Part shown: positions 1-64,000 of the stretch, one piece after another
Layout of the letters: each line of letters begins with the position of its first letter
Position numbering within the stretch: position 1 is the first letter of the stretch
Assembly: GCF_001043115.1 (NCBI RefSeq)
Contig: NZ_LFME01000014.1
Location: 1 to 64,000, forward strand
Reading direction: 5' to 3'
Origin: Xanthomonas sp. NCPPB 1128
GTDB lineage: Bacteria > Pseudomonadota > Gammaproteobacteria > Xanthomonadales > Xanthomonadaceae
Length of the DNA: 64,000 nucleotides
Position numbers and translations under genes: made by a program
Notes under the pieces: generated by a model
Told to the model about the DNA's origin: nothing
Database searches by the model: none
What the model saw: only the letters and a program-made list of their open reading frames with translations

Positions 1-70
1 AGATGTGTATGAGGGACAACCCCAGCAGATGCCGCGTCCCGCTCTACTCCAGCCGGCACCGCCTCTGGCG

Positions 71-119
71 TACCCTCATCCGGCGCTGCGCGCCACCTTC
101 TCCCGGGGGGAGAAGGAGG
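71..119. repeat. CCTTCTCCC-hairpin repeat of xanthomonads inside hrpB
   Basis: The sequence begins CCCTCATCCGG and ends in a hairpin with arms CCTTCTCCC (96-104) and GGGAGAAGG (108-116). This is the short intergenic repeat commonly seen in Xanthomonas and Stenotrophomonas (known family, from memory). Here it lies directly against HrpB-coding sequence, which resumes at about 127. It is usually intergenic, so its place inside a helicase gene is odd. Confidence 0.7.
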
Positions 120-150
120 AGGCAGCGAGGTCCTGCCGCTGCATGGCGAG

Positions 151-1902
151 TTGCCGGTGGAGCAGCAGAGCAAAGTGCTGCAGCCCGATCCGCAGGGGCG
201 GCGGCGCGTGGTGCTGGCGACCAACGTCGCCGAGTCCTCGGTGACGCTGCCCGGGGTGCGGGTGGTGATCGATGCCGGGCTGGCACGCGAGCCGCGCTAC
301 GATCCCAACAGTGGCTTCTCGCGGCTGGACGTGGCCGCCATCGCCCAGGCGTCGGCCGACCAACGCGCCGGCCGCGCCGGCCGTGTCGCCAGCGGTTGGG
401 CCTATCGGCTGTGGCCGCAGTCGCAACGCCTGGAGGCGCAGCGCCGCGCCGAGATCCTGCAGGTGGAGCTGGCCGGGCTGGCGCTGGAACTGGCGGCCTG
501 GGGCAGCGATGGCCTGCGCTTCGTCGATCCGCCGCCGGCCGGCGCGTTGGCCGCCGCGCGCGAGCTGCTGCAACGGCTCGGCGCGCTCGCCGACGGTGGC
601 GCCATCACCGCCAGTGGCCGGCGCATGCTCGCGCTGGGCACGCATCCGCGGCTGGCGGCGATGTTGCTGGCCGCCGGCGATGCGCGCGCGCAGGCGCTGG
701 CCTGCGACCTCGCCGGGCTGATCGAGGCGCGCGATCCGCTGCGCCAGGGCGGCGATGCGCTGGCCGCGCGCTGGCGCGCCTTGGCCGCATTCCGCCGTGG
801 CCGCGTACCGCAGGAGGCCAACCGCGGCGCGCTGGCCGCGATCGATGCGGCCGCCAAACAATGGCGGCGGCGCCTGCGCAGCGACGCCGCAGCGCCGGAC
901 AGCGTGGAGGCGCACGAACTCGGCGATCTGCTCGCCCACGCCTTTCCCGACCGCATCGGCACCCGCCATCCCAGCGATCCACTGCGCTACCAGTTGGCGA
1001 ACGGCCGCAGCGTGCGCCTGTTCGAGCACAGCGACCTGCGTGGCGAGCCCTGGCTGGTCGCCACCGAACTGCGCCACGAGGCCAAGGACGCGCTGCTGCT
1101 GCGCGCCGCGCCGGTGGACGAGACCTACCTGCGTGCGCAGTTCCCGCAGCGCTTCGCGCAGGAAGACGTGGTGCGCTGGGACGCCGAGCGGCGCGCGCTG
1201 AGCGCGCTGCGCGAGACCCGCTTCGATCGCATCGTGCTCGACAGCCGTCCCGCCGGCCGGGTGGCGCCGGCGCAGGCGGCCGCGGCACTGACCGAGGCGG
1301 TACGCGAACTGGGACTGCAGGCGTTGCCCTGGAGCGAGGGCCTGTCGCAATGGCGCGCGCGGGTGGCGGGACTGCGCCAGTGGATGCCGGAACTGGACCT
1401 GCCGGACCTGGGCGATGCCGCGCTGCTGGACAGCCTCGACGACTGGCTGCGCCCGGCCTTCGCCGGCAAGACCCGGCTCGACGCGCTGAGCGAGGACGAA
1501 CTGGGCGAGGCGCTGAAGGCGCGGCTGCCGTGGGACCGCCGCCAGGCCATCGACCGCCACGCACCCGTGCGCATCGCGGTGCCGTCGGGGATGGAACGAC
1601 GCATCGACTACAGCCTGGACCATGCCGGGCAGCCGCAGCCGCCGGTGCTGGCGGTCAAGCTGCAGGAGCTGTTCGGCCTGGCCGACACCCCCCGCATCGC
1701 CGACGGCCGCGTGCCGTTGCTGCTGCATCTGCTCTCGCCCGGCGGGCGACCGCTGCAAGTCACCCAGGACCTGCGCAATTTCTGGTCGAACACCTATCCG
1801 GAAGTGAAGAAGGAAATGAAGGGCCGCTACCCGCGCCACCCATGGCCGGACGATCCCTGGACCGCCACCGCCAGCCACCGCGCCAAACCGCGCGGCACCT
1901 AA
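151..1902 (+). CDS. hrpB: ATP-dependent helicase HrpB, C-terminal part; 5' side looks broken
   Basis: DEAH-family RNA helicase-like protein of unknown cellular role. The visible part begins inside the second RecA-like domain. Homology starts near base 127 (EVLPLHGELP), then helicase motif V (VVLATNVAESSVTLPGVRVV) and motif VI (DQRAGRAGR), then the HrpB-specific C-terminal domain ending in RYPRHPWPDDPW. Full-length HrpB is about 820-840 residues, so roughly the first 235 are missing. The same frame has a TGA at 10-12. Bases 13-126 do not read as HrpB and contain a family repeat. TTG at 151 is only the first possible start and is probably not a real initiation site. I read this as a disrupted gene, or one continuing upstream through a rearrangement. 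The product identity is secure; intactness is doubtful. Confidence 0.75.
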   Translation: MPVEQQSKVLQPDPQGRRRVVLATNVAESSVTLPGVRVVIDAGLAREPRYDPNSGFSRLDVAAIAQASADQRAGRAGRVASGWAYRLWPQSQRLEAQRRAEILQVELAGLALELAAWGSDGLRFVDPPPAGALAAARELLQRLGALADGGAITASGRRMLALGTHPRLAAMLLAAGDARAQALACDLAGLIEARDPLRQGGDALAARWRALAAFRRGRVPQEANRGALAAIDAAAKQWRRRLRSDAAAPDSVEAHELGDLLAHAFPDRIGTRHPSDPLRYQLANGRSVRLFEHSDLRGEPWLVATELRHEAKDALLLRAAPVDETYLRAQFPQRFAQEDVVRWDAERRALSALRETRFDRIVLDSRPAGRVAPAQAAAALTEAVRELGLQALPWSEGLSQWRARVAGLRQWMPELDLPDLGDAALLDSLDDWLRPAFAGKTRLDALSEDELGEALKARLPWDRRQAIDRHAPVRIAVPSGMERRIDYSLDHAGQPQPPVLAVKLQELFGLADTPRIADGRVPLLLHLLSPGGRPLQVTQDLRNFWSNTYPEVKKEMKGRYPRHPWPDDPWTATASHRAKPRGT

Positions 1903-2253
1903 CGCGTGCCATCCAGTGCCAGGCGTGCGCGCGGTGACTGCGCGCACCTGTGGCAAGAAAGAACGAGGAAGCGGATGCCCTTGCACGACCGAGCGATGGG
2001 CCGCCTGCCAGGCCCTTCGGGTCGAGCCTGGCAGGCGCCCGCGCGCGTTCGAGCTGACGGTCGTTCCGGCGCTGCACCATGCAGCGCCAACGGCGCTTCG
2101 CCTGGCCCCACCGAGTATTCGGGTTTGGATGACGCGCCCTCAGCGTGCGCCCGGCATTCAGCCACCAGACGAATCCACGGCGCTGCGCTAACGCCCCGTA
2201 TACGGTAGGCGGGAGACACTGCAGCCCTTCATTCCTGCCAGTAGGGGACGCCC
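1903..2253. other. intergenic region, no gene seen
   Basis: About 350 bases between hrpB and the small membrane protein gene. Open frames exist on both strands but read as arginine/proline-rich noise with no recognisable domain and no convincing ribosome site. A short palindrome CCGTATACGG lies near 2197-2206, where a promoter for the next gene could sit. That is inference only. Confidence 0.4.
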
Positions 2254-2664
2254 ATGAGCAAGCTGACCATCATCACCGATCGCGCCCTGGATCTCGCCAG
2301 CCACGCAGGCGACAGCCTCAAGCACTTCGGCCCGCAGGCGAACAAGTGGTTGCAGTCGGGCAAGGCGATGGGCGCGCTCAAGGCAGGCGCGGCGATGGGC
2401 GCCGTCAAGACCGGCACCAAGGTCGCGCGTACCGCGGTGCGCCGCAACCCGGCCGTAGCGATCGCCGCCGCCGCGGTCGGCGTCGGCCTGCTCGGCTATG
2501 CTATCTACCGCAAGCGCCAGCGCGACAAGGGCGCGCCGATCGAGGGCAATGCGCAGCGCATCGAAGCAGCCAACAAGCGCGGCAATGTCGGCGCGCGCCG
2601 CAGCGCCGCCAGCAGCCGCGGCACGCGCCGCAATGCCGCAGCGCAGGACGCCACCGAAGAGTGA
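2254..2664 (+). CDS. small single-span membrane protein of unknown function
   Basis: A 136-residue protein I do not recognise. The first 65 residues are polar and slightly amphipathic, with repeated Ala/Gly/Lys segments. One hydrophobic span at about 68-85 (VAIAAAAVGVGLLGYAIY) is followed by a basic stop-transfer stretch RKRQR, and the tail is rich in Ala, Arg and Ser. The start ATG is preceded by AGGGGA at suitable spacing, and a strong terminator follows at 2707, so this is a single-gene transcript. It is probably an inner-membrane-anchored cytoplasmic protein. The composition resembles glycine-zipper envelope proteins, but no family assignment is justified. Confidence 0.7.
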   Translation: MSKLTIITDRALDLASHAGDSLKHFGPQANKWLQSGKAMGALKAGAAMGAVKTGTKVARTAVRRNPAVAIAAAAVGVGLLGYAIYRKRQRDKGAPIEGNAQRIEAANKRGNVGARRSAASSRGTRRNAAAQDATEE

Positions 2665-2706
2665 GTTCCGCGTACTGCCGCTGACGGCAGCCGCAGCATG
2701 AAACGC

Positions 2707-2737
2707 AGCGACCGGGAGATCTCCAGGTCGCTTTTTT
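2707..2737 (+). terminator. Rho-independent terminator
   Basis: Outer stem AGCGACC/GGTCGCT encloses the inner palindrome GGAGATCTCC and is followed by six T. It lies 42 bases after the small membrane protein stop codon. Confidence 0.9.
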
Positions 2738-2766
2738 ATGGGGTCGCCGCGACCCTGCTTTTCTAA

Positions 2767-2837
2767 CGTAGGAGCGGCTTCAGCCGCGACCGTTGCGTTT
2801 CCGAGGTTCCGATGTCGCGGCTGAAGCCGCTCCTACG
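2767..2837. repeat. REP-like hairpin, GTAGGAGCGGCTTCAGCC family
   Basis: The left arm CGTAGGAGCGGCTTCAGCC(GCGAC) and its exact complement on the right are separated by about 25 bases. Copies of the same arms occur at 6530, 33109 and 54862. It sits between the small membrane protein gene and the 3' end of rluE. Confidence 0.9.
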
Positions 2838-2858
2838 CGTCACTCGGCACAACACGCA

Positions 2859-3395
2859 CTACAGCGCGCGCCACGCGCCCGGCGCCAATCCGTCCAACCG
2901 ATGCGCGCCCATCCCCGCACGCACCAGGCGCAGGGTCGGCAAGCCGACCGCAGCAGTCATCCGCCGCACCTGCCGGTTGCGGCCTTCGCGCAGTACGACT
3001 TGCAACCAGGCATCGGGCACGCTTTTGCGGAAGCGCACCGGCGGATCGCGCGGCCACAGCGGTGGCGGCGCGTCCAGCAACGTCACCTCTGCACGCGCGG
3101 TCGGACCATCGTTCAACAGTACGCCGTCGCGCAGGCGAAGCAATTGTTCCGGTTGTGGCGCGCCCTCCACCATCACCCAGTAGGTCTTGGGCTGCTTGTG
3201 CCGCGGATCGGTGAGCCGGTGCGCCAGCGCGCCGTCGTCGGTCAGCAGCAGCAGACCTTCGCTGTCGTAGTCCAGGCGTCCGGCCGCGTACACGCCGGCC
3301 GGCAGGCCGAACTCGGCCAGGGTCCGCCGCGGCGGCGTGCTGCGGTCGGTGAACTGGCACAGCACGTTGAAGGGCTTGTTGAAGGCGATCAGCAT
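2859..3395 (-). CDS. rluE: 23S rRNA pseudouridine(2457) synthase RluE
   Basis: RsuA/RluE-type pseudouridine synthase, 178 residues. It isomerises a uridine in 23S rRNA (U2457 in E. coli numbering). The N-terminal [13 protein letters not shown] is close to E. coli RluE. The catalytic motif [13 protein letters not shown] (residues 39-51) carries the conserved Asp at about 42. The [11 protein letters not shown] element near the C-terminus is the family signature. It lacks the N-terminal S4 domain of RsuA, as RluE normally does. It is a standalone minus-strand gene ending next to a REP-like hairpin. Assignment to RluE over RluF or RsuA rests on overall similarity and size. Confidence 0.9.
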
Positions 3396-3480
3396 CGGCG
3401 GGAACGGCGGCGGACCTGCGCCGCACGGCGCGGCGCAGGCATTGTCCCATGCGCCCGCGCCGCCCCGCCCGCGCGCCGGC

Positions 3481-4338
3481 TCAGCGCTTGACGAACTTCA
3501 GGGTCATCCGGTCGCTCTCGCCGATCGCCTGGTACTTGGCATCGTCGGCGGCCTCGTGCTGGTTGCTCGGCGGCAACGTCCACACGCCACCCGGATAATC
3601 CTTCGTGTCGCGCGGATTGGCGTTGACCTCGCTCTTGCCGGCCAGCTTGAAACCGGCCGCCTCGGCCATGGCGATCACCTGCGCCTGGCCGACATAGCCG
3701 CTCTTGTCGTCGGCCGCCACGTCGGCCTTGGCGCGGTGTTCGACCACCCCGAGCACGCCGCCGGGCTTGAGCACCTGGTAGAAGCCCTTGAACATGCCCT
3801 CGGCCTGGCCGGCCATGCGCCAGTTGTGCACGTTGCGGAAGGTCAGCACCAGGTCGGCCGAGCCGGGCGGGCCGAACACCGGCGCGTTCGGCGCATACGC
3901 CACGATGCGCGCGCGGTCGTACTGCGCCGGCGCCGCGGCGAACGTCTGCTCCAGGCCGCTGCGCGCCTTCTGCTGGTAGTCGCGGCCGCGCCCTTCCGGC
4001 ACCGCCGCCGGATCGACCACCGCGGCGATGTACTGACCACGCTCGCGCAGGTACGGCGCCAAAATCTCGGAGTACCAGCCGCTTCCCGGGGTGATTTCGA
4101 TCACCGTCTGGGTCGGCTTGATGCCGAAGAACGCCAGGGTCTGGCCGGGGTGGCGATAGGCGTCGCGGGCGACGTTGGCGCGGTCGCGCCAGCTGCCGTT
4201 GATCGCCGTCTGCAGCGCCGCGTCCGGCGCCGGTAGCGTGGCGGTGTCGGCCGGCTTGATCGCCTGCGCCGCGGGGGCGAGCAACGCGGCGGCGACGGCC
4301 AGGGTACAGGCGCAGGCGAGCGAGGTTCGAAGCGTCAT
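3481..4338 (-). CDS. exported class I SAM-dependent methyltransferase
   Basis: About 285 residues. The N-terminus is a typical signal peptide ([20 protein letters not shown], cleavage after AQA). It is followed by a Rossmann methyltransferase fold: [16 protein letters not shown] for motif [12 protein letters not shown] in the middle, and [13 protein letters not shown] for the post-motif hairpin. Similar predicted periplasmic methyltransferases are common in Xanthomonas and Caulobacter relatives; their substrates are unknown. ATG at 4347 (MPAM...) is an alternative start three codons upstream. Neither start has a strong ribosome site. It is transcribed divergently from the oxidoreductase pair at 4512. 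Confidence 0.75.
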
Positions 4339-4511
4339 GGCAGGCATCCGCAAGAGAGGTGCCGCGAGCCTAGCACGCGGCCCGATACCGACGAATGTTG
4401 CACTTCCGTTAGCGCGAATCACGTCTACAGAACGATGTTTTCGCGAGCATTTGACGACCGCCCAACCCCTGGCGACTATCCTGTCGCCTCCCCCACAGTG
4501 GAACGTTTTCC

Positions 4512-5471
4512 ATGCTGCACACGCGCGAACTCGGCCGTTCCGGCCTGCATGCGGCACCGCTGGCGTTCGGCGGCAACGTGTTCGGCTGGAGCGCCGACGC
4601 CAAGACCTCCTTCGCCCTGCTCGATGCCTTCGTCGAGGCCGGCTGCAATCTCATCGACACCGCCGACATCTACTCGGCCTGGGTGCCGGGCAACCACGGC
4701 GGCGAATCGGAAACGTTGATCGGACAGTGGCTCAAGCGCAGCGGCAAGCGCGACAAGGTGCTGATCGCGACCAAGGTCGGCAAGTGGGCCGAACGCCCGG
4801 GCCTGTCGGCCGACAACATCGCCGCCGCCGCGGAGGACTCGTTGCAGCGCCTGCAGACCGACGTCATCGATCTGTACCAGGCGCACGAGGACGACGATTC
4901 GGTGCCGCTGGAAGCGTCGCTGGCGGCGTTCGGGCGGCTGATCGAACAGGGCAAGGTGCGCGCGATCGGCGCCTCCAACTACGGCGCCGCGCGCCTGCGC
5001 GAAGCCCTGAACGTCTCCGCGCAGTACGGCCTGCCCCGCTACGAGACGCTGCAGCCGGAGTACAACCTGTACGACCGCGCTGGCTATGAGGCCGACCTGG
5101 AACCGCTGGTGCGCGAACAAGGCCTGGGCGTGCTGTGCTACTACGCGCTGGCCAGCGGCTTCCTCAGCGGCAAGTACCGCCGCGCCGAAGACGCCGGCAA
5201 GAGCAAGGCACGCGGCGCCAGCGTGGTCGCGCGGTATCTCAATGCGCGCGGCCTGCGCATCCTCGCCGCGCTCGACGACATCGCCGGCAAGCATGCCGCC
5301 ACGCCCACGCAGGTGGCGCTGGCCTGGCTGATGGCGCGGCCGGGCATCGTCGCGCCGATCGCCAGCGCGACCAGCCTGGACCAACTGCAGGATCTGCTCG
5401 CCGCCGCGCGCCTGCAGCTGTCGGCCGAGGACATCGCGGAATTGAATACCGCAAGTGAGGAAACCGCATGA
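4512..5471 (+). CDS. aldo/keto reductase
   Basis: 319-residue NADPH-dependent aldo/keto reductase with the TIM-barrel family pattern. The catalytic tetrad is visible: Asp49 and Tyr54 in IDTADIY, Lys88 in IATKVG and His125 in YQAHEDD. The C-terminal region has the usual cofactor-binding segment (PIASATS). The substrate cannot be told from sequence; the family reduces small aldehydes and ketones. The stop codon overlaps the next start (ATGA at 5468), so the two oxidoreductases are translationally coupled. Confidence 0.9.
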   Translation: MLHTRELGRSGLHAAPLAFGGNVFGWSADAKTSFALLDAFVEAGCNLIDTADIYSAWVPGNHGGESETLIGQWLKRSGKRDKVLIATKVGKWAERPGLSADNIAAAAEDSLQRLQTDVIDLYQAHEDDDSVPLEASLAAFGRLIEQGKVRAIGASNYGAARLREALNVSAQYGLPRYETLQPEYNLYDRAGYEADLEPLVREQGLGVLCYYALASGFLSGKYRRAEDAGKSKARGASVVARYLNARGLRILAALDDIAGKHAATPTQVALAWLMARPGIVAPIASATSLDQLQDLLAAARLQLSAEDIAELNTASEETA

Positions 5472-6505
5472 CCGCCCCCACCCAGACCACCCGCATCGTG
5501 CTCGCCTCGCGCCCGCAGGGCGCGCCGGGCACCGACAACTTCCGCACCGAACAGGCGCCGCTGGCGCCGCCCGGGCCGGGGCAGGTGCTGCTGCGCAACC
5601 GCTGGCTGTCGCTGGACCCGTACATGCGCGGGCGCATGAGCGATGCGCCCTCCTACGCGCCGCCGGTGCAACTGGGCGAGACCATGGTCGGCAGTACCGT
5701 CGCCGAGGTGCTGCAGTCGAACTCCCCCGACCATGCGCCGGGCGATCTGGTGCTGGTGCAGAACGGCGGCTGGCAGAGCCATCTGGTCGTCGACGGCACC
5801 AGCCTGCGGCGCAAGCTCGACCCCACCTCGCCGCTGCCGCCGAGCACCGCGCTCGGCGTGTACGGCATGCCCGGCTTCACCGCCTACGCCGGCCTGCACG
5901 AGATCGGCAAGCCGCAGCAGGGCGAGACCGTCGCGGTGGCCGCGGCCACCGGCCCGGTCGGCGCCACGGTGGCGCAGATCGCCAGGTTGCGTGGGGCGAA
6001 GGTGATCGCCATCGCCGGAGGCGCGGAGAAATGCCGCTACCTGCGCGAGGAACTGGGCGTGGACCTGGCCCTGGACCACCGCGCCAAGGACTTCGCCGAA
6101 CAACTGCGCGCCGCCGCGAGCGACGGCATCGACGTGTACTTCGAGAACGTCGGCGGTCACGTGTTCGATGCGGTGCTGCCGTTGCTCAACGATTTCGCGC
6201 GGGTGCCGGTGTGCGGCACCATCGCCACCTACAACGCCAACGGCGCCTTGCCGCCGGGGCCGGATCGGTTGCCTGCGCTGATGGGCCAGGTATTGCGCCA
6301 GCGCCTGACCCTGCGCGGCTTCATCGTCGGCGACTTCGTCAAGCTGTATCCGGAGTTCCTGCGCGAGATGGGCGCCTGGCTGGCCGACGGCCGCGTGCGC
6401 TATCGCGAACACGTGGTGGACGGGCTGGAGAACGCACCGCAGGCGTTCATCGACATGCTGAGCGGCGGCAACTTCGGCAAGCTGGTGGTGCGGCTGGGCG
6501 ACTGA
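5468..6505 (+). CDS. NADP-dependent oxidoreductase, MDR/CurA family
   Basis: 345-residue zinc-independent medium-chain reductase of the leukotriene B4 12-hydroxydehydrogenase / CurA / YncB group, which reduces conjugated carbon double bonds of enones using NADPH. Visible marks are LDPYMRGRM near the N-terminus, GMPGFTAYAGL before the nucleotide-binding domain, the Rossmann motif AAATGPVGATVAQIA, and YFENVGG. It overlaps the aldo/keto reductase by four bases, which suggests a shared detoxification task on reactive carbonyls (inference). A perfect REP-like hairpin follows at 6530 and may end the transcript. Confidence 0.88.
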   Translation: MTAPTQTTRIVLASRPQGAPGTDNFRTEQAPLAPPGPGQVLLRNRWLSLDPYMRGRMSDAPSYAPPVQLGETMVGSTVAEVLQSNSPDHAPGDLVLVQNGGWQSHLVVDGTSLRRKLDPTSPLPPSTALGVYGMPGFTAYAGLHEIGKPQQGETVAVAAATGPVGATVAQIARLRGAKVIAIAGGAEKCRYLREELGVDLALDHRAKDFAEQLRAAASDGIDVYFENVGGHVFDAVLPLLNDFARVPVCGTIATYNANGALPPGPDRLPALMGQVLRQRLTLRGFIVGDFVKLYPEFLREMGAWLADGRVRYREHVVDGLENAPQAFIDMLSGGNFGKLVVRLGD

Positions 6506-6529
6506 GGCCAAGGGCCGAAACTCGACTCT

Positions 6530-6599
6530 CGTAGGAGCGGCTTCAGCCGCGACCGGGCGTTCCCGCGAACGCCCGGTCGCGGCTGAAGCCGCTCCTACG
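6530..6599. repeat. near-perfect long REP-like palindrome
   Basis: CGTAGGAGCGGCTTCAGCC and its complement form a stem of about 33 bp. The pairing continues through CGGGCGTTC / GAACGCCCG around a tiny loop. It is the most perfect copy of the family in the window. Confidence 0.92.
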
Positions 6600-6712
6600 G
6601 ACAGCATGGGTCGATGACGCGGCACGGCGTTGTGGTGCGCATGCACGCCCCAGCATCGACGCACGCGGATGCAGCCACTACCATCGGACGCATCGCCGCC
6701 GCCGCCGCTTCC

Positions 6713-7582
6713 ATGTCCGATTCCCCGCGTCCCCCTCGCGCACGCCGCACCGCACGCGCCGCCACCGCTCCCACCCCGCCCGAGCGCGGCCTGGCCGCGG
6801 AACTGATGCGGCGCATCGGCGAATGCGAAGGCGACCCGAACTTCATGACCTCGCTGGCGCGCGGCCTGGCCGTGCTCAGCGCCTTCGGCCAGCACAGCCG
6901 CGACGTCAGCATGGCCCAGCTCAGCGCCGACACCGGCATCCCGCGCGCGGCGGTGCGGCGCGTGCTGTACACGCTGGAGAAGCTCGGCTACGCCGGCACC
7001 CACGGCCGCGGCTACGTGCTGCTGCCGCGCGCATTGGGCATCGGCAGCGGCTACCTGTCCACCGCCGCCCTGTCGGTGGCGGCGCAACCGGTGCTGGATG
7101 CGTTGCGCGACACCCTGCACGAATCCTGCTCGCTGGGCGTGCTCGACGGCGACGACCTGCTGTACGTGGCGCGCGCGGAGACGGTGCGGATCATGTCGAT
7201 CGGCCTGCGCGCCGGCAGCCGCCTGCCGGCCTACTGCACCTCGATGGGACGGGTGCTGCTGGCGGCGCAGCCGGGCGACACCTTGAACAGCTACCTGGAA
7301 CGCAATCCGCTGCGCCCGCGCACCGAGCGCACCGTCACCGACCGTGCGCAGTTCCAGGCCCTGCTGGAACGCGTGCAGCGCGACGGCTATGCGGTGGTGG
7401 ACCAGGAACTGGAGATCGGCCTGCGCTCGGTGGCGGTGCCGGTGCGCAACCGCCAGGACCGCGTGGTCGCCGCGCTCAACGTCGGCAGCTCGGTGGCACG
7501 GATGACCCTGGGCAGCCTGCAGAGCACGGTGTTGCCGGCGCTGCGGCATGCGGCGCAGCAGTTGAGTCGGGTGCTGGACTGA
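6713..7582 (+). CDS. pcaR: IclR-family regulator, PcaR-like
   Basis: 289 residues from the ATG at 6713. An upstream in-frame extension to 6614 lacks similarity and is not used. The N-terminal winged helix covers roughly residues 40-100 (SLARGLAVLSAFG, MAQLSADTGIPRAAVRRVLYTL). The IclR effector domain follows (ESCSLGVLDGDDLLYVAR, GLRAGSRLPAYCTSMGRVLLA, LRSVAVPVRNR). It belongs to the PcaR/PcaU/PobR branch that senses beta-ketoadipate or protocatechuate and activates pca genes. It lies at the far end of the pca region. Its likely operators are two 15-bp palindromes before pcaI (16148-16182). Its 3' end overlaps the convergent MFS gene by 107 bases. Confidence 0.88.
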   Translation: MSDSPRPPRARRTARAATAPTPPERGLAAELMRRIGECEGDPNFMTSLARGLAVLSAFGQHSRDVSMAQLSADTGIPRAAVRRVLYTLEKLGYAGTHGRGYVLLPRALGIGSGYLSTAALSVAAQPVLDALRDTLHESCSLGVLDGDDLLYVARAETVRIMSIGLRAGSRLPAYCTSMGRVLLAAQPGDTLNSYLERNPLRPRTERTVTDRAQFQALLERVQRDGYAVVDQELEIGLRSVAVPVRNRQDRVVAALNVGSSVARMTLGSLQSTVLPALRHAAQQLSRVLD

Positions 7583-8789
7583 GCGTCACCGATGCCGCGC
7601 CGACCCGCCGCGTCGCCCACCAGAACAGCAACGCCAGCAGGCTGACCGCCGCCCCCAGGCGACACACGCCCGCCCAGCCGGCCTGCGCGTAGGTCGCGGT
7701 CGTCGCGATCGCGCCCAGTCCGCTGCCCACCGCGTAGAACAGCATGTACAAGCCGATCAGTCGGCCATGCGCCTGCGGCCGGCGTCGCAGGATCATGCTC
7801 TGGCTGGTGACGTGCAGCGCCTGCCCGGCCAGGTCGAGCAGGACGATTCCCAGCACCAGCGCGGCGAGCGACTGCGGCAGCCACGACAACGGCCACCAGG
7901 CCAGTACCAACACCACCAGCGCCGCGGCGCTGGTGCGCTGGGCATGGCCGCGGTCGGCCCAGTGCCCGGCGCGCGCGGCCGCCAGCGCCCCGACCGCGCC
8001 GACCAGGCCGAAGGCGCCGATGGCGAGGTGCGAAAACGCATAGGGCGGCGCGCGCAACGGCAACACCAGCGCGCTCCAGAAGATGTTGAACGCCGCGAAC
8101 ATCAGCAGCGCCAGTCCGCCGCGGACCTGCAGCACGCGCTCCTGCCGCAACAGCGTCAGCATGGACATGATCAGACGCGGATGGGGCAGCGGCTGCGACG
8201 GCACCGGCAGCGCCGGCAGCGCCGGCAACCAGCGCCACAGCGGCAACGCGAGCGCCAGCATCAGCACCGCCGCGCCGGCATAGACGCCGCGCCAGCCGGC
8301 CAGTTCGCTGACCCCGCCTGCAAACACCCGCGCCAGCAACAGGCCGATGAACACCCCGCCCTGCGCCGCACCGACCACCCGTCCCTGCTCCTGCGGCGCC
8401 GCAGCGCTGGCGGCGTAGGCGATCAAGCCCTGGGTCATCGCCGTGCCCAGCATGCCGACGGCGAGCATGCCGGCCAGCAACACCGGCGCCGACCGCGCCA
8501 CGCTCACCACGACCAGCGCCGCGACCAGCCCCAGCGCCTGCACCGCCATCAGGCGACGACGCTCCACCAGGTCGCCCAGCGGCACCAGCAACAACAAGGC
8601 CAGCGCGCAGCCGATCTGGGCCGCGCTGACCACGCCGCCCACCGCCGCCGGGCGGATCCCGAAATCCGCTGCCAGCGCATCCAGCAGCGGCTGCGCGTAA
8701 TAGACGTTGGCCACGCTCAGGCCGCTGGCGATGGCGAACAGCCAGAGCAGGCGACGCGGCATGGCGGGCGCAGCGGTGACGGGTTGCAT
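7476..8789 (-). CDS. MFS transporter (DHA1-like)
   Basis: About 437-residue 12-span major facilitator. Visible features are the first helix with NVYYAQPLLDALA, the loop 2-3 motif GDLVERRRLM and the second-half repeat GHWADRGHAQR. The start at ATG 8789 (MQPVTAAPAM) is preferred over a TTG at 8813. The last 35 or so residues are read antisense to pcaR and look like non-conserved run-on, so the reading frame may have lost its original stop. The divergent HxlR-type gene and the two similar boxes between them suggest HxlR-controlled drug or aromatic efflux rather than pcaK-type uptake (inference). Confidence 0.85.
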   Translation of the reverse strand: MQPVTAAPAMPRRLLWLFAIASGLSVANVYYAQPLLDALAADFGIRPAAVGGVVSAAQIGCALALLLLVPLGDLVERRRLMAVQALGLVAALVVVSVARSAPVLLAGMLAVGMLGTAMTQGLIAYAASAAAPQEQGRVVGAAQGGVFIGLLLARVFAGGVSELAGWRGVYAGAAVLMLALALPLWRWLPALPALPVPSQPLPHPRLIMSMLTLLRQERVLQVRGGLALLMFAAFNIFWSALVLPLRAPPYAFSHLAIGAFGLVGAVGALAAARAGHWADRGHAQRTSAAALVVLVLAWWPLSWLPQSLAALVLGIVLLDLAGQALHVTSQSMILRRRPQAHGRLIGLYMLFYAVGSGLGAIATTATYAQAGWAGVCRLGAAVSLLALLFWWATRRVGAASVTLSPAPDSTAAPHAAAPATPCSAGCPGSSVPPSCRR

Positions 8790-8806
8790 GATAGACGGCT
8801 CGCCTG

Positions 8807-8858
8807 GTTTCAAAACGAAACTTGTTCCAGGCTAGGTCGATAGGTTTTAAAATGCAAC
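8807..8858. promoter_or_regulatory. candidate HxlR operator pair
   Basis: Two similar imperfect palindromes, GTTTCAAAACGAAAC (8807-8821) and GTTTTAAAATGCAAC (8844-8858), are about 37 bases apart in the spacer between the MFS and HxlR genes. They form an AT-rich patch in otherwise GC-rich DNA. Assignment to the adjacent HxlR protein is inference. Confidence 0.5.
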
Positions 8859-8888
8859 CACTATCGCCCAGCGCCTCCAGGAACGCCG

Positions 8889-9335
8889 ATGCCGTCCCGC
8901 CCCGCCCTGCCCGCTTCGCCCTGCCCGGTGGCGCGCAGCGTCGACCTGATCGGCGACCGCTGGTCGCTGCTGATCGTGCGCGATGCCTTCGATGGGGTGC
9001 GCCGCTTCGGCGACTTCCAGCGCAGCCTGGGCATGGCGCGCAACATCCTGGCCGACCGGCTGCGCAAGCTGGTCGAGGCCGGCATCCTGGAGACGCGCGA
9101 GGCGTCCGACGGCAGCGCCTACCGCGAGTACGCGCTGAGCGCCAAGGGCGAGGACCTGTTCGCGGTGGTGCTGGCGCTGCGGCAATGGGGCGAACGGCAT
9201 CTGTTCGACCACGGCGAGCGCCATTCGGTGCTGATCGACACGCGCAGTGGCAAGCCGGTCGCGCGCATGCAGCCGCGCGCCGCCGACGGCACGCGGCTGA
9301 GTCCGGCGGTCACCGAAGTGCGCAAGGTGCGCTGA
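8889..9335 (+). CDS. HxlR-family transcriptional regulator
   Basis: 148-residue winged-helix regulator with the HxlR pattern: CPVARSVDLIGDRWSLLIVRDA (residues 12-33), then the recognition helix region FGDFQRSLGMARNILADRLRKLVEAGIL. The C-terminal tail (RSGKPVARMQPRAADG) is an extension typical of HxlR relatives that control transporters or oxidoreductases. It is divergent from the MFS gene, which is its most likely target. The inducer is unknown; proteins of this group often sense aldehydes, quinones or thiol stress. Confidence 0.88.
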   Translation: MPSRPALPASPCPVARSVDLIGDRWSLLIVRDAFDGVRRFGDFQRSLGMARNILADRLRKLVEAGILETREASDGSAYREYALSAKGEDLFAVVLALRQWGERHLFDHGERHSVLIDTRSGKPVARMQPRAADGTRLSPAVTEVRKVR

Positions 9336-9352
9336 GCGGAGCGCTGTGCGCG

Positions 9353-9745
9353 CTAGGCGGCGCCCTCGGCGGCCTGTTCGGCCAGGATCGGCGCGGCCAG
9401 GGCGAAGGCATGGTTGGCCGCCGGCACACCGCAATAGATCGCCGCCTGCAGCAGCACTTCCTTGATCTCGTCGGCGCTGACGCCGTTGTTGCGCGCCGCG
9501 CGCACGTGCAGCTTGAACTCCTCGTCGTGGCCGCGCGCGACCATCATCGCCAGGGTCAGCAGCGAGCGCGTGTGCCGCGGCAGGCCCTCGCGGGTCCACA
9601 CCGTGCCCCAGGCGGTGCGGGTGATGAAGTCCTGGAACTCCTCGGTGAACGGCGTGCGCGCGGCCAGCGAGCGATCGACGTGGGCATCGCCGAGCACCGC
9701 ACGGCGCACCTGCAGGCCGGCAGCGTAGCGTTCGTTCTCGTCCAT
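9353..9745 (-). CDS. pcaC: 4-carboxymuconolactone decarboxylase PcaC
   Basis: 130-residue alpha-helical AhpD/CMD-fold enzyme. It decarboxylates gamma-carboxymuconolactone to beta-ketoadipate enol-lactone. The sequence is colinear with PcaC: GLQVRRAVLGDAHVDRSL at the N-terminus, FQDFITRTAWGTVWTREGL, then the core LLTLAMMVARGHDEEFKLHV (active-site Glu and His) and YCGVPAANHAF. It is the last gene of the operon, 39 bases after pcaD. It is a separate protein and not the PcaL fusion found in some bacteria. Confidence 0.95.
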   Translation of the reverse strand: MDENERYAAGLQVRRAVLGDAHVDRSLAARTPFTEEFQDFITRTAWGTVWTREGLPRHTRSLLTLAMMVARGHDEEFKLHVRAARNNGVSADEIKEVLLQAAIYCGVPAANHAFALAAPILAEQAAEGAA

Positions 9746-9784
9746 CGGGTCGACTCCTGAAACGTAGGGAAAAGGCAGGCGCGG

Positions 9785-10564
9785 CTACTGCAGCAGGAAG
9801 CGCAGCAGCGCGTCGTTGAAGGCGTGCGGCGACTCGACGTTGCACAGGTGGCGGCCATGCACCTCGGCATAGTCACCCTTCGCCACCTGCGCGGCGATGG
9901 CCTGCAACTCGGCCGACGGACACACCGGGTCGTCGTGCCCGGCCACGGCCAGCACCGGCACGCGGATCTCGCCCAGGCGCTCGCGGAAGTCGGCCTCGGC
10001 CAGCGCCTGGCAGCAGCCGATGTAGGCCTGCGCATCGGTGACGCGGAAACTGTCCAGGATCGCCTCGACGGCAGCCGGCTGCGCCTCGGCGAAGGCCGGG
10101 GTGAACCAGCGCGTGCGGGTGCCGTCGCACAGCGGTGCCAGGCCCTCGGCGCGCACCTGGTCGATGCGCGCCTGCCAGCTCTCGGCGCTGCCGATCCTGG
10201 CCGCAGTGGCGCACAGGGTGAGGCTGAGCAGGCGCTCGCCGGCATGCAGGCCCAGCCACTGCCCGGTCAGCCCGCCGATCGACAGACCGCAGAAATGGCT
10301 GCGCTCGATCGACAACGCATCCCAGAGCGCCAGCACGTCGCCGCCGAGATCGGCCATGGCGTACGGCGCCGGCGCGGCGGTGGAGGCGCCGTGGCCGCGG
10401 CGGTCGTAGCGCAGCACGCGGAAATGCGGCGACAGTGCGGCGATCTGCGCGTCCCACATGTGCAGGTCGGTGCCGAGCGAATTGCATAGGGTCAGCCACG
10501 GACGGCCTTCGCTGCCGTCGATGCGGTAATGCAGACGATGCGTGGGCAGGTCGAGGATCGGCAT
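9785..10564 (-). CDS. pcaD: 3-oxoadipate enol-lactonase PcaD
   Basis: 259-residue alpha/beta hydrolase that opens beta-ketoadipate enol-lactone to beta-ketoadipate. Visible features are the oxyanion region LTLCNSLGTDLHMWD, the nucleophile elbow GLSIG with Ser95, the acid region GHDDPVCP and a C-terminal His in VHGRHLCNVESPHAF. ATG at 10564 (MPILDLPTHRLHY) is preferred over an upstream GC-rich extension to 10606. It lies 111 bases after pcaB and 39 before pcaC. Confidence 0.94.
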   Translation of the reverse strand: MPILDLPTHRLHYRIDGSEGRPWLTLCNSLGTDLHMWDAQIAALSPHFRVLRYDRRGHGASTAAPAPYAMADLGGDVLALWDALSIERSHFCGLSIGGLTGQWLGLHAGERLLSLTLCATAARIGSAESWQARIDQVRAEGLAPLCDGTRTRWFTPAFAEAQPAAVEAILDSFRVTDAQAYIGCCQALAEADFRERLGEIRVPVLAVAGHDDPVCPSAELQAIAAQVAKGDYAEVHGRHLCNVESPHAFNDALLRFLLQ

Positions 10565-10675
10565 GGGCGGCGCTCGCTGAGAAGATGGAAGGGGCCATCG
10601 CGGCATGGACCGCGCGGCACCGGCAAGTCTAGAACGTGGCGCCGACGCTGCGGCAGACAGGTGCGGCGCGGCCGC

Positions 10676-12028
10676 TCACGCGCGCGCCTGCGCAGCGAGC
10701 ACGCGCTCGATCCACACCGTGGCCATGCCGCGCCAGCTGTCGCTGGCGAACAGCGCGTCCAGTTGCGTCGGCGCCAGCACCGCGGTCACCTGCGGGTCCT
10801 CGGCCAGCACCGCGCGCAGGTGTTGCTGCGCGGCCAGTGCGCGACGCACCGCCGTTTCCACCAGCGCGTGCGCGGCGGCCTTGCCCAGGTGGGTGGCCAG
10901 GGTCACCGCCACCGCCTCGGCGTAGAGCAGGCCGCCGTGGCTGTCCAGATGCGCGGCCATGCGCGCGCGGTCCAGTTCCAGGCCCTCGATCAGCACCCGC
11001 ACCTGGGCCAGGCTGCCGGCGCTCAGCCGCACCAGCTCCGGCAGGGTCTCCCATTCGGCATGCCAGCCGCCGACCGCGCGCTCGTGCTCCTGCGGCAACG
11101 CTGCGAACAGGGTCGCCAGCAGGCCCGGCGCACGCGTGGCTGCGGCGATCGCGACCACGCAGCCGACCGGATTGCGCTTGTGCGGCATCGCCGAGGAACC
11201 GCCCTTGCCCGCCGCCGCCGGTTCGAACGCCTCGGCCACTTCCGACTGCATCAGCAGGGCGACGTCGCGGCCGATCTTGCCCAGGCTGCCGGCCAGCAGC
11301 GCGAACGCCGCGCCGATCTCGCCGATGCGGTCGCGCGCCGCGTGCCAGGGCAGCGACGGCAGCGGCAGCCGCAGCTCCGCGGCCAGCGCCTCCGCCACCG
11401 CCAGGCCCTGCGACTGCAGCGCGGCCAGGGTGCCGGCGGCACCGCCGAACTGCAGCACCAGGGCATCCTTGCGCAGCGCCTGCAGGCGCCGGCGGCTGCG
11501 CTGCAGCGCGTCCAGCCAGCCGGCGGCCTTCAGCCCGAAGGTCACCGGCACCGCCTGCTGCAACAGGGTGCGCCCGGGCAGGCCGGTGTCGCGCTCGCGC
11601 TGCGCCAGCGCCGCCAGCGCCGCGCACAGGGCGTCCAGTTGCGCTTCCACGTGGTCGAGCGCGGCGCGCAGCTGCAGCACTGCGCCGCTGTCGATGATGT
11701 CCTGGCTGGTCGCGCCCCAGTGCACCCAGCGCGCGGCGTCTTCATCGGCGGCGGCGACCTGGGCGGTGAGCGCCTTGACCAGCGGGATCGCCGGATTGCC
11801 GGCCAGCGCGGTGGCGGCACCGAGCGTGGGCAGGTCGTAACGCGCCGCGTCGCACGCGGACACGATCGGCGCCACGGCGCTGGCCGGGATCACCCCGCAG
11901 CGCGCCTGCGCGCGTGCCAGTGCCGCTTCCACGTCGAGCATGGCCTGCAGGCGGGCGCGATCGTCGAAGGCTGCATCGACGGCCGGATCGCCGAACAGCG
12001 GACGCAACAGGGACTCGGACACGCTCAT
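10676..12028 (-). CDS. pcaB: 3-carboxy-cis,cis-muconate cycloisomerase PcaB
   Basis: 450-residue member of the fumarase/aspartase superfamily. It converts 3-carboxymuconate to 4-carboxymuconolactone. Hallmarks are RWVHWGATSQDIIDSG at about residues 94-109 and the mobile-loop signature GGSSAMPHKRNP at about residues 270-281. The start at ATG 12028 (MSVSESLLRPLFGD) matches the family. A longer upstream frame overlaps pcaG and is not coding. It sits 67 bases after pcaG within the operon. Confidence 0.95.
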   Translation of the reverse strand: MSVSESLLRPLFGDPAVDAAFDDRARLQAMLDVEAALARAQARCGVIPASAVAPIVSACDAARYDLPTLGAATALAGNPAIPLVKALTAQVAAADEDAARWVHWGATSQDIIDSGAVLQLRAALDHVEAQLDALCAALAALAQRERDTGLPGRTLLQQAVPVTFGLKAAGWLDALQRSRRRLQALRKDALVLQFGGAAGTLAALQSQGLAVAEALAAELRLPLPSLPWHAARDRIGEIGAAFALLAGSLGKIGRDVALLMQSEVAEAFEPAAAGKGGSSAMPHKRNPVGCVVAIAAATRAPGLLATLFAALPQEHERAVGGWHAEWETLPELVRLSAGSLAQVRVLIEGLELDRARMAAHLDSHGGLLYAEAVAVTLATHLGKAAAHALVETAVRRALAAQQHLRAVLAEDPQVTAVLAPTQLDALFASDSWRGMATVWIERVLAAQARA

Positions 12029-12095
12029 CGGTTCGTACGTGGTGGAGAGGTCAAGCAGGGTAACCGCTGCGGCCTGTGCAGGATGTCTGTCGCAC

Positions 12096-12653
12096 TCAAT
12101 AGCGGAAGAACACGGTCTCGTGCTCGCCCTGCATGCGCACGTCCCACTGGTAGCGGTTGGGCGCCAGCGGTTGCGCAACCAGGGTGGCGCGGCGCTCGGC
12201 CGGCACCTGCGCCAGGATCGCATCGCTGTCCAGGTGGTCGTCGCCGAAGTACAGCCGCGTCGGCGCGGCGCGCAGCAGGCCGCGCATGAACACCAGCACC
12301 ACCAGGTGCGGCGCCTGCAGACCCTTGGGCCCGGCAACTCGGCCGGGCTTGACCGTGCGGAAGGCGAAGCGGCCCTGTGCGTCGGTCGGTACCCGGCCCC
12401 AACCGTGGAAGGCGGGATCGTGCTCGCCGCGGCGCGGATCGGCGGCATGGTCGTAGATGCCGGCGGCATCGGCCTGCCAGATCTCCAGCAGCGCATCGCC
12501 GACCGGCACGCCATTGCCGTCGAACACGCTGCCGGCGATCTCCACGTGGGTGCCCTGCGCCTGTGGCGGCGCGATCTCGGTGCGGTACAGCGGTTCCAGC
12601 CCGATCCGGTAATAGGGGCCGACCGTCTGCGACGGGGTTGCCTGGAAACTCAT
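12096..12653 (-). CDS. pcaG: protocatechuate 3,4-dioxygenase alpha subunit PcaG
   Basis: 185-residue intradiol dioxygenase alpha chain. Together with PcaH it cleaves protocatechuate between its hydroxyls to 3-carboxymuconate. The sequence starts MSFQATPSQTVGPYYRIGL, a PcaG hallmark. It keeps the beta-sandwich core (GSVFDGNGVPVGDALLEIWQ) but lacks the iron-ligand set, which the beta chain supplies. The gap to pcaH is only four bases, consistent with equimolar synthesis of the two subunits. Confidence 0.95.
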   Translation of the reverse strand: MSFQATPSQTVGPYYRIGLEPLYRTEIAPPQAQGTHVEIAGSVFDGNGVPVGDALLEIWQADAAGIYDHAADPRRGEHDPAFHGWGRVPTDAQGRFAFRTVKPGRVAGPKGLQAPHLVVLVFMRGLLRAAPTRLYFGDDHLDSDAILAQVPAERRATLVAQPLAPNRYQWDVRMQGEHETVFFRY

Positions 12654-12657
12654 CGCC

Positions 12658-13377
12658 TCACTCCCAAGGGGTCTGCTTGCGTCCGCGCAGGACGATGTCG
12701 AACCGGTAGCCCAGCGCGAACTCGTTGGCGGTGGTCTCCCAGTCGAACGCGGAGACCATGCGCTCGCGCGCCTTCGGGTCCTCGACGCAGTTGAAGATCG
12801 GGTCGAACGCCAGCAACGGATCGCCGGGGAAATACATCTGCGTGACCAGGCGCTGGCCGATGCCGTCGCCGTGCAGCGAGAAGTGGATGTGCGCCGGGCG
12901 CCAGGCGTTGTAGTGGTTGCGCCACGGATACGCGCCGGGCTTGATGGTGGTGAAGCGGTAGCGGCCGTGGTCGTCGGTCAGCACCTGGCCGGTGCCGGTG
13001 AAGTTGGGATCCAGCGGCGCGTCGTGCTGGTCGCCGGCATGCAGGTAGCGGCCGGCGGCGTTGCACTGCCACACCTCGACCACACTGTTGCGCACCGGCT
13101 TGCCGTTCTCGTCGAGCAGGCGCCCGCTGACGATGATGCGCTCGCCCAGCGGCGCGCCGGGGAAGCCGGCGGTGAGATCGGCGGCATGTTCGCCCAGGGT
13201 GGTGCGGTCCAGGGTCGGGCCGGTGGCCTCGGACAGGGTCAGCGGGATCGCGATCGGATCGCGGGTCGGGCCGCGCGCGCCGGTGGAGGCGTAGGGCGGA
13301 TGCAGAAAGGCCGGTTGCGTGCCCGGGTAGGGGCGGCGATAGCCGAGCAGGGGATCGATGGGGGTGTCGTCGCGCAT
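12658..13377 (-). CDS. pcaH: protocatechuate 3,4-dioxygenase beta subunit PcaH
   Basis: 239-residue catalytic chain binding non-haem Fe(III). Candidate ligands are Tyr111 (AAGRYLHAGD), Tyr150 (KPGAYPWRNHYNAW), and His163 and His165 (PAHIHFSLHG), the canonical two-Tyr two-His set. The start at ATG 13377 (MRDDTPIDPLLGYRRP) removes an unrelated upstream extension. It follows pcaF by 86 bases, so the dioxygenase genes may have their own ribosome loading or an internal promoter. Reaction: protocatechuate plus O2 to 3-carboxy-cis,cis-muconate. Confidence 0.95.
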   Translation of the reverse strand: MRDDTPIDPLLGYRRPYPGTQPAFLHPPYASTGARGPTRDPIAIPLTLSEATGPTLDRTTLGEHAADLTAGFPGAPLGERIIVSGRLLDENGKPVRNSVVEVWQCNAAGRYLHAGDQHDAPLDPNFTGTGQVLTDDHGRYRFTTIKPGAYPWRNHYNAWRPAHIHFSLHGDGIGQRLVTQMYFPGDPLLAFDPIFNCVEDPKARERMVSAFDWETTANEFALGYRFDIVLRGRKQTPWE

Positions 13378-13463
13378 CGTGCGGTCTCGCTGGCTCCGCG
13401 CGGAGCCGGTTGGCTGGAAGGATGATGCAGGCGTGCGGGGCGCAGCGTCGATGGGGCGAGCGG

Positions 13464-14668
<1,205 letters not shown>

Positions 14669-14672
<4 letters not shown>

Positions 14673-15340
14673 GCCGCCTCCGTGGAATCGGCCAGGGTCA
14701 GCGCCAGCCCGGTGGCCTGGCGCAGGTCGTCCAGGCTCACGCCCTCGACCAATTCGAGCACGCGCGCGCCGTCCGGCCCGAGCGCGAACACGCCCAGGTC
14801 GGTATACACCCGCGACACGCAGCGCAGCCCGGTCAGCGGATAGCTGCACGCGGTGACCAGCTTGGGTTCGCCGTGCTTGGTCAGCAGTTCCATCATCACG
14901 TAGACCTGCTTGGCGCCGATCGCCAGATCCATCGCGCCGCCGACCGCGGGCATGGCATCGGCCGCGCCGGTACTCCAGTTGGCCAGGTCGCCGTGCACCG
15001 ACACCTGGAACGCGCCGAGCACGCACACGTCCAGGCGCCCGCTGCGCATCATCGCGAACGAGTCGGCGTGGTGGAAATAGCAGCCGCCGGTCAGCAATGT
15101 CACCGGCTGCTTGCCGGCGTTGATCAGGTCCAGATCCTCCTGCCCCGGCGGCGGCGCCGGCCCCATGCCGAGCAGACCGTTCTCGCTGTGCAGGAAGATC
15201 TCCTTGTCCGCCGGCAGGAAGTTGGCCACCGCGGTCGGCAGGCCGATGCCCAGGTTGACGTAGGCGCCCTCGGGGATGTCGCGCGCCACCCGTGCGGCCA
15301 GCGCGTTGCGGTCGATGCCGCGCCCGTTCAATGCGTGCAT
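14669..15340 (-). CDS. pcaJ: 3-oxoadipate CoA-transferase subunit B PcaJ
   Basis: 223-residue beta subunit of the class I CoA-transferase. The catalytic Glu lies in the motif [11 protein letters not shown], and the N-terminal [16 protein letters not shown] is typical. It moves CoA from succinyl-CoA to beta-ketoadipate. The gene overlaps pcaI by 13 bases and pcaF by four, a tightly coupled trio. Confidence 0.95.
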
Positions 15341-16017
15341 GCGTCCTCCTGCGTGGCGCTCACCGCCACCAGCCGTTGCACGAAGATGCCCGGGGTCACC
15401 ACCGCTTCCGGATCCAGTGCGCCGAGTTCCACCACCTGCTCCACCTGCACGATCGCGCAGGTCGCCGCCATCGCCATCAGCGGGCCGAAGTTGCGCGCGG
15501 TCTTGCGGTACACCAGGTTACCCCAGCGGTCGCCGTGGTGCGCCTTGATCAGCGCGAAGTCGGCGCGGATCGGATACTCCAGCACGTAGTGGCGGCCGTC
15601 GATCTCGCGGGTCTCCTTGCCGGCGGCCAGCTCGGTGCCGTAGCCGGTGGGAGTGAAGATCGCGCCCAGGCCGTTGCCGGCGGCATGGATGCGCGCGGCC
15701 AGGTTGCCTTGCGGCACCAGTTCCAGTTCCAGCTGGCCGGCGCGGTAGGCCGCGTCGAAGTGCTGCGAGTCGCTCTGCCGTGGGAACGAGCACACGATCT
15801 TGCGCACGCGCTTGTGCTTGATCAGCGCGGCCAGCCCGGTCTCGCCGTTGCCGGCGTTGTTGTTGACGATGGTCAGCTCGCGCGCACCCTGCGCGATCAG
15901 CGCATCGATCAGCGCATCGGGCATGCCCGCGGTACCGAAGCCGCCGATCATCACCGTGGCGCCATCGTGGATGTCGGCCACTGCGGCGGCGCACGACGGC
16001 AAAGTCTTGTCGATCAT
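15328..16017 (-). CDS. pcaI: 3-oxoadipate CoA-transferase subunit A PcaI
   Basis: 229-residue alpha subunit. It shows the CoA-transferase glycine-rich motif [20 protein letters not shown] and [11 protein letters not shown]. It is the first gene of the pcaIJFHGBDC operon. The upstream spacer to the divergent vanA carries two 15-bp palindromes like known PcaR sites, so this is probably where the whole operon is activated. Substrate specificity for 3-oxoadipate over acetoacetate is inferred from context. Confidence 0.94.
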
Positions 16018-16147
16018 CGGCGCCGCTCCGCCGTCGCCGGCCGGGGGCGCAGCGCACGGCGGCGCAGGCGCATTACGGGGTCTGCCACGACATCCTCCTC
16101 CAGGTCGCTCCGGGAGGCCACGTTAGGCCCGCTCCGGCGGGCGGTCA

Positions 16148-16182
16148 ATCCGATTATCGGATGCATAGTTCGATAAACGAAC
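16148..16182 (-). promoter_or_regulatory. tandem PcaR-type operators upstream of pcaI
   Basis: A perfect palindrome ATCCGATTATCGGAT (16148-16162) and a near-perfect one GTTCGATAAACGAAC (16168-16182) are centred 20 bases apart, about two helical turns. The second is close to the 15-bp PcaR box reported for Pseudomonas putida pcaIJ (GTTCGATAATCGCAC, from memory). They lie 131-165 bases before the pcaI start. Confidence 0.72.
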
Positions 16183-16220
16183 AATTTAACGATACGGCAA
16201 CGGTGCACCGGACCTGCCCC

Positions 16221-16330
16221 GTTGTATACATTCGACCATCGCCAAGCATCGGGCGATGGCGCAATTGCACCGCTATGTCGTTGCGCGCCGCAACACGCAA
16301 GGATCTTCCCCCAGCCTGTTGTATACACAA
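16221..16330 (+). promoter_or_regulatory. twin TTGTATACA palindromes before vanA, candidate VanR operators
   Basis: Two copies of the palindromic core TGTATACA (16223-16230 and 16320-16327) flank the vanA promoter region. The downstream one ends 17 bases before the vanA ATG. Such cores are typical for GntR/FCD repressors, and the adjacent GntR gene is the obvious candidate. The 97-base offset would allow looping. The assignment is inference. Confidence 0.6.
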
Positions 16331-16344
16331 TCGAGGTCGCCGCC

Positions 16345-17421
16345 ATGCAGTCGTCCGCTCCGGCATTTCCGCTCAATGCCTGGTACGCCATCGCCTGGGA
16401 TCACGAGGTCAAGCACGCGCTGCTGCCGCGCAAGGTGTGCAACCTGGACATCGTGCTGTACCGCACCAGCAACGGCCGCGTCGCCGCGCTCGAGGACGCC
16501 TGCTGGCACCGCCTGGTGCCGCTGTCGATGGGCCGGCTGCGCGGCGACGACGTGGTCTGCGGCTACCACGGCCTGGTCTACGACGCGAACGGGCGCTGCG
16601 TGCACATGCCCTCGCAGGACACGATCAATCCGTCCGCCTGCGTGCGCCGCTTTCCCACCGTGGAGCGGCACCGCTACGTCTGGGTGTGGCCGGGCGACGC
16701 GGCGCTGGCCGATCCGGCGCTGGTGCCGGACCTGCACTGGAACGACGACCCGGCCTGGGCCGGCGACGGCCGCACCATCCACGTCAAGTGCGACTACCGG
16801 CTGGTGCTGGACAATCTGATGGACCTGACCCACGAGACCTTCGTGCACGGCTCCAGCATCGGCCAGGACGAGGTCGCCGAGGCGCCGTTCGACGTGGTCC
16901 ACGGCGAGCGCAGCACGGTGGTCTCGCGCTGGATGCTCGATATCGACCCGCCGCCGTTCTGGGCCTGGCAGATCGAGCACGCGCACGGCTACCGCGGCAA
17001 GGTCGACCGCTGGCAGATCATCCGCTTCGAAGCGCCGTGCACCATCGCCATCGATGTCGGCGTGGCGGTGGCCGGCAGCGGCGCGCCGCAGGGTGACCGC
17101 TCGCGCGGGGTCAACGGCTACGTGCTCAACACCATCACCCCGGAAACCGACCGTACCTGCCATTACTTCTGGGCGTTCGCGCGCAACCATTCGCTGCACG
17201 AACAGTCGATCACCACGCGCCTGCGCGATGGCGTCAGCGGCGTGTTCGGCGAGGACGAGCTGATCCTGGAAGCGCAGCAGCGCGCCATCGATGCGCATCC
17301 GGACCACGTGTTCTACAACCTCAACGTCGATGCCGGCGGCATGTGGGCGCGGCGCCTGATCGAGCGCATGGTCGCGGCCGAACAGCGCAGCCAGGACCTG
17401 CAACTGCGCATGGTCGGATGA
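16345..17421 (+). CDS. vanA: vanillate O-demethylase oxygenase subunit VanA
   Basis: 358-residue Rieske non-haem iron oxygenase. It demethylates vanillate to protocatechuate with electrons from VanB. The Rieske cluster ligands are Cys53/His55 (CWHRLVPLS) and Cys72/His75 (CGYHGLVYD). The mononuclear iron region DNLMDLTHETFVHGSS is clear. The start at ATG 16345 (MQSSAPAFPLNAWYAIAW) excludes an upstream frame that crosses the operator. It is followed by vanR and vanB on the same strand. Confidence 0.95.
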   Translation: MQSSAPAFPLNAWYAIAWDHEVKHALLPRKVCNLDIVLYRTSNGRVAALEDACWHRLVPLSMGRLRGDDVVCGYHGLVYDANGRCVHMPSQDTINPSACVRRFPTVERHRYVWVWPGDAALADPALVPDLHWNDDPAWAGDGRTIHVKCDYRLVLDNLMDLTHETFVHGSSIGQDEVAEAPFDVVHGERSTVVSRWMLDIDPPPFWAWQIEHAHGYRGKVDRWQIIRFEAPCTIAIDVGVAVAGSGAPQGDRSRGVNGYVLNTITPETDRTCHYFWAFARNHSLHEQSITTRLRDGVSGVFGEDELILEAQQRAIDAHPDHVFYNLNVDAGGMWARRLIERMVAAEQRSQDLQLRMVG

Positions 17422-17450
17422 ATCGCCGACAGATCCCGGGAGCCACTGCC

Positions 17451-18200
17451 ATGTCCGCCGCGCACCCGTTCCGCTCCAGTGCCGCCCAGACCACCCGCGC
17501 CCTGCTGGAATTGCGCGAGTTGATCCTGGCCGGCGAACTGACCGCCGGCGAACGCCTGTCCGAGGTCGCCTTGGTGGAACGCCTGGGCGTCTCGCGCACG
17601 CCGGTGCGCGCCGCCCTGCAGCGACTGGCCGAGGAAGGCCTGGTGCAGCCGCTGCGGGGCGGTGGCTATGCGGTGCAGGCATTCGACGAGGCCGACGTGG
17701 ACGACGCCATCGAACTGCGCGGCACCCTGGAAGGCCTGGCCGCGCGTCGCGCCGCCGAACGTGGTGCCGACCCGGCACTGTTGGCGCGGGCACAGGCGCT
17801 GCTGGCGCAGATCGACGCGGTGCTGACGACGCGGCCGCTGAGCGAAGAGGCCTTTGCTCGCTATGTCGACTGCAACGCGCAGTTGCACGCCTTGCTGTTC
17901 GAGATGGCCGGCAGCGCGCTGCTGTCACGCGAGTTCGCGCGGGTCGCGCAGTTGCCGTTCGCCTCGCCCAGCAGCTTCGTGCTCGAACGCGGCCAGGCCG
18001 CCACCGTGCTGTCGATTGCGCAGGACCAGCACCGCCAGGTGCTGGACGCGATCGCGCGCCGCGAAGGCGCGCGCGCCGAAGCGCTGATGCGCGAACACGC
18101 GCGGCTGGCGCAGCGCAACGCCCATCATGCCTTGCACGACCAGAACGCGCTGGGCCAGATCCCCGGCAGCCGCCTGCTGCGGCGCCGCCCACCCGCCTGA
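17451..18200 (+). CDS. vanR: GntR/FCD-family regulator, VanR-like
   Basis: 249 residues. The N-terminal GntR winged helix covers roughly residues 12-75 (ELRELILAGELTAGERLSE, LVERLGVSRTPVRAALQRLAEEGLV). The FCD ligand domain follows (ELRGTLEGLAARRAAERG, QLHALLFEMAGS, DQHRQVLDAIARREGARAE). It lies between vanA and vanB, so it is probably an autoregulated repressor relieved by vanillate, as known VanR proteins of this class are. The TGTATACA palindromes upstream of vanA are its likely sites. Confidence 0.88.
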   Translation: MSAAHPFRSSAAQTTRALLELRELILAGELTAGERLSEVALVERLGVSRTPVRAALQRLAEEGLVQPLRGGGYAVQAFDEADVDDAIELRGTLEGLAARRAAERGADPALLARAQALLAQIDAVLTTRPLSEEAFARYVDCNAQLHALLFEMAGSALLSREFARVAQLPFASPSSFVLERGQAATVLSIAQDQHRQVLDAIARREGARAEALMREHARLAQRNAHHALHDQNALGQIPGSRLLRRRPPA

Positions 18201-18249
18201 TCGCGTCCCACGCCGTACCCGCTCCCCCTCCCGCCTGCCGGACCCCGCC

Positions 18250-19233
18250 ATGCGCAAAGACACCCAGTGGACCACCGCCCGCGTCGTCGCCGTCGCCACG
18301 CCGTGCCAGGACGTGCGCGAGATCGTGCTCGATCCCGGCCGCGCCAGCCGCCCCTTCAGCGTCGGCAGCCACCTCGACGTGCGCGTGCGCATCGGCGACG
18401 CCTCGCACGAGCGCTCCTACTCGCTGGTCGGCGAGCCCGCGGCCGATGGCCACTACCGCATCGCGGTGCGCGCGGTGCCCGACAGCCGCGGCGGCTCGCG
18501 CGCGATGTGGGCGCTGGTGCCGGATGACCAACTGGACATTTCCTCGCCCAACAATCACTTCGCGCTGGACGAGACCGCCGAGCACATCGTGCTGGTGGCC
18601 GGCGGCATCGGCATCACCCCGATCCTGGGCATGGCGCAACGACTGGCGCGCGGGCGTATCCCCTTCCAGCTGCTCTACGCCGGCCGCAGCCGCGCCAGCA
18701 TGGCGTATCTGGAGCATCTGCAGGATCTGCTCGGCAAGCGTCTGCAGCTGTTCTGCCCGGAACATCTCGGCCAGCTCGAATTGGCCGCGCAGATCGCGCA
18801 GTGGCCCAAAAGCGCCGACGTCTACGCCTGCGGTCCGCTGCCGCTGCTGGACGAACTGCGGCAACGCTGGCGCGACGACGGCCGTGCTCGCGCGCGCCTG
18901 CACTTCGAGACGTTCGGCAACAGCGGCAATGCGCCGGCGCAACCGTTCGTGGTACAGGTGCCGGCGCTGGGCAAGACCGTCCAGGTCGCCGAGAACGAAT
19001 CGCTGCTGGATGCGCTGAGCGCGGCCGGCGTGGAGGTCATGGCCGATTGCCGCCGCGGCGAATGCGGCCTGTGCGTGGTCGAGGTGCTGGAAGCCGCCGC
19101 ACCGCTGGACCATCGCGACGTGTTCCTCAGCGACGAGCAGCGTCACAGCAACCGCAAGCTGTGCGCCTGCGTCTCGCGCGCGCTCGGCGGCAGCCTCAGC
19201 ATCGACACCGGCTACCGCGCCGACGCGTTCTGA
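18250..19233 (+). CDS. vanB: vanillate O-demethylase reductase subunit VanB
   Basis: 327-residue class IA reductase. Domain order is FMN-binding barrel (HERSYSLVGEPAADGHYRIA), NADH domain (VLVAGGIGITPILGMAQRL, VYACGP) and a C-terminal plant-type [2Fe-2S] ferredoxin. The cluster motif is Cys267-x4-Cys272-x2-Cys275 with a distal Cys in KLCACVS. It transfers electrons from NADH to the VanA Rieske centre. It is transcribed with vanA and vanR; a strong hairpin at 19262 ends the unit. Confidence 0.94.
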   Translation: MRKDTQWTTARVVAVATPCQDVREIVLDPGRASRPFSVGSHLDVRVRIGDASHERSYSLVGEPAADGHYRIAVRAVPDSRGGSRAMWALVPDDQLDISSPNNHFALDETAEHIVLVAGGIGITPILGMAQRLARGRIPFQLLYAGRSRASMAYLEHLQDLLGKRLQLFCPEHLGQLELAAQIAQWPKSADVYACGPLPLLDELRQRWRDDGRARARLHFETFGNSGNAPAQPFVVQVPALGKTVQVAENESLLDALSAAGVEVMADCRRGECGLCVVEVLEAAAPLDHRDVFLSDEQRHSNRKLCACVSRALGGSLSIDTGYRADAF

Positions 19234-19261
19234 CGCGCACGCGCGACGCCATCCGCACGTA

Positions 19262-19299
19262 CCGCAGGCGCCGTCCACCGCAGTGGGCGGCGCCTGCGG
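19262..19299. terminator. strong hairpin between convergent genes
   Basis: CCGCAGGCGCCG pairs exactly with CGGCGCCTGCGG, and the pairing continues through CCAC/GTGG around a CGCA loop. There is no clear T-run. It probably acts as a bidirectional transcription stop between vanB and the convergent SnoaL-like gene. Confidence 0.65.
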
Positions 19300-19323
19300 G
19301 TGTTCAACATCATCCGTGCGACG

Positions 19324-19812
19324 TCACTTGGTCGCCGCGTCCCAATGCTCCTGGATCTTGCCGTTCTGGATGCGGAACATGTCGAACCAGGTGGTGGTGT
19401 AGGTCTTGCTCGCATCCTTGGGATCGGGCAGCGTGCGCACCGACACCAGGGTCACGTAGTCGCCTTCGGCCAGGATCGCCACCAGCGGCAACTGCACCCG
19501 TGGCTGGATCGGCGTCGGCTTGACGAACGACGTCAGGAACGCCAGGAACGCATCGCGGCCGTTGGCCACGTTCGGGTTGTGCTGGATGTAGTCCTTGGCC
19601 ATGTACATCGGCGCATATTCGGTGTGCCCGGCTTCGAACACGATGCGCCAGAAGTCGTAGACCAGACGCTTGTTGGCGGTGGTGCGCCAGTCCTCGCCAT
19701 GCAGCAGCTGCTGGTGGTTGGGATTGGCGGTGACCGCGGTCTGCGCGAACGCGGACGCGGCGGGGAGCGCAAGCAGCAGCGCCAGCAGACAGGCCTGAAA
19801 ACGGATCTTCAT
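19324..19812 (-). CDS. exported SnoaL/NTF2-like protein
   Basis: 162 residues with an N-terminal signal peptide (MKIRFQACLLALLLALPAAS, cleavage near AFA). It is followed by a nuclear-transport-factor-2-like cone fold: RLVYDFWRIVFEAGHTEYAP, MAKDYIQHNPNVANGRDAFL and a C-terminal strand pair WFDMFRIQNGKIQEHWDAA. SnoaL-type proteins bind or isomerise small polyketide-like or aromatic molecules. An aromatic role would suit the neighbourhood, but the substrate is unknown. GGAGAG precedes the start. Confidence 0.8.
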   Translation of the reverse strand: MKIRFQACLLALLLALPAASAFAQTAVTANPNHQQLLHGEDWRTTANKRLVYDFWRIVFEAGHTEYAPMYMAKDYIQHNPNVANGRDAFLAFLTSFVKPTPIQPRVQLPLVAILAEGDYVTLVSVRTLPDPKDASKTYTTTWFDMFRIQNGKIQEHWDAATK

Positions 19813-20013
19813 GGAAGACTCTCCGATGGGGGAACAGGGGAATGCGCGATGACGCCGCGATGACGCGATGCGCGGCAGCGATGGCACCGTCGCGACTGCA
19901 GCGTAGCGACGCGCAGCGCTTGCGCGATGCAGGAAACCGCAAGAAACACGCGAATTTAGCCGCTTTTTTCCTGACCTGGGAGAATCGCCACAGTTACCTC
20001 GACATCAGAAATG

Positions 20014-20049
20014 GCACTGCACACGCACCTGAAGGTGCGTGTGCAGTGC
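20014..20049. repeat. perfect 17-bp inverted repeat, 2-base centre
   Basis: The left arm GCACTGCACACGCACCT and its exact complement are separated by GA. There is no T-run on either side and the arms match no other repeat in the window. It could be a cruciform, a protein site or part of an RNA. Confidence 0.8.
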
Positions 20050-20249
20050 ACGGCGCAGCGATACGTTGGCGGTCTGCCTTGTCGGGCATCGACGTATCCC
20101 ATCGATGTCATCGACAGCGACGATCGATGGCCTTTCGGGATGATCAGCCATTCGGCTGCTGAAAAGCCGGAGAGTCCGGGTTCGGGATCGAAAGAAAGCC
20201 AAGACGGGCACGATCGACATGCGCAGAGGGACTGGGACGCGGCTCGACG

Positions 20250-20280
20250 AATCCCCAATCCCGATTCCCGAATCCCGGCT
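20250..20280. repeat. short AATCCC/GATTCCCG repeat after pobA
   Basis: Tandem-like AATCCCCAATCCCGATTCCC units abut the pobA stop codon. A related stretch abuts the aceB stop at 45811-45842. Such GGGATTCGGGAATGGGG strings are frequent in Xanthomonas intergenic DNA. Confidence 0.65.
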
Positions 20281-22452
<2,172 letters not shown>

Positions 22453-22497
22453 CACGACCCGCAGCCAGCACGCAGATCGCGGTGCGGTCGCTCTACT

Positions 22498-22631
22498 GTG
22501 GGAGGGACTTCAGTCCCGACGCGTGATCGATGATCGACCAGTCCCGCTTCGTTCGTCGCGGCTGAAGCCGCGACGAACGAAGCAGCAATGGCGAGTCACC
22601 GCAGAGGCGTCGGGACTGAAGTCCCTCCCAC
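22498..22631. repeat. composite nested REP element
   Basis: The outer arms begin GTGGGAGGGACTTCAGTCCC and have their complement at 22608-22631. They enclose a second perfect 36-base hairpin (22547-22582, CTTCGTTCGTCGCGGCT with its complement). The outer family differs from the GTAGGAGCGGCTTCAGCC family, and the inner core resembles that second family. Confidence 0.85.
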
Positions 22632-22731
22632 AATGCAGCTCAACACGCACGCAACGGAACAATCATCTCTCCCGAAATCAATGCATCCACGAGCATCACC
22701 GGGCGCCGATGCGATGCCCGGCTACTTCCCC

Positions 22732-24201
22732 TCAGAACGGATACTGCGGCGCGCTGTCCTGGATCGTCACCCACTGCCAGTGCGTGTACTGGCCCCAGTC
22801 GGCCGGGCCGCCCATGCTGGTGCCGTTGCCGGACGCGCCGGTGCCGCCGAACGGGTTGGTGACTTCGTCGGCCACGGTCTGGTCGTTGATATGCAGCAGA
22901 CCGGTGTGCAGGCGCTCGCCCAGCGCCATCGCGCGGCCGACCGAGGCCGACAGGATGCCGGCCGACAGGCCGTATTCGGTCTGGTTGGCCAGCGCCACCG
23001 CCTCGTCGTCGCTGTCGAAGGCGATCACGTTGGCCACCGGGCCGAACACTTCCTCCTCGAATGCCGGCATGCCCGGCTGCACGTTCGACAGCACCGTAGC
23101 CGCGTAGAACAGGCCGTCGTGGGTGCCGCCGGCCTCGATTACCGCGCCCGCCGCCACCGACGCATCGACCACCTCCTTGACGTGCTGCAGCTGGCGCTGG
23201 TCGATGATCGGGCCGAGCGCCACGTGTGCGGTGGCCGGATCGCCGACCGGCAGGTGCCGCGCCTTCTCGGCCAGGCGCCGGGTGAGTTCGGCGGCGATGC
23301 TGCGCTGGACCAGTACGCGGCCGGTGGCCATGCAGATCTGGCCCTGGTGGAAGTACGCGCCGAAGGCGATCGCCGACACCGCCTTGTCCAGGTCGGCATC
23401 CTCCAGCACGATCAGCGAGTTCTTGCCGCCCAGTTCCAGTGCGGTCTTCTTCAGGTGCTTGCCGGCCAGTTCGCCGATGCGGCGGCCGGCGGCAGTGGAA
23501 CCGGTGAACGCGATCATCGGCACGCCCGGCGCTTCGACCAGCGCCTGGCCGGCGTCGGCGCCGCCCGGCAGCACGTGCAGCAGGCCCTTCGGCAGGCCCG
23601 CCTGCTGCAGCACTTCGGCGATGACGAAACCGCCGGCATACGGCGTGCGCGGATCGGGCTTGAGCACCACCGCATTGCCCACCGCCAGCGCCGGCGCCAC
23701 CGAGCGCAGCGACAGCACCAGCGGGAAGTTGAACGGCGAGATCACCCCGACCACGCCCAGCGGCAGGCGCCGCGCCAGGCTCAGCCGGCCGGGCGCGGTC
23801 GGCAGCACCTGGCCCTGCGCCTGCAGCGGCATCGCCGCCGCCTGCTGCAGCAGCACGATCGCCTCGCGCACCTCGTGCTCGCCCTTGGGCAGGATGCCGC
23901 CGGTCTCGCGCGCGATCAGCGCCGCGGCCGCCGCCGCATGCTGCTGCAGCACCTGCGCGGCGCGATGGAACACCGCCGCGCGCTCGCGCGGCGGCGTTGC
24001 CGCCCAGGCGCGTTGCGCGGCGCGCGCCTGCGCCACCGCCGCGGTCACGTCGGCCGCATTGGCCTGGCCGACGCGGTGCAGCGGCATGCCGCTGCCCGGT
24101 TCGATCACCTCGAGGACGCCGCCCTGGGCGGCGACCCACTCGCCGTTGAAGATGCGCTCGCTCCAGGTGGACGCGGCGGCCAGGGGTTCGGTGCTGTGCA
24201 T
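22732..24201 (-). CDS. vdh: aromatic aldehyde dehydrogenase (vanillin/benzaldehyde dehydrogenase type)
   Basis: 489-residue NAD(P)-dependent aldehyde dehydrogenase. Asn158 lies in ISPFNFP, Glu256 in LELGGKN, and the nucleophile Cys290 in QGQICMATGR. The C-terminal NPFGGTGASGNGTSMGG motif is typical of benzaldehyde/vanillin dehydrogenases. It oxidises vanillin and 4-hydroxybenzaldehyde, made by the hydratase/lyase upstream, to vanillate and 4-hydroxybenzoate for VanAB and PobA. It is the last gene of the hydroxycinnamate cluster, 37 bases after the SDR gene. Confidence 0.9.
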   Translation of the reverse strand: MHSTEPLAAASTWSERIFNGEWVAAQGGVLEVIEPGSGMPLHRVGQANAADVTAAVAQARAAQRAWAATPPRERAAVFHRAAQVLQQHAAAAAALIARETGGILPKGEHEVREAIVLLQQAAAMPLQAQGQVLPTAPGRLSLARRLPLGVVGVISPFNFPLVLSLRSVAPALAVGNAVVLKPDPRTPYAGGFVIAEVLQQAGLPKGLLHVLPGGADAGQALVEAPGVPMIAFTGSTAAGRRIGELAGKHLKKTALELGGKNSLIVLEDADLDKAVSAIAFGAYFHQGQICMATGRVLVQRSIAAELTRRLAEKARHLPVGDPATAHVALGPIIDQRQLQHVKEVVDASVAAGAVIEAGGTHDGLFYAATVLSNVQPGMPAFEEEVFGPVANVIAFDSDDEAVALANQTEYGLSAGILSASVGRAMALGERLHTGLLHINDQTVADEVTNPFGGTGASGNGTSMGGPADWGQYTHWQWVTIQDSAPQYPF

Positions 24202-24238
24202 GCTGTGTGCTCTCGTAGAAAGAGGAAGAAGAAGTCGT

Positions 24239-25006
24239 TCAGAGGGCAGTGGCGGCCAGGCCGCCATCCACCGGCAGGTTGACGCCGTTGATCCAGCGCG
24301 CCGCATCGGAGGCCAGGAACACCACCGCTTCGGCGACCTCGTCGGCATAGGCCGGGCGCTTCATCTTGCCGGCATCGGCCTGGACCCGCTCGGGCCCGAG
24401 CATGGTGACGAAATCGCCCAGGATCGGCGTGAACACCGGGCCTGGCGCGACGCTGTTGACGCGCACCGAATGCTCGGCGAACCAGTCGCGCGAACGCAGC
24501 AGCGTCCACACGATCAGCGCTTCCTTGAAGTACTGGTAGCAGGTCGCCTGCGGCACCGGATGCGCCGCCAGCCAGTCGCTGCCGGCGGCGTAGCTGTCGG
24601 TGGCAGCCAGCTGCTTGTGCAAGTCCAGCCGCCGCGGCCACTCGGCGCCGAGGATGGAGGCGATGTTGATGATGCTGCCGCCGGGCACGATGCGCGGCAG
24701 CAACGCCTGGCTGAGATGGCGCAGGCCCAGGTAGTTGACCTTCGCCACCACGTCCACCGGCGCGGTGCCGGGCACGCCGGCGATGTTGGCCAGCGCATCG
24801 ATGCGCTCGGGCAGCTGCGCCACCAGCGCGTCGATCGAGGCCGGGTCGCCGAGATCGGCCTGGTGGAAGCCGTGCAGGGTCATGTTGACCGGCTGGCGGT
24901 CGATGCCGATCACCGTGGCGCCGTGGAAGCGCGCCAGGCGCGCGACCTCGGCGCCGATGCCGGAGGCCACGCCGGTGACGAGAAGGGTCTTGTTGTGCAG
25001 ATTCAT
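24239..25006 (-). CDS. calA: SDR-family coniferyl-alcohol dehydrogenase-like enzyme
   Basis: 255-residue short-chain dehydrogenase. It has the NAD-binding TGVASGIGAEVARLA at residues 11-25, NIAGVPG, Ser117 in NIASILG, and the catalytic pair Tyr157/Lys161 in YQYFK. Length and pattern match CalA, which oxidises coniferyl alcohol to coniferyl aldehyde. This would let the cluster accept monolignols as well as hydroxycinnamic acids. A separate coniferyl-aldehyde dehydrogenase is not seen; the Vdh-like enzyme might also serve (inference). Confidence 0.82.
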   Translation of the reverse strand: MNLHNKTLLVTGVASGIGAEVARLARFHGATVIGIDRQPVNMTLHGFHQADLGDPASIDALVAQLPERIDALANIAGVPGTAPVDVVAKVNYLGLRHLSQALLPRIVPGGSIINIASILGAEWPRRLDLHKQLAATDSYAAGSDWLAAHPVPQATCYQYFKEALIVWTLLRSRDWFAEHSVRVNSVAPGPVFTPILGDFVTMLGPERVQADAGKMKRPAYADEVAEAVVFLASDAARWINGVNLPVDGGLAATAL

Positions 25007-25036
25007 GGCAGCGCGTGTCCGTTGCGGAGTTGGGCG

Positions 25037-26050
25037 TCAGAAGACGTGGATGTATTGCAGGTTGACGTTGTGGCCGGAGGGCGCGTTCCTGACCTCCACC
25101 GGCATGTAGAAGTTGGCGTTGAAGATGTTCTTCTGGTCGATCCGCCACGACAGGCCGGGGCCCAGGTAGAACTGGGTCTGCTTGCTGTCGGCGACGCGTT
25201 CGCCATTGGTGCGGTTGTCACGCAACTGCTTGAGGTAGTAGCCGTTGATGCCCAGGTGCAGGTCCTTCACCACTTCCAGCGAACTGGCGAAGTTGAGCCA
25301 CGCCGCGTCGCCGGCCTGGCCGTTGCGGAACACGAAGCCTTCGCCCTGCGGCACGTTGGAGGCCTTGTCGGCACGGAAGTTGTAGATGTAGTTCAAGCGT
25401 CCGCTGATTTCCCAGCGCGGCGTCGGCAGGATGCTGAAGGCCCAGCTCGGCAGCACCGACCAGTAGCCCGCGCCCTGGTTGACGTCGCGGTTGCGGTCGA
25501 ACTTGCCGATGGGCGCCAGCACATCCAGTTCGAAACGCTGCGAGAACACCGGGCGGCCATCGCGGATCACCGGCGCCATCTGCAGGTAGGGGCCGATGGT
25601 CAGATCGCCCAGGCCCGCGCCGTTGTCGCGCAGCGCCACCGGGCTGTCGTATGCGAACGAGGTGTCCAGGTCGACCAGCGCGGCCAGCGCGGTGACGCCA
25701 AGCGAACCACCGAACAGCTTGTAGTCGCTGAGGTAGGCGACCTGGGTGACCCACACCGAGGAGCCGATGTGCGGATCGCGGAACACCGGCACGTCGTCGC
25801 CGTGCGCGTCCTTGATCGCATCGAAGTCGTAGCGGCGCAGGTACTGGATCGCGCTCCAACCCGGGTTGGGTTTGCTGAAGCCATCGAAGAAGCTGGTGCC
25901 ACCGGTGTTGATGCCGGTCGGCAGGGTGGCGCTTTGCGGCACCGTTTGCGCCGCGGCGGGCGCGACGCAGGCGATGGTCAGCAGGGCGAGCAGAAACAGG
26001 CGCGCGCGGGCATGCGGCGGTGGGGGGATATGGTGGCGGACACGCTTCAC
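25037..26050 (-). CDS. SphA-like outer-membrane channel for aromatic compounds
   Basis: About 337 residues from the GTG at 26050, chosen because GGAG precedes it and it gives a signal peptide (LFLLALLTIACVAPAAA, then QTVPQ). The mature part is rich in alternating aromatic/polar strands (LDTSFAYDSPVALRDNGAGL, QFYLGPGLSWRIDQKNIFNA, VNLQYIHVF at the end), typical of a beta-barrel of the MetA/SphA phenol-degradation group. Members sit in aromatic catabolic operons and are thought to admit substrate across the outer membrane. The ATG at 26149 would add an unlikely Arg/Pro-rich leader. Confidence 0.75.
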   Translation of the reverse strand: MKRVRHHIPPPPHARARLFLLALLTIACVAPAAAQTVPQSATLPTGINTGGTSFFDGFSKPNPGWSAIQYLRRYDFDAIKDAHGDDVPVFRDPHIGSSVWVTQVAYLSDYKLFGGSLGVTALAALVDLDTSFAYDSPVALRDNGAGLGDLTIGPYLQMAPVIRDGRPVFSQRFELDVLAPIGKFDRNRDVNQGAGYWSVLPSWAFSILPTPRWEISGRLNYIYNFRADKASNVPQGEGFVFRNGQAGDAAWLNFASSLEVVKDLHLGINGYYLKQLRDNRTNGERVADSKQTQFYLGPGLSWRIDQKNIFNANFYMPVEVRNAPSGHNVNLQYIHVF

Positions 26051-26234
26051 GGGCAGGCACTCCAGGCAAAAGGGGAACGGCGGGGTGCGGGGGGACAGGA
26101 ACGCGAGCAGGCGCCGCCGCGCGCAGGGCGCGGCCACGCGGCGACGCATGCCGTCAGCGGGACGCCGGCGGCGGGTCGGGGATCAGCGAGGAAGATGGGC
26201 GCGCGGCGCAGGCCGGCCGCACCCACGCACAGGG

Positions 26235-26711
26235 CTACAGACGCTCGAGCACGTCCAGCCGGTCCAGCGCCTGCAGCAGCGCGCGTGCCGAGGTCGCACC
26301 GAGTGCGGTGGCAAGCTGCTGCTCCATGCGCACCACTTCGGCTTCGGCCTGCGCCAGCAGCGCCGCGCCGGCGGCGGTCAGATGCAGGTGCTGCATGCGC
26401 CGATCCTGGCGCCCGCGCACCTGCCGCAGCAGTTTGCGCTTGACCAGGCGCGCGACCACGATGGCCAGGTTCGGCGGCGACACGCTCAGCACTTCGCCCA
26501 GTTGGCGCTGGTTGATGCCCGGATTGGCGTCCACCAGCACCAGCAGCGAATACTCCACCGGCTTCAGCTCGAAGGCGCGCACGCAGTCCTGGAACAGGCG
26601 CCGCACCTGCAGTTCGGTGCGGGTGATGCGGTAGCCGATCAGGCTGGTCAGGCGCCGCTGGTCCACGCTGTCCGCCGTGTGCGGATCGGCGGGCAACGCG
26701 CTGCTGGACAT
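26235..26711 (-). CDS. MarR-family regulator of the hydroxycinnamate cluster
   Basis: About 158 residues. The winged helix contains NQRQLGEVLSVSPPNLAIVVARLVKRKLL and the wing RGRQDRRMQHLHLT. Helices for dimerisation flank it on both sides. MarR proteins such as FerR, HcaR and CouR repress hydroxycinnamate genes and release DNA on binding the CoA thioester made by Fcs, so that mechanism is likely here. It sits inside the cluster, between the MFS and SphA-like genes. An in-frame ATG at 26756 is an alternative start. Confidence 0.85.
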   Translation of the reverse strand: MSSSALPADPHTADSVDQRRLTSLIGYRITRTELQVRRLFQDCVRAFELKPVEYSLLVLVDANPGINQRQLGEVLSVSPPNLAIVVARLVKRKLLRQVRGRQDRRMQHLHLTAAGAALLAQAEAEVVRMEQQLATALGATSARALLQALDRLDVLERL

Positions 26712-26849
26712 CTCGGGACTCGGTTTCGAACTCACTGCGCTTCCTGCATGGGGCATCCTGCGGCCAGGCCACGGCGGATGCGCACGCATCCATCGGCGCC
26801 GGCCGGCAGCGCCGTCGCAGCTGCATTGTAGGGGCATGACCGCGCATGG

Positions 26850-28172
26850 TCACAACGCCGCGTCCACGCGCCGCAGCAGCGCCCGGTACGGCGCGGCCGC
26901 GGTCCACAGGCACAGCGCGCCGAGCAGGGCCGCGCCCATGCACACCACGCCCAGCGACAGGCCGACCTGGCGCTCGTCGGCGAGCACGTGGTCGGTGCCC
27001 AGCGCCACCAGGTACGGCCCCAGGCCCAGCCCGATCAGGTTGACCAGCAGCAGGTAGATCGAGGTGACCTGGCCGCGCAGGCGATTGGGGGTGACCGCCT
27101 GCAGGATCGCCGGCGCCAGCGCCACCGGCATGCCCAGCAGGAAGGTGGTCAGCGCGATCGCCGCCAGCGCCGGCCACGGTCCCGGCGCGACCGCGAACAG
27201 CGCACTGCTGATCACCAGCAACACGGCCCCGACCAGCGAGATCTTCAGCGCCGCGTCGCGGCTGCCGCGCGCGGCCAGGCGGTCGGCAAGGAAGCCGCTG
27301 AACAGCATGCCGGCGATGCCGAAGGTGAGAATGATGATGCCGTAGGCCGGGCCGATCTCGCCCGGCGTCCACTGCCAGCGGCGGATGAAGGTGGCCGGCA
27401 GCCACGCGGTGATGCCGAAGGTGATCATCGCGATCACGCCGTTGGCCAGGAACAGCGCCACGTACACCCGCGCGTTGTCGCGCAGGTGGCTCAGGTCCGG
27501 GCGCACGCTCGGCACCGCCGCGGCCTGTTCGCGCCGCACCGGCTCGCGCACCGTGGCCATCAGCGCGATCACCGCCAGGCCGGGCAGCGCGACCAGGATG
27601 AAGGCCGCCTGCCAGGGCCGGAAGCTGCCCAGCAGCGGCAGCACCACCGTGCTCTCCTTGCTGGTGGCGGCGATCACCAGCCCGCCGACGATGAACGCCG
27701 CCGCCGAGCCGATGTAGACGCCGGAGGTGTACACGCTCATCGCCCGCGCGCGCTTTTCCGGCGGGAAGTAGTCGGCCAGCATCGAGTACGCCGCCGGCGA
27801 CAGCGAGGCCTCGCCGACGCCGACGAACACCCGCGCCAGGAACAGGGTGAAGAAGCTGGTGACGTAGGCGCCGGCCGCGGTCGCCGCGATCCACACCACC
27901 ACGCCGAGCACGATCAGGTTGCGGCGGTTGCGGCGGTCGGCGACGCGGCCCAGCATCACCCCGATCAGCGTGTAGAACACGGCGAAGGCGAAGCCGTGGA
28001 CCAGGCTGAAGGCCGAGTCGGACAACTGCAGGTCGCGCTTGATCGGCTGCACCAGCAGGCCCAGGATCTGCCGGTCGACGAAGGACAGCGTGTAGGCCAG
28101 CAACAGCACGAGGGTGACGTACCACGCATACAGCGGGCGGTACGGCGCAGACGATGGCAGCGGATCGCGCAT
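26850..28172 (-). CDS. MFS transporter, spinster-like, probable hydroxycinnamate carrier
   Basis: 440 residues and 12 predicted spans. Motifs are LSFVDRQILGLLVQPIKRDL in helix 1, GRVADRRNRRNL in loop 2-3, and RVFVGVGEASLSPAAYSMLADYFPPEKRARAMS in helices 4-5. It belongs to the Spns/HpaX-like subgroup often found with aromatic or organic acid pathways. It lies 14 bases after the outer-membrane porin gene, so an outer-plus-inner membrane uptake pair is likely. Exact substrate unknown. Confidence 0.88.
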   Translation of the reverse strand: MRDPLPSSAPYRPLYAWYVTLVLLLAYTLSFVDRQILGLLVQPIKRDLQLSDSAFSLVHGFAFAVFYTLIGVMLGRVADRRNRRNLIVLGVVVWIAATAAGAYVTSFFTLFLARVFVGVGEASLSPAAYSMLADYFPPEKRARAMSVYTSGVYIGSAAAFIVGGLVIAATSKESTVVLPLLGSFRPWQAAFILVALPGLAVIALMATVREPVRREQAAAVPSVRPDLSHLRDNARVYVALFLANGVIAMITFGITAWLPATFIRRWQWTPGEIGPAYGIIILTFGIAGMLFSGFLADRLAARGSRDAALKISLVGAVLLVISSALFAVAPGPWPALAAIALTTFLLGMPVALAPAILQAVTPNRLRGQVTSIYLLLVNLIGLGLGPYLVALGTDHVLADERQVGLSLGVVCMGAALLGALCLWTAAAPYRALLRRVDAAL

Positions 28173-28186
28173 GGAAAGGCTCCGGC

Positions 28187-29593
28187 TCAGAAGCGCAGGG
28201 TCAGGAAGGGGGCGATGTAGAAGTAGTCGCGGCCGCGCACCGGTCCCTCGCGCAGGAACGGCCCGGCCTGGGTGTAGTGGGCGTACACGTCCAGGCTGGC
28301 GAAGGCATTGAAGCGGTACTTCACCCACAGCACCGAGCGCGTGCCGATGTCGCGCGCGTCGTTGGCGTCGCCCGGCTGCAGCACCCGCCAGCCGGCGGCG
28401 TACACGCCGTCGTGCAGGCTTTGCCGCTGCAGCTTGAGCACGTACATGTCGATCCACAGCCGCTCGCTGGGACGCAGCACCAGTTCCGGGCCGAACGAAC
28501 GCACGTTGCTGCTGATCATGCTGCCGTCGAACACGGAGGCGCGCGCGTACAGGCCGTTGAAGGTGTTCAGTTCGCCGTCGCGCGGATCGCGGTCGCCGGA
28601 GGAGACCTCCATGCGCCAGGCCAGGCGCGGCGTCCACCGCACATCGGCGAAGGTGTAGCCGCCGAACAGCGTGCCCTGCCAGGCGCGCACGCGCTGGCCG
28701 GCGAAACGGCCGCGCTGGCCGATCAGTTCCAGGTCGTAGTCCCAGCCCTGCACCGCGCCGCTCAGGCGCGTGGACAGCGTGTGCCGATGCTCCTCGCCGA
28801 CCACGCCGCCATAGCGGCGCCCGTCCTGCACAGTGTCCAGGTACAGGGTCTCCAGCAGCGCCGCCTTCGGCTGGCTGGGCGACAGCGGCACTTCGGCATG
28901 CGCGCCCCACAGCCGCTGGTCGCGGTTGGCACGATCGTCGAAGCTGCCGGTGCGGGTCAGTACCGGGCGTCCCCACAGCAGGCCGCCGCTCCAGCGCGGC
29001 TGCCGGGTCAGCAGGCGCACCGCGTCGAACGGCATGCGCGAATTGGCCGGGTCGCGCGGGTCGAGCAGGCGCTGCCAGGCGTAGGCGATCTGCTGGCGAC
29101 CGGCGCGCAGGCGCCAGGCCGGCTGCGGCTGTCCGTCGGACAGTTCGACGAAGCCCTGCGCCAGGTCCAGCGGATTACGGTCGGTGGCCTGCACTGGCCG
29201 CGTCTGCAGTCCGGCGACGCGGCTGTCGGCGAGTTCGCCGAACAGGCGCAGGTACGGCGATGGGCGGTAGTCGGCCCACAGCCGCAGGCGCTGCTGCGCA
29301 TAGCCGTGCGGATCGGTGGCGAAGCGGCCGAAGCCCGCGTGCTCGCGATAGTCGTACAGCGTGCGGCTTTCGCCACCGAGGCTGAGCCAGCCGTCGCCGA
29401 GCGGGATGTACTTCCATTTCTCCCAGCCCTGGCGCGGACGCGCCGCCAGCGCCGAATAGTCTTCCTGATCGGGCAGCAGCTTGCCCTGCGGGCCGCTGGA
29501 TTCGGCATCGGCCTGGCCGCAGCCGACGCTGCACAGAATGGCCAGGCACACGGTACGGGGCGCACGACGCGCGCGCGCATTTTGCACAGTCAT
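28187..29593 (-). CDS. alginate-export-like outer-membrane porin
   Basis: 468 residues. The signal peptide region (RTVCLAILCSVGCGQADA) is followed by a beta-barrel protein of the alginate_exp/OprD-like type: WLSLGGESRTLYDYREHAGF, AQQRLRLWADYRPSPYLRLF and the C-terminal aromatic end FYIAPFLTLRF. The start ATG at 29593 has a strong GGGAGGG ribosome site. Family members in catabolic clusters are probably substrate-entry porins and not alginate exporters. It is cotranscribed with the MFS carrier. Confidence 0.8.
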   Translation of the reverse strand: MTVQNARARRAPRTVCLAILCSVGCGQADAESSGPQGKLLPDQEDYSALAARPRQGWEKWKYIPLGDGWLSLGGESRTLYDYREHAGFGRFATDPHGYAQQRLRLWADYRPSPYLRLFGELADSRVAGLQTRPVQATDRNPLDLAQGFVELSDGQPQPAWRLRAGRQQIAYAWQRLLDPRDPANSRMPFDAVRLLTRQPRWSGGLLWGRPVLTRTGSFDDRANRDQRLWGAHAEVPLSPSQPKAALLETLYLDTVQDGRRYGGVVGEEHRHTLSTRLSGAVQGWDYDLELIGQRGRFAGQRVRAWQGTLFGGYTFADVRWTPRLAWRMEVSSGDRDPRDGELNTFNGLYARASVFDGSMISSNVRSFGPELVLRPSERLWIDMYVLKLQRQSLHDGVYAAGWRVLQPGDANDARDIGTRSVLWVKYRFNAFASLDVYAHYTQAGPFLREGPVRGRDYFYIAPFLTLRF

Positions 29594-29672
29594 CGATTCC
29601 CTCCCAAGTCTCGAAGCGTGTGGTGCGAAGGAGCGCGCGCCGGCTATCCGGTGCTGTGGCCCGATGGCCCGC

Positions 29673-31538
29673 TCATGACGGCGGCGCCGCCACCGCGCCC
29701 GGCGCGGTCCCGGCGTAGAGCTGTTCGACCAGCGCCGCGCGGGCGCGCAGCACGTTGCGCTGGTTGATCGAGCCCTTGTCGGTGATTTCGCCCGCCTCCA
29801 GGTTCGGCGGCTGTTCCAGCCACGCGGCGCGCGCGACCTGACTGGCGCTGCCGGTGGCGCTGCGGTTGAGCGCATCGAGCAGGCGCTGCAGCCAGGCGCG
29901 CACCGGCGGCGCCTGCAGCACCTGCGCCGCCTCGGCCTGTGCCGGCAGCCCCGACAGCCCGTGCAGCGCGTCCAGTCGCGGGAACAGCAGCAGGCCGATG
30001 GCATCGCGGTCGGCGCCGGTCACCACCACGTCCTGCACGTAGGCGGCGCCTTCCATCAGCACCCGCGTGCGCAGCGGACCGACGCTGACGAACACACCGG
30101 AGGACAGCTTGAAGTCCTCGGCCAGGCGCCCGTCGAACAGCAGGCCGCGCTCGGGATGCTGCGGATCGATCGGCTTGAGCGCGTCGCCGGAGCGGTAGAA
30201 GCCTTCCTCGTCGAAGGCCTCGGCGGTCTGCTGCGGCGCGTTCCAGTAGCCCGGCATCACATGCGGCCCGCGGAAGCGCGCTTCCAGCTTGTCGCCGACC
30301 GGCACCAGCTTGACCTCGCAGCCCGGCGCCGGCACGCCGACGTCGCCGGGCGTGTTGCTGGTACCGTGGGTGAAGGTGCACGAGGGCGCGCACTCGGTCA
30401 TGCCCAGGCCGGCGAGCATGCGGATGCGCTCGCCGCAGTGCGCCTCGGCGATGCGTTCCAGGCGGTCCCACACCTCCTGCGACAGCGCCGCGGCGGCGAA
30501 GAAGAACATGCGCATGCGCGACAGGAAGGTTTCGCGCAGCGCCGCGTCCTGTTCCAGCGCCTGCGCCAGTTGTTCCCAGCCGCGTGGCACGCTCAGGTAC
30601 ACGGTGGGCGCGATCTCGCGCAGGTTGCGCAAGGTCTGCTCGAACAGCGCCGGGGTCGGCTTGCCGTCGTCGAGGTAGAAGCTGCCGCCGTTGTACAGGG
30701 CGATGCCGATGTTGTGGCTGCCGCCGAAGGTGTGGTTCCACGGCAGCCAGTCGACCAGCACCGGCGTCTCGCCGAGCACCGGGAAGGTCTGCAGCAGCAT
30801 CTGCTGATTCGCGCACAGCATGCGCTGCGTGGTGATCACCGCCTTGGGCAGCAGCGTGGAGCCGGAGGTGAACAGGAACTTGGCGATGCTGTCCGGGCCG
30901 CAGGCGGCGAAGGCGGCATCGGCGGCGTCCAGCGCACGCGGCGCCAGCAGCTCCTCGAAGCGCACGCAGGCGCGGTCGCCCAGCGTGCCGCGCACGCACA
31001 CCGCCGGCACGTCGCTGGGGAACACCGCGGCGATTGGCGGGGCGAACGCCGCACCGTCGCTGGCGAACAGCAGGCCCGGACGCAGCACCTCGGCCACATG
31101 CCGCAGTTTGGCGAAATCGCGCGACAGCAGCGCATAGCCCGGCGACACCGGGCAGTACGGGATGCCGGCGTACATCGCCGCGAACGCAAGCTGCAGGTGT
31201 TCCAGGTCGTTGCCGGACAGGATCGCCAGCGGCCGCTGCGCCGACAGGCCCATGTCCAGCAGGTGCGCGGCGATGCGGCGGGTGCGCTCGAGCATCTGCG
31301 CATAGCTCAGGCGCCGCCACTGTCCACTTTCGTCGCGCTGCGCCACGAAGGTCGCATCGGGGGTGTGCAGCGCCCAGTGCTGCAGTCGCTGCAGCAGATG
31401 CCGCGGCAGCGGCGCCAGCGGTTCGCGCGCGCGCAGGCGCAGCACGCCGTCGGCATCGCGGTGGACCTCGGTATCCGCGTGGCTCAGTCCGACAGGACGG
31501 TAGCGCGCGGCGGTGGCAACGGACTCAGCGGCATTCAT
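29673..31538 (-). CDS. fcs: feruloyl-CoA synthetase
   Basis: About 621-residue ANL-superfamily adenylating enzyme. It activates ferulate, p-coumarate or caffeate to the CoA thioester using ATP. Visible motifs are the P-loop-like LFTSGSTLLPKAVITT, WLPWNHTFGGSHN, MLAGLGMTECAP, and the hinge region LLFDGRLAEDFKLSSGVFV. The C-terminal extension beyond the usual acyl-CoA synthetase end is typical of Fcs. ATG at 31547 is an alternative start three codons upstream. It lies 80 bases after the hydratase/lyase gene. Confidence 0.93.
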   Translation of the reverse strand: MNAAESVATAARYRPVGLSHADTEVHRDADGVLRLRAREPLAPLPRHLLQRLQHWALHTPDATFVAQRDESGQWRRLSYAQMLERTRRIAAHLLDMGLSAQRPLAILSGNDLEHLQLAFAAMYAGIPYCPVSPGYALLSRDFAKLRHVAEVLRPGLLFASDGAAFAPPIAAVFPSDVPAVCVRGTLGDRACVRFEELLAPRALDAADAAFAACGPDSIAKFLFTSGSTLLPKAVITTQRMLCANQQMLLQTFPVLGETPVLVDWLPWNHTFGGSHNIGIALYNGGSFYLDDGKPTPALFEQTLRNLREIAPTVYLSVPRGWEQLAQALEQDAALRETFLSRMRMFFFAAAALSQEVWDRLERIAEAHCGERIRMLAGLGMTECAPSCTFTHGTSNTPGDVGVPAPGCEVKLVPVGDKLEARFRGPHVMPGYWNAPQQTAEAFDEEGFYRSGDALKPIDPQHPERGLLFDGRLAEDFKLSSGVFVSVGPLRTRVLMEGAAYVQDVVVTGADRDAIGLLLFPRLDALHGLSGLPAQAEAAQVLQAPPVRAWLQRLLDALNRSATGSASQVARAAWLEQPPNLEAGEITDKGSINQRNVLRARAALVEQLYAGTAPGAVAAPPS

Positions 31539-31618
31539 CGGAACCATCCGGAGGAGAGAGACGGCACGGCGTGCGGCAGCGCCGCCGCGGCCCCGCGGGC
31601 CGCAGGCGACGCGACGGG

Positions 31619-32449
31619 TCAGCGCTTGTAGGTCTGCAGACCGGGCTTGATGGTTTTGTCGTCCAGGAATTGCTTCAGGCCCTGTTGCCGGCCCTTCTCG
31701 GGATCGCGGTGATTGGACTGGTCGACCTTGGCGTACAGGTAGTCCTCGTTCTGTTCCCAGGTCAGTTCGCGGCAGCGCTTGAAGCCGTGCTTGGCGAAGC
31801 GCAGCACCACCGGGTTCTTCTGCTGCAGTTCCTGCGCCAGCCTGGTCACCTCGTCACGCAGCTGCGCGCGCGGCACGCTGGCGTTGACCAGGCCCATCTG
31901 CGCCGCCTCGGTGCCGGTGAAGGTGCGCCCGGTCATGATGTAGAGCATGGCGTTGCGGTGGCCCATGGTGTCGGCGACCGCCTTGCTGACCAGGTTGCCC
32001 GGGGGAATGCCCCAGTTGATCTCCGACAGCCCGAACACCGCCTCGTCGGCGGCGATGGCCAGGTCGCAGGCGACCAGCGGCGAGAACGCGCCGCCGAAGC
32101 ACCAGCCGTTGACCGCGGCGATGGTGGGCTTGCTGTAGAAACGCAGCAGGCGCCACTGCCACTGCGAGCAGTCACGGCGCATGCGCTCCTGCACGATCTC
32201 TTCCTTGCCGTCGGTCTCGCGGAAGTATTCCTTCAAGTCCATGCCGGCCGACCAGGATTCGCCGGCGCCGGTCAGCACCAGCACCTCGGCGCTGCTGTCC
32301 AGTTCCAGCGTCTCCAGCACGTCGATCATCTCGCGATTGAGAGTGGGGCTCATCGCGTTGCGCTTGTCCGGCCGGTTCAGGGTGACCCAGGCAATGCCTG
32401 CGTCGATCTCGACCTGGACGGTCTGCCAGCGGTCTTGGTAGCTGCTCAT
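31619..32449 (-). CDS. ech: p-hydroxycinnamoyl-CoA hydratase/lyase (enoyl-CoA hydratase/aldolase)
   Basis: 276-residue crotonase. It hydrates feruloyl-CoA and cleaves it to vanillin plus acetyl-CoA (4-hydroxybenzaldehyde from coumaroyl-CoA). The sequence is nearly superimposable on Pseudomonas fluorescens HCHL. The known residues fall at identical positions: Met70, Gly120, Ser123, Glu143 and Tyr239. It is the first gene of the cluster, with an AT-rich control region just upstream. Confidence 0.97.
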   Translation of the reverse strand: MSSYQDRWQTVQVEIDAGIAWVTLNRPDKRNAMSPTLNREMIDVLETLELDSSAEVLVLTGAGESWSAGMDLKEYFRETDGKEEIVQERMRRDCSQWQWRLLRFYSKPTIAAVNGWCFGGAFSPLVACDLAIAADEAVFGLSEINWGIPPGNLVSKAVADTMGHRNAMLYIMTGRTFTGTEAAQMGLVNASVPRAQLRDEVTRLAQELQQKNPVVLRFAKHGFKRCRELTWEQNEDYLYAKVDQSNHRDPEKGRQQGLKQFLDDKTIKPGLQTYKR

Positions 32450-32479
32450 GGATAGGCCTGCATGGGAAGGTGGGGGGGA

Positions 32480-32525
32480 AGGCGATAACTTATGACTGAT
32501 AATAGTTATAGATCATCATTATTTC
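32480..32525 (-). promoter_or_regulatory. AT-rich promoter/operator region of the hydroxycinnamate operon
   Basis: A sharply AT-rich patch lies 31-76 bases upstream of ech in a GC-rich setting. It contains the inverted repeat ATAACT (32485-32490)/AGTTAT (32504-32509) and an inner TTAT-GACTG-ATAA. It is a likely promoter with a MarR operator. The assignment is inference. Confidence 0.5.
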
Positions 32526-32762
32526 GGCGCAAGCTGCAGTGCAACATGGTCGGGATGCCGTGACAGGTCGGCGTCGAGTGCCGCCGGAGGTGCCTGCAAT
32601 CAAAGGGCCACGCGACGCAGGGTGCGGGCGATTCCAACGCAGCAAGCGGTCAGGCTGGCCACGGCGTCGCTTCACACTCAGCCAACGGGTCCCTCACGGT
32701 CAGCCTTCGTTCATCGGGTAGGATCGGCGTCACAGGGGATCGCCGACACCGGAGTGATGTCC

Positions 32763-33083
32763 ATGCACACCGTCTCCGCACTTGCCCAACCTGCTCACCA
32801 GCCACGCCACGCGGTCGATCTGGACGCCGAAATGGCCTACTGGCGTCAGGCCCACGCCGAGGGCCGCCTCGGCCATCAGGGCTTCGCCGACTACGCGCAG
32901 CTGCTGAAGATCGGTTACGACGTGTACCTTGCCTACCCGCGCGCCAACGAAGCGCAACTGTACCGGGTGCTGCAGGACGCCTATCACCAGTGCGCGCCAA
33001 TGTTGTCCGTGCCATGGGACGAGGCGCGCTGGCTGGTGCGGCATGCCTGGCAGCACTTGGCGCATTCGGGGCATCGGCACTGA
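32763..33083 (+). CDS. conserved hypothetical protein, 106 aa
   Basis: A small soluble protein I do not recognise by function. The start ATG at 32763 has GGAG eight bases upstream; the nearer ATG at 32757 is too close to that site. The sequence is Trp/Tyr/His-rich with a helical middle (EMAYWRQAHAEGRLGHQGFADYAQLLKIGYDVYLAYP) and ends in WLVRHAWQHLAHSGHRH. There is no signal peptide, no membrane span and no metal-site pattern beyond the terminal His. It is a single gene followed by a REP-like hairpin. Confidence 0.6.
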   Translation: MHTVSALAQPAHQPRHAVDLDAEMAYWRQAHAEGRLGHQGFADYAQLLKIGYDVYLAYPRANEAQLYRVLQDAYHQCAPMLSVPWDEARWLVRHAWQHLAHSGHRH

Positions 33084-33108
33084 AAAGCGCTTAGCCGTCG
33101 TTGTCCGT

Positions 33109-33174
33109 GTAGGAGCGGCTTCAGCCGCGACGGGTGTTACCTGGAATGACTGTCGCGGCTGAAGCCGCTCCTAC
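33109..33174. repeat. REP-like hairpin, GTAGGAGCGGCTTCAGCC family
   Basis: Two 23-base complementary arms, GTAGGAGCGGCTTCAGCC(GCGAC) and its reverse, are separated by 20 bases. It lies between the 106-residue protein gene and the 3' end of the hydrolase gene. Confidence 0.9.
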
Positions 33175-33321
33175 GACGGGTCTTCGGTCGTGATTGAAGG
33201 CGCCCCTGCGGCGCCATCTGCCGGCGCAGCGGCGACCACCGGATGGCACACCAGCACGTGCACGGCGCACCGGGGCGTGCACCGCGTGTTGCTGCTGTAC
33301 GCCTCCCGCGCTGCATGCGGC

Positions 33322-34215
33322 TCAACGCGACGAGGTAGGTGGCGAGGCGCTACGCTCCTTCGCTTCCAGGCGGCCATGGAACGCGCTCGACCCCTTGCCC
33401 GGCGCCGTCGCTGCCTCGCCCTCGCTGTGCTTGAGTTGCTGCTTGCGCTGTTCCACCACGCTGCTGGCCAGCGCCACGCGCCGCCCGATCACCATGTCGC
33501 TCAGCCAGTCGATCAGGTGGCGTGTATAGGCCGCCTGGTGCGCCTTCTCGGTCAGTGCGTGGTCGGCGCCGGCGATCGTGCGCGTGGTCAGCGAACGCGC
33601 GTTGGAGAACGCCGCCGCGTAGTTGCGCAGCACCTGCCCCGGCACGATCACATCGCGCTCGGCCTCCACCAGCAACACGTCGCCGCAGTAACGCTGGCAG
33701 GCCGCCAGCGCGCGGTTGTCCTCGGGCGCCACCACGCGGTTGCGGTAGGGCATGAGGTCCGGATCGCGGTTCAGTGCGACTTTCGGTCCATCCCAGTGCG
33801 CGTCCTTGTACAGCGCCGGCGAGCGCAGGGCCAGCCACTCCACCGGCCGCTCCAGCGTCAGCAACGCGGCCAGGTAGCCGCCGTAGCTCAGCCCCACCAC
33901 CGCGATCGCCTCCGGATCTACCTGCGGCGACGCTGCCAGGCGATCGTAGGCGGCCTTGATGTCGTCCAGGTTCTGCGCGCGCGTCACCGTCTCGCGCATG
34001 GCCGCCAGGCCTTCGTGACCGCGCAGGTCGAAGGTCAGACAGACGCAGCCCAGGCCCGCCGCCTCGCGCGCCCGCACCAGGTTGTGGTGCTGGTTGCCGC
34101 CCCAGCCGTGCACGAACAGCACGCCGGGCAGGCGGCTGGTCGGCGTCAGCAAGGTGCCGCTGAGCGCCGCGCCGTCGACCGGGATGTCGATACTGGAAAG
34201 TTCCGCTTCCATCAT
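33322..34215 (-). CDS. alpha/beta hydrolase (dienelactone-hydrolase-like)
   Basis: 297 residues. Canonical hydrolase marks are [15 protein letters not shown] for the oxyanion loop, [13 protein letters not shown] with nucleophile Ser in GLSYG, an acid in [12 protein letters not shown] and His in [10 protein letters not shown]. The charged C-terminal 40 residues are an unconserved tail. The gene overlaps the previous one by ATGA (34212-34215), so it is coupled to the DUF3182-like protein. The substrate is unknown; peptide, ester or acyl-transfer roles are all possible. Confidence 0.82.
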
Positions 34216-35360
34216 GCGTCCGCGCTGCGCATGTAGCGGTATTTGGTCAGCAAGCCGGTACGCGGTTCCTCGCCGACGTAGTAGACCTGGGCTCCGGCCG
34301 GCGGCGCCGGATGCGCGCCGTAGCGTTCAACCGTGGCGGCGACGACGCGCTGCAGCGTCGGCGACTGCTGGAACGCGGCCACCGCGGCCAGTTCCGCAGG
34401 GGTCGCGCCACCGACACGCCAGGACTGCTCGAGCACACCGCAAGCGGTGCTGCCATCGAGAAGCAGACCCTCGATCACGTCGTAGTTGCGCCGCGACGCA
34501 TAGAAGCCCGGATAGGCCGCAGCCACCAGTCGGTCGTAGTCGCGCGCCTTCGTCACCGCCGTGCGCTGACCTGGCGGCAATGGTTGCTCCAGCAGGGTAT
34601 CGAGCGTGCCGCGAATCACGTGCAGCTCCGAGCCGCCGTACGCCTCGCGGCCGCTGCTGTCGCGGGTCATCGATTGCGTGCCGCAGTAGGCGATGGTCAC
34701 GCCGGCGCAGTGGGTTTCGCCGACGCTGAAGGTGGTCGGCTGGTGCAGATGCCGTTCCAGCACCACGCCGTGTTGGCGCAACTCCCGTGCGGACAGCGTC
34801 GCCAGCGCCGCATCCAGCGCCGGCGCATCGTGCAGCAGCACCTGCCCCAGGCCACCGACGCCATGCGGCAGCTTCAGCCGCACCTGGCCGCCATCGCACA
34901 GGCGCGCGAAGGCACGGCGCGCGTCGCCCACGCTGAAGGCGGTATAGCCCGGCAACGTGGTGGCCGCCATCGCGGCGCCCAGGCCCGGCTGCCATCCTTC
35001 CGGCGCCTGCGCATCGACATCGACCAGCGGGTGGCTGATCGCCTTGGTGGCGACGAAGGCATGCGGCACCACGCCGCCAAGCAGATCGGCCGCGGCATGC
35101 ACGCCGATCTGCTCGGCCTGCGCGATGGTCAGGGTTTCATCCGGCACGCAGAATGAGGACGTCCCGGCGGTGCAGCGTTCCTCGTGCAGCGGCAGGCGCA
35201 TCAGCCGCGCCACTTCGGCGACCACCCAGGCATGCGTGGCCGCCTCGTGGCCACCAGACACAGCCTGGCGCACATGGCAGGCGCGGACATTGGCGTGAGC
35301 GGCGGATCGGGCCATGCGGGGCACTCCGTGCGGATCGGGATGACGCGCTGCCTCGGTCAT
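34212..35360 (-). CDS. DUF3182-like protein
   Basis: About 382 residues, probably the DUF3182 family (recognised from overall pattern, not certain). The middle resembles an ATP-grasp layout: [17 protein letters not shown] as a glycine-rich loop, [18 protein letters not shown], and a late [21 protein letters not shown]. No signal peptide. The ATG at 35360 overlaps the upstream small gene by ATGA. The internal ATG at 35315 has a better ribosome site and is equally possible. Coupling to a hydrolase suggests a two-enzyme modification of an unknown small molecule. Confidence 0.6.
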
Positions 35361-35599
35361 GCGCCAGACCAACGCAATAGGGCCACGGCGACCAACGCTA
35401 GCGACACCAGCACCGCGACGGCACCCAGCCAGCGGCTGCCGCGCAGTTGTCGCCACCAGGCCGCCGCTTCGGACGTGCCGCTGGCATCACGGACGCGCCG
35501 CGTTGGCGGCATGGGCGCGGAAGGGGGAGCCCCAGGATGGCGGTCGTCGTGGCGCATGGCCCCAGGCTGTCGCGCAGGCCGTCGCATGCGGGTGAACAC
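35357..35599 (-). CDS. small single-span membrane protein
   Basis: Up to 80 residues (or 66 from the ATG at 35557). Hydrophilic Pro/Arg-rich head and one C-terminal membrane span (WLGAVAVLVSLALVAVALLRW). It is the first gene of a three-gene set joined by ATGA overlaps. It is not a recognised family; the weak head sequence leaves doubt that it is translated. Confidence 0.4.
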   Translation of the reverse strand: MFTRMRRPARQPGAMRHDDRHPGAPPSAPMPPTRRVRDASGTSEAAAWWRQLRGSRWLGAVAVLVSLALVAVALLRWSGA

Positions 35600-35773
35600 G
35601 ATGTAGTCCGTGTGTCATTGCGCGACCAGCGCGGCGCGCTGTCGAGGTGGTGCCGCGGTCGCCATGCGCCGCCGACGCCCGTGACGAAGACGGCTCAGTA
35701 CGAGAAAGCGTACCGCGTTGTCACGGCTGCCCGAGGGCACAGCGGCGCACGGAGAGTGCGCGCCGCACAATGA

Positions 35774-36196
35774 TCAGGCAACTGCCGCGGCGTGTTGCGG
35801 TAGCCGCGCATCGATCCGGTGCTTGCCCGCCAGTGCCTGCATGCCCTGCAAGGTGGCCTGCACCGCGCTGGCGTAGCCGCTGCGCCACAGCTCGGCGCGC
35901 GACTGCCGCGATGCGGCCGCATTCAGTGCCAGTGCGAATGCCGGTACGCGCGGGTCGGCCAGCGCGGCGCGCTCCAGGAACGGCTGCTCCGGCGCGATGA
36001 CGTCGACCGGCGCCAGCCAGGCATCGGCGACCAGTTCGGCCACGCCGGCGCGATGCGAGAGCTGGTGCATGGCGCTGAGGGTCTCGTGCAGCATTTCCAG
36101 GCAGGCCCATTGCCACAGCGCCGCCTTGTACTGCGGGTCCGCCTGGTCCAGGGCGGACAAGGCGCCATCGACATGATCGATGCGTAGATCCTGCAT
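35774..36196 (-). CDS. hypothetical helical protein, 140 aa
   Basis: A small, nearly all-alpha soluble protein of unknown function, with Ala/Leu/Gln/His-rich helices (YKAALWQWACLEMLHETLSAMHQLSHRAGVAELV is one long amphipathic stretch). The start ATG at 36196 is preceded by GTGGAG. A much longer frame upstream reads antisense through the SulP gene and is not coding. It stands alone between the small membrane protein gene and the divergent SulP gene. Confidence 0.55.
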   Translation of the reverse strand: MQDLRIDHVDGALSALDQADPQYKAALWQWACLEMLHETLSAMHQLSHRAGVAELVADAWLAPVDVIAPEQPFLERAALADPRVPAFALALNAAASRQSRAELWRSGYASAVQATLQGMQALAGKHRIDARLPQHAAAVA

Positions 36197-36334
36197 GGCC
36201 GACTCCACGATGACGGCGTTTCGATCCGCACATTCTGCGCGGCGAAAGTGAGCGCAACGTGAGTCATGCGGCGGCATCGACGTGCATGCCGTCACACGCG
36301 CGCGGCGCGGCTGGGTCCTCGGACAGGCATCGCG

Positions 36335-36511
36335 TATACTCGCGCACCGCGCCCGTCCGGCGCGCGCCCGCTCACCAAGCGCTCCCATGACGCCACCCTG
36401 ACACCCGCGACACGCATCGGCCCACCCTCGACGGCAGGCCGCAGGTTGCTGGTTTTTCCTTGCATTTAGCGAGCACTGCCCTGCGACAGGGCGGTGACAG
36501 GAGCGTTTACC
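36335..36511 (+). promoter_or_regulatory. promoter and long leader of the SulP gene
   Basis: A good minus-10 hexamer TATACT lies at 36335-36340, followed by a leader of about 165 bases. It contains a hairpin GCCCTG-CGA-CAGGGC just before the ribosome site AGGAG (36499-36503). The spacing makes the TTG at 36512 the start codon. Whether the leader is regulatory is unknown. Confidence 0.45.
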
Positions 36512-38140
36512 TTGAAGCTTTCCTCTTCCCTGCGCCAATCGTGGTGCGGCAATCTCCGTGGCGACGTGCTCGCCGGCCTGGTCGTGGCGTTGGCGCTGAT
36601 TCCCGAGGCGATCGCGTTCTCGATCATCGCCGGGGTCGATCCCAAGATCGGCCTCTACGCCGCCTTCTGCATCTGCGTGACCATCGCCTTCGCCGGCGGG
36701 CGCCCCGGGATGATCTCCGCGGCCACCGGCGCGATGGCGCTGCTGATGATCGGCCTGGTCAAAGAGCACGGTGTGCCCTATCTGCTGGCGGCCACGCTGC
36801 TGACCGGCCTGCTGCAGATCCTGGCCGGGCTGTTCAAACTCGGCGCATTGATGCGCTTCGTCTCGCGCTCGGTGATCACCGGCTTCGTCAACGCGCTGGC
36901 GATCCTGATCTTCATGGCGCAACTGCCCGAGCTGATCGGCGTGCCCGTGCCGGTCTACCCACTGGTAGCGCTGGGGCTGTTGCTGATCTACGGCCTGCCC
37001 TGGCTGTCGCGGCGCAGCTTCCCAGGCATCGGCCTGTGGCTGCTGGTGCTGGGCGCGGCACTGACCGCGGGCAGCATGGCACCGTGGACGCTGCTGCCGG
37101 TTGCCGTGGGTGGCGCGGCGGCGCTGCTGCTCGGGCACCGCTGGACGCGTGGGCTGGCCGTGCCGCCGCCGTTGGTGGCGATCGTGCTGCTGACCGGGCT
37201 GGCGCTGTACTTCGGCATCCACGTGCCCACCGTCGGCGACAAGGGGCAATTGCCCGATCGCCTGCCCAGCCTGCTGTTGCCGGACGTACCGTGGACGCTG
37301 GAGACGCTGCGGATCGTGTTCCCGGTCGCGGCGACGATGGCGGTGGTCGGCCTGCTCGAGTCGATGATGACCGCGCAGATCGTCGACGACATGACCGACA
37401 CGCCCAGCGACAAGAACCGCGAGTGCGTGGGCCAGGGCGTGGCCAACATCGTCAGCGGCCTGTTCGGCGGCATGGCCGGCTGCGCGATGATCGGGCAGTC
37501 GGTGATCAACGTGAAGTCCGGCGGGCGCGGGCGCCTGTCCGCGCTGGTGGCCGGCAGCGTGCTGTTGCTGTTGGTGGTGTTCGCCGGCGCCTGGGTGCGA
37601 CAGATCCCGATGGCCGCACTGGTGGCGGTGATGATCATGGTCTCGGTGGGCACCTTCAGCTGGCGTTCGCTGGCGCAACTGCGTACCCACCCGGCCAGCT
37701 CCAGCGTGGTGATGCTCGGCACCGTCGTGGTGACCGTGGCCACCCACGACCTGGCGCGCGGCGTGCTCACCGGTGTGTTGCTGTCGGCGCTGTTCTTCGC
37801 GCGCAAGGTCGGGCGCATGCTCGACATCACCAGGAGCGAAGACGCCGATGGCGGCCACACCTACCGCATCCGCGGCCAGCTGTTCTTCGCCTCGGCCGGC
37901 AGCTTCGCCGGCGCCTTCGACTTTGCGCATGCGCGGGCGCGGGCGCGGGTCACCCTGGACCTGAGCGAAGCGCACGTCTGGGACATCAGCGCCATCGGCG
38001 CACTGGACCAGGTGGTGCTGAAGTTCCGCCGCCACGGCGCGCAGGTCCACGTGGTGGGATTGAATGCGAGTAGTGCGGCGATGGTCGGGCGGCTGGGCAC
38101 CCACCAGCGCGGCGACGCCGAGAGCGTTCCGCTGCATTGA
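36512..38140 (+). CDS. SulP-family inorganic anion transporter
   Basis: 542 residues from the TTG at 36512, selected by AGGAG eight bases upstream; a GTG at 36494 lacks one. Core of 10-14 membrane spans with the SulP signature region [28 protein letters not shown] near residues 17-44. A C-terminal STAS domain follows at about residues 440-525 ([23 protein letters not shown]). SulP proteins import sulfate or bicarbonate or exchange anions. The STAS motif here lacks a clear phosphorylatable serine next to DISAI. The specific ion cannot be told. Confidence 0.9.
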
Positions 38141-38307
38141 GCCGCACCAGGCAATCTCGACACGGTGGCGAGAGGACGCGCCGTGCGTCGGACACGCCAG
38201 CTGGCGGTCGCCGCACGACGATCGTCGCGCTCCTCTCGTGCGCTGACATGGCGACGACATCGCACGATTAGCATCGGCCTGCCGACCGACTGTGCAGGAG
38301 ACGCGCG

Positions 38308-38814
38308 ATGCCGCTGGACCACTGGCGACTGTCGCCACGCCACTGGGTACCCAACCACCCGTTCCTGCCGGTGCTGCACTACCGGCACTGCGTGGGCGCC
38401 ATCGACGCCGACGGCTTCGAACGCCGCTTCGCCGCGCACGGCTGGCCGCCGCAATGGCGCGATGGCATCTACGACTACCACCACTACCACTCCACCGCAC
38501 ACGAGGTGCTCGGCGTCGCCGGCGGCAACGCCTGCGTGGTGCTTGGCGGCCCGGGCGGCATCGAGGTCGCACTCGCGGCCGGCGATGCCCTGCTGCTGCC
38601 GGCCGGCACCGGCCATTGCCGGCTGTCCGCCAGCGCCGACTTCATGGTCGTTGGCGCCTACCCCCAGGGCCAGGACTGGGACATCTGCCGCGAGGCGCCC
38701 ACCGCCGCGATGCTGCAACGGATCGCCAAGGTACCGTTTCCGCACAGCGATCCGCTGCTCGGGGCGGAGGGGCCGTTGCTGGAGTATTGGCAGATGCCTA
38801 CCGCCATCGACTGA
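38308..38814 (+). CDS. cupin-fold protein (YjlB-like)
   Basis: 168 residues. A single cupin domain has the metal-site-like motif [19 protein letters not shown] (residues 55-73) and a second beta region [28 protein letters not shown]. The pattern matches the COG4297 family of uncharacterised cupins found widely in Proteobacteria. Function unknown. It is a single gene, convergent with the SagB-type dehydrogenase gene (19-base gap). Confidence 0.8.
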
Positions 38815-38832
38815 CCACGTCGTCCAACATGG

Positions 38833-40020
38833 TCACGCCTGCCGTGAAGCGGACTCGGCCGCCCAGACGTCGCACGCCGGATCGAACTCGGTCGTCGCCG
38901 CGTGCTCGGACCTCCAACCGAAACCGCAGATCGCCATGACGCTCTGGCGCATCGGGTCCAGGTCCAGCGCCTTGCCGAGATCGACGTCATTGATGGCGGA
39001 GGTGACGAACGCCCCCAATCCCAGCTCGGTGGCCGAGAAGTACAGCGCCTGCGAGATGTGGCCGACGTCCAGGGTCAGCGCGCGATAAGCCTTGGCATGC
39101 TGGCGATACTTCCAGAACGTGCGGGTGAATCGCGGTGCGAGCAGCACCAGCACGTGGGCATCGGCGAACCAGTGCTGCCCGGCCAGCGCCAACCGCGCGA
39201 ATGCATCGATGTCCGGCCCTGGACACGGCAACGGCGCCAACGCGTGATCCACCGGATGGTAGTGGTACAAGCCCGGTTCGATCCCCTCCACCCGGCGCAC
39301 CAGCAGGTAGGCTTCGGTCGGGTGCAATCCGCCAGCCGACGGCACGTTCTTCTTCAGGAACACCGTATCGTCCTGGACCCGCAGCGTCGCCCGCGCCATC
39401 AGTGCGCGCTGCACCATCCGCAGGAACAGCGCATGCGGCAGCGCGCGGGCATCGTCGTAGTTGCGGCAGGTGACGCGACGCGCAAGCATGGCGTCGAAGG
39501 CGCCGTCGTCCAACCGCGGCAGCGGAATCCTGGCGAGGCCGGAACCGACCTCCTGCACCTCGGGTGGCGGCGCGCCCAGCTTGCGGCGCAGGTCGGGGGC
39601 AGACACCATGCCGTTGCGCTCCATCGCGGTCACCCCGTCGATGCCCTGCCAACGGCTGGCCCAGTGCGCCACGGCCGCGGCCGGCCACCAATGCGCGGAC
39701 CGCAACGCCTCGTCGCGTTCGCGAAACGCGGCAGAACGCGCGTCGTCGCCGATCAGCAGGCCGCGATCGAGCGCCCGCTCGATCGCGGCGTCCGCATGGC
39801 CGGCCAGGTGCGCGCGCTCGACCCATTCCGTGGGACTGACCTGGCCAAGCAACGGCAGGTCGGCCACGTCCAGTTCGAGCTCACTGTCCAGGTGCGGCGC
39901 CAACGCGACCCACGCACGCTCGCGGCGCAGCCCGGCACCGCCACGGAGCAGGCTGGCCAGGTCGAACGCCACGCGTTCCCGCGCCTCGACGAACAGCACG
40001 GCACAGCGCCTCAGACGCAT
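38833..40020 (-). CDS. SagB-type FMN dehydrogenase, putative peptide-maturation enzyme
   Basis: 395 residues from the ATG at 40020 (GAGGGG upstream). The C-terminal half (about 170-390) is a nitroreductase/SagB-ThcOx domain: RRVTCRNYDD (181-190), PSAGGLHPTEAYLL (227-240), GLYHYHP (250-256), and a late LGLGAFVTSAIND. SagB-type enzymes oxidise azoline rings to azoles in RiPP biosynthesis. The N-terminal half (1-165) has no recognised fold and may bind the peptide. It is divergent from the short NHLP-like peptide gene. I recall a TIGRFAM family of xanthomonad 'putative peptide maturation dehydrogenase' that fits. No YcaO partner is in view. Confidence 0.8.
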   Translation of the reverse strand: MRLRRCAVLFVEARERVAFDLASLLRGGAGLRRERAWVALAPHLDSELELDVADLPLLGQVSPTEWVERAHLAGHADAAIERALDRGLLIGDDARSAAFRERDEALRSAHWWPAAAVAHWASRWQGIDGVTAMERNGMVSAPDLRRKLGAPPPEVQEVGSGLARIPLPRLDDGAFDAMLARRVTCRNYDDARALPHALFLRMVQRALMARATLRVQDDTVFLKKNVPSAGGLHPTEAYLLVRRVEGIEPGLYHYHPVDHALAPLPCPGPDIDAFARLALAGQHWFADAHVLVLLAPRFTRTFWKYRQHAKAYRALTLDVGHISQALYFSATELGLGAFVTSAINDVDLGKALDLDPMRQSVMAICGFGWRSEHAATTEFDPACDVWAAESASRQA

Positions 40021-40193
40021 GGACCCCTCGTTTCCGTGGTGCGGGAGCACTGCATCGATTGGCCACATTGGAGAGATGCCGGGCTGCTAGGATACCGCCG
40101 CGGCCCCGGTCGTTCCTGCGATCGGCCGTGGCAACCGCACCTCCGCCATGCGTGCAGCGCATGTCCACCGCTATCGAAACAGGGGACCACATC

Positions 40194-40517
40194 ATGACCG
40201 ACCAGCCGCAGGGGCATCCGCCCTTCGATCTCGCCACTGCCCAGCAATTGCTCACGCTTCTGTCCACCGACGACGCCTTCCGCGCGCTGTTCGCGCAGGA
40301 TCCGGGTGCGGCGCTGCGCAGCCTCGGCCTCTCCGAGCAACGCGCCGCCGCCGCGCTGGAGGAGCCGACCTGCCTGTGCACCTCTGACCTGGCGACCAAG
40401 GAAGAAATCCAGGAAGCCCTGGAATTGCTGCTGGCCTACCTCACCGCCGAGGGTACGCACACGGTCGTTCACTGTTTCGAAGCGGGTTCCGTCGTCGCCA
40501 GCCTGACTGCCAAATAG
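40194..40517 (+). CDS. NHLP-like RiPP precursor peptide
   Basis: 107 residues from the ATG at 40194 (AGGGGA eight bases upstream). An in-frame ATG at 40161 adds eleven residues but has no ribosome site. Residues 13-48 (LATAQQLLTLLSTDDAFRAL, then FAQDPGAALRSLGL) resemble the nitrile-hydratase-alpha-like leader of NHLP precursors. They are followed by Cys60, Cys62, an acidic helix (69-84) and a Ser/Thr/Cys-containing tail (TVVHCFEAGSVVASLTAK). The position between a SagB-type enzyme and a cyclase protein matches the 'putative modified peptide' set described for xanthomonads (from memory). The core boundary is not evident. Confidence 0.72.
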   Translation: MTDQPQGHPPFDLATAQQLLTLLSTDDAFRALFAQDPGAALRSLGLSEQRAAAALEEPTCLCTSDLATKEEIQEALELLLAYLTAEGTHTVVHCFEAGSVVASLTAK

Positions 40518-43096
40518 GTCGGCAATGCTTGCCCCGCCCAGGCGCGACGGAAGGTCTCCGCCTTCTGCCGCGCCTGGTCGGGCTGGCCCAGGCTGGCCAG
40601 AATCTCCGTGGTACTCAGCACCGCCAGGTTCGCGTCGGCGACATTCATCGATTGCAGCACCAGTCCGCCGGTCGGCTCGATGTACGCCAGGCCGCGGCGC
40701 GCGACCAGCCAGTCGTTTTCGGCCAATGCCTGCTTCTTCTCGCCGGTTGCGAGCAAGGCGTCGCGCAGGCTGACGTGGAGCTGATACGGCTCCCTGCCAT
40801 CGATCTGTTCGCGTAGCAGGGCGACCGCACCCGCGGGCTTTCCGCTGTCGATGAGCTGTTGCGCCCGCAGCAGGGACAACAACTTGGTCATCGGCGGGAA
40901 ACCGGACTGCGCAACCAGCGAGGCGAGCTGCGCCGCATGCACGTCGTACAGCGCTGGGTCGCCGCTGCGCTGCGCCAGGCGGATGGCCGACATCGCCACG
41001 ATGACCAGATCGTCGCGATCGCCGGCGTCGCCGTGGACGGCCTGCTGCAACGCTTCGTCGGCGATCCGCGCCAGCGCTCGCCTGTCCACCGTCCGTGGAT
41101 CGATGACGAACGCGACTGCTTGCTGCGCGATCTGCAAGGGATACCGGATCACCGGCTCTGCCTCCGCCGACGCCGCCACGGCCGCCTGCGCGGCAGCGGC
41201 TGCGTCGCGCAAACGGCCTTGGTCCAGCGGAATGGAGATCTGTTCGAAGTGGTCGGTCAGAGCCGCCCCCGACGCCGCCAGTGACGCCATGATGCTGTCT
41301 GCCGCCGCGTAGTCCTTCATCGCCGCGAACGCGGCAGCATGGCGTCGGGTCGCCGGATAGCCGCCGAGTTCCTCGGCCTGCTTGAAGGCATTGAGCGCGT
41401 CGCCGTACCGGCCCTGCGCCAGGTAGATGCGGCCCTGCAGTTCCACTGCCACGTCGCGCAGCGGATTCTGTGGCACCGCGAACTTCTGCACGCTGTGCGC
41501 GGCCGATGCGTAGTTGCCCTCGGTGAATTCGTCCCAGGCGAACTGCGCCGCGCCGGCGTAGTAGTCCGGATACAGTTCCGACAGCATCTTCCACTTCTGC
41601 TTCGCCTGCCGCCACGGGTGCGGGCCGAGTTCGCTCGCCCATGCATCCAGGTACAGCGCATCACGTTCGGAAAGATGGTCGCGCAAGGCCATGGCCTTGG
41701 CCAGGTACTGCATTGCCGCGCGATTGTTGGCGGTGGAGATCTCGACCCGCATCGATCCCATGTAGGCGAGTGCGAAATCCTTGTCGATCTCGGCCGCCTT
41801 GGCGAAGTACTGATCGGCGGTCTGGAAGTCGCGCCGGGTGAAGTACTTCACCGCGATCGCGTAGGCCTTCAGGGCGTCCAGGCTGCTGGTGGTCACGCTC
41901 GGCAGCGGCGGCGAATTCTTCCTGATGATCTCCTCGCCTTCGCCCAACTGCTCGCGCAGCGATGCGGTCACCGCATCGATCGAGGCCAGCACCGAGCCGG
42001 CCCCGCGGCCGTCGCGGGACTCGGCATAGACAGTCGCCTGCGTCTTTGGATCGACCACCTCCGCGCTCACCCGCACCCGCCCGCCGACCTCCGAGACCGT
42101 GGCGAGCAGCACGGCGCGTGCGCCATCGCGCTGCGCGATCTCCGAGGCGGTGGCGCGATCCAACGGCGTGTGCTCCGGATCGCGACGCATCCGCGTCAGC
42201 GTGTCACGCACCTTCAGATCGCTGAGCACGTTGACGTAGCGCGACTGCTCCAGGCTGATGCGGAAGGCCTGCTGCAGCGAGTCGTCCAGGGCTACGTCGC
42301 CAGTGAGATTGCGCAAATCCCCCACCACCACCCAGTCGCGTTCGGCGAAGGCGATGGCCGGCTGCGGACGGGTGACGAACCAGGCGCCGAGCGCGAACGC
42401 GGCGATCAGCGCCGCTTCCGCCGCCAGCGCCGCCGGCCGGCGCCACAGCGGGATGTCGCGCCAGGCCTTGGGCGTGGGCTTGGGCGCGCGCAGCGGGGTG
42501 TGGCCGATCTCGCCGACTTCGTAGATCTCCAGCGGGGTCGGCACGCCCTTGAAGCGCCAGCGACCGTGCGATTTCCACAGCAGGCGCTCGCCGCGCTCGC
42601 CCAGCTCGCGCGCGGCGCGGTGGGTCAGCGACTCGGCCACCGCCGAGAGCAGGATCTGCCCGGGCCGGGCCAGGGTCATCAGCCGCGCCGCGGTCGGCTT
42701 GGCCAGGCCTTCCACCTCCAGCGGCTTGGCACCCACCTGCACGGCGGCGTCGCTGTTGCGCCAGGTCAGCACCTCGCCCACGTGCAGGCCGGCGCGCACC
42801 TTCAGGTCGAGCTTGCGCTGCGCGCCCAGGTCGTGCAGGCCGCGGCTGTAGTCCAGGGCGAAGCCAAGGCCGTCGATCGGCCGTTCGAACAGCAGCAGCA
42901 GGCCGTCGGAGCGGTCGATCAGGCGCCCGCGCCAACGCTGCTGCAGCTCCAGCACCAGCGAGTCGTGACGCTTGAACAACTCGGCCGCATTGGCGTCGCC
43001 GAGCTTTTCCACCAGCGCCACCGAGTCGCACAGGTCGGTCAGCAGCAGGGTCCGCAGCTGCGGGACCTCGGGCGGCGGTGCGGGGGCGTCGGTCAT
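40469..43096 (-). CDS. class III cyclase-TPR protein, 'peptide modification system cyclase'
   Basis: 875 residues. An N-terminal class III nucleotidyl cyclase domain spans residues 10-190, with metal Asp21 (LLTDLCDS) and Asp64 (DRSDGLLLLF), HVGEV, and Arg138 in AKPTAARLM; the usual Asn four residues before that Arg is Pro134. One membrane span lies at about 222-242 (AALAAEAALIAAFALGAWFV). A periplasm-facing or cytoplasmic FlgO/TolB-like and TPR region fills 245-870. It resembles the guanylate cyclase XC_0250 of X. campestris, whose neighbour binds cGMP. The 3' end overlaps the peptide gene by 49 bases, convergently. It lies 27 bases after the GGDEF gene. Confidence 0.82.
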   Translation of the reverse strand: MTDAPAPPPEVPQLRTLLLTDLCDSVALVEKLGDANAAELFKRHDSLVLELQQRWRGRLIDRSDGLLLLFERPIDGLGFALDYSRGLHDLGAQRKLDLKVRAGLHVGEVLTWRNSDAAVQVGAKPLEVEGLAKPTAARLMTLARPGQILLSAVAESLTHRAARELGERGERLLWKSHGRWRFKGVPTPLEIYEVGEIGHTPLRAPKPTPKAWRDIPLWRRPAALAAEAALIAAFALGAWFVTRPQPAIAFAERDWVVVGDLRNLTGDVALDDSLQQAFRISLEQSRYVNVLSDLKVRDTLTRMRRDPEHTPLDRATASEIAQRDGARAVLLATVSEVGGRVRVSAEVVDPKTQATVYAESRDGRGAGSVLASIDAVTASLREQLGEGEEIIRKNSPPLPSVTTSSLDALKAYAIAVKYFTRRDFQTADQYFAKAAEIDKDFALAYMGSMRVEISTANNRAAMQYLAKAMALRDHLSERDALYLDAWASELGPHPWRQAKQKWKMLSELYPDYYAGAAQFAWDEFTEGNYASAAHSVQKFAVPQNPLRDVAVELQGRIYLAQGRYGDALNAFKQAEELGGYPATRRHAAAFAAMKDYAAADSIMASLAASGAALTDHFEQISIPLDQGRLRDAAAAAQAAVAASAEAEPVIRYPLQIAQQAVAFVIDPRTVDRRALARIADEALQQAVHGDAGDRDDLVIVAMSAIRLAQRSGDPALYDVHAAQLASLVAQSGFPPMTKLLSLLRAQQLIDSGKPAGAVALLREQIDGREPYQLHVSLRDALLATGEKKQALAENDWLVARRGLAYIEPTGGLVLQSMNVADANLAVLSTTEILASLGQPDQARQKAETFRRAWAGQALPTYLAVRLATTEPASKQ

Positions 43097-43123
43097 GGCG
43101 GCGGCTCGCGGGGGCGTGATGGC

Positions 43124-44170
43124 TCAGCAGGGCGCGGAGGCGAGGTCGTGCCAGTACAACCGGTTGCCGCCCTGGCGCTTGGCCTCGTACAGCGCCGCAT
43201 CGGCGTTGGCGTACCAGTCGTTCCAGTCCGAATGCGGATCGACCCGGCTGATGCCGATGCTGACCGGGCAGATGTGCGGCGCCGGGTGCGGCACGCCCAG
43301 CAGGTTCTGCACGGTGGCGAGCACGAACTCGCCGATCCGGCGCAGGTCCTCGACGTTGCCGGCGGCCACCAGCAGGCAGAACTCGTCACCGCCCAGGCGA
43401 CAGGCGATGTCGTCGGGCCCGGCCACCGAGCGCAGGATGTTGGCGACGTTCTGCAGCACGCGGTCGCCGACCAGATGGCCGTGGGCGTCGTTGATGTGCT
43501 TGAAGCGATCGCAGTCGATCAGCAGCAGGCCTGGGCCGGGTGAGCGGCCGTCGCGGCGGCACTCCTGCAGGCGCAGGATCAGTCCGCGGCGGTTGTGCAG
43601 GCCGGTGAGTTCGTCGGTGCGCACCAGCTCTTCGGTCTGGGTGAGCTGGTGGGTGGTGGCGTAGAGGTTGTCCAGCGCCGCTTCCAGGTCGCGGTTGCGC
43701 CGGCGCAGCTGGCGGATCAGGGTCTGCTCGTTCATCACCACGCGCATGATGGTGCGGCGCAGGAAGTAGGCGACCACGCCCGGGTCGCGCTCGACCAGGC
43801 GCTGGAAGTCGTCGTGGTCCAGTTCCACCAGCGCGCCGTCGCTGGCGGCGAGCGCGTCGGCGCTGCGCATGTGGTTGCCGATCAGCAGGCCCAGCTCGCC
43901 GAAGAACTCGCCGTGGCCCAGGTGCTTCACCACCAGGTCCTCGCCGAAATCCAGATCGATCACGCCGCTGGTGATCACGAACATGGCGCTGCCGCCATCG
44001 CCGCGGCGGAACAGCACGTCGCCGGCGCGCACCGTACGGGCGCGGCCGAATTCGGAGAACAGGCGCAGTTCCGCAGCGGTCAGCACCGCCAGCTCGTTCG
44101 GCTTCGGAGCGACCGCAGCAGCGTTGGAAATTGTGCCGCGTGCGGTGGATGCGGCGCTGTCGCAGCTCAT
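43124..44170 (-). CDS. cNMP-binding GGDEF protein (XC_0249-like diguanylate cyclase)
   Basis: 348 residues. An N-terminal cyclic-nucleotide-binding domain (about 30-145) has the phosphate cassette FGELGLLIGNHMRSADALA. A coiled helix (150-182) links it to a GGDEF domain with an intact RLGGDEF (258-264). The usual upstream RxxD inhibitory site reads GPDD, so feedback inhibition is probably lost. The architecture equals XC_0249, which binds cGMP and makes c-di-GMP in X. campestris (published work, from memory). It is the upstream gene of a pair with the cyclase-TPR gene. GAGGGG precedes the ATG at 44170. Confidence 0.9.
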   Translation of the reverse strand: MSCDSAASTARGTISNAAAVAPKPNELAVLTAAELRLFSEFGRARTVRAGDVLFRRGDGGSAMFVITSGVIDLDFGEDLVVKHLGHGEFFGELGLLIGNHMRSADALAASDGALVELDHDDFQRLVERDPGVVAYFLRRTIMRVVMNEQTLIRQLRRRNRDLEAALDNLYATTHQLTQTEELVRTDELTGLHNRRGLILRLQECRRDGRSPGPGLLLIDCDRFKHINDAHGHLVGDRVLQNVANILRSVAGPDDIACRLGGDEFCLLVAAGNVEDLRRIGEFVLATVQNLLGVPHPAPHICPVSIGISRVDPHSDWNDWYANADAALYEAKRQGGNRLYWHDLASAPC

Positions 44171-44334
44171 CCGGCCCCCTCATGTGACGTCGCTGGCCCC
44201 TGGCTGGGGAGCATAGCACCTACACGTGGCGCTCACGATACGTTTCACAGCCGATCTCGCCCCTTCAAGAGACACGACGGCCAGCTGTCGCACGCGGTAG
44301 ACACCGTCCCCGCCTTCGCCAAAAGCGCGCGTAA

Positions 44335-44362
44335 AAAAAAGCCCGGGCTAACCCGGGCTTCC
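44335..44362 (-). terminator. Rho-independent terminator of aceA
   Basis: On the minus strand, the stem GCCCGGG(TTA)GCCCGGGC is followed by eight T. It lies 45 bases after the isocitrate lyase stop. Confidence 0.93.
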
Positions 44363-44407
44363 CACCTCCTGCCAGGGAGGGGCGAGTCGTGAGCGTCTGG
44401 TTGCAGG

Positions 44408-45703
<1,296 letters not shown>

Positions 45704-45810
45704 CTGGCGTTCTCCTCGAAATGGATGCAGCGATGAAACGGTGGGGGTATTCCGGATAGAGAGAGCTTGAAAGGCTCGTCAGGGGTCGGACGCAGGGACC
45801 TCGCTTTCAC

Positions 45811-45842
45811 GATTCCCCATTCCCGAATCCCCACTCCCGGCT
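45811..45842. repeat. short GATTCCCC/AATCCCC repeat after aceB
   Basis: GATTCCCCATTCCCGAATCC and following bases abut the aceB stop codon. They are related to the stretch abutting the pobA stop at 20250-20280. Confidence 0.65.
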
Positions 45843-47486
45843 TCAATCAATCAACTGATAGGCCGGCAAGGTCAGGAAATCGGCCAGTTCTTCGTCGCGG
45901 GTCAGCTTGTCGAGCAAGGCGATGGCCTCGTCCACCCGCGCCCCGCCCGGCAGCAGCGCGCGCTCGCCCAGCCGCGCCGGCAACTGCCGCAGGCAGGCGT
46001 CGAACAGGGCGAAGTCGATGGCGGTGCCGTCGTCCAGGTGCAGGCCGCCCACGTGCAGCCACTGCCACAACTGGCTGCGGCTGATCTCGGCGGTGGCGGC
46101 GTCCTCCATCAGGTGGTGGATCGGCACGCAGCCATTACCGTCCAGCCACGCCGCCAGGTAGCGCACGCACACTTCGATATTGCCCTCGAAGCCGGCGCGG
46201 GTGATGGTGCCGGTGGACGGGGCGATCAGCGTGTCGCGGTCGGCCTGCACGTCCTCGCGGCGCACCGCATGCTGGTTCGGCGAGCGCATGTGCTCGTCGA
46301 ACACCGCACGGGCGATCGGGATCAGCGCCGGGTGCGCCACCCAGGTGCCGTCGTGGCCGGCGGTGACTTCGCGCAGCTTGTCCGCGCGCACCCGCGCCAT
46401 CGCCTGCTCGTTGGCCGCCTCGTCGTGGCCGATCGGGATCTGCGCGGCCATGCCGCCCATCGCATGCGCGCCGCGGCGGTGGCAGGTGCGGATCAGCAGT
46501 TCCGAGTACGCCTTCAGGAACGGCTGGGTCATGGTCACCTGGCCGCGCTCGGGCAGCACCCGGTCCGGATGCCGGCGGAAGGTCTTCAGGTAGGAAAAGA
46601 TGTAGTCCCAGCGACCGCAGTTCAGGCCGACGATGCGGCCGCGCAGCGCGTGCAGGATCTCGTCCATCTCGAACACCGCCGGCAGCGTCTCGATCAGCAC
46701 GGTGACCTTGATCTGGCCCTGCGGCAGGCCCAGCATGTCCTCGATGTGGGCCAGCGCGGTCTCCCACAGCGCCGCTTCCTCCATCGACTGCAGCTTGGGC
46801 AGGTACAGATAGGGGCCGCGGTCCTTGGCCTGCAGCGCGCGGCCGTTGTGGAAGGCGAACAGCGCCGCGTCGAACAGGCCGCCGGCCAGCGGCTGGCCGT
46901 CGACCAGCACGTGCTTCTCGTCCAGATGCCAGCCGCGCGGACGCACGATCAGCACCGCCTGTTCCTCGTAGGGACGCAGCGCGTAGCGCTTGCCCGGGCT
47001 GCCGTCGCGCGCGGCCGGCGCGGTGAAGGTCAGCGTCCCGGCCACCGCCTCGGCCAGCGCACGCTGGCCGGCGACCAGGTTGCGCCAGGTCGGCGCGGTC
47101 GAGTCCTCGAAGTCGGCCATGTACACCTTGGCGCCGGAGTTCAGCGCGTTGATGACCATCTTCGGATCGGTCGGGCCGGTGATCTCGACGCGGCGGTCCT
47201 GCAGGGCCTCGGGCAGCGGCGCCACCTGCCAGTCGCCCTCGCGGATCGCGCCGGTGTCGGTGCGGAAGTCCGGCAGGCCGCCGGCGTCGAAGAACGCCTG
47301 GCGCTCGCGCCGCGCCGCCAGCCGCGCCTGGCGCTCCGGCTCGATCGCCCGGTGCAGCGACACCAGCAGAGCCAGCAGCGGCGGCGGCAGCAGGGCGTCC
47401 TGGCCGGCCAGCGAGGCGGTCAGGGCGATGCCCGGCGTGGAGCGCGTGGACGGGTCGGGAGCAGCAGCGAAAGCGGGGGCGGACAT
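45843..47486 (-). CDS. aceB: malate synthase A
   Basis: 547 residues. It condenses glyoxylate and acetyl-CoA to malate. Hallmarks are VYMADFEDSTAPTW, LPKLQSMEEAALW, IGLNCGRWDYIFSYLKT-type sequence (VGLNCGRWDYIFSYLKTFR) and GMAAQIPIGHDEAAN. The start at ATG 47486 (MSAPAFAAAPD) has GAGGAA upstream. It is divergent from a LysR gene over a 108-base spacer with a clear palindrome, so LysR control is likely. The gene lies 139 bases before aceA. Confidence 0.96.
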   Translation of the reverse strand: MSAPAFAAAPDPSTRSTPGIALTASLAGQDALLPPPLLALLVSLHRAIEPERQARLAARRERQAFFDAGGLPDFRTDTGAIREGDWQVAPLPEALQDRRVEITGPTDPKMVINALNSGAKVYMADFEDSTAPTWRNLVAGQRALAEAVAGTLTFTAPAARDGSPGKRYALRPYEEQAVLIVRPRGWHLDEKHVLVDGQPLAGGLFDAALFAFHNGRALQAKDRGPYLYLPKLQSMEEAALWETALAHIEDMLGLPQGQIKVTVLIETLPAVFEMDEILHALRGRIVGLNCGRWDYIFSYLKTFRRHPDRVLPERGQVTMTQPFLKAYSELLIRTCHRRGAHAMGGMAAQIPIGHDEAANEQAMARVRADKLREVTAGHDGTWVAHPALIPIARAVFDEHMRSPNQHAVRREDVQADRDTLIAPSTGTITRAGFEGNIEVCVRYLAAWLDGNGCVPIHHLMEDAATAEISRSQLWQWLHVGGLHLDDGTAIDFALFDACLRQLPARLGERALLPGGARVDEAIALLDKLTRDEELADFLTLPAYQLID

Positions 47487-47538
47487 GTGGGGATTCCTCG
47501 ATGTTTCCGGGGCTCCACCGTGCTGCCAGCACATGTAT

Positions 47539-47559
47539 TTGACAAAGCAGTTTTGTCAA
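47539..47559. promoter_or_regulatory. palindromic operator/promoter between aceB and lysR gene
   Basis: TTGACAAA-gcagt-TTTGTCAA (47539-47559) offers a TTGACA minus-35 box on both strands, with an AT-rich TTTATATAAG following on the plus strand. It lies in the only AT-rich part of the spacer. It is a plausible shared site for the LysR protein. Confidence 0.6.
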
Positions 47560-47594
47560 TGCTTTATATAAGTAAGACTTATATCCATCACGTC

Positions 47595-48563
47595 ATGGCC
47601 ACGGGCAGCGCCGCAACCCCGCGATTTCCTTACAAATCCGACCGGCTCAAGCCGCTGCGCGCGTTCTGCCAGACGGTGCGGCTAGGCGCGGTATCGCGGG
47701 CCGCGGAGGCCTTGTTCGTCAGCCAGCCGGCGGTGACCCTGCAGCTGCAGGCGCTGGAACGCGAACTGGGGGTGGTGCTGTTCGAGCGCAGCGGGCGCCG
47801 CCTGGTACCCAGCCGCGAGGGCCAGTTGCTGTACGAGATGGCGCAGCCGCTGGTGGAGAGCCTGGACCGGCTGGAGGCGGACTTCCGCGAGAAGGCGCGC
47901 GGGCTGGACGCCGGCGAACTCAACGTCGCCGCCAACAGTTCCACCATCCTCTATCTGCTGCCGAAGATCGTGGAGGCGTTCCGCGCCCGTCACCCGCAGG
48001 TGCGGCTGACCCTGCACAACGCGATCAGCGCCGACGGCACCGACCTGTTGCGCGAGGATGCGGTGGACCTGGCGGTCGGCTCGATGCTCGACGTGCCGGC
48101 GGACCTCAGCTACGCCCCGGTCTACCGGTTCGAACAGTTGCTGATCGCCCCGCGCGACCACGCGCTGGCCCGCAAGCCCAGGCTGACCCTGGAGGACCTG
48201 TCGCCCTACCCGCTGATCCTGCCACCCCGGCGCCAGGTCACCTATCGCCTGGTCGACCTGGTGTTCCAGCAGGCGCGCGTGCCCTACACCGTGGCGCTGG
48301 AGGTCGGCGGCTGGGAGGTGATCAAACAGTACGTGGCGATGGGCATGGGCGTATCCATCGTCAGTTCGATCTGCCTCACCGACGCCGACCGCGCGCGCCT
48401 GGCCACCCGCGCCCTGGGCGATTACTTCCCGGCGCGCAGCTATGGCGTGGTGGTGCGCAAGGGCAAGTACCTGTCGCCGCAGGCGCGTGCCTTTATCGAA
48501 CTGATCCAGCCGGACCTGTTCACCCCGCGCGGCTACGACGAGAGCGGGCCGTCGGAGCGGTAG
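47595..48563 (+). CDS. LysR-family regulator, divergent from aceB
   Basis: 322 residues from the ATG at 47595; an upstream ATG near 47559 is possible but overlaps the palindrome. N-terminal LysR helix-turn-helix (RLGAVSRAAEALFVSQPAVTLQLQALERELGVVLFER), then the substrate-binding domain (LNVAANSSTILYLLPKIVEAF, VDLAVGSMLDVPADLSY, GMGVSIVSSICLTD). The effector region is CysB-like in layout. The position suggests regulation of the glyoxylate genes. The inducer is unknown. Confidence 0.85.
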   Translation: MATGSAATPRFPYKSDRLKPLRAFCQTVRLGAVSRAAEALFVSQPAVTLQLQALERELGVVLFERSGRRLVPSREGQLLYEMAQPLVESLDRLEADFREKARGLDAGELNVAANSSTILYLLPKIVEAFRARHPQVRLTLHNAISADGTDLLREDAVDLAVGSMLDVPADLSYAPVYRFEQLLIAPRDHALARKPRLTLEDLSPYPLILPPRRQVTYRLVDLVFQQARVPYTVALEVGGWEVIKQYVAMGMGVSIVSSICLTDADRARLATRALGDYFPARSYGVVVRKGKYLSPQARAFIELIQPDLFTPRGYDESGPSER

Positions 48564-48640
48564 CCGCGCCACGGCCACGCGTCAGCGGCGCCCTTGGGCT
48601 CTGCTACCGTGGCGGCACGCCCGCTGCACACAGACCACCC

Positions 48641-64000: not shown

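What the first reader, a model, noticed from the sequence alone, without database searches (positions are those of the whole stretch)
38833..43096. RiPP-like locus: SagB dehydrogenase, NHLP-like peptide and a cyclase-TPR protein
A 107-residue peptide with a nitrile-hydratase-like leader, three Cys and a Ser/Thr-rich tail is divergent from a SagB-type azoline dehydrogenase. It is tail to tail with a class III cyclase-TPR protein. This triad matches a xanthomonad 'modified peptide system' that I recall only from protein-family names, with no known product. No YcaO, LanM or transporter is visible, so the modification chemistry and export are open questions.
Basis: partly seen in the sequence, partly recalled or inferred. 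Interest (0 to 1): 0.82.

Follow-up and report, generated by a model that had tools for sequence, protein, structure and literature searches.

The report
Peptide-signal cassette feeding xanthomonad cGMP cyclase
A small, probably chemically modified peptide, the enzyme beside it and the sensor half of a membrane enzyme that makes the messenger cGMP seem to be exchanged between related bacteria as one matched set, which suggests that the peptide is the missing input signal of a cGMP pathway known to control biofilm and plant virulence.

Summary
In detail: dehydrogenase, peptide and cyclase match TIGR04511, TIGR04509 and TIGR04510 far above cut-off. The cyclase belongs to a known pathway: it carries all six tested residues of XC_0250, a proven guanylate cyclase of Xanthomonas campestris, and the next gene is its cGMP effector XC_0249. 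In 200 genomes of the order the three genes (over cut-off) occur in the same 43. New here is a specificity-cassette pattern. In four chosen pairs of relatives DNA is mostly 85-98% identical through aceBA, effector and cyclase domain, collapses through TPR half, peptide and dehydrogenase, then recovers. Peptide-core divergence follows the TPR half (r 0.69), not the cyclase domain (0.30) of the same protein. Core types fit the TPR and dehydrogenase trees; genera fit the cyclase and AceAB trees. Best reading: a SagB-modified peptide is the ligand of the TPR domain, an Agr/ComQXP-like signal wired to cGMP and c-di-GMP. Modification, export and binding are unshown. The own genome has no YcaO, so azoles are unlikely. 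Main rival: linked inheritance; the leader tracks TPR at least as strongly as the core.

The parts
38833..40068 (-). SagB-type FMN dehydrogenase (SagB_rel_DH_2), presumed modifier of the peptide; 411 aa
   Evidence: TIGR04511 556.8 bits, TIGR03605 115.8 bits; PF00881 nitroreductase; C-terminal part matches CyaGox, BmdC and McbC chains in PDB
39103..39114 (-). invariant W-K-Y-R (319-322) holding the Lys-Tyr pair of azoline dehydrogenases (role of the pair recalled)
   Evidence: invariant in the 42 aligned sequences, window included (42 of the 44 found; near-copies L038 and L052 left out)
40194..40517 (+). NHLP-related precursor peptide, 107 aa
   Evidence: TIGR04509 104.2 bits; a peptide of this kind lies in the flank of the dehydrogenase in 80 of 80 loci
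40194..40364 (+). leader part (aa 1-57), nitrile-hydratase-like helices with LLxxLxxDDxFRxxFxxDPxxAL pattern
   Evidence: alignment of 55 peptides
40389..40448 (+). LA(S/T/P)KEE helix (aa 66-85) between leader and core (helix by eye, not predicted)
   Evidence: alignments
40449..40514 (+). predicted core and tail EGTHTVVHCFEAGSVVASLTAK (aa 86-107), 'TVVF' core type
   Evidence: core-type variation and co-variation with TPR; core borders are my choice
40469..43096 (-). membrane guanylate cyclase-TPR receptor, XC_0250 family; 875 aa
   Evidence: TIGR04510 1231 bits; six XC_0250 residues at constant offset 7
42497..43096 (-). class III nucleotidyl cyclase domain (aa 1-200), slowly evolving
42374..42430 (-). 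single TM-like segment (aa 223-241), positive on the N side; divergence of close relatives starts at or just after it in four of eight pairs shown
41897..42349 (-). FlgO/LpoB-like region (aa 250-400), presumed periplasmic
   Evidence: weak Pfam matches below cut-off
40472..41896 (-). TPR half (aa 401-875), predicted peptide-sensing, fast-evolving
43124..44170 (-). cNMP-binding GGDEF diguanylate cyclase, XC_0249 family, cGMP effector
   Evidence: PF00027 and PF00990; PDB 5h5o E 2.9e-47; pocket residues F75 E92 H100 N147 E148 = XC_0249 F73 E90 H98 N145 E146
44408..45703 (-). aceA-like conserved flank, outside the cassette, used as yardstick (name recalled, no family search run)
   Evidence: synteny; identity in close pairs
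45843..47534 (-). aceB-like conserved flank, outside the cassette, used as yardstick (name recalled, no family search run)
   Evidence: synteny; identity in close pairs

Best explanation
The locus is a peptide-signal system of the pherotype kind, built from RiPP parts and wired to cGMP. Steps: (1) the NHLP-led precursor is bound by the SagB-type FMN dehydrogenase and its short C-terminal core is oxidised (inferred; most likely a dehydrogenation, not an azole made with YcaO); (2) the product is cleaved and exported by an unlinked exporter (inferred); (3) it binds the TPR half of the membrane guanylate cyclase, presumed periplasmic (inferred from co-variation, TPR fold and one TM segment); (4) this changes cGMP synthesis by the cytoplasmic class III domain (GTP to cGMP shown for XC_0250); (5) cGMP binds the neighbouring cNMP-GGDEF protein and raises c-di-GMP (shown for XC_0249), altering biofilm and virulence genes. 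Peptide and receptor sensor half form a matched set that is exchanged as a block while the output half stays, giving many private dialects within and across genera.
For: Gene link: Pep, SagB and Cyc over cut-off occur in identical sets of 43 of 200 genomes; the effector is in 42 of these 43 and in 3 of the other 157, though on another contig in some (G014, G024, G073); two of those three (G106, G111) keep aceBA-effector and lack all three triad genes. Pathway: six XC_0250 residues at one constant offset, five XC_0249 pocket residues at one constant offset, 5h5o match, biochemistry in PMC3770947. Cassette: four pairs mostly at 85-98% DNA identity outside fall to 34-66% through TPR-Pep-SagB; in protein the drop starts at aa 226-250 in three and at about 251 in a fourth of eight pairs shown. 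Co-variation: core vs TPR raw r 0.686, partial given AceA+AceB 0.643; vs cyclase domain 0.304/0.124; vs FlgO-like 0.230/0.196 (77 loci, 2926 pairs); peak at aa 451-575, not at the end nearest the peptide gene; 38 disjoint nearest-relative pairs Spearman 0.90 TPR, 0.54 cyclase, 0.48 AceAB; with dehydrogenase nearly constant 0.83 in 73 pairs. Trees, same 45 rows: core type needs 6 changes on TPR, 7 SagB, 10 FlgO-like, 11 cyclase, 13 AceAB; genus 14, 12, 12, 7, 8. G091 changed 4 of the 6 tested cyclase residues and lost the effector but kept five peptides, SagB and the TM-TPR part.
Against: No biochemistry. TPR, peptide and SagB are neighbours, so block replacement alone yields co-variation without binding. 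The leader, which is not the expected ligand, tracks TPR even more strongly than the core does (raw 0.761, partial 0.729), and the helix does about as much (0.699, 0.676). In the 14 disjoint pairs leader (0.87) and AceAB (0.86) correlate with the core nearly as TPR does (0.92). PMC3770947 (parts read): the cyclase domain alone restored biofilm, and the account of the low-cGMP screen of about 5000 mutants names XC_0250 insertions only, which fits an inhibitory or conditional ligand better than an obligate activator. Six actinomycete loci have peptide and SagB with no receptor match in the genome (0 of 6). No linked exporter or protease was seen. Whether X. campestris 8004 itself holds the peptide and SagB genes was not checked.
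Confidence: 0.58

Rival explanations
1. Linked diversification without binding: the region from the receptor's TM to the end of the dehydrogenase is a recombination island (or under diversifying selection for another reason, such as phage or host recognition), and core and TPR co-vary only because they are inherited together.
For: The changed stretch is contiguous in the pairs looked at; TPR end and peptide core lie next to each other and overlap by 49 bp in the window; leader and helix of the peptide track TPR as well as or better than the core.
Against: The core correlation peaks at aa 451-575 rather than at the TPR end nearest the peptide. SagB is just as close on the other side, yet its C part no longer correlates with the core once TPR is held constant (partial 0.079 over all pairs; -0.03 in 38 disjoint pairs), while TPR keeps 0.49 and 0.71 with SagB C part held constant. 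The leader also tracks the FlgO-like region (partial 0.557) while the core hardly does (0.196). The island begins inside the receptor gene between sensor and output.
Confidence: 0.26
2. A modified antimicrobial peptide whose co-diversifying TPR-cyclase serves as immunity or self-sensing protein (bacteriocin-like kin discrimination).
For: Precursor plus tailoring enzyme is the usual make-up of a bacteriocin cluster (recalled); diversification fits toxin-immunity arms races; tandem precursors in G091 and Kribbella.
Against: The output half is a guanylate cyclase with a conserved cGMP effector; no exporter seen beside it; six actinomycetes hold the peptide without the TPR protein.
Confidence: 0.1
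3. Thiazole/oxazole-modified peptide (TOMM/LAP) with a distant cyclodehydratase.
For: SagB domain with invariant Lys-Tyr; similarity to McbC and CyaGox; YcaO present in 5 of 6 actinomycete genomes that hold the pair.
Against: 0 YcaO matches in the own genome and 0 in the Kribbella genome; 38 of 66 distinct cores lack Cys and 3 of 66 lack Cys, Ser and Thr.
Confidence: 0.04
4. The peptide and dehydrogenase are an internal redox or metabolic sensor that acts on the cyclase inside the cell and is never exported.
For: No linked exporter seen; aceBA-like neighbours; an FMN enzyme could report redox state.
Against: One TM-like segment with a positive N side places TPR outside (rule recalled); dialect-like diversity is unexpected for an internal sensor.
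Confidence: 0.1

Closest known systems
XC_0250/XC_0249 cGMP to c-di-GMP pathway of Xanthomonas campestris (PMC3770947)
   Same: Cyclase with the same tested residues and the adjoining cNMP-GGDEF with the same cGMP pocket
   Different: The parts of the paper read (text parts 1 and 2 of 4) name no input signal and no neighbouring peptide gene; the TPR domain is called uncharacterised
NCBI 'modified peptide system' TIGR04509/04510/04511
   Same: All three proteins match far over cut-off
   Different: Family names only; no paper found under the accessions; by product names one paper, which uses 'peptide maturation dehydrogenase' for SagB of streptolysin in another context
ComQXPA of Bacillus (pherotypes; PMC4008528, passages read)
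   Same: Peptide, modifying enzyme and sensor part of the receptor are the variable parts, the receptor's cytoplasmic part is conserved
   Different: ComQ is an isoprenyl transferase and ComP a histidine kinase; here an FMN dehydrogenase and a TPR guanylate cyclase, mostly in Gram-negative bacteria
Agr systems of staphylococci (recalled)
   Same: Hypervariable peptide, processing enzyme and sensor part
   Different: Thiolactone peptide, histidine kinase, Gram-positive
SagB-like nitroreductases in some graspetide loci (PMC8939145, passage read)
   Same: A SagB-like enzyme beside a precursor outside classical streptolysin-type clusters
   Different: Those loci also code for ATP-grasp ligases; none was noted here
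Azoline dehydrogenases McbC / CyaGox (PDB 6gos, 5lq4)
   Same: Nitroreductase-fold domain
   Different: No YcaO in the own genome; about 170-190 N-terminal residues without a PDB match

Membership tests
TIGR04509/04510/04511 modified peptide system | each protein over the curated cut-off | tested here: met
   556.8/240, 104.2/34, 1231/400 bits
TIGR04509/04510/04511 modified peptide system | genes adjacent and co-occurring | tested here: met
   identical 43 of 200 genomes; synteny
XC_0250/XC_0249 pathway | residues D41 D71 L73 A150 L157 A161 | tested here: met
   D34 D64 L66 A143 L150 A154, constant offset 7
XC_0250/XC_0249 pathway | cGMP pocket F73 E90 H98 N145 E146 and GGDEF | tested here: met
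   F75 E92 H100 N147 E148, GGDEF
XC_0250/XC_0249 pathway | guanylate cyclase activity | not testable with these tools
   shown only for XC_0250
RiPP | genetically encoded precursor with leader next to a modifying enzyme | tested here: met
   by sequence only
RiPP | post-translational modification of the core | not testable with these tools
   needs mass spectrometry
TOMM/LAP (azole peptides) | YcaO cyclodehydratase | tested here: not met
   0 in own genome
TOMM/LAP (azole peptides) | Cys/Ser/Thr at conserved core positions | tested here: not met
   Cys absent from 38 of 66 distinct cores, Cys/Ser/Thr all absent from 3 of 66; no fixed position by eye in the alignment
Pherotype peptide signalling (ComQXP/Agr-like) | peptide, modifier and sensor half hypervariable, output half conserved, sharp borders | tested here: met
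   border not the same in every pair
Pherotype peptide signalling (ComQXP/Agr-like) | extracellular signal that acts on cognate receptor only | not testable with these tools
   bench test needed

The most novel reading that the evidence does not exclude
Xanthomonads and their order run a RiPP-pheromone language: dozens of private peptide dialects, each read by a matched TPR guanylate-cyclase receptor and passed on as cGMP then c-di-GMP. Some actinomycetes (Streptomyces, Kribbella) carry the peptide and its maturase, in Kribbella as a tandem set of five different cores, with no receptor, and so may broadcast decoy signals at xanthomonads.
Probability: 0.2. Interest if true: 0.95.

Novelty: new variant of a known kind. 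Interest (0 to 1): 0.84.

Why it matters
The cGMP pathway of Xanthomonas has had enzymes, effector and phenotypes since 2013, but a 2019 review (passages read) still calls the TPR domain uncharacterised and, in those passages, names no input. This locus offers a concrete candidate ligand and, through natural swaps such as L142/L114 and L110/L123, ready-made cognate and non-cognate pairs. It would put a modified-peptide pheromone system with dialects into Gram-negative bacteria, link RiPP chemistry to cyclic-nucleotide signalling, and give a role to an orphan NCBI family triad.

Tried and rejected
Azole (TOMM) reading: judged unlikely for lack of YcaO and of fixed Cys/Ser/Thr. YcaO occurs in 5 of the 6 actinomycete genomes, so the absence argument applies to the own genome and Kribbella only; other genomes of the order were not searched for YcaO.

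Search for a linked exporter or second modifying enzyme: the loci were scanned only with the window's own genes, and gene starts were listed for six actinomycete loci without a family search. No shared extra gene was seen there by eye. One C39 exporter lies elsewhere in the own genome next to an ORF that looks HlyD-like by eye; no evidence of a link.

The cupin and SulP genes next to the dehydrogenase were considered and left out: cupin hits are confined to a few Xanthomonas loci and in the pair L032/L038 identity recovers within the cupin gene.

N-terminal part of the dehydrogenase as a leader-binding (RRE) domain: not settled. Alignment A3 was built and not used further.

Wider distribution: in a class sample of 274 genomes only 3, all of the own family, have the cyclase (E up to 1e-60) or the dehydrogenase (E up to 1e-50); in a sample of 249 genomes of the family of L075 only the seed has the dehydrogenase (E up to 1e-50).

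Full report
1. The observation. They match TIGR04511 (556.8 bits), TIGR04509 (104.2) and TIGR04510 (1231), all above the curated cut-offs of 240, 34 and 400. There are 125 bp between the start codons of dehydrogenase and peptide, which run in opposite directions, and peptide and cyclase genes overlap tail to tail by 49 bp. Against the nearest relative L032 the peptide has dN 0.021 and dS 0.207, or 0.025 and 0.174 without the overlap. It is a real, constrained gene.

2. The cyclase is a known enzyme. PMC3770947 (text parts 1 and 2 of 4 read) describes XC_0250 of X. campestris, a class III cyclase with a TPR domain whose cyclase domain makes cGMP from GTP and showed no activity on ATP, and XC_0249, a cNMP-GGDEF protein whose c-di-GMP synthesis rises with cGMP. 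The six residues tested there, D41, D71, L73, A150, L157 and A161, sit here as D34, D64, L66, A143, L150 and A154, one constant offset. The next gene in the window, 43124-44170, has cNMP-binding and GGDEF domains, matches PDB 5h5o at E 2.9e-47 and carries the five cGMP-pocket residues at one constant offset of 2. I take 5h5o to be the XC_0249 domain; the listing itself says only 'Diguanylate cyclase'. The Xcc 8004 genome was not fetched, so the presence of the peptide and dehydrogenase genes in it is an inference.

3. The genes travel together. In a sample of 200 genomes of the order, peptide (43), dehydrogenase over cut-off (43) and cyclase over cut-off (43) occur in the same 43 genomes; I compared the three lists by hand. 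Below the cut-off, weak dehydrogenase hits occur in 10 further genomes and weak cyclase or TPR hits in 147 further ones; by score these look like other nitroreductases or cyclase/TPR proteins. The effector is in 45 of 200 at E up to 1e-30: 42 of the 43, plus G106, G111 and G030; in G014, G024 and G073 it lies on another contig. In G106 and G111 the order aceB-aceA-effector is kept and all three triad genes are absent. In G091 the effector is missing and 4 of the 6 tested cyclase residues are changed, yet five tandem peptides, dehydrogenase and TM-TPR part remain. L046 and L141 hold, besides the full cyclase, a second protein with TM and TPR but no cyclase domain.

4. Dehydrogenase and peptide can stand alone. 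A scan of named genomes with the dehydrogenase alignment found 295 relatives, of which the best 80 were kept. All 80 have a peptide of this kind in the flank; 69 also have cyclase and effector; 3 have the cyclase without the effector; 8 lack the cyclase. Of the 8, L081 and L151 end near a contig border. The other six are five Streptomyces and one Kribbella, and none of these six genomes has a cyclase-TPR match at E up to 0.001. Kribbella L080 has five tandem peptides with different cores. In a sample of the family of L075, 1 of 249 genomes, the seed, has the dehydrogenase, so the trait is sporadic there. In a class sample of 274 genomes cyclase and dehydrogenase were found in 3, all of the own family.

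5. Peptide anatomy. The alignment of 55 peptides shows an NHLP leader, a LA(S/P/T)KE segment and a short C-terminal core that comes in types: TVVF/TVIF (as in the window), xNPH, xPIxLN, VPxL, CPPEL and short VF ends. Cys is absent from 12 of 141 distinct peptides (one of them a fragment at a contig end, L120, is among the 141) and from 38 of 66 distinct core regions; 3 of 66 have no Cys, Ser or Thr. The own genome has no YcaO. Azole formation is therefore unlikely, although the dehydrogenase keeps an invariant W-K-Y-R in the 42 aligned sequences; that Lys-Tyr matters in azoline dehydrogenases is recalled.

6. The specificity cassette. DNA identity per 250 bp in four pairs of relatives (L142/L114, L032/L038, L031/L068, L102/L067) is mostly 85-98% through aceB, aceA, effector and the cyclase domain, with dips to 73-84% at gene borders, 34-66% through the TPR half, peptide and dehydrogenase, and back to 85-96% within about 250-400 bp past the dehydrogenase, with further dips in intergenic stretches. 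These four pairs were chosen because their distances suggested a swap. L142 and L114 are both named X. arboricola in their records, but the collection holds one genome per GTDB species, so GTDB counts them apart. At protein level (eight pairs shown) the drop starts at aa 226-250, next to the single TM-like segment 223-241 of the window protein, in L044/L114, L031/L068 and L067/L102, at about 251 in L033/L040, at about 301 in L032/L038 and at about 451 in L110/L123. In L050/L149 and L034/L096 the cyclase domain itself also differs, so the border is not universal.

7. Co-variation. Of 105 loci with one peptide, 86 had single copies of all yardstick genes and 77 remained after dropping identical peptides. 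Core distance correlates with TPR (0.686; 0.643 given AceA+AceB), dehydrogenase N part (0.605; 0.543) and C part (0.553; 0.493), and little with the cyclase domain (0.304; 0.124) and FlgO-like region (0.230; 0.196) of the same polypeptide as TPR. With TPR held constant the dehydrogenase C-part correlation falls to 0.079; with it held constant TPR keeps 0.492. Against a ligand reading of the core alone: the leader tracks TPR more strongly (0.761; 0.729) and so does the middle segment (0.699; 0.676). The leader, however, also tracks the FlgO-like region (0.566; 0.557) and is a longer, less noisy stretch. Along the cyclase the partial correlation of the core is 0.07-0.11 up to aa 225, 0.12-0.19 at 251-375, 0.33 at 351-425, 0.55 at 401-475, 0.67-0.69 at 451-575 and 0.48-0.57 in later windows, so it is not highest next to the peptide gene. 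In 38 disjoint nearest-relative pairs Spearman is 0.90 for TPR, 0.80 and 0.76 for dehydrogenase C and N parts, 0.72 FlgO-like, 0.54 cyclase, 0.48 AceAB. With dehydrogenase C part under 0.16, core and TPR correlate at 0.83 in 73 pairs (leader 0.37, AceAB 0.24, cyclase 0.22) and 0.92 in 14 disjoint pairs; in the 14 pairs leader (0.87) and AceAB (0.86) are high as well, so that small set does not separate them. The clearest single case is L123/L110, both Stenotrophomonas maltophilia by record name: nearly identical leader, dehydrogenase and receptor up to about aa 450, but changed peptide C-terminal half and TPR. Pairwise p values are not used because rows are related.

8. Trees. On the same 45 labelled rows core type needs 6 changes on the TPR tree, 7 on the dehydrogenase, 10 on FlgO-like, 11 on cyclase and 13 on AceAB (shuffled means 16.0-16.5); genus needs 14, 12, 12, 7 and 8 (shuffled means 24.8-25.0). 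On all 72 typed rows core type needs 10, 11, 18, 21 and 26. So cyclase domain and housekeeping flank follow the genus, and TPR and dehydrogenase follow the peptide type more closely. These are FastTree trees with patterns of my own for the core types; a mixture-model quick tree of the cyclase domain (49 rows) needs 9 genus changes where 6 is the least possible.

9. Mechanism and rivals. The best reading is a modified peptide as ligand of the TPR half (TPR chains of solved and designed proteins match this part; that such folds bind peptides is recalled). A conserved output half, a variable sensor half and a variable modifying enzyme are described for ComQXPA (PMC4008528, passages read). Shown: gene identity, linkage, cassette pattern, and for orthologues cGMP and c-di-GMP synthesis. 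Inferred: modification, cleavage, export, binding, sign of the response. Linked inheritance without binding remains the main rival. Against an obligate activator: the cyclase domain alone restored biofilm, and in the parts read the account of a screen of about 5000 mutants names only XC_0250 insertions; an inhibitory ligand is possible.

10. Literature. Searches by family accession and product name, by locus tags and RiPP-cGMP phrases, by SagB, nitrile hydratase, RiPP and YcaO, by Xanthomonas with RiPP, quorum sensing and SagB and by guanylate cyclase, pheromone and citing papers gave no title or abstract in the held library that links this peptide or dehydrogenase with the cGMP pathway; of the listed papers I opened PMC3770947, PMC8939145, PMC4008528, PMC8042644 and PMC8846402 (the last four by passages). 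Most subscription papers and all preprints are missing, so this is not proof of absence. PMC8042644 (passages) calls the TPR domain uncharacterised; PMC8846402 (passages) does not mention XC_0249.

Noticed in passing
L075, L076, L077, L078, L083 (Streptomyces), L080 (Kribbella): Peptide plus dehydrogenase without any cyclase-TPR match in the genome; dehydrogenase 57-61% identical to the window's; Kribbella has five tandem peptides with different cores.
   Followed up: partly
L069 (G091) 8723-10677: Five tandem peptide genes with the same C-terminal end, beside a dehydrogenase and a TPR protein whose cyclase domain has 4 of 6 tested residues changed; the effector has no match in the genome.
   Followed up: partly
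L046 11240-13360, L141 10891-13011: Second receptor-like protein with TM and TPR but no cyclase domain overlapping or directly after the dehydrogenase; role unknown.
   Followed up: no
L138, L130, L143, L095, L059, L144: Loci with two dehydrogenases and two or three peptides; L059 and L144 have whole duplicated triads.
   Followed up: no
L159 (own genome C1, about 22737-23114): Single C39-peptidase match next to an ORF that looks HlyD-like by eye, unlinked; a candidate exporter of leader-bearing peptides.
   Followed up: partly
window 38308-38814: Cupin-like 168-aa protein next to the dehydrogenase (Pfam matches below cut-off), found beside it only in some Xanthomonas loci.
   Followed up: partly
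L154 (G106), L155 (G111): Absence of the whole triad with the cGMP effector retained at 61-64% identity; what feeds the effector there is unknown.
   Followed up: partly
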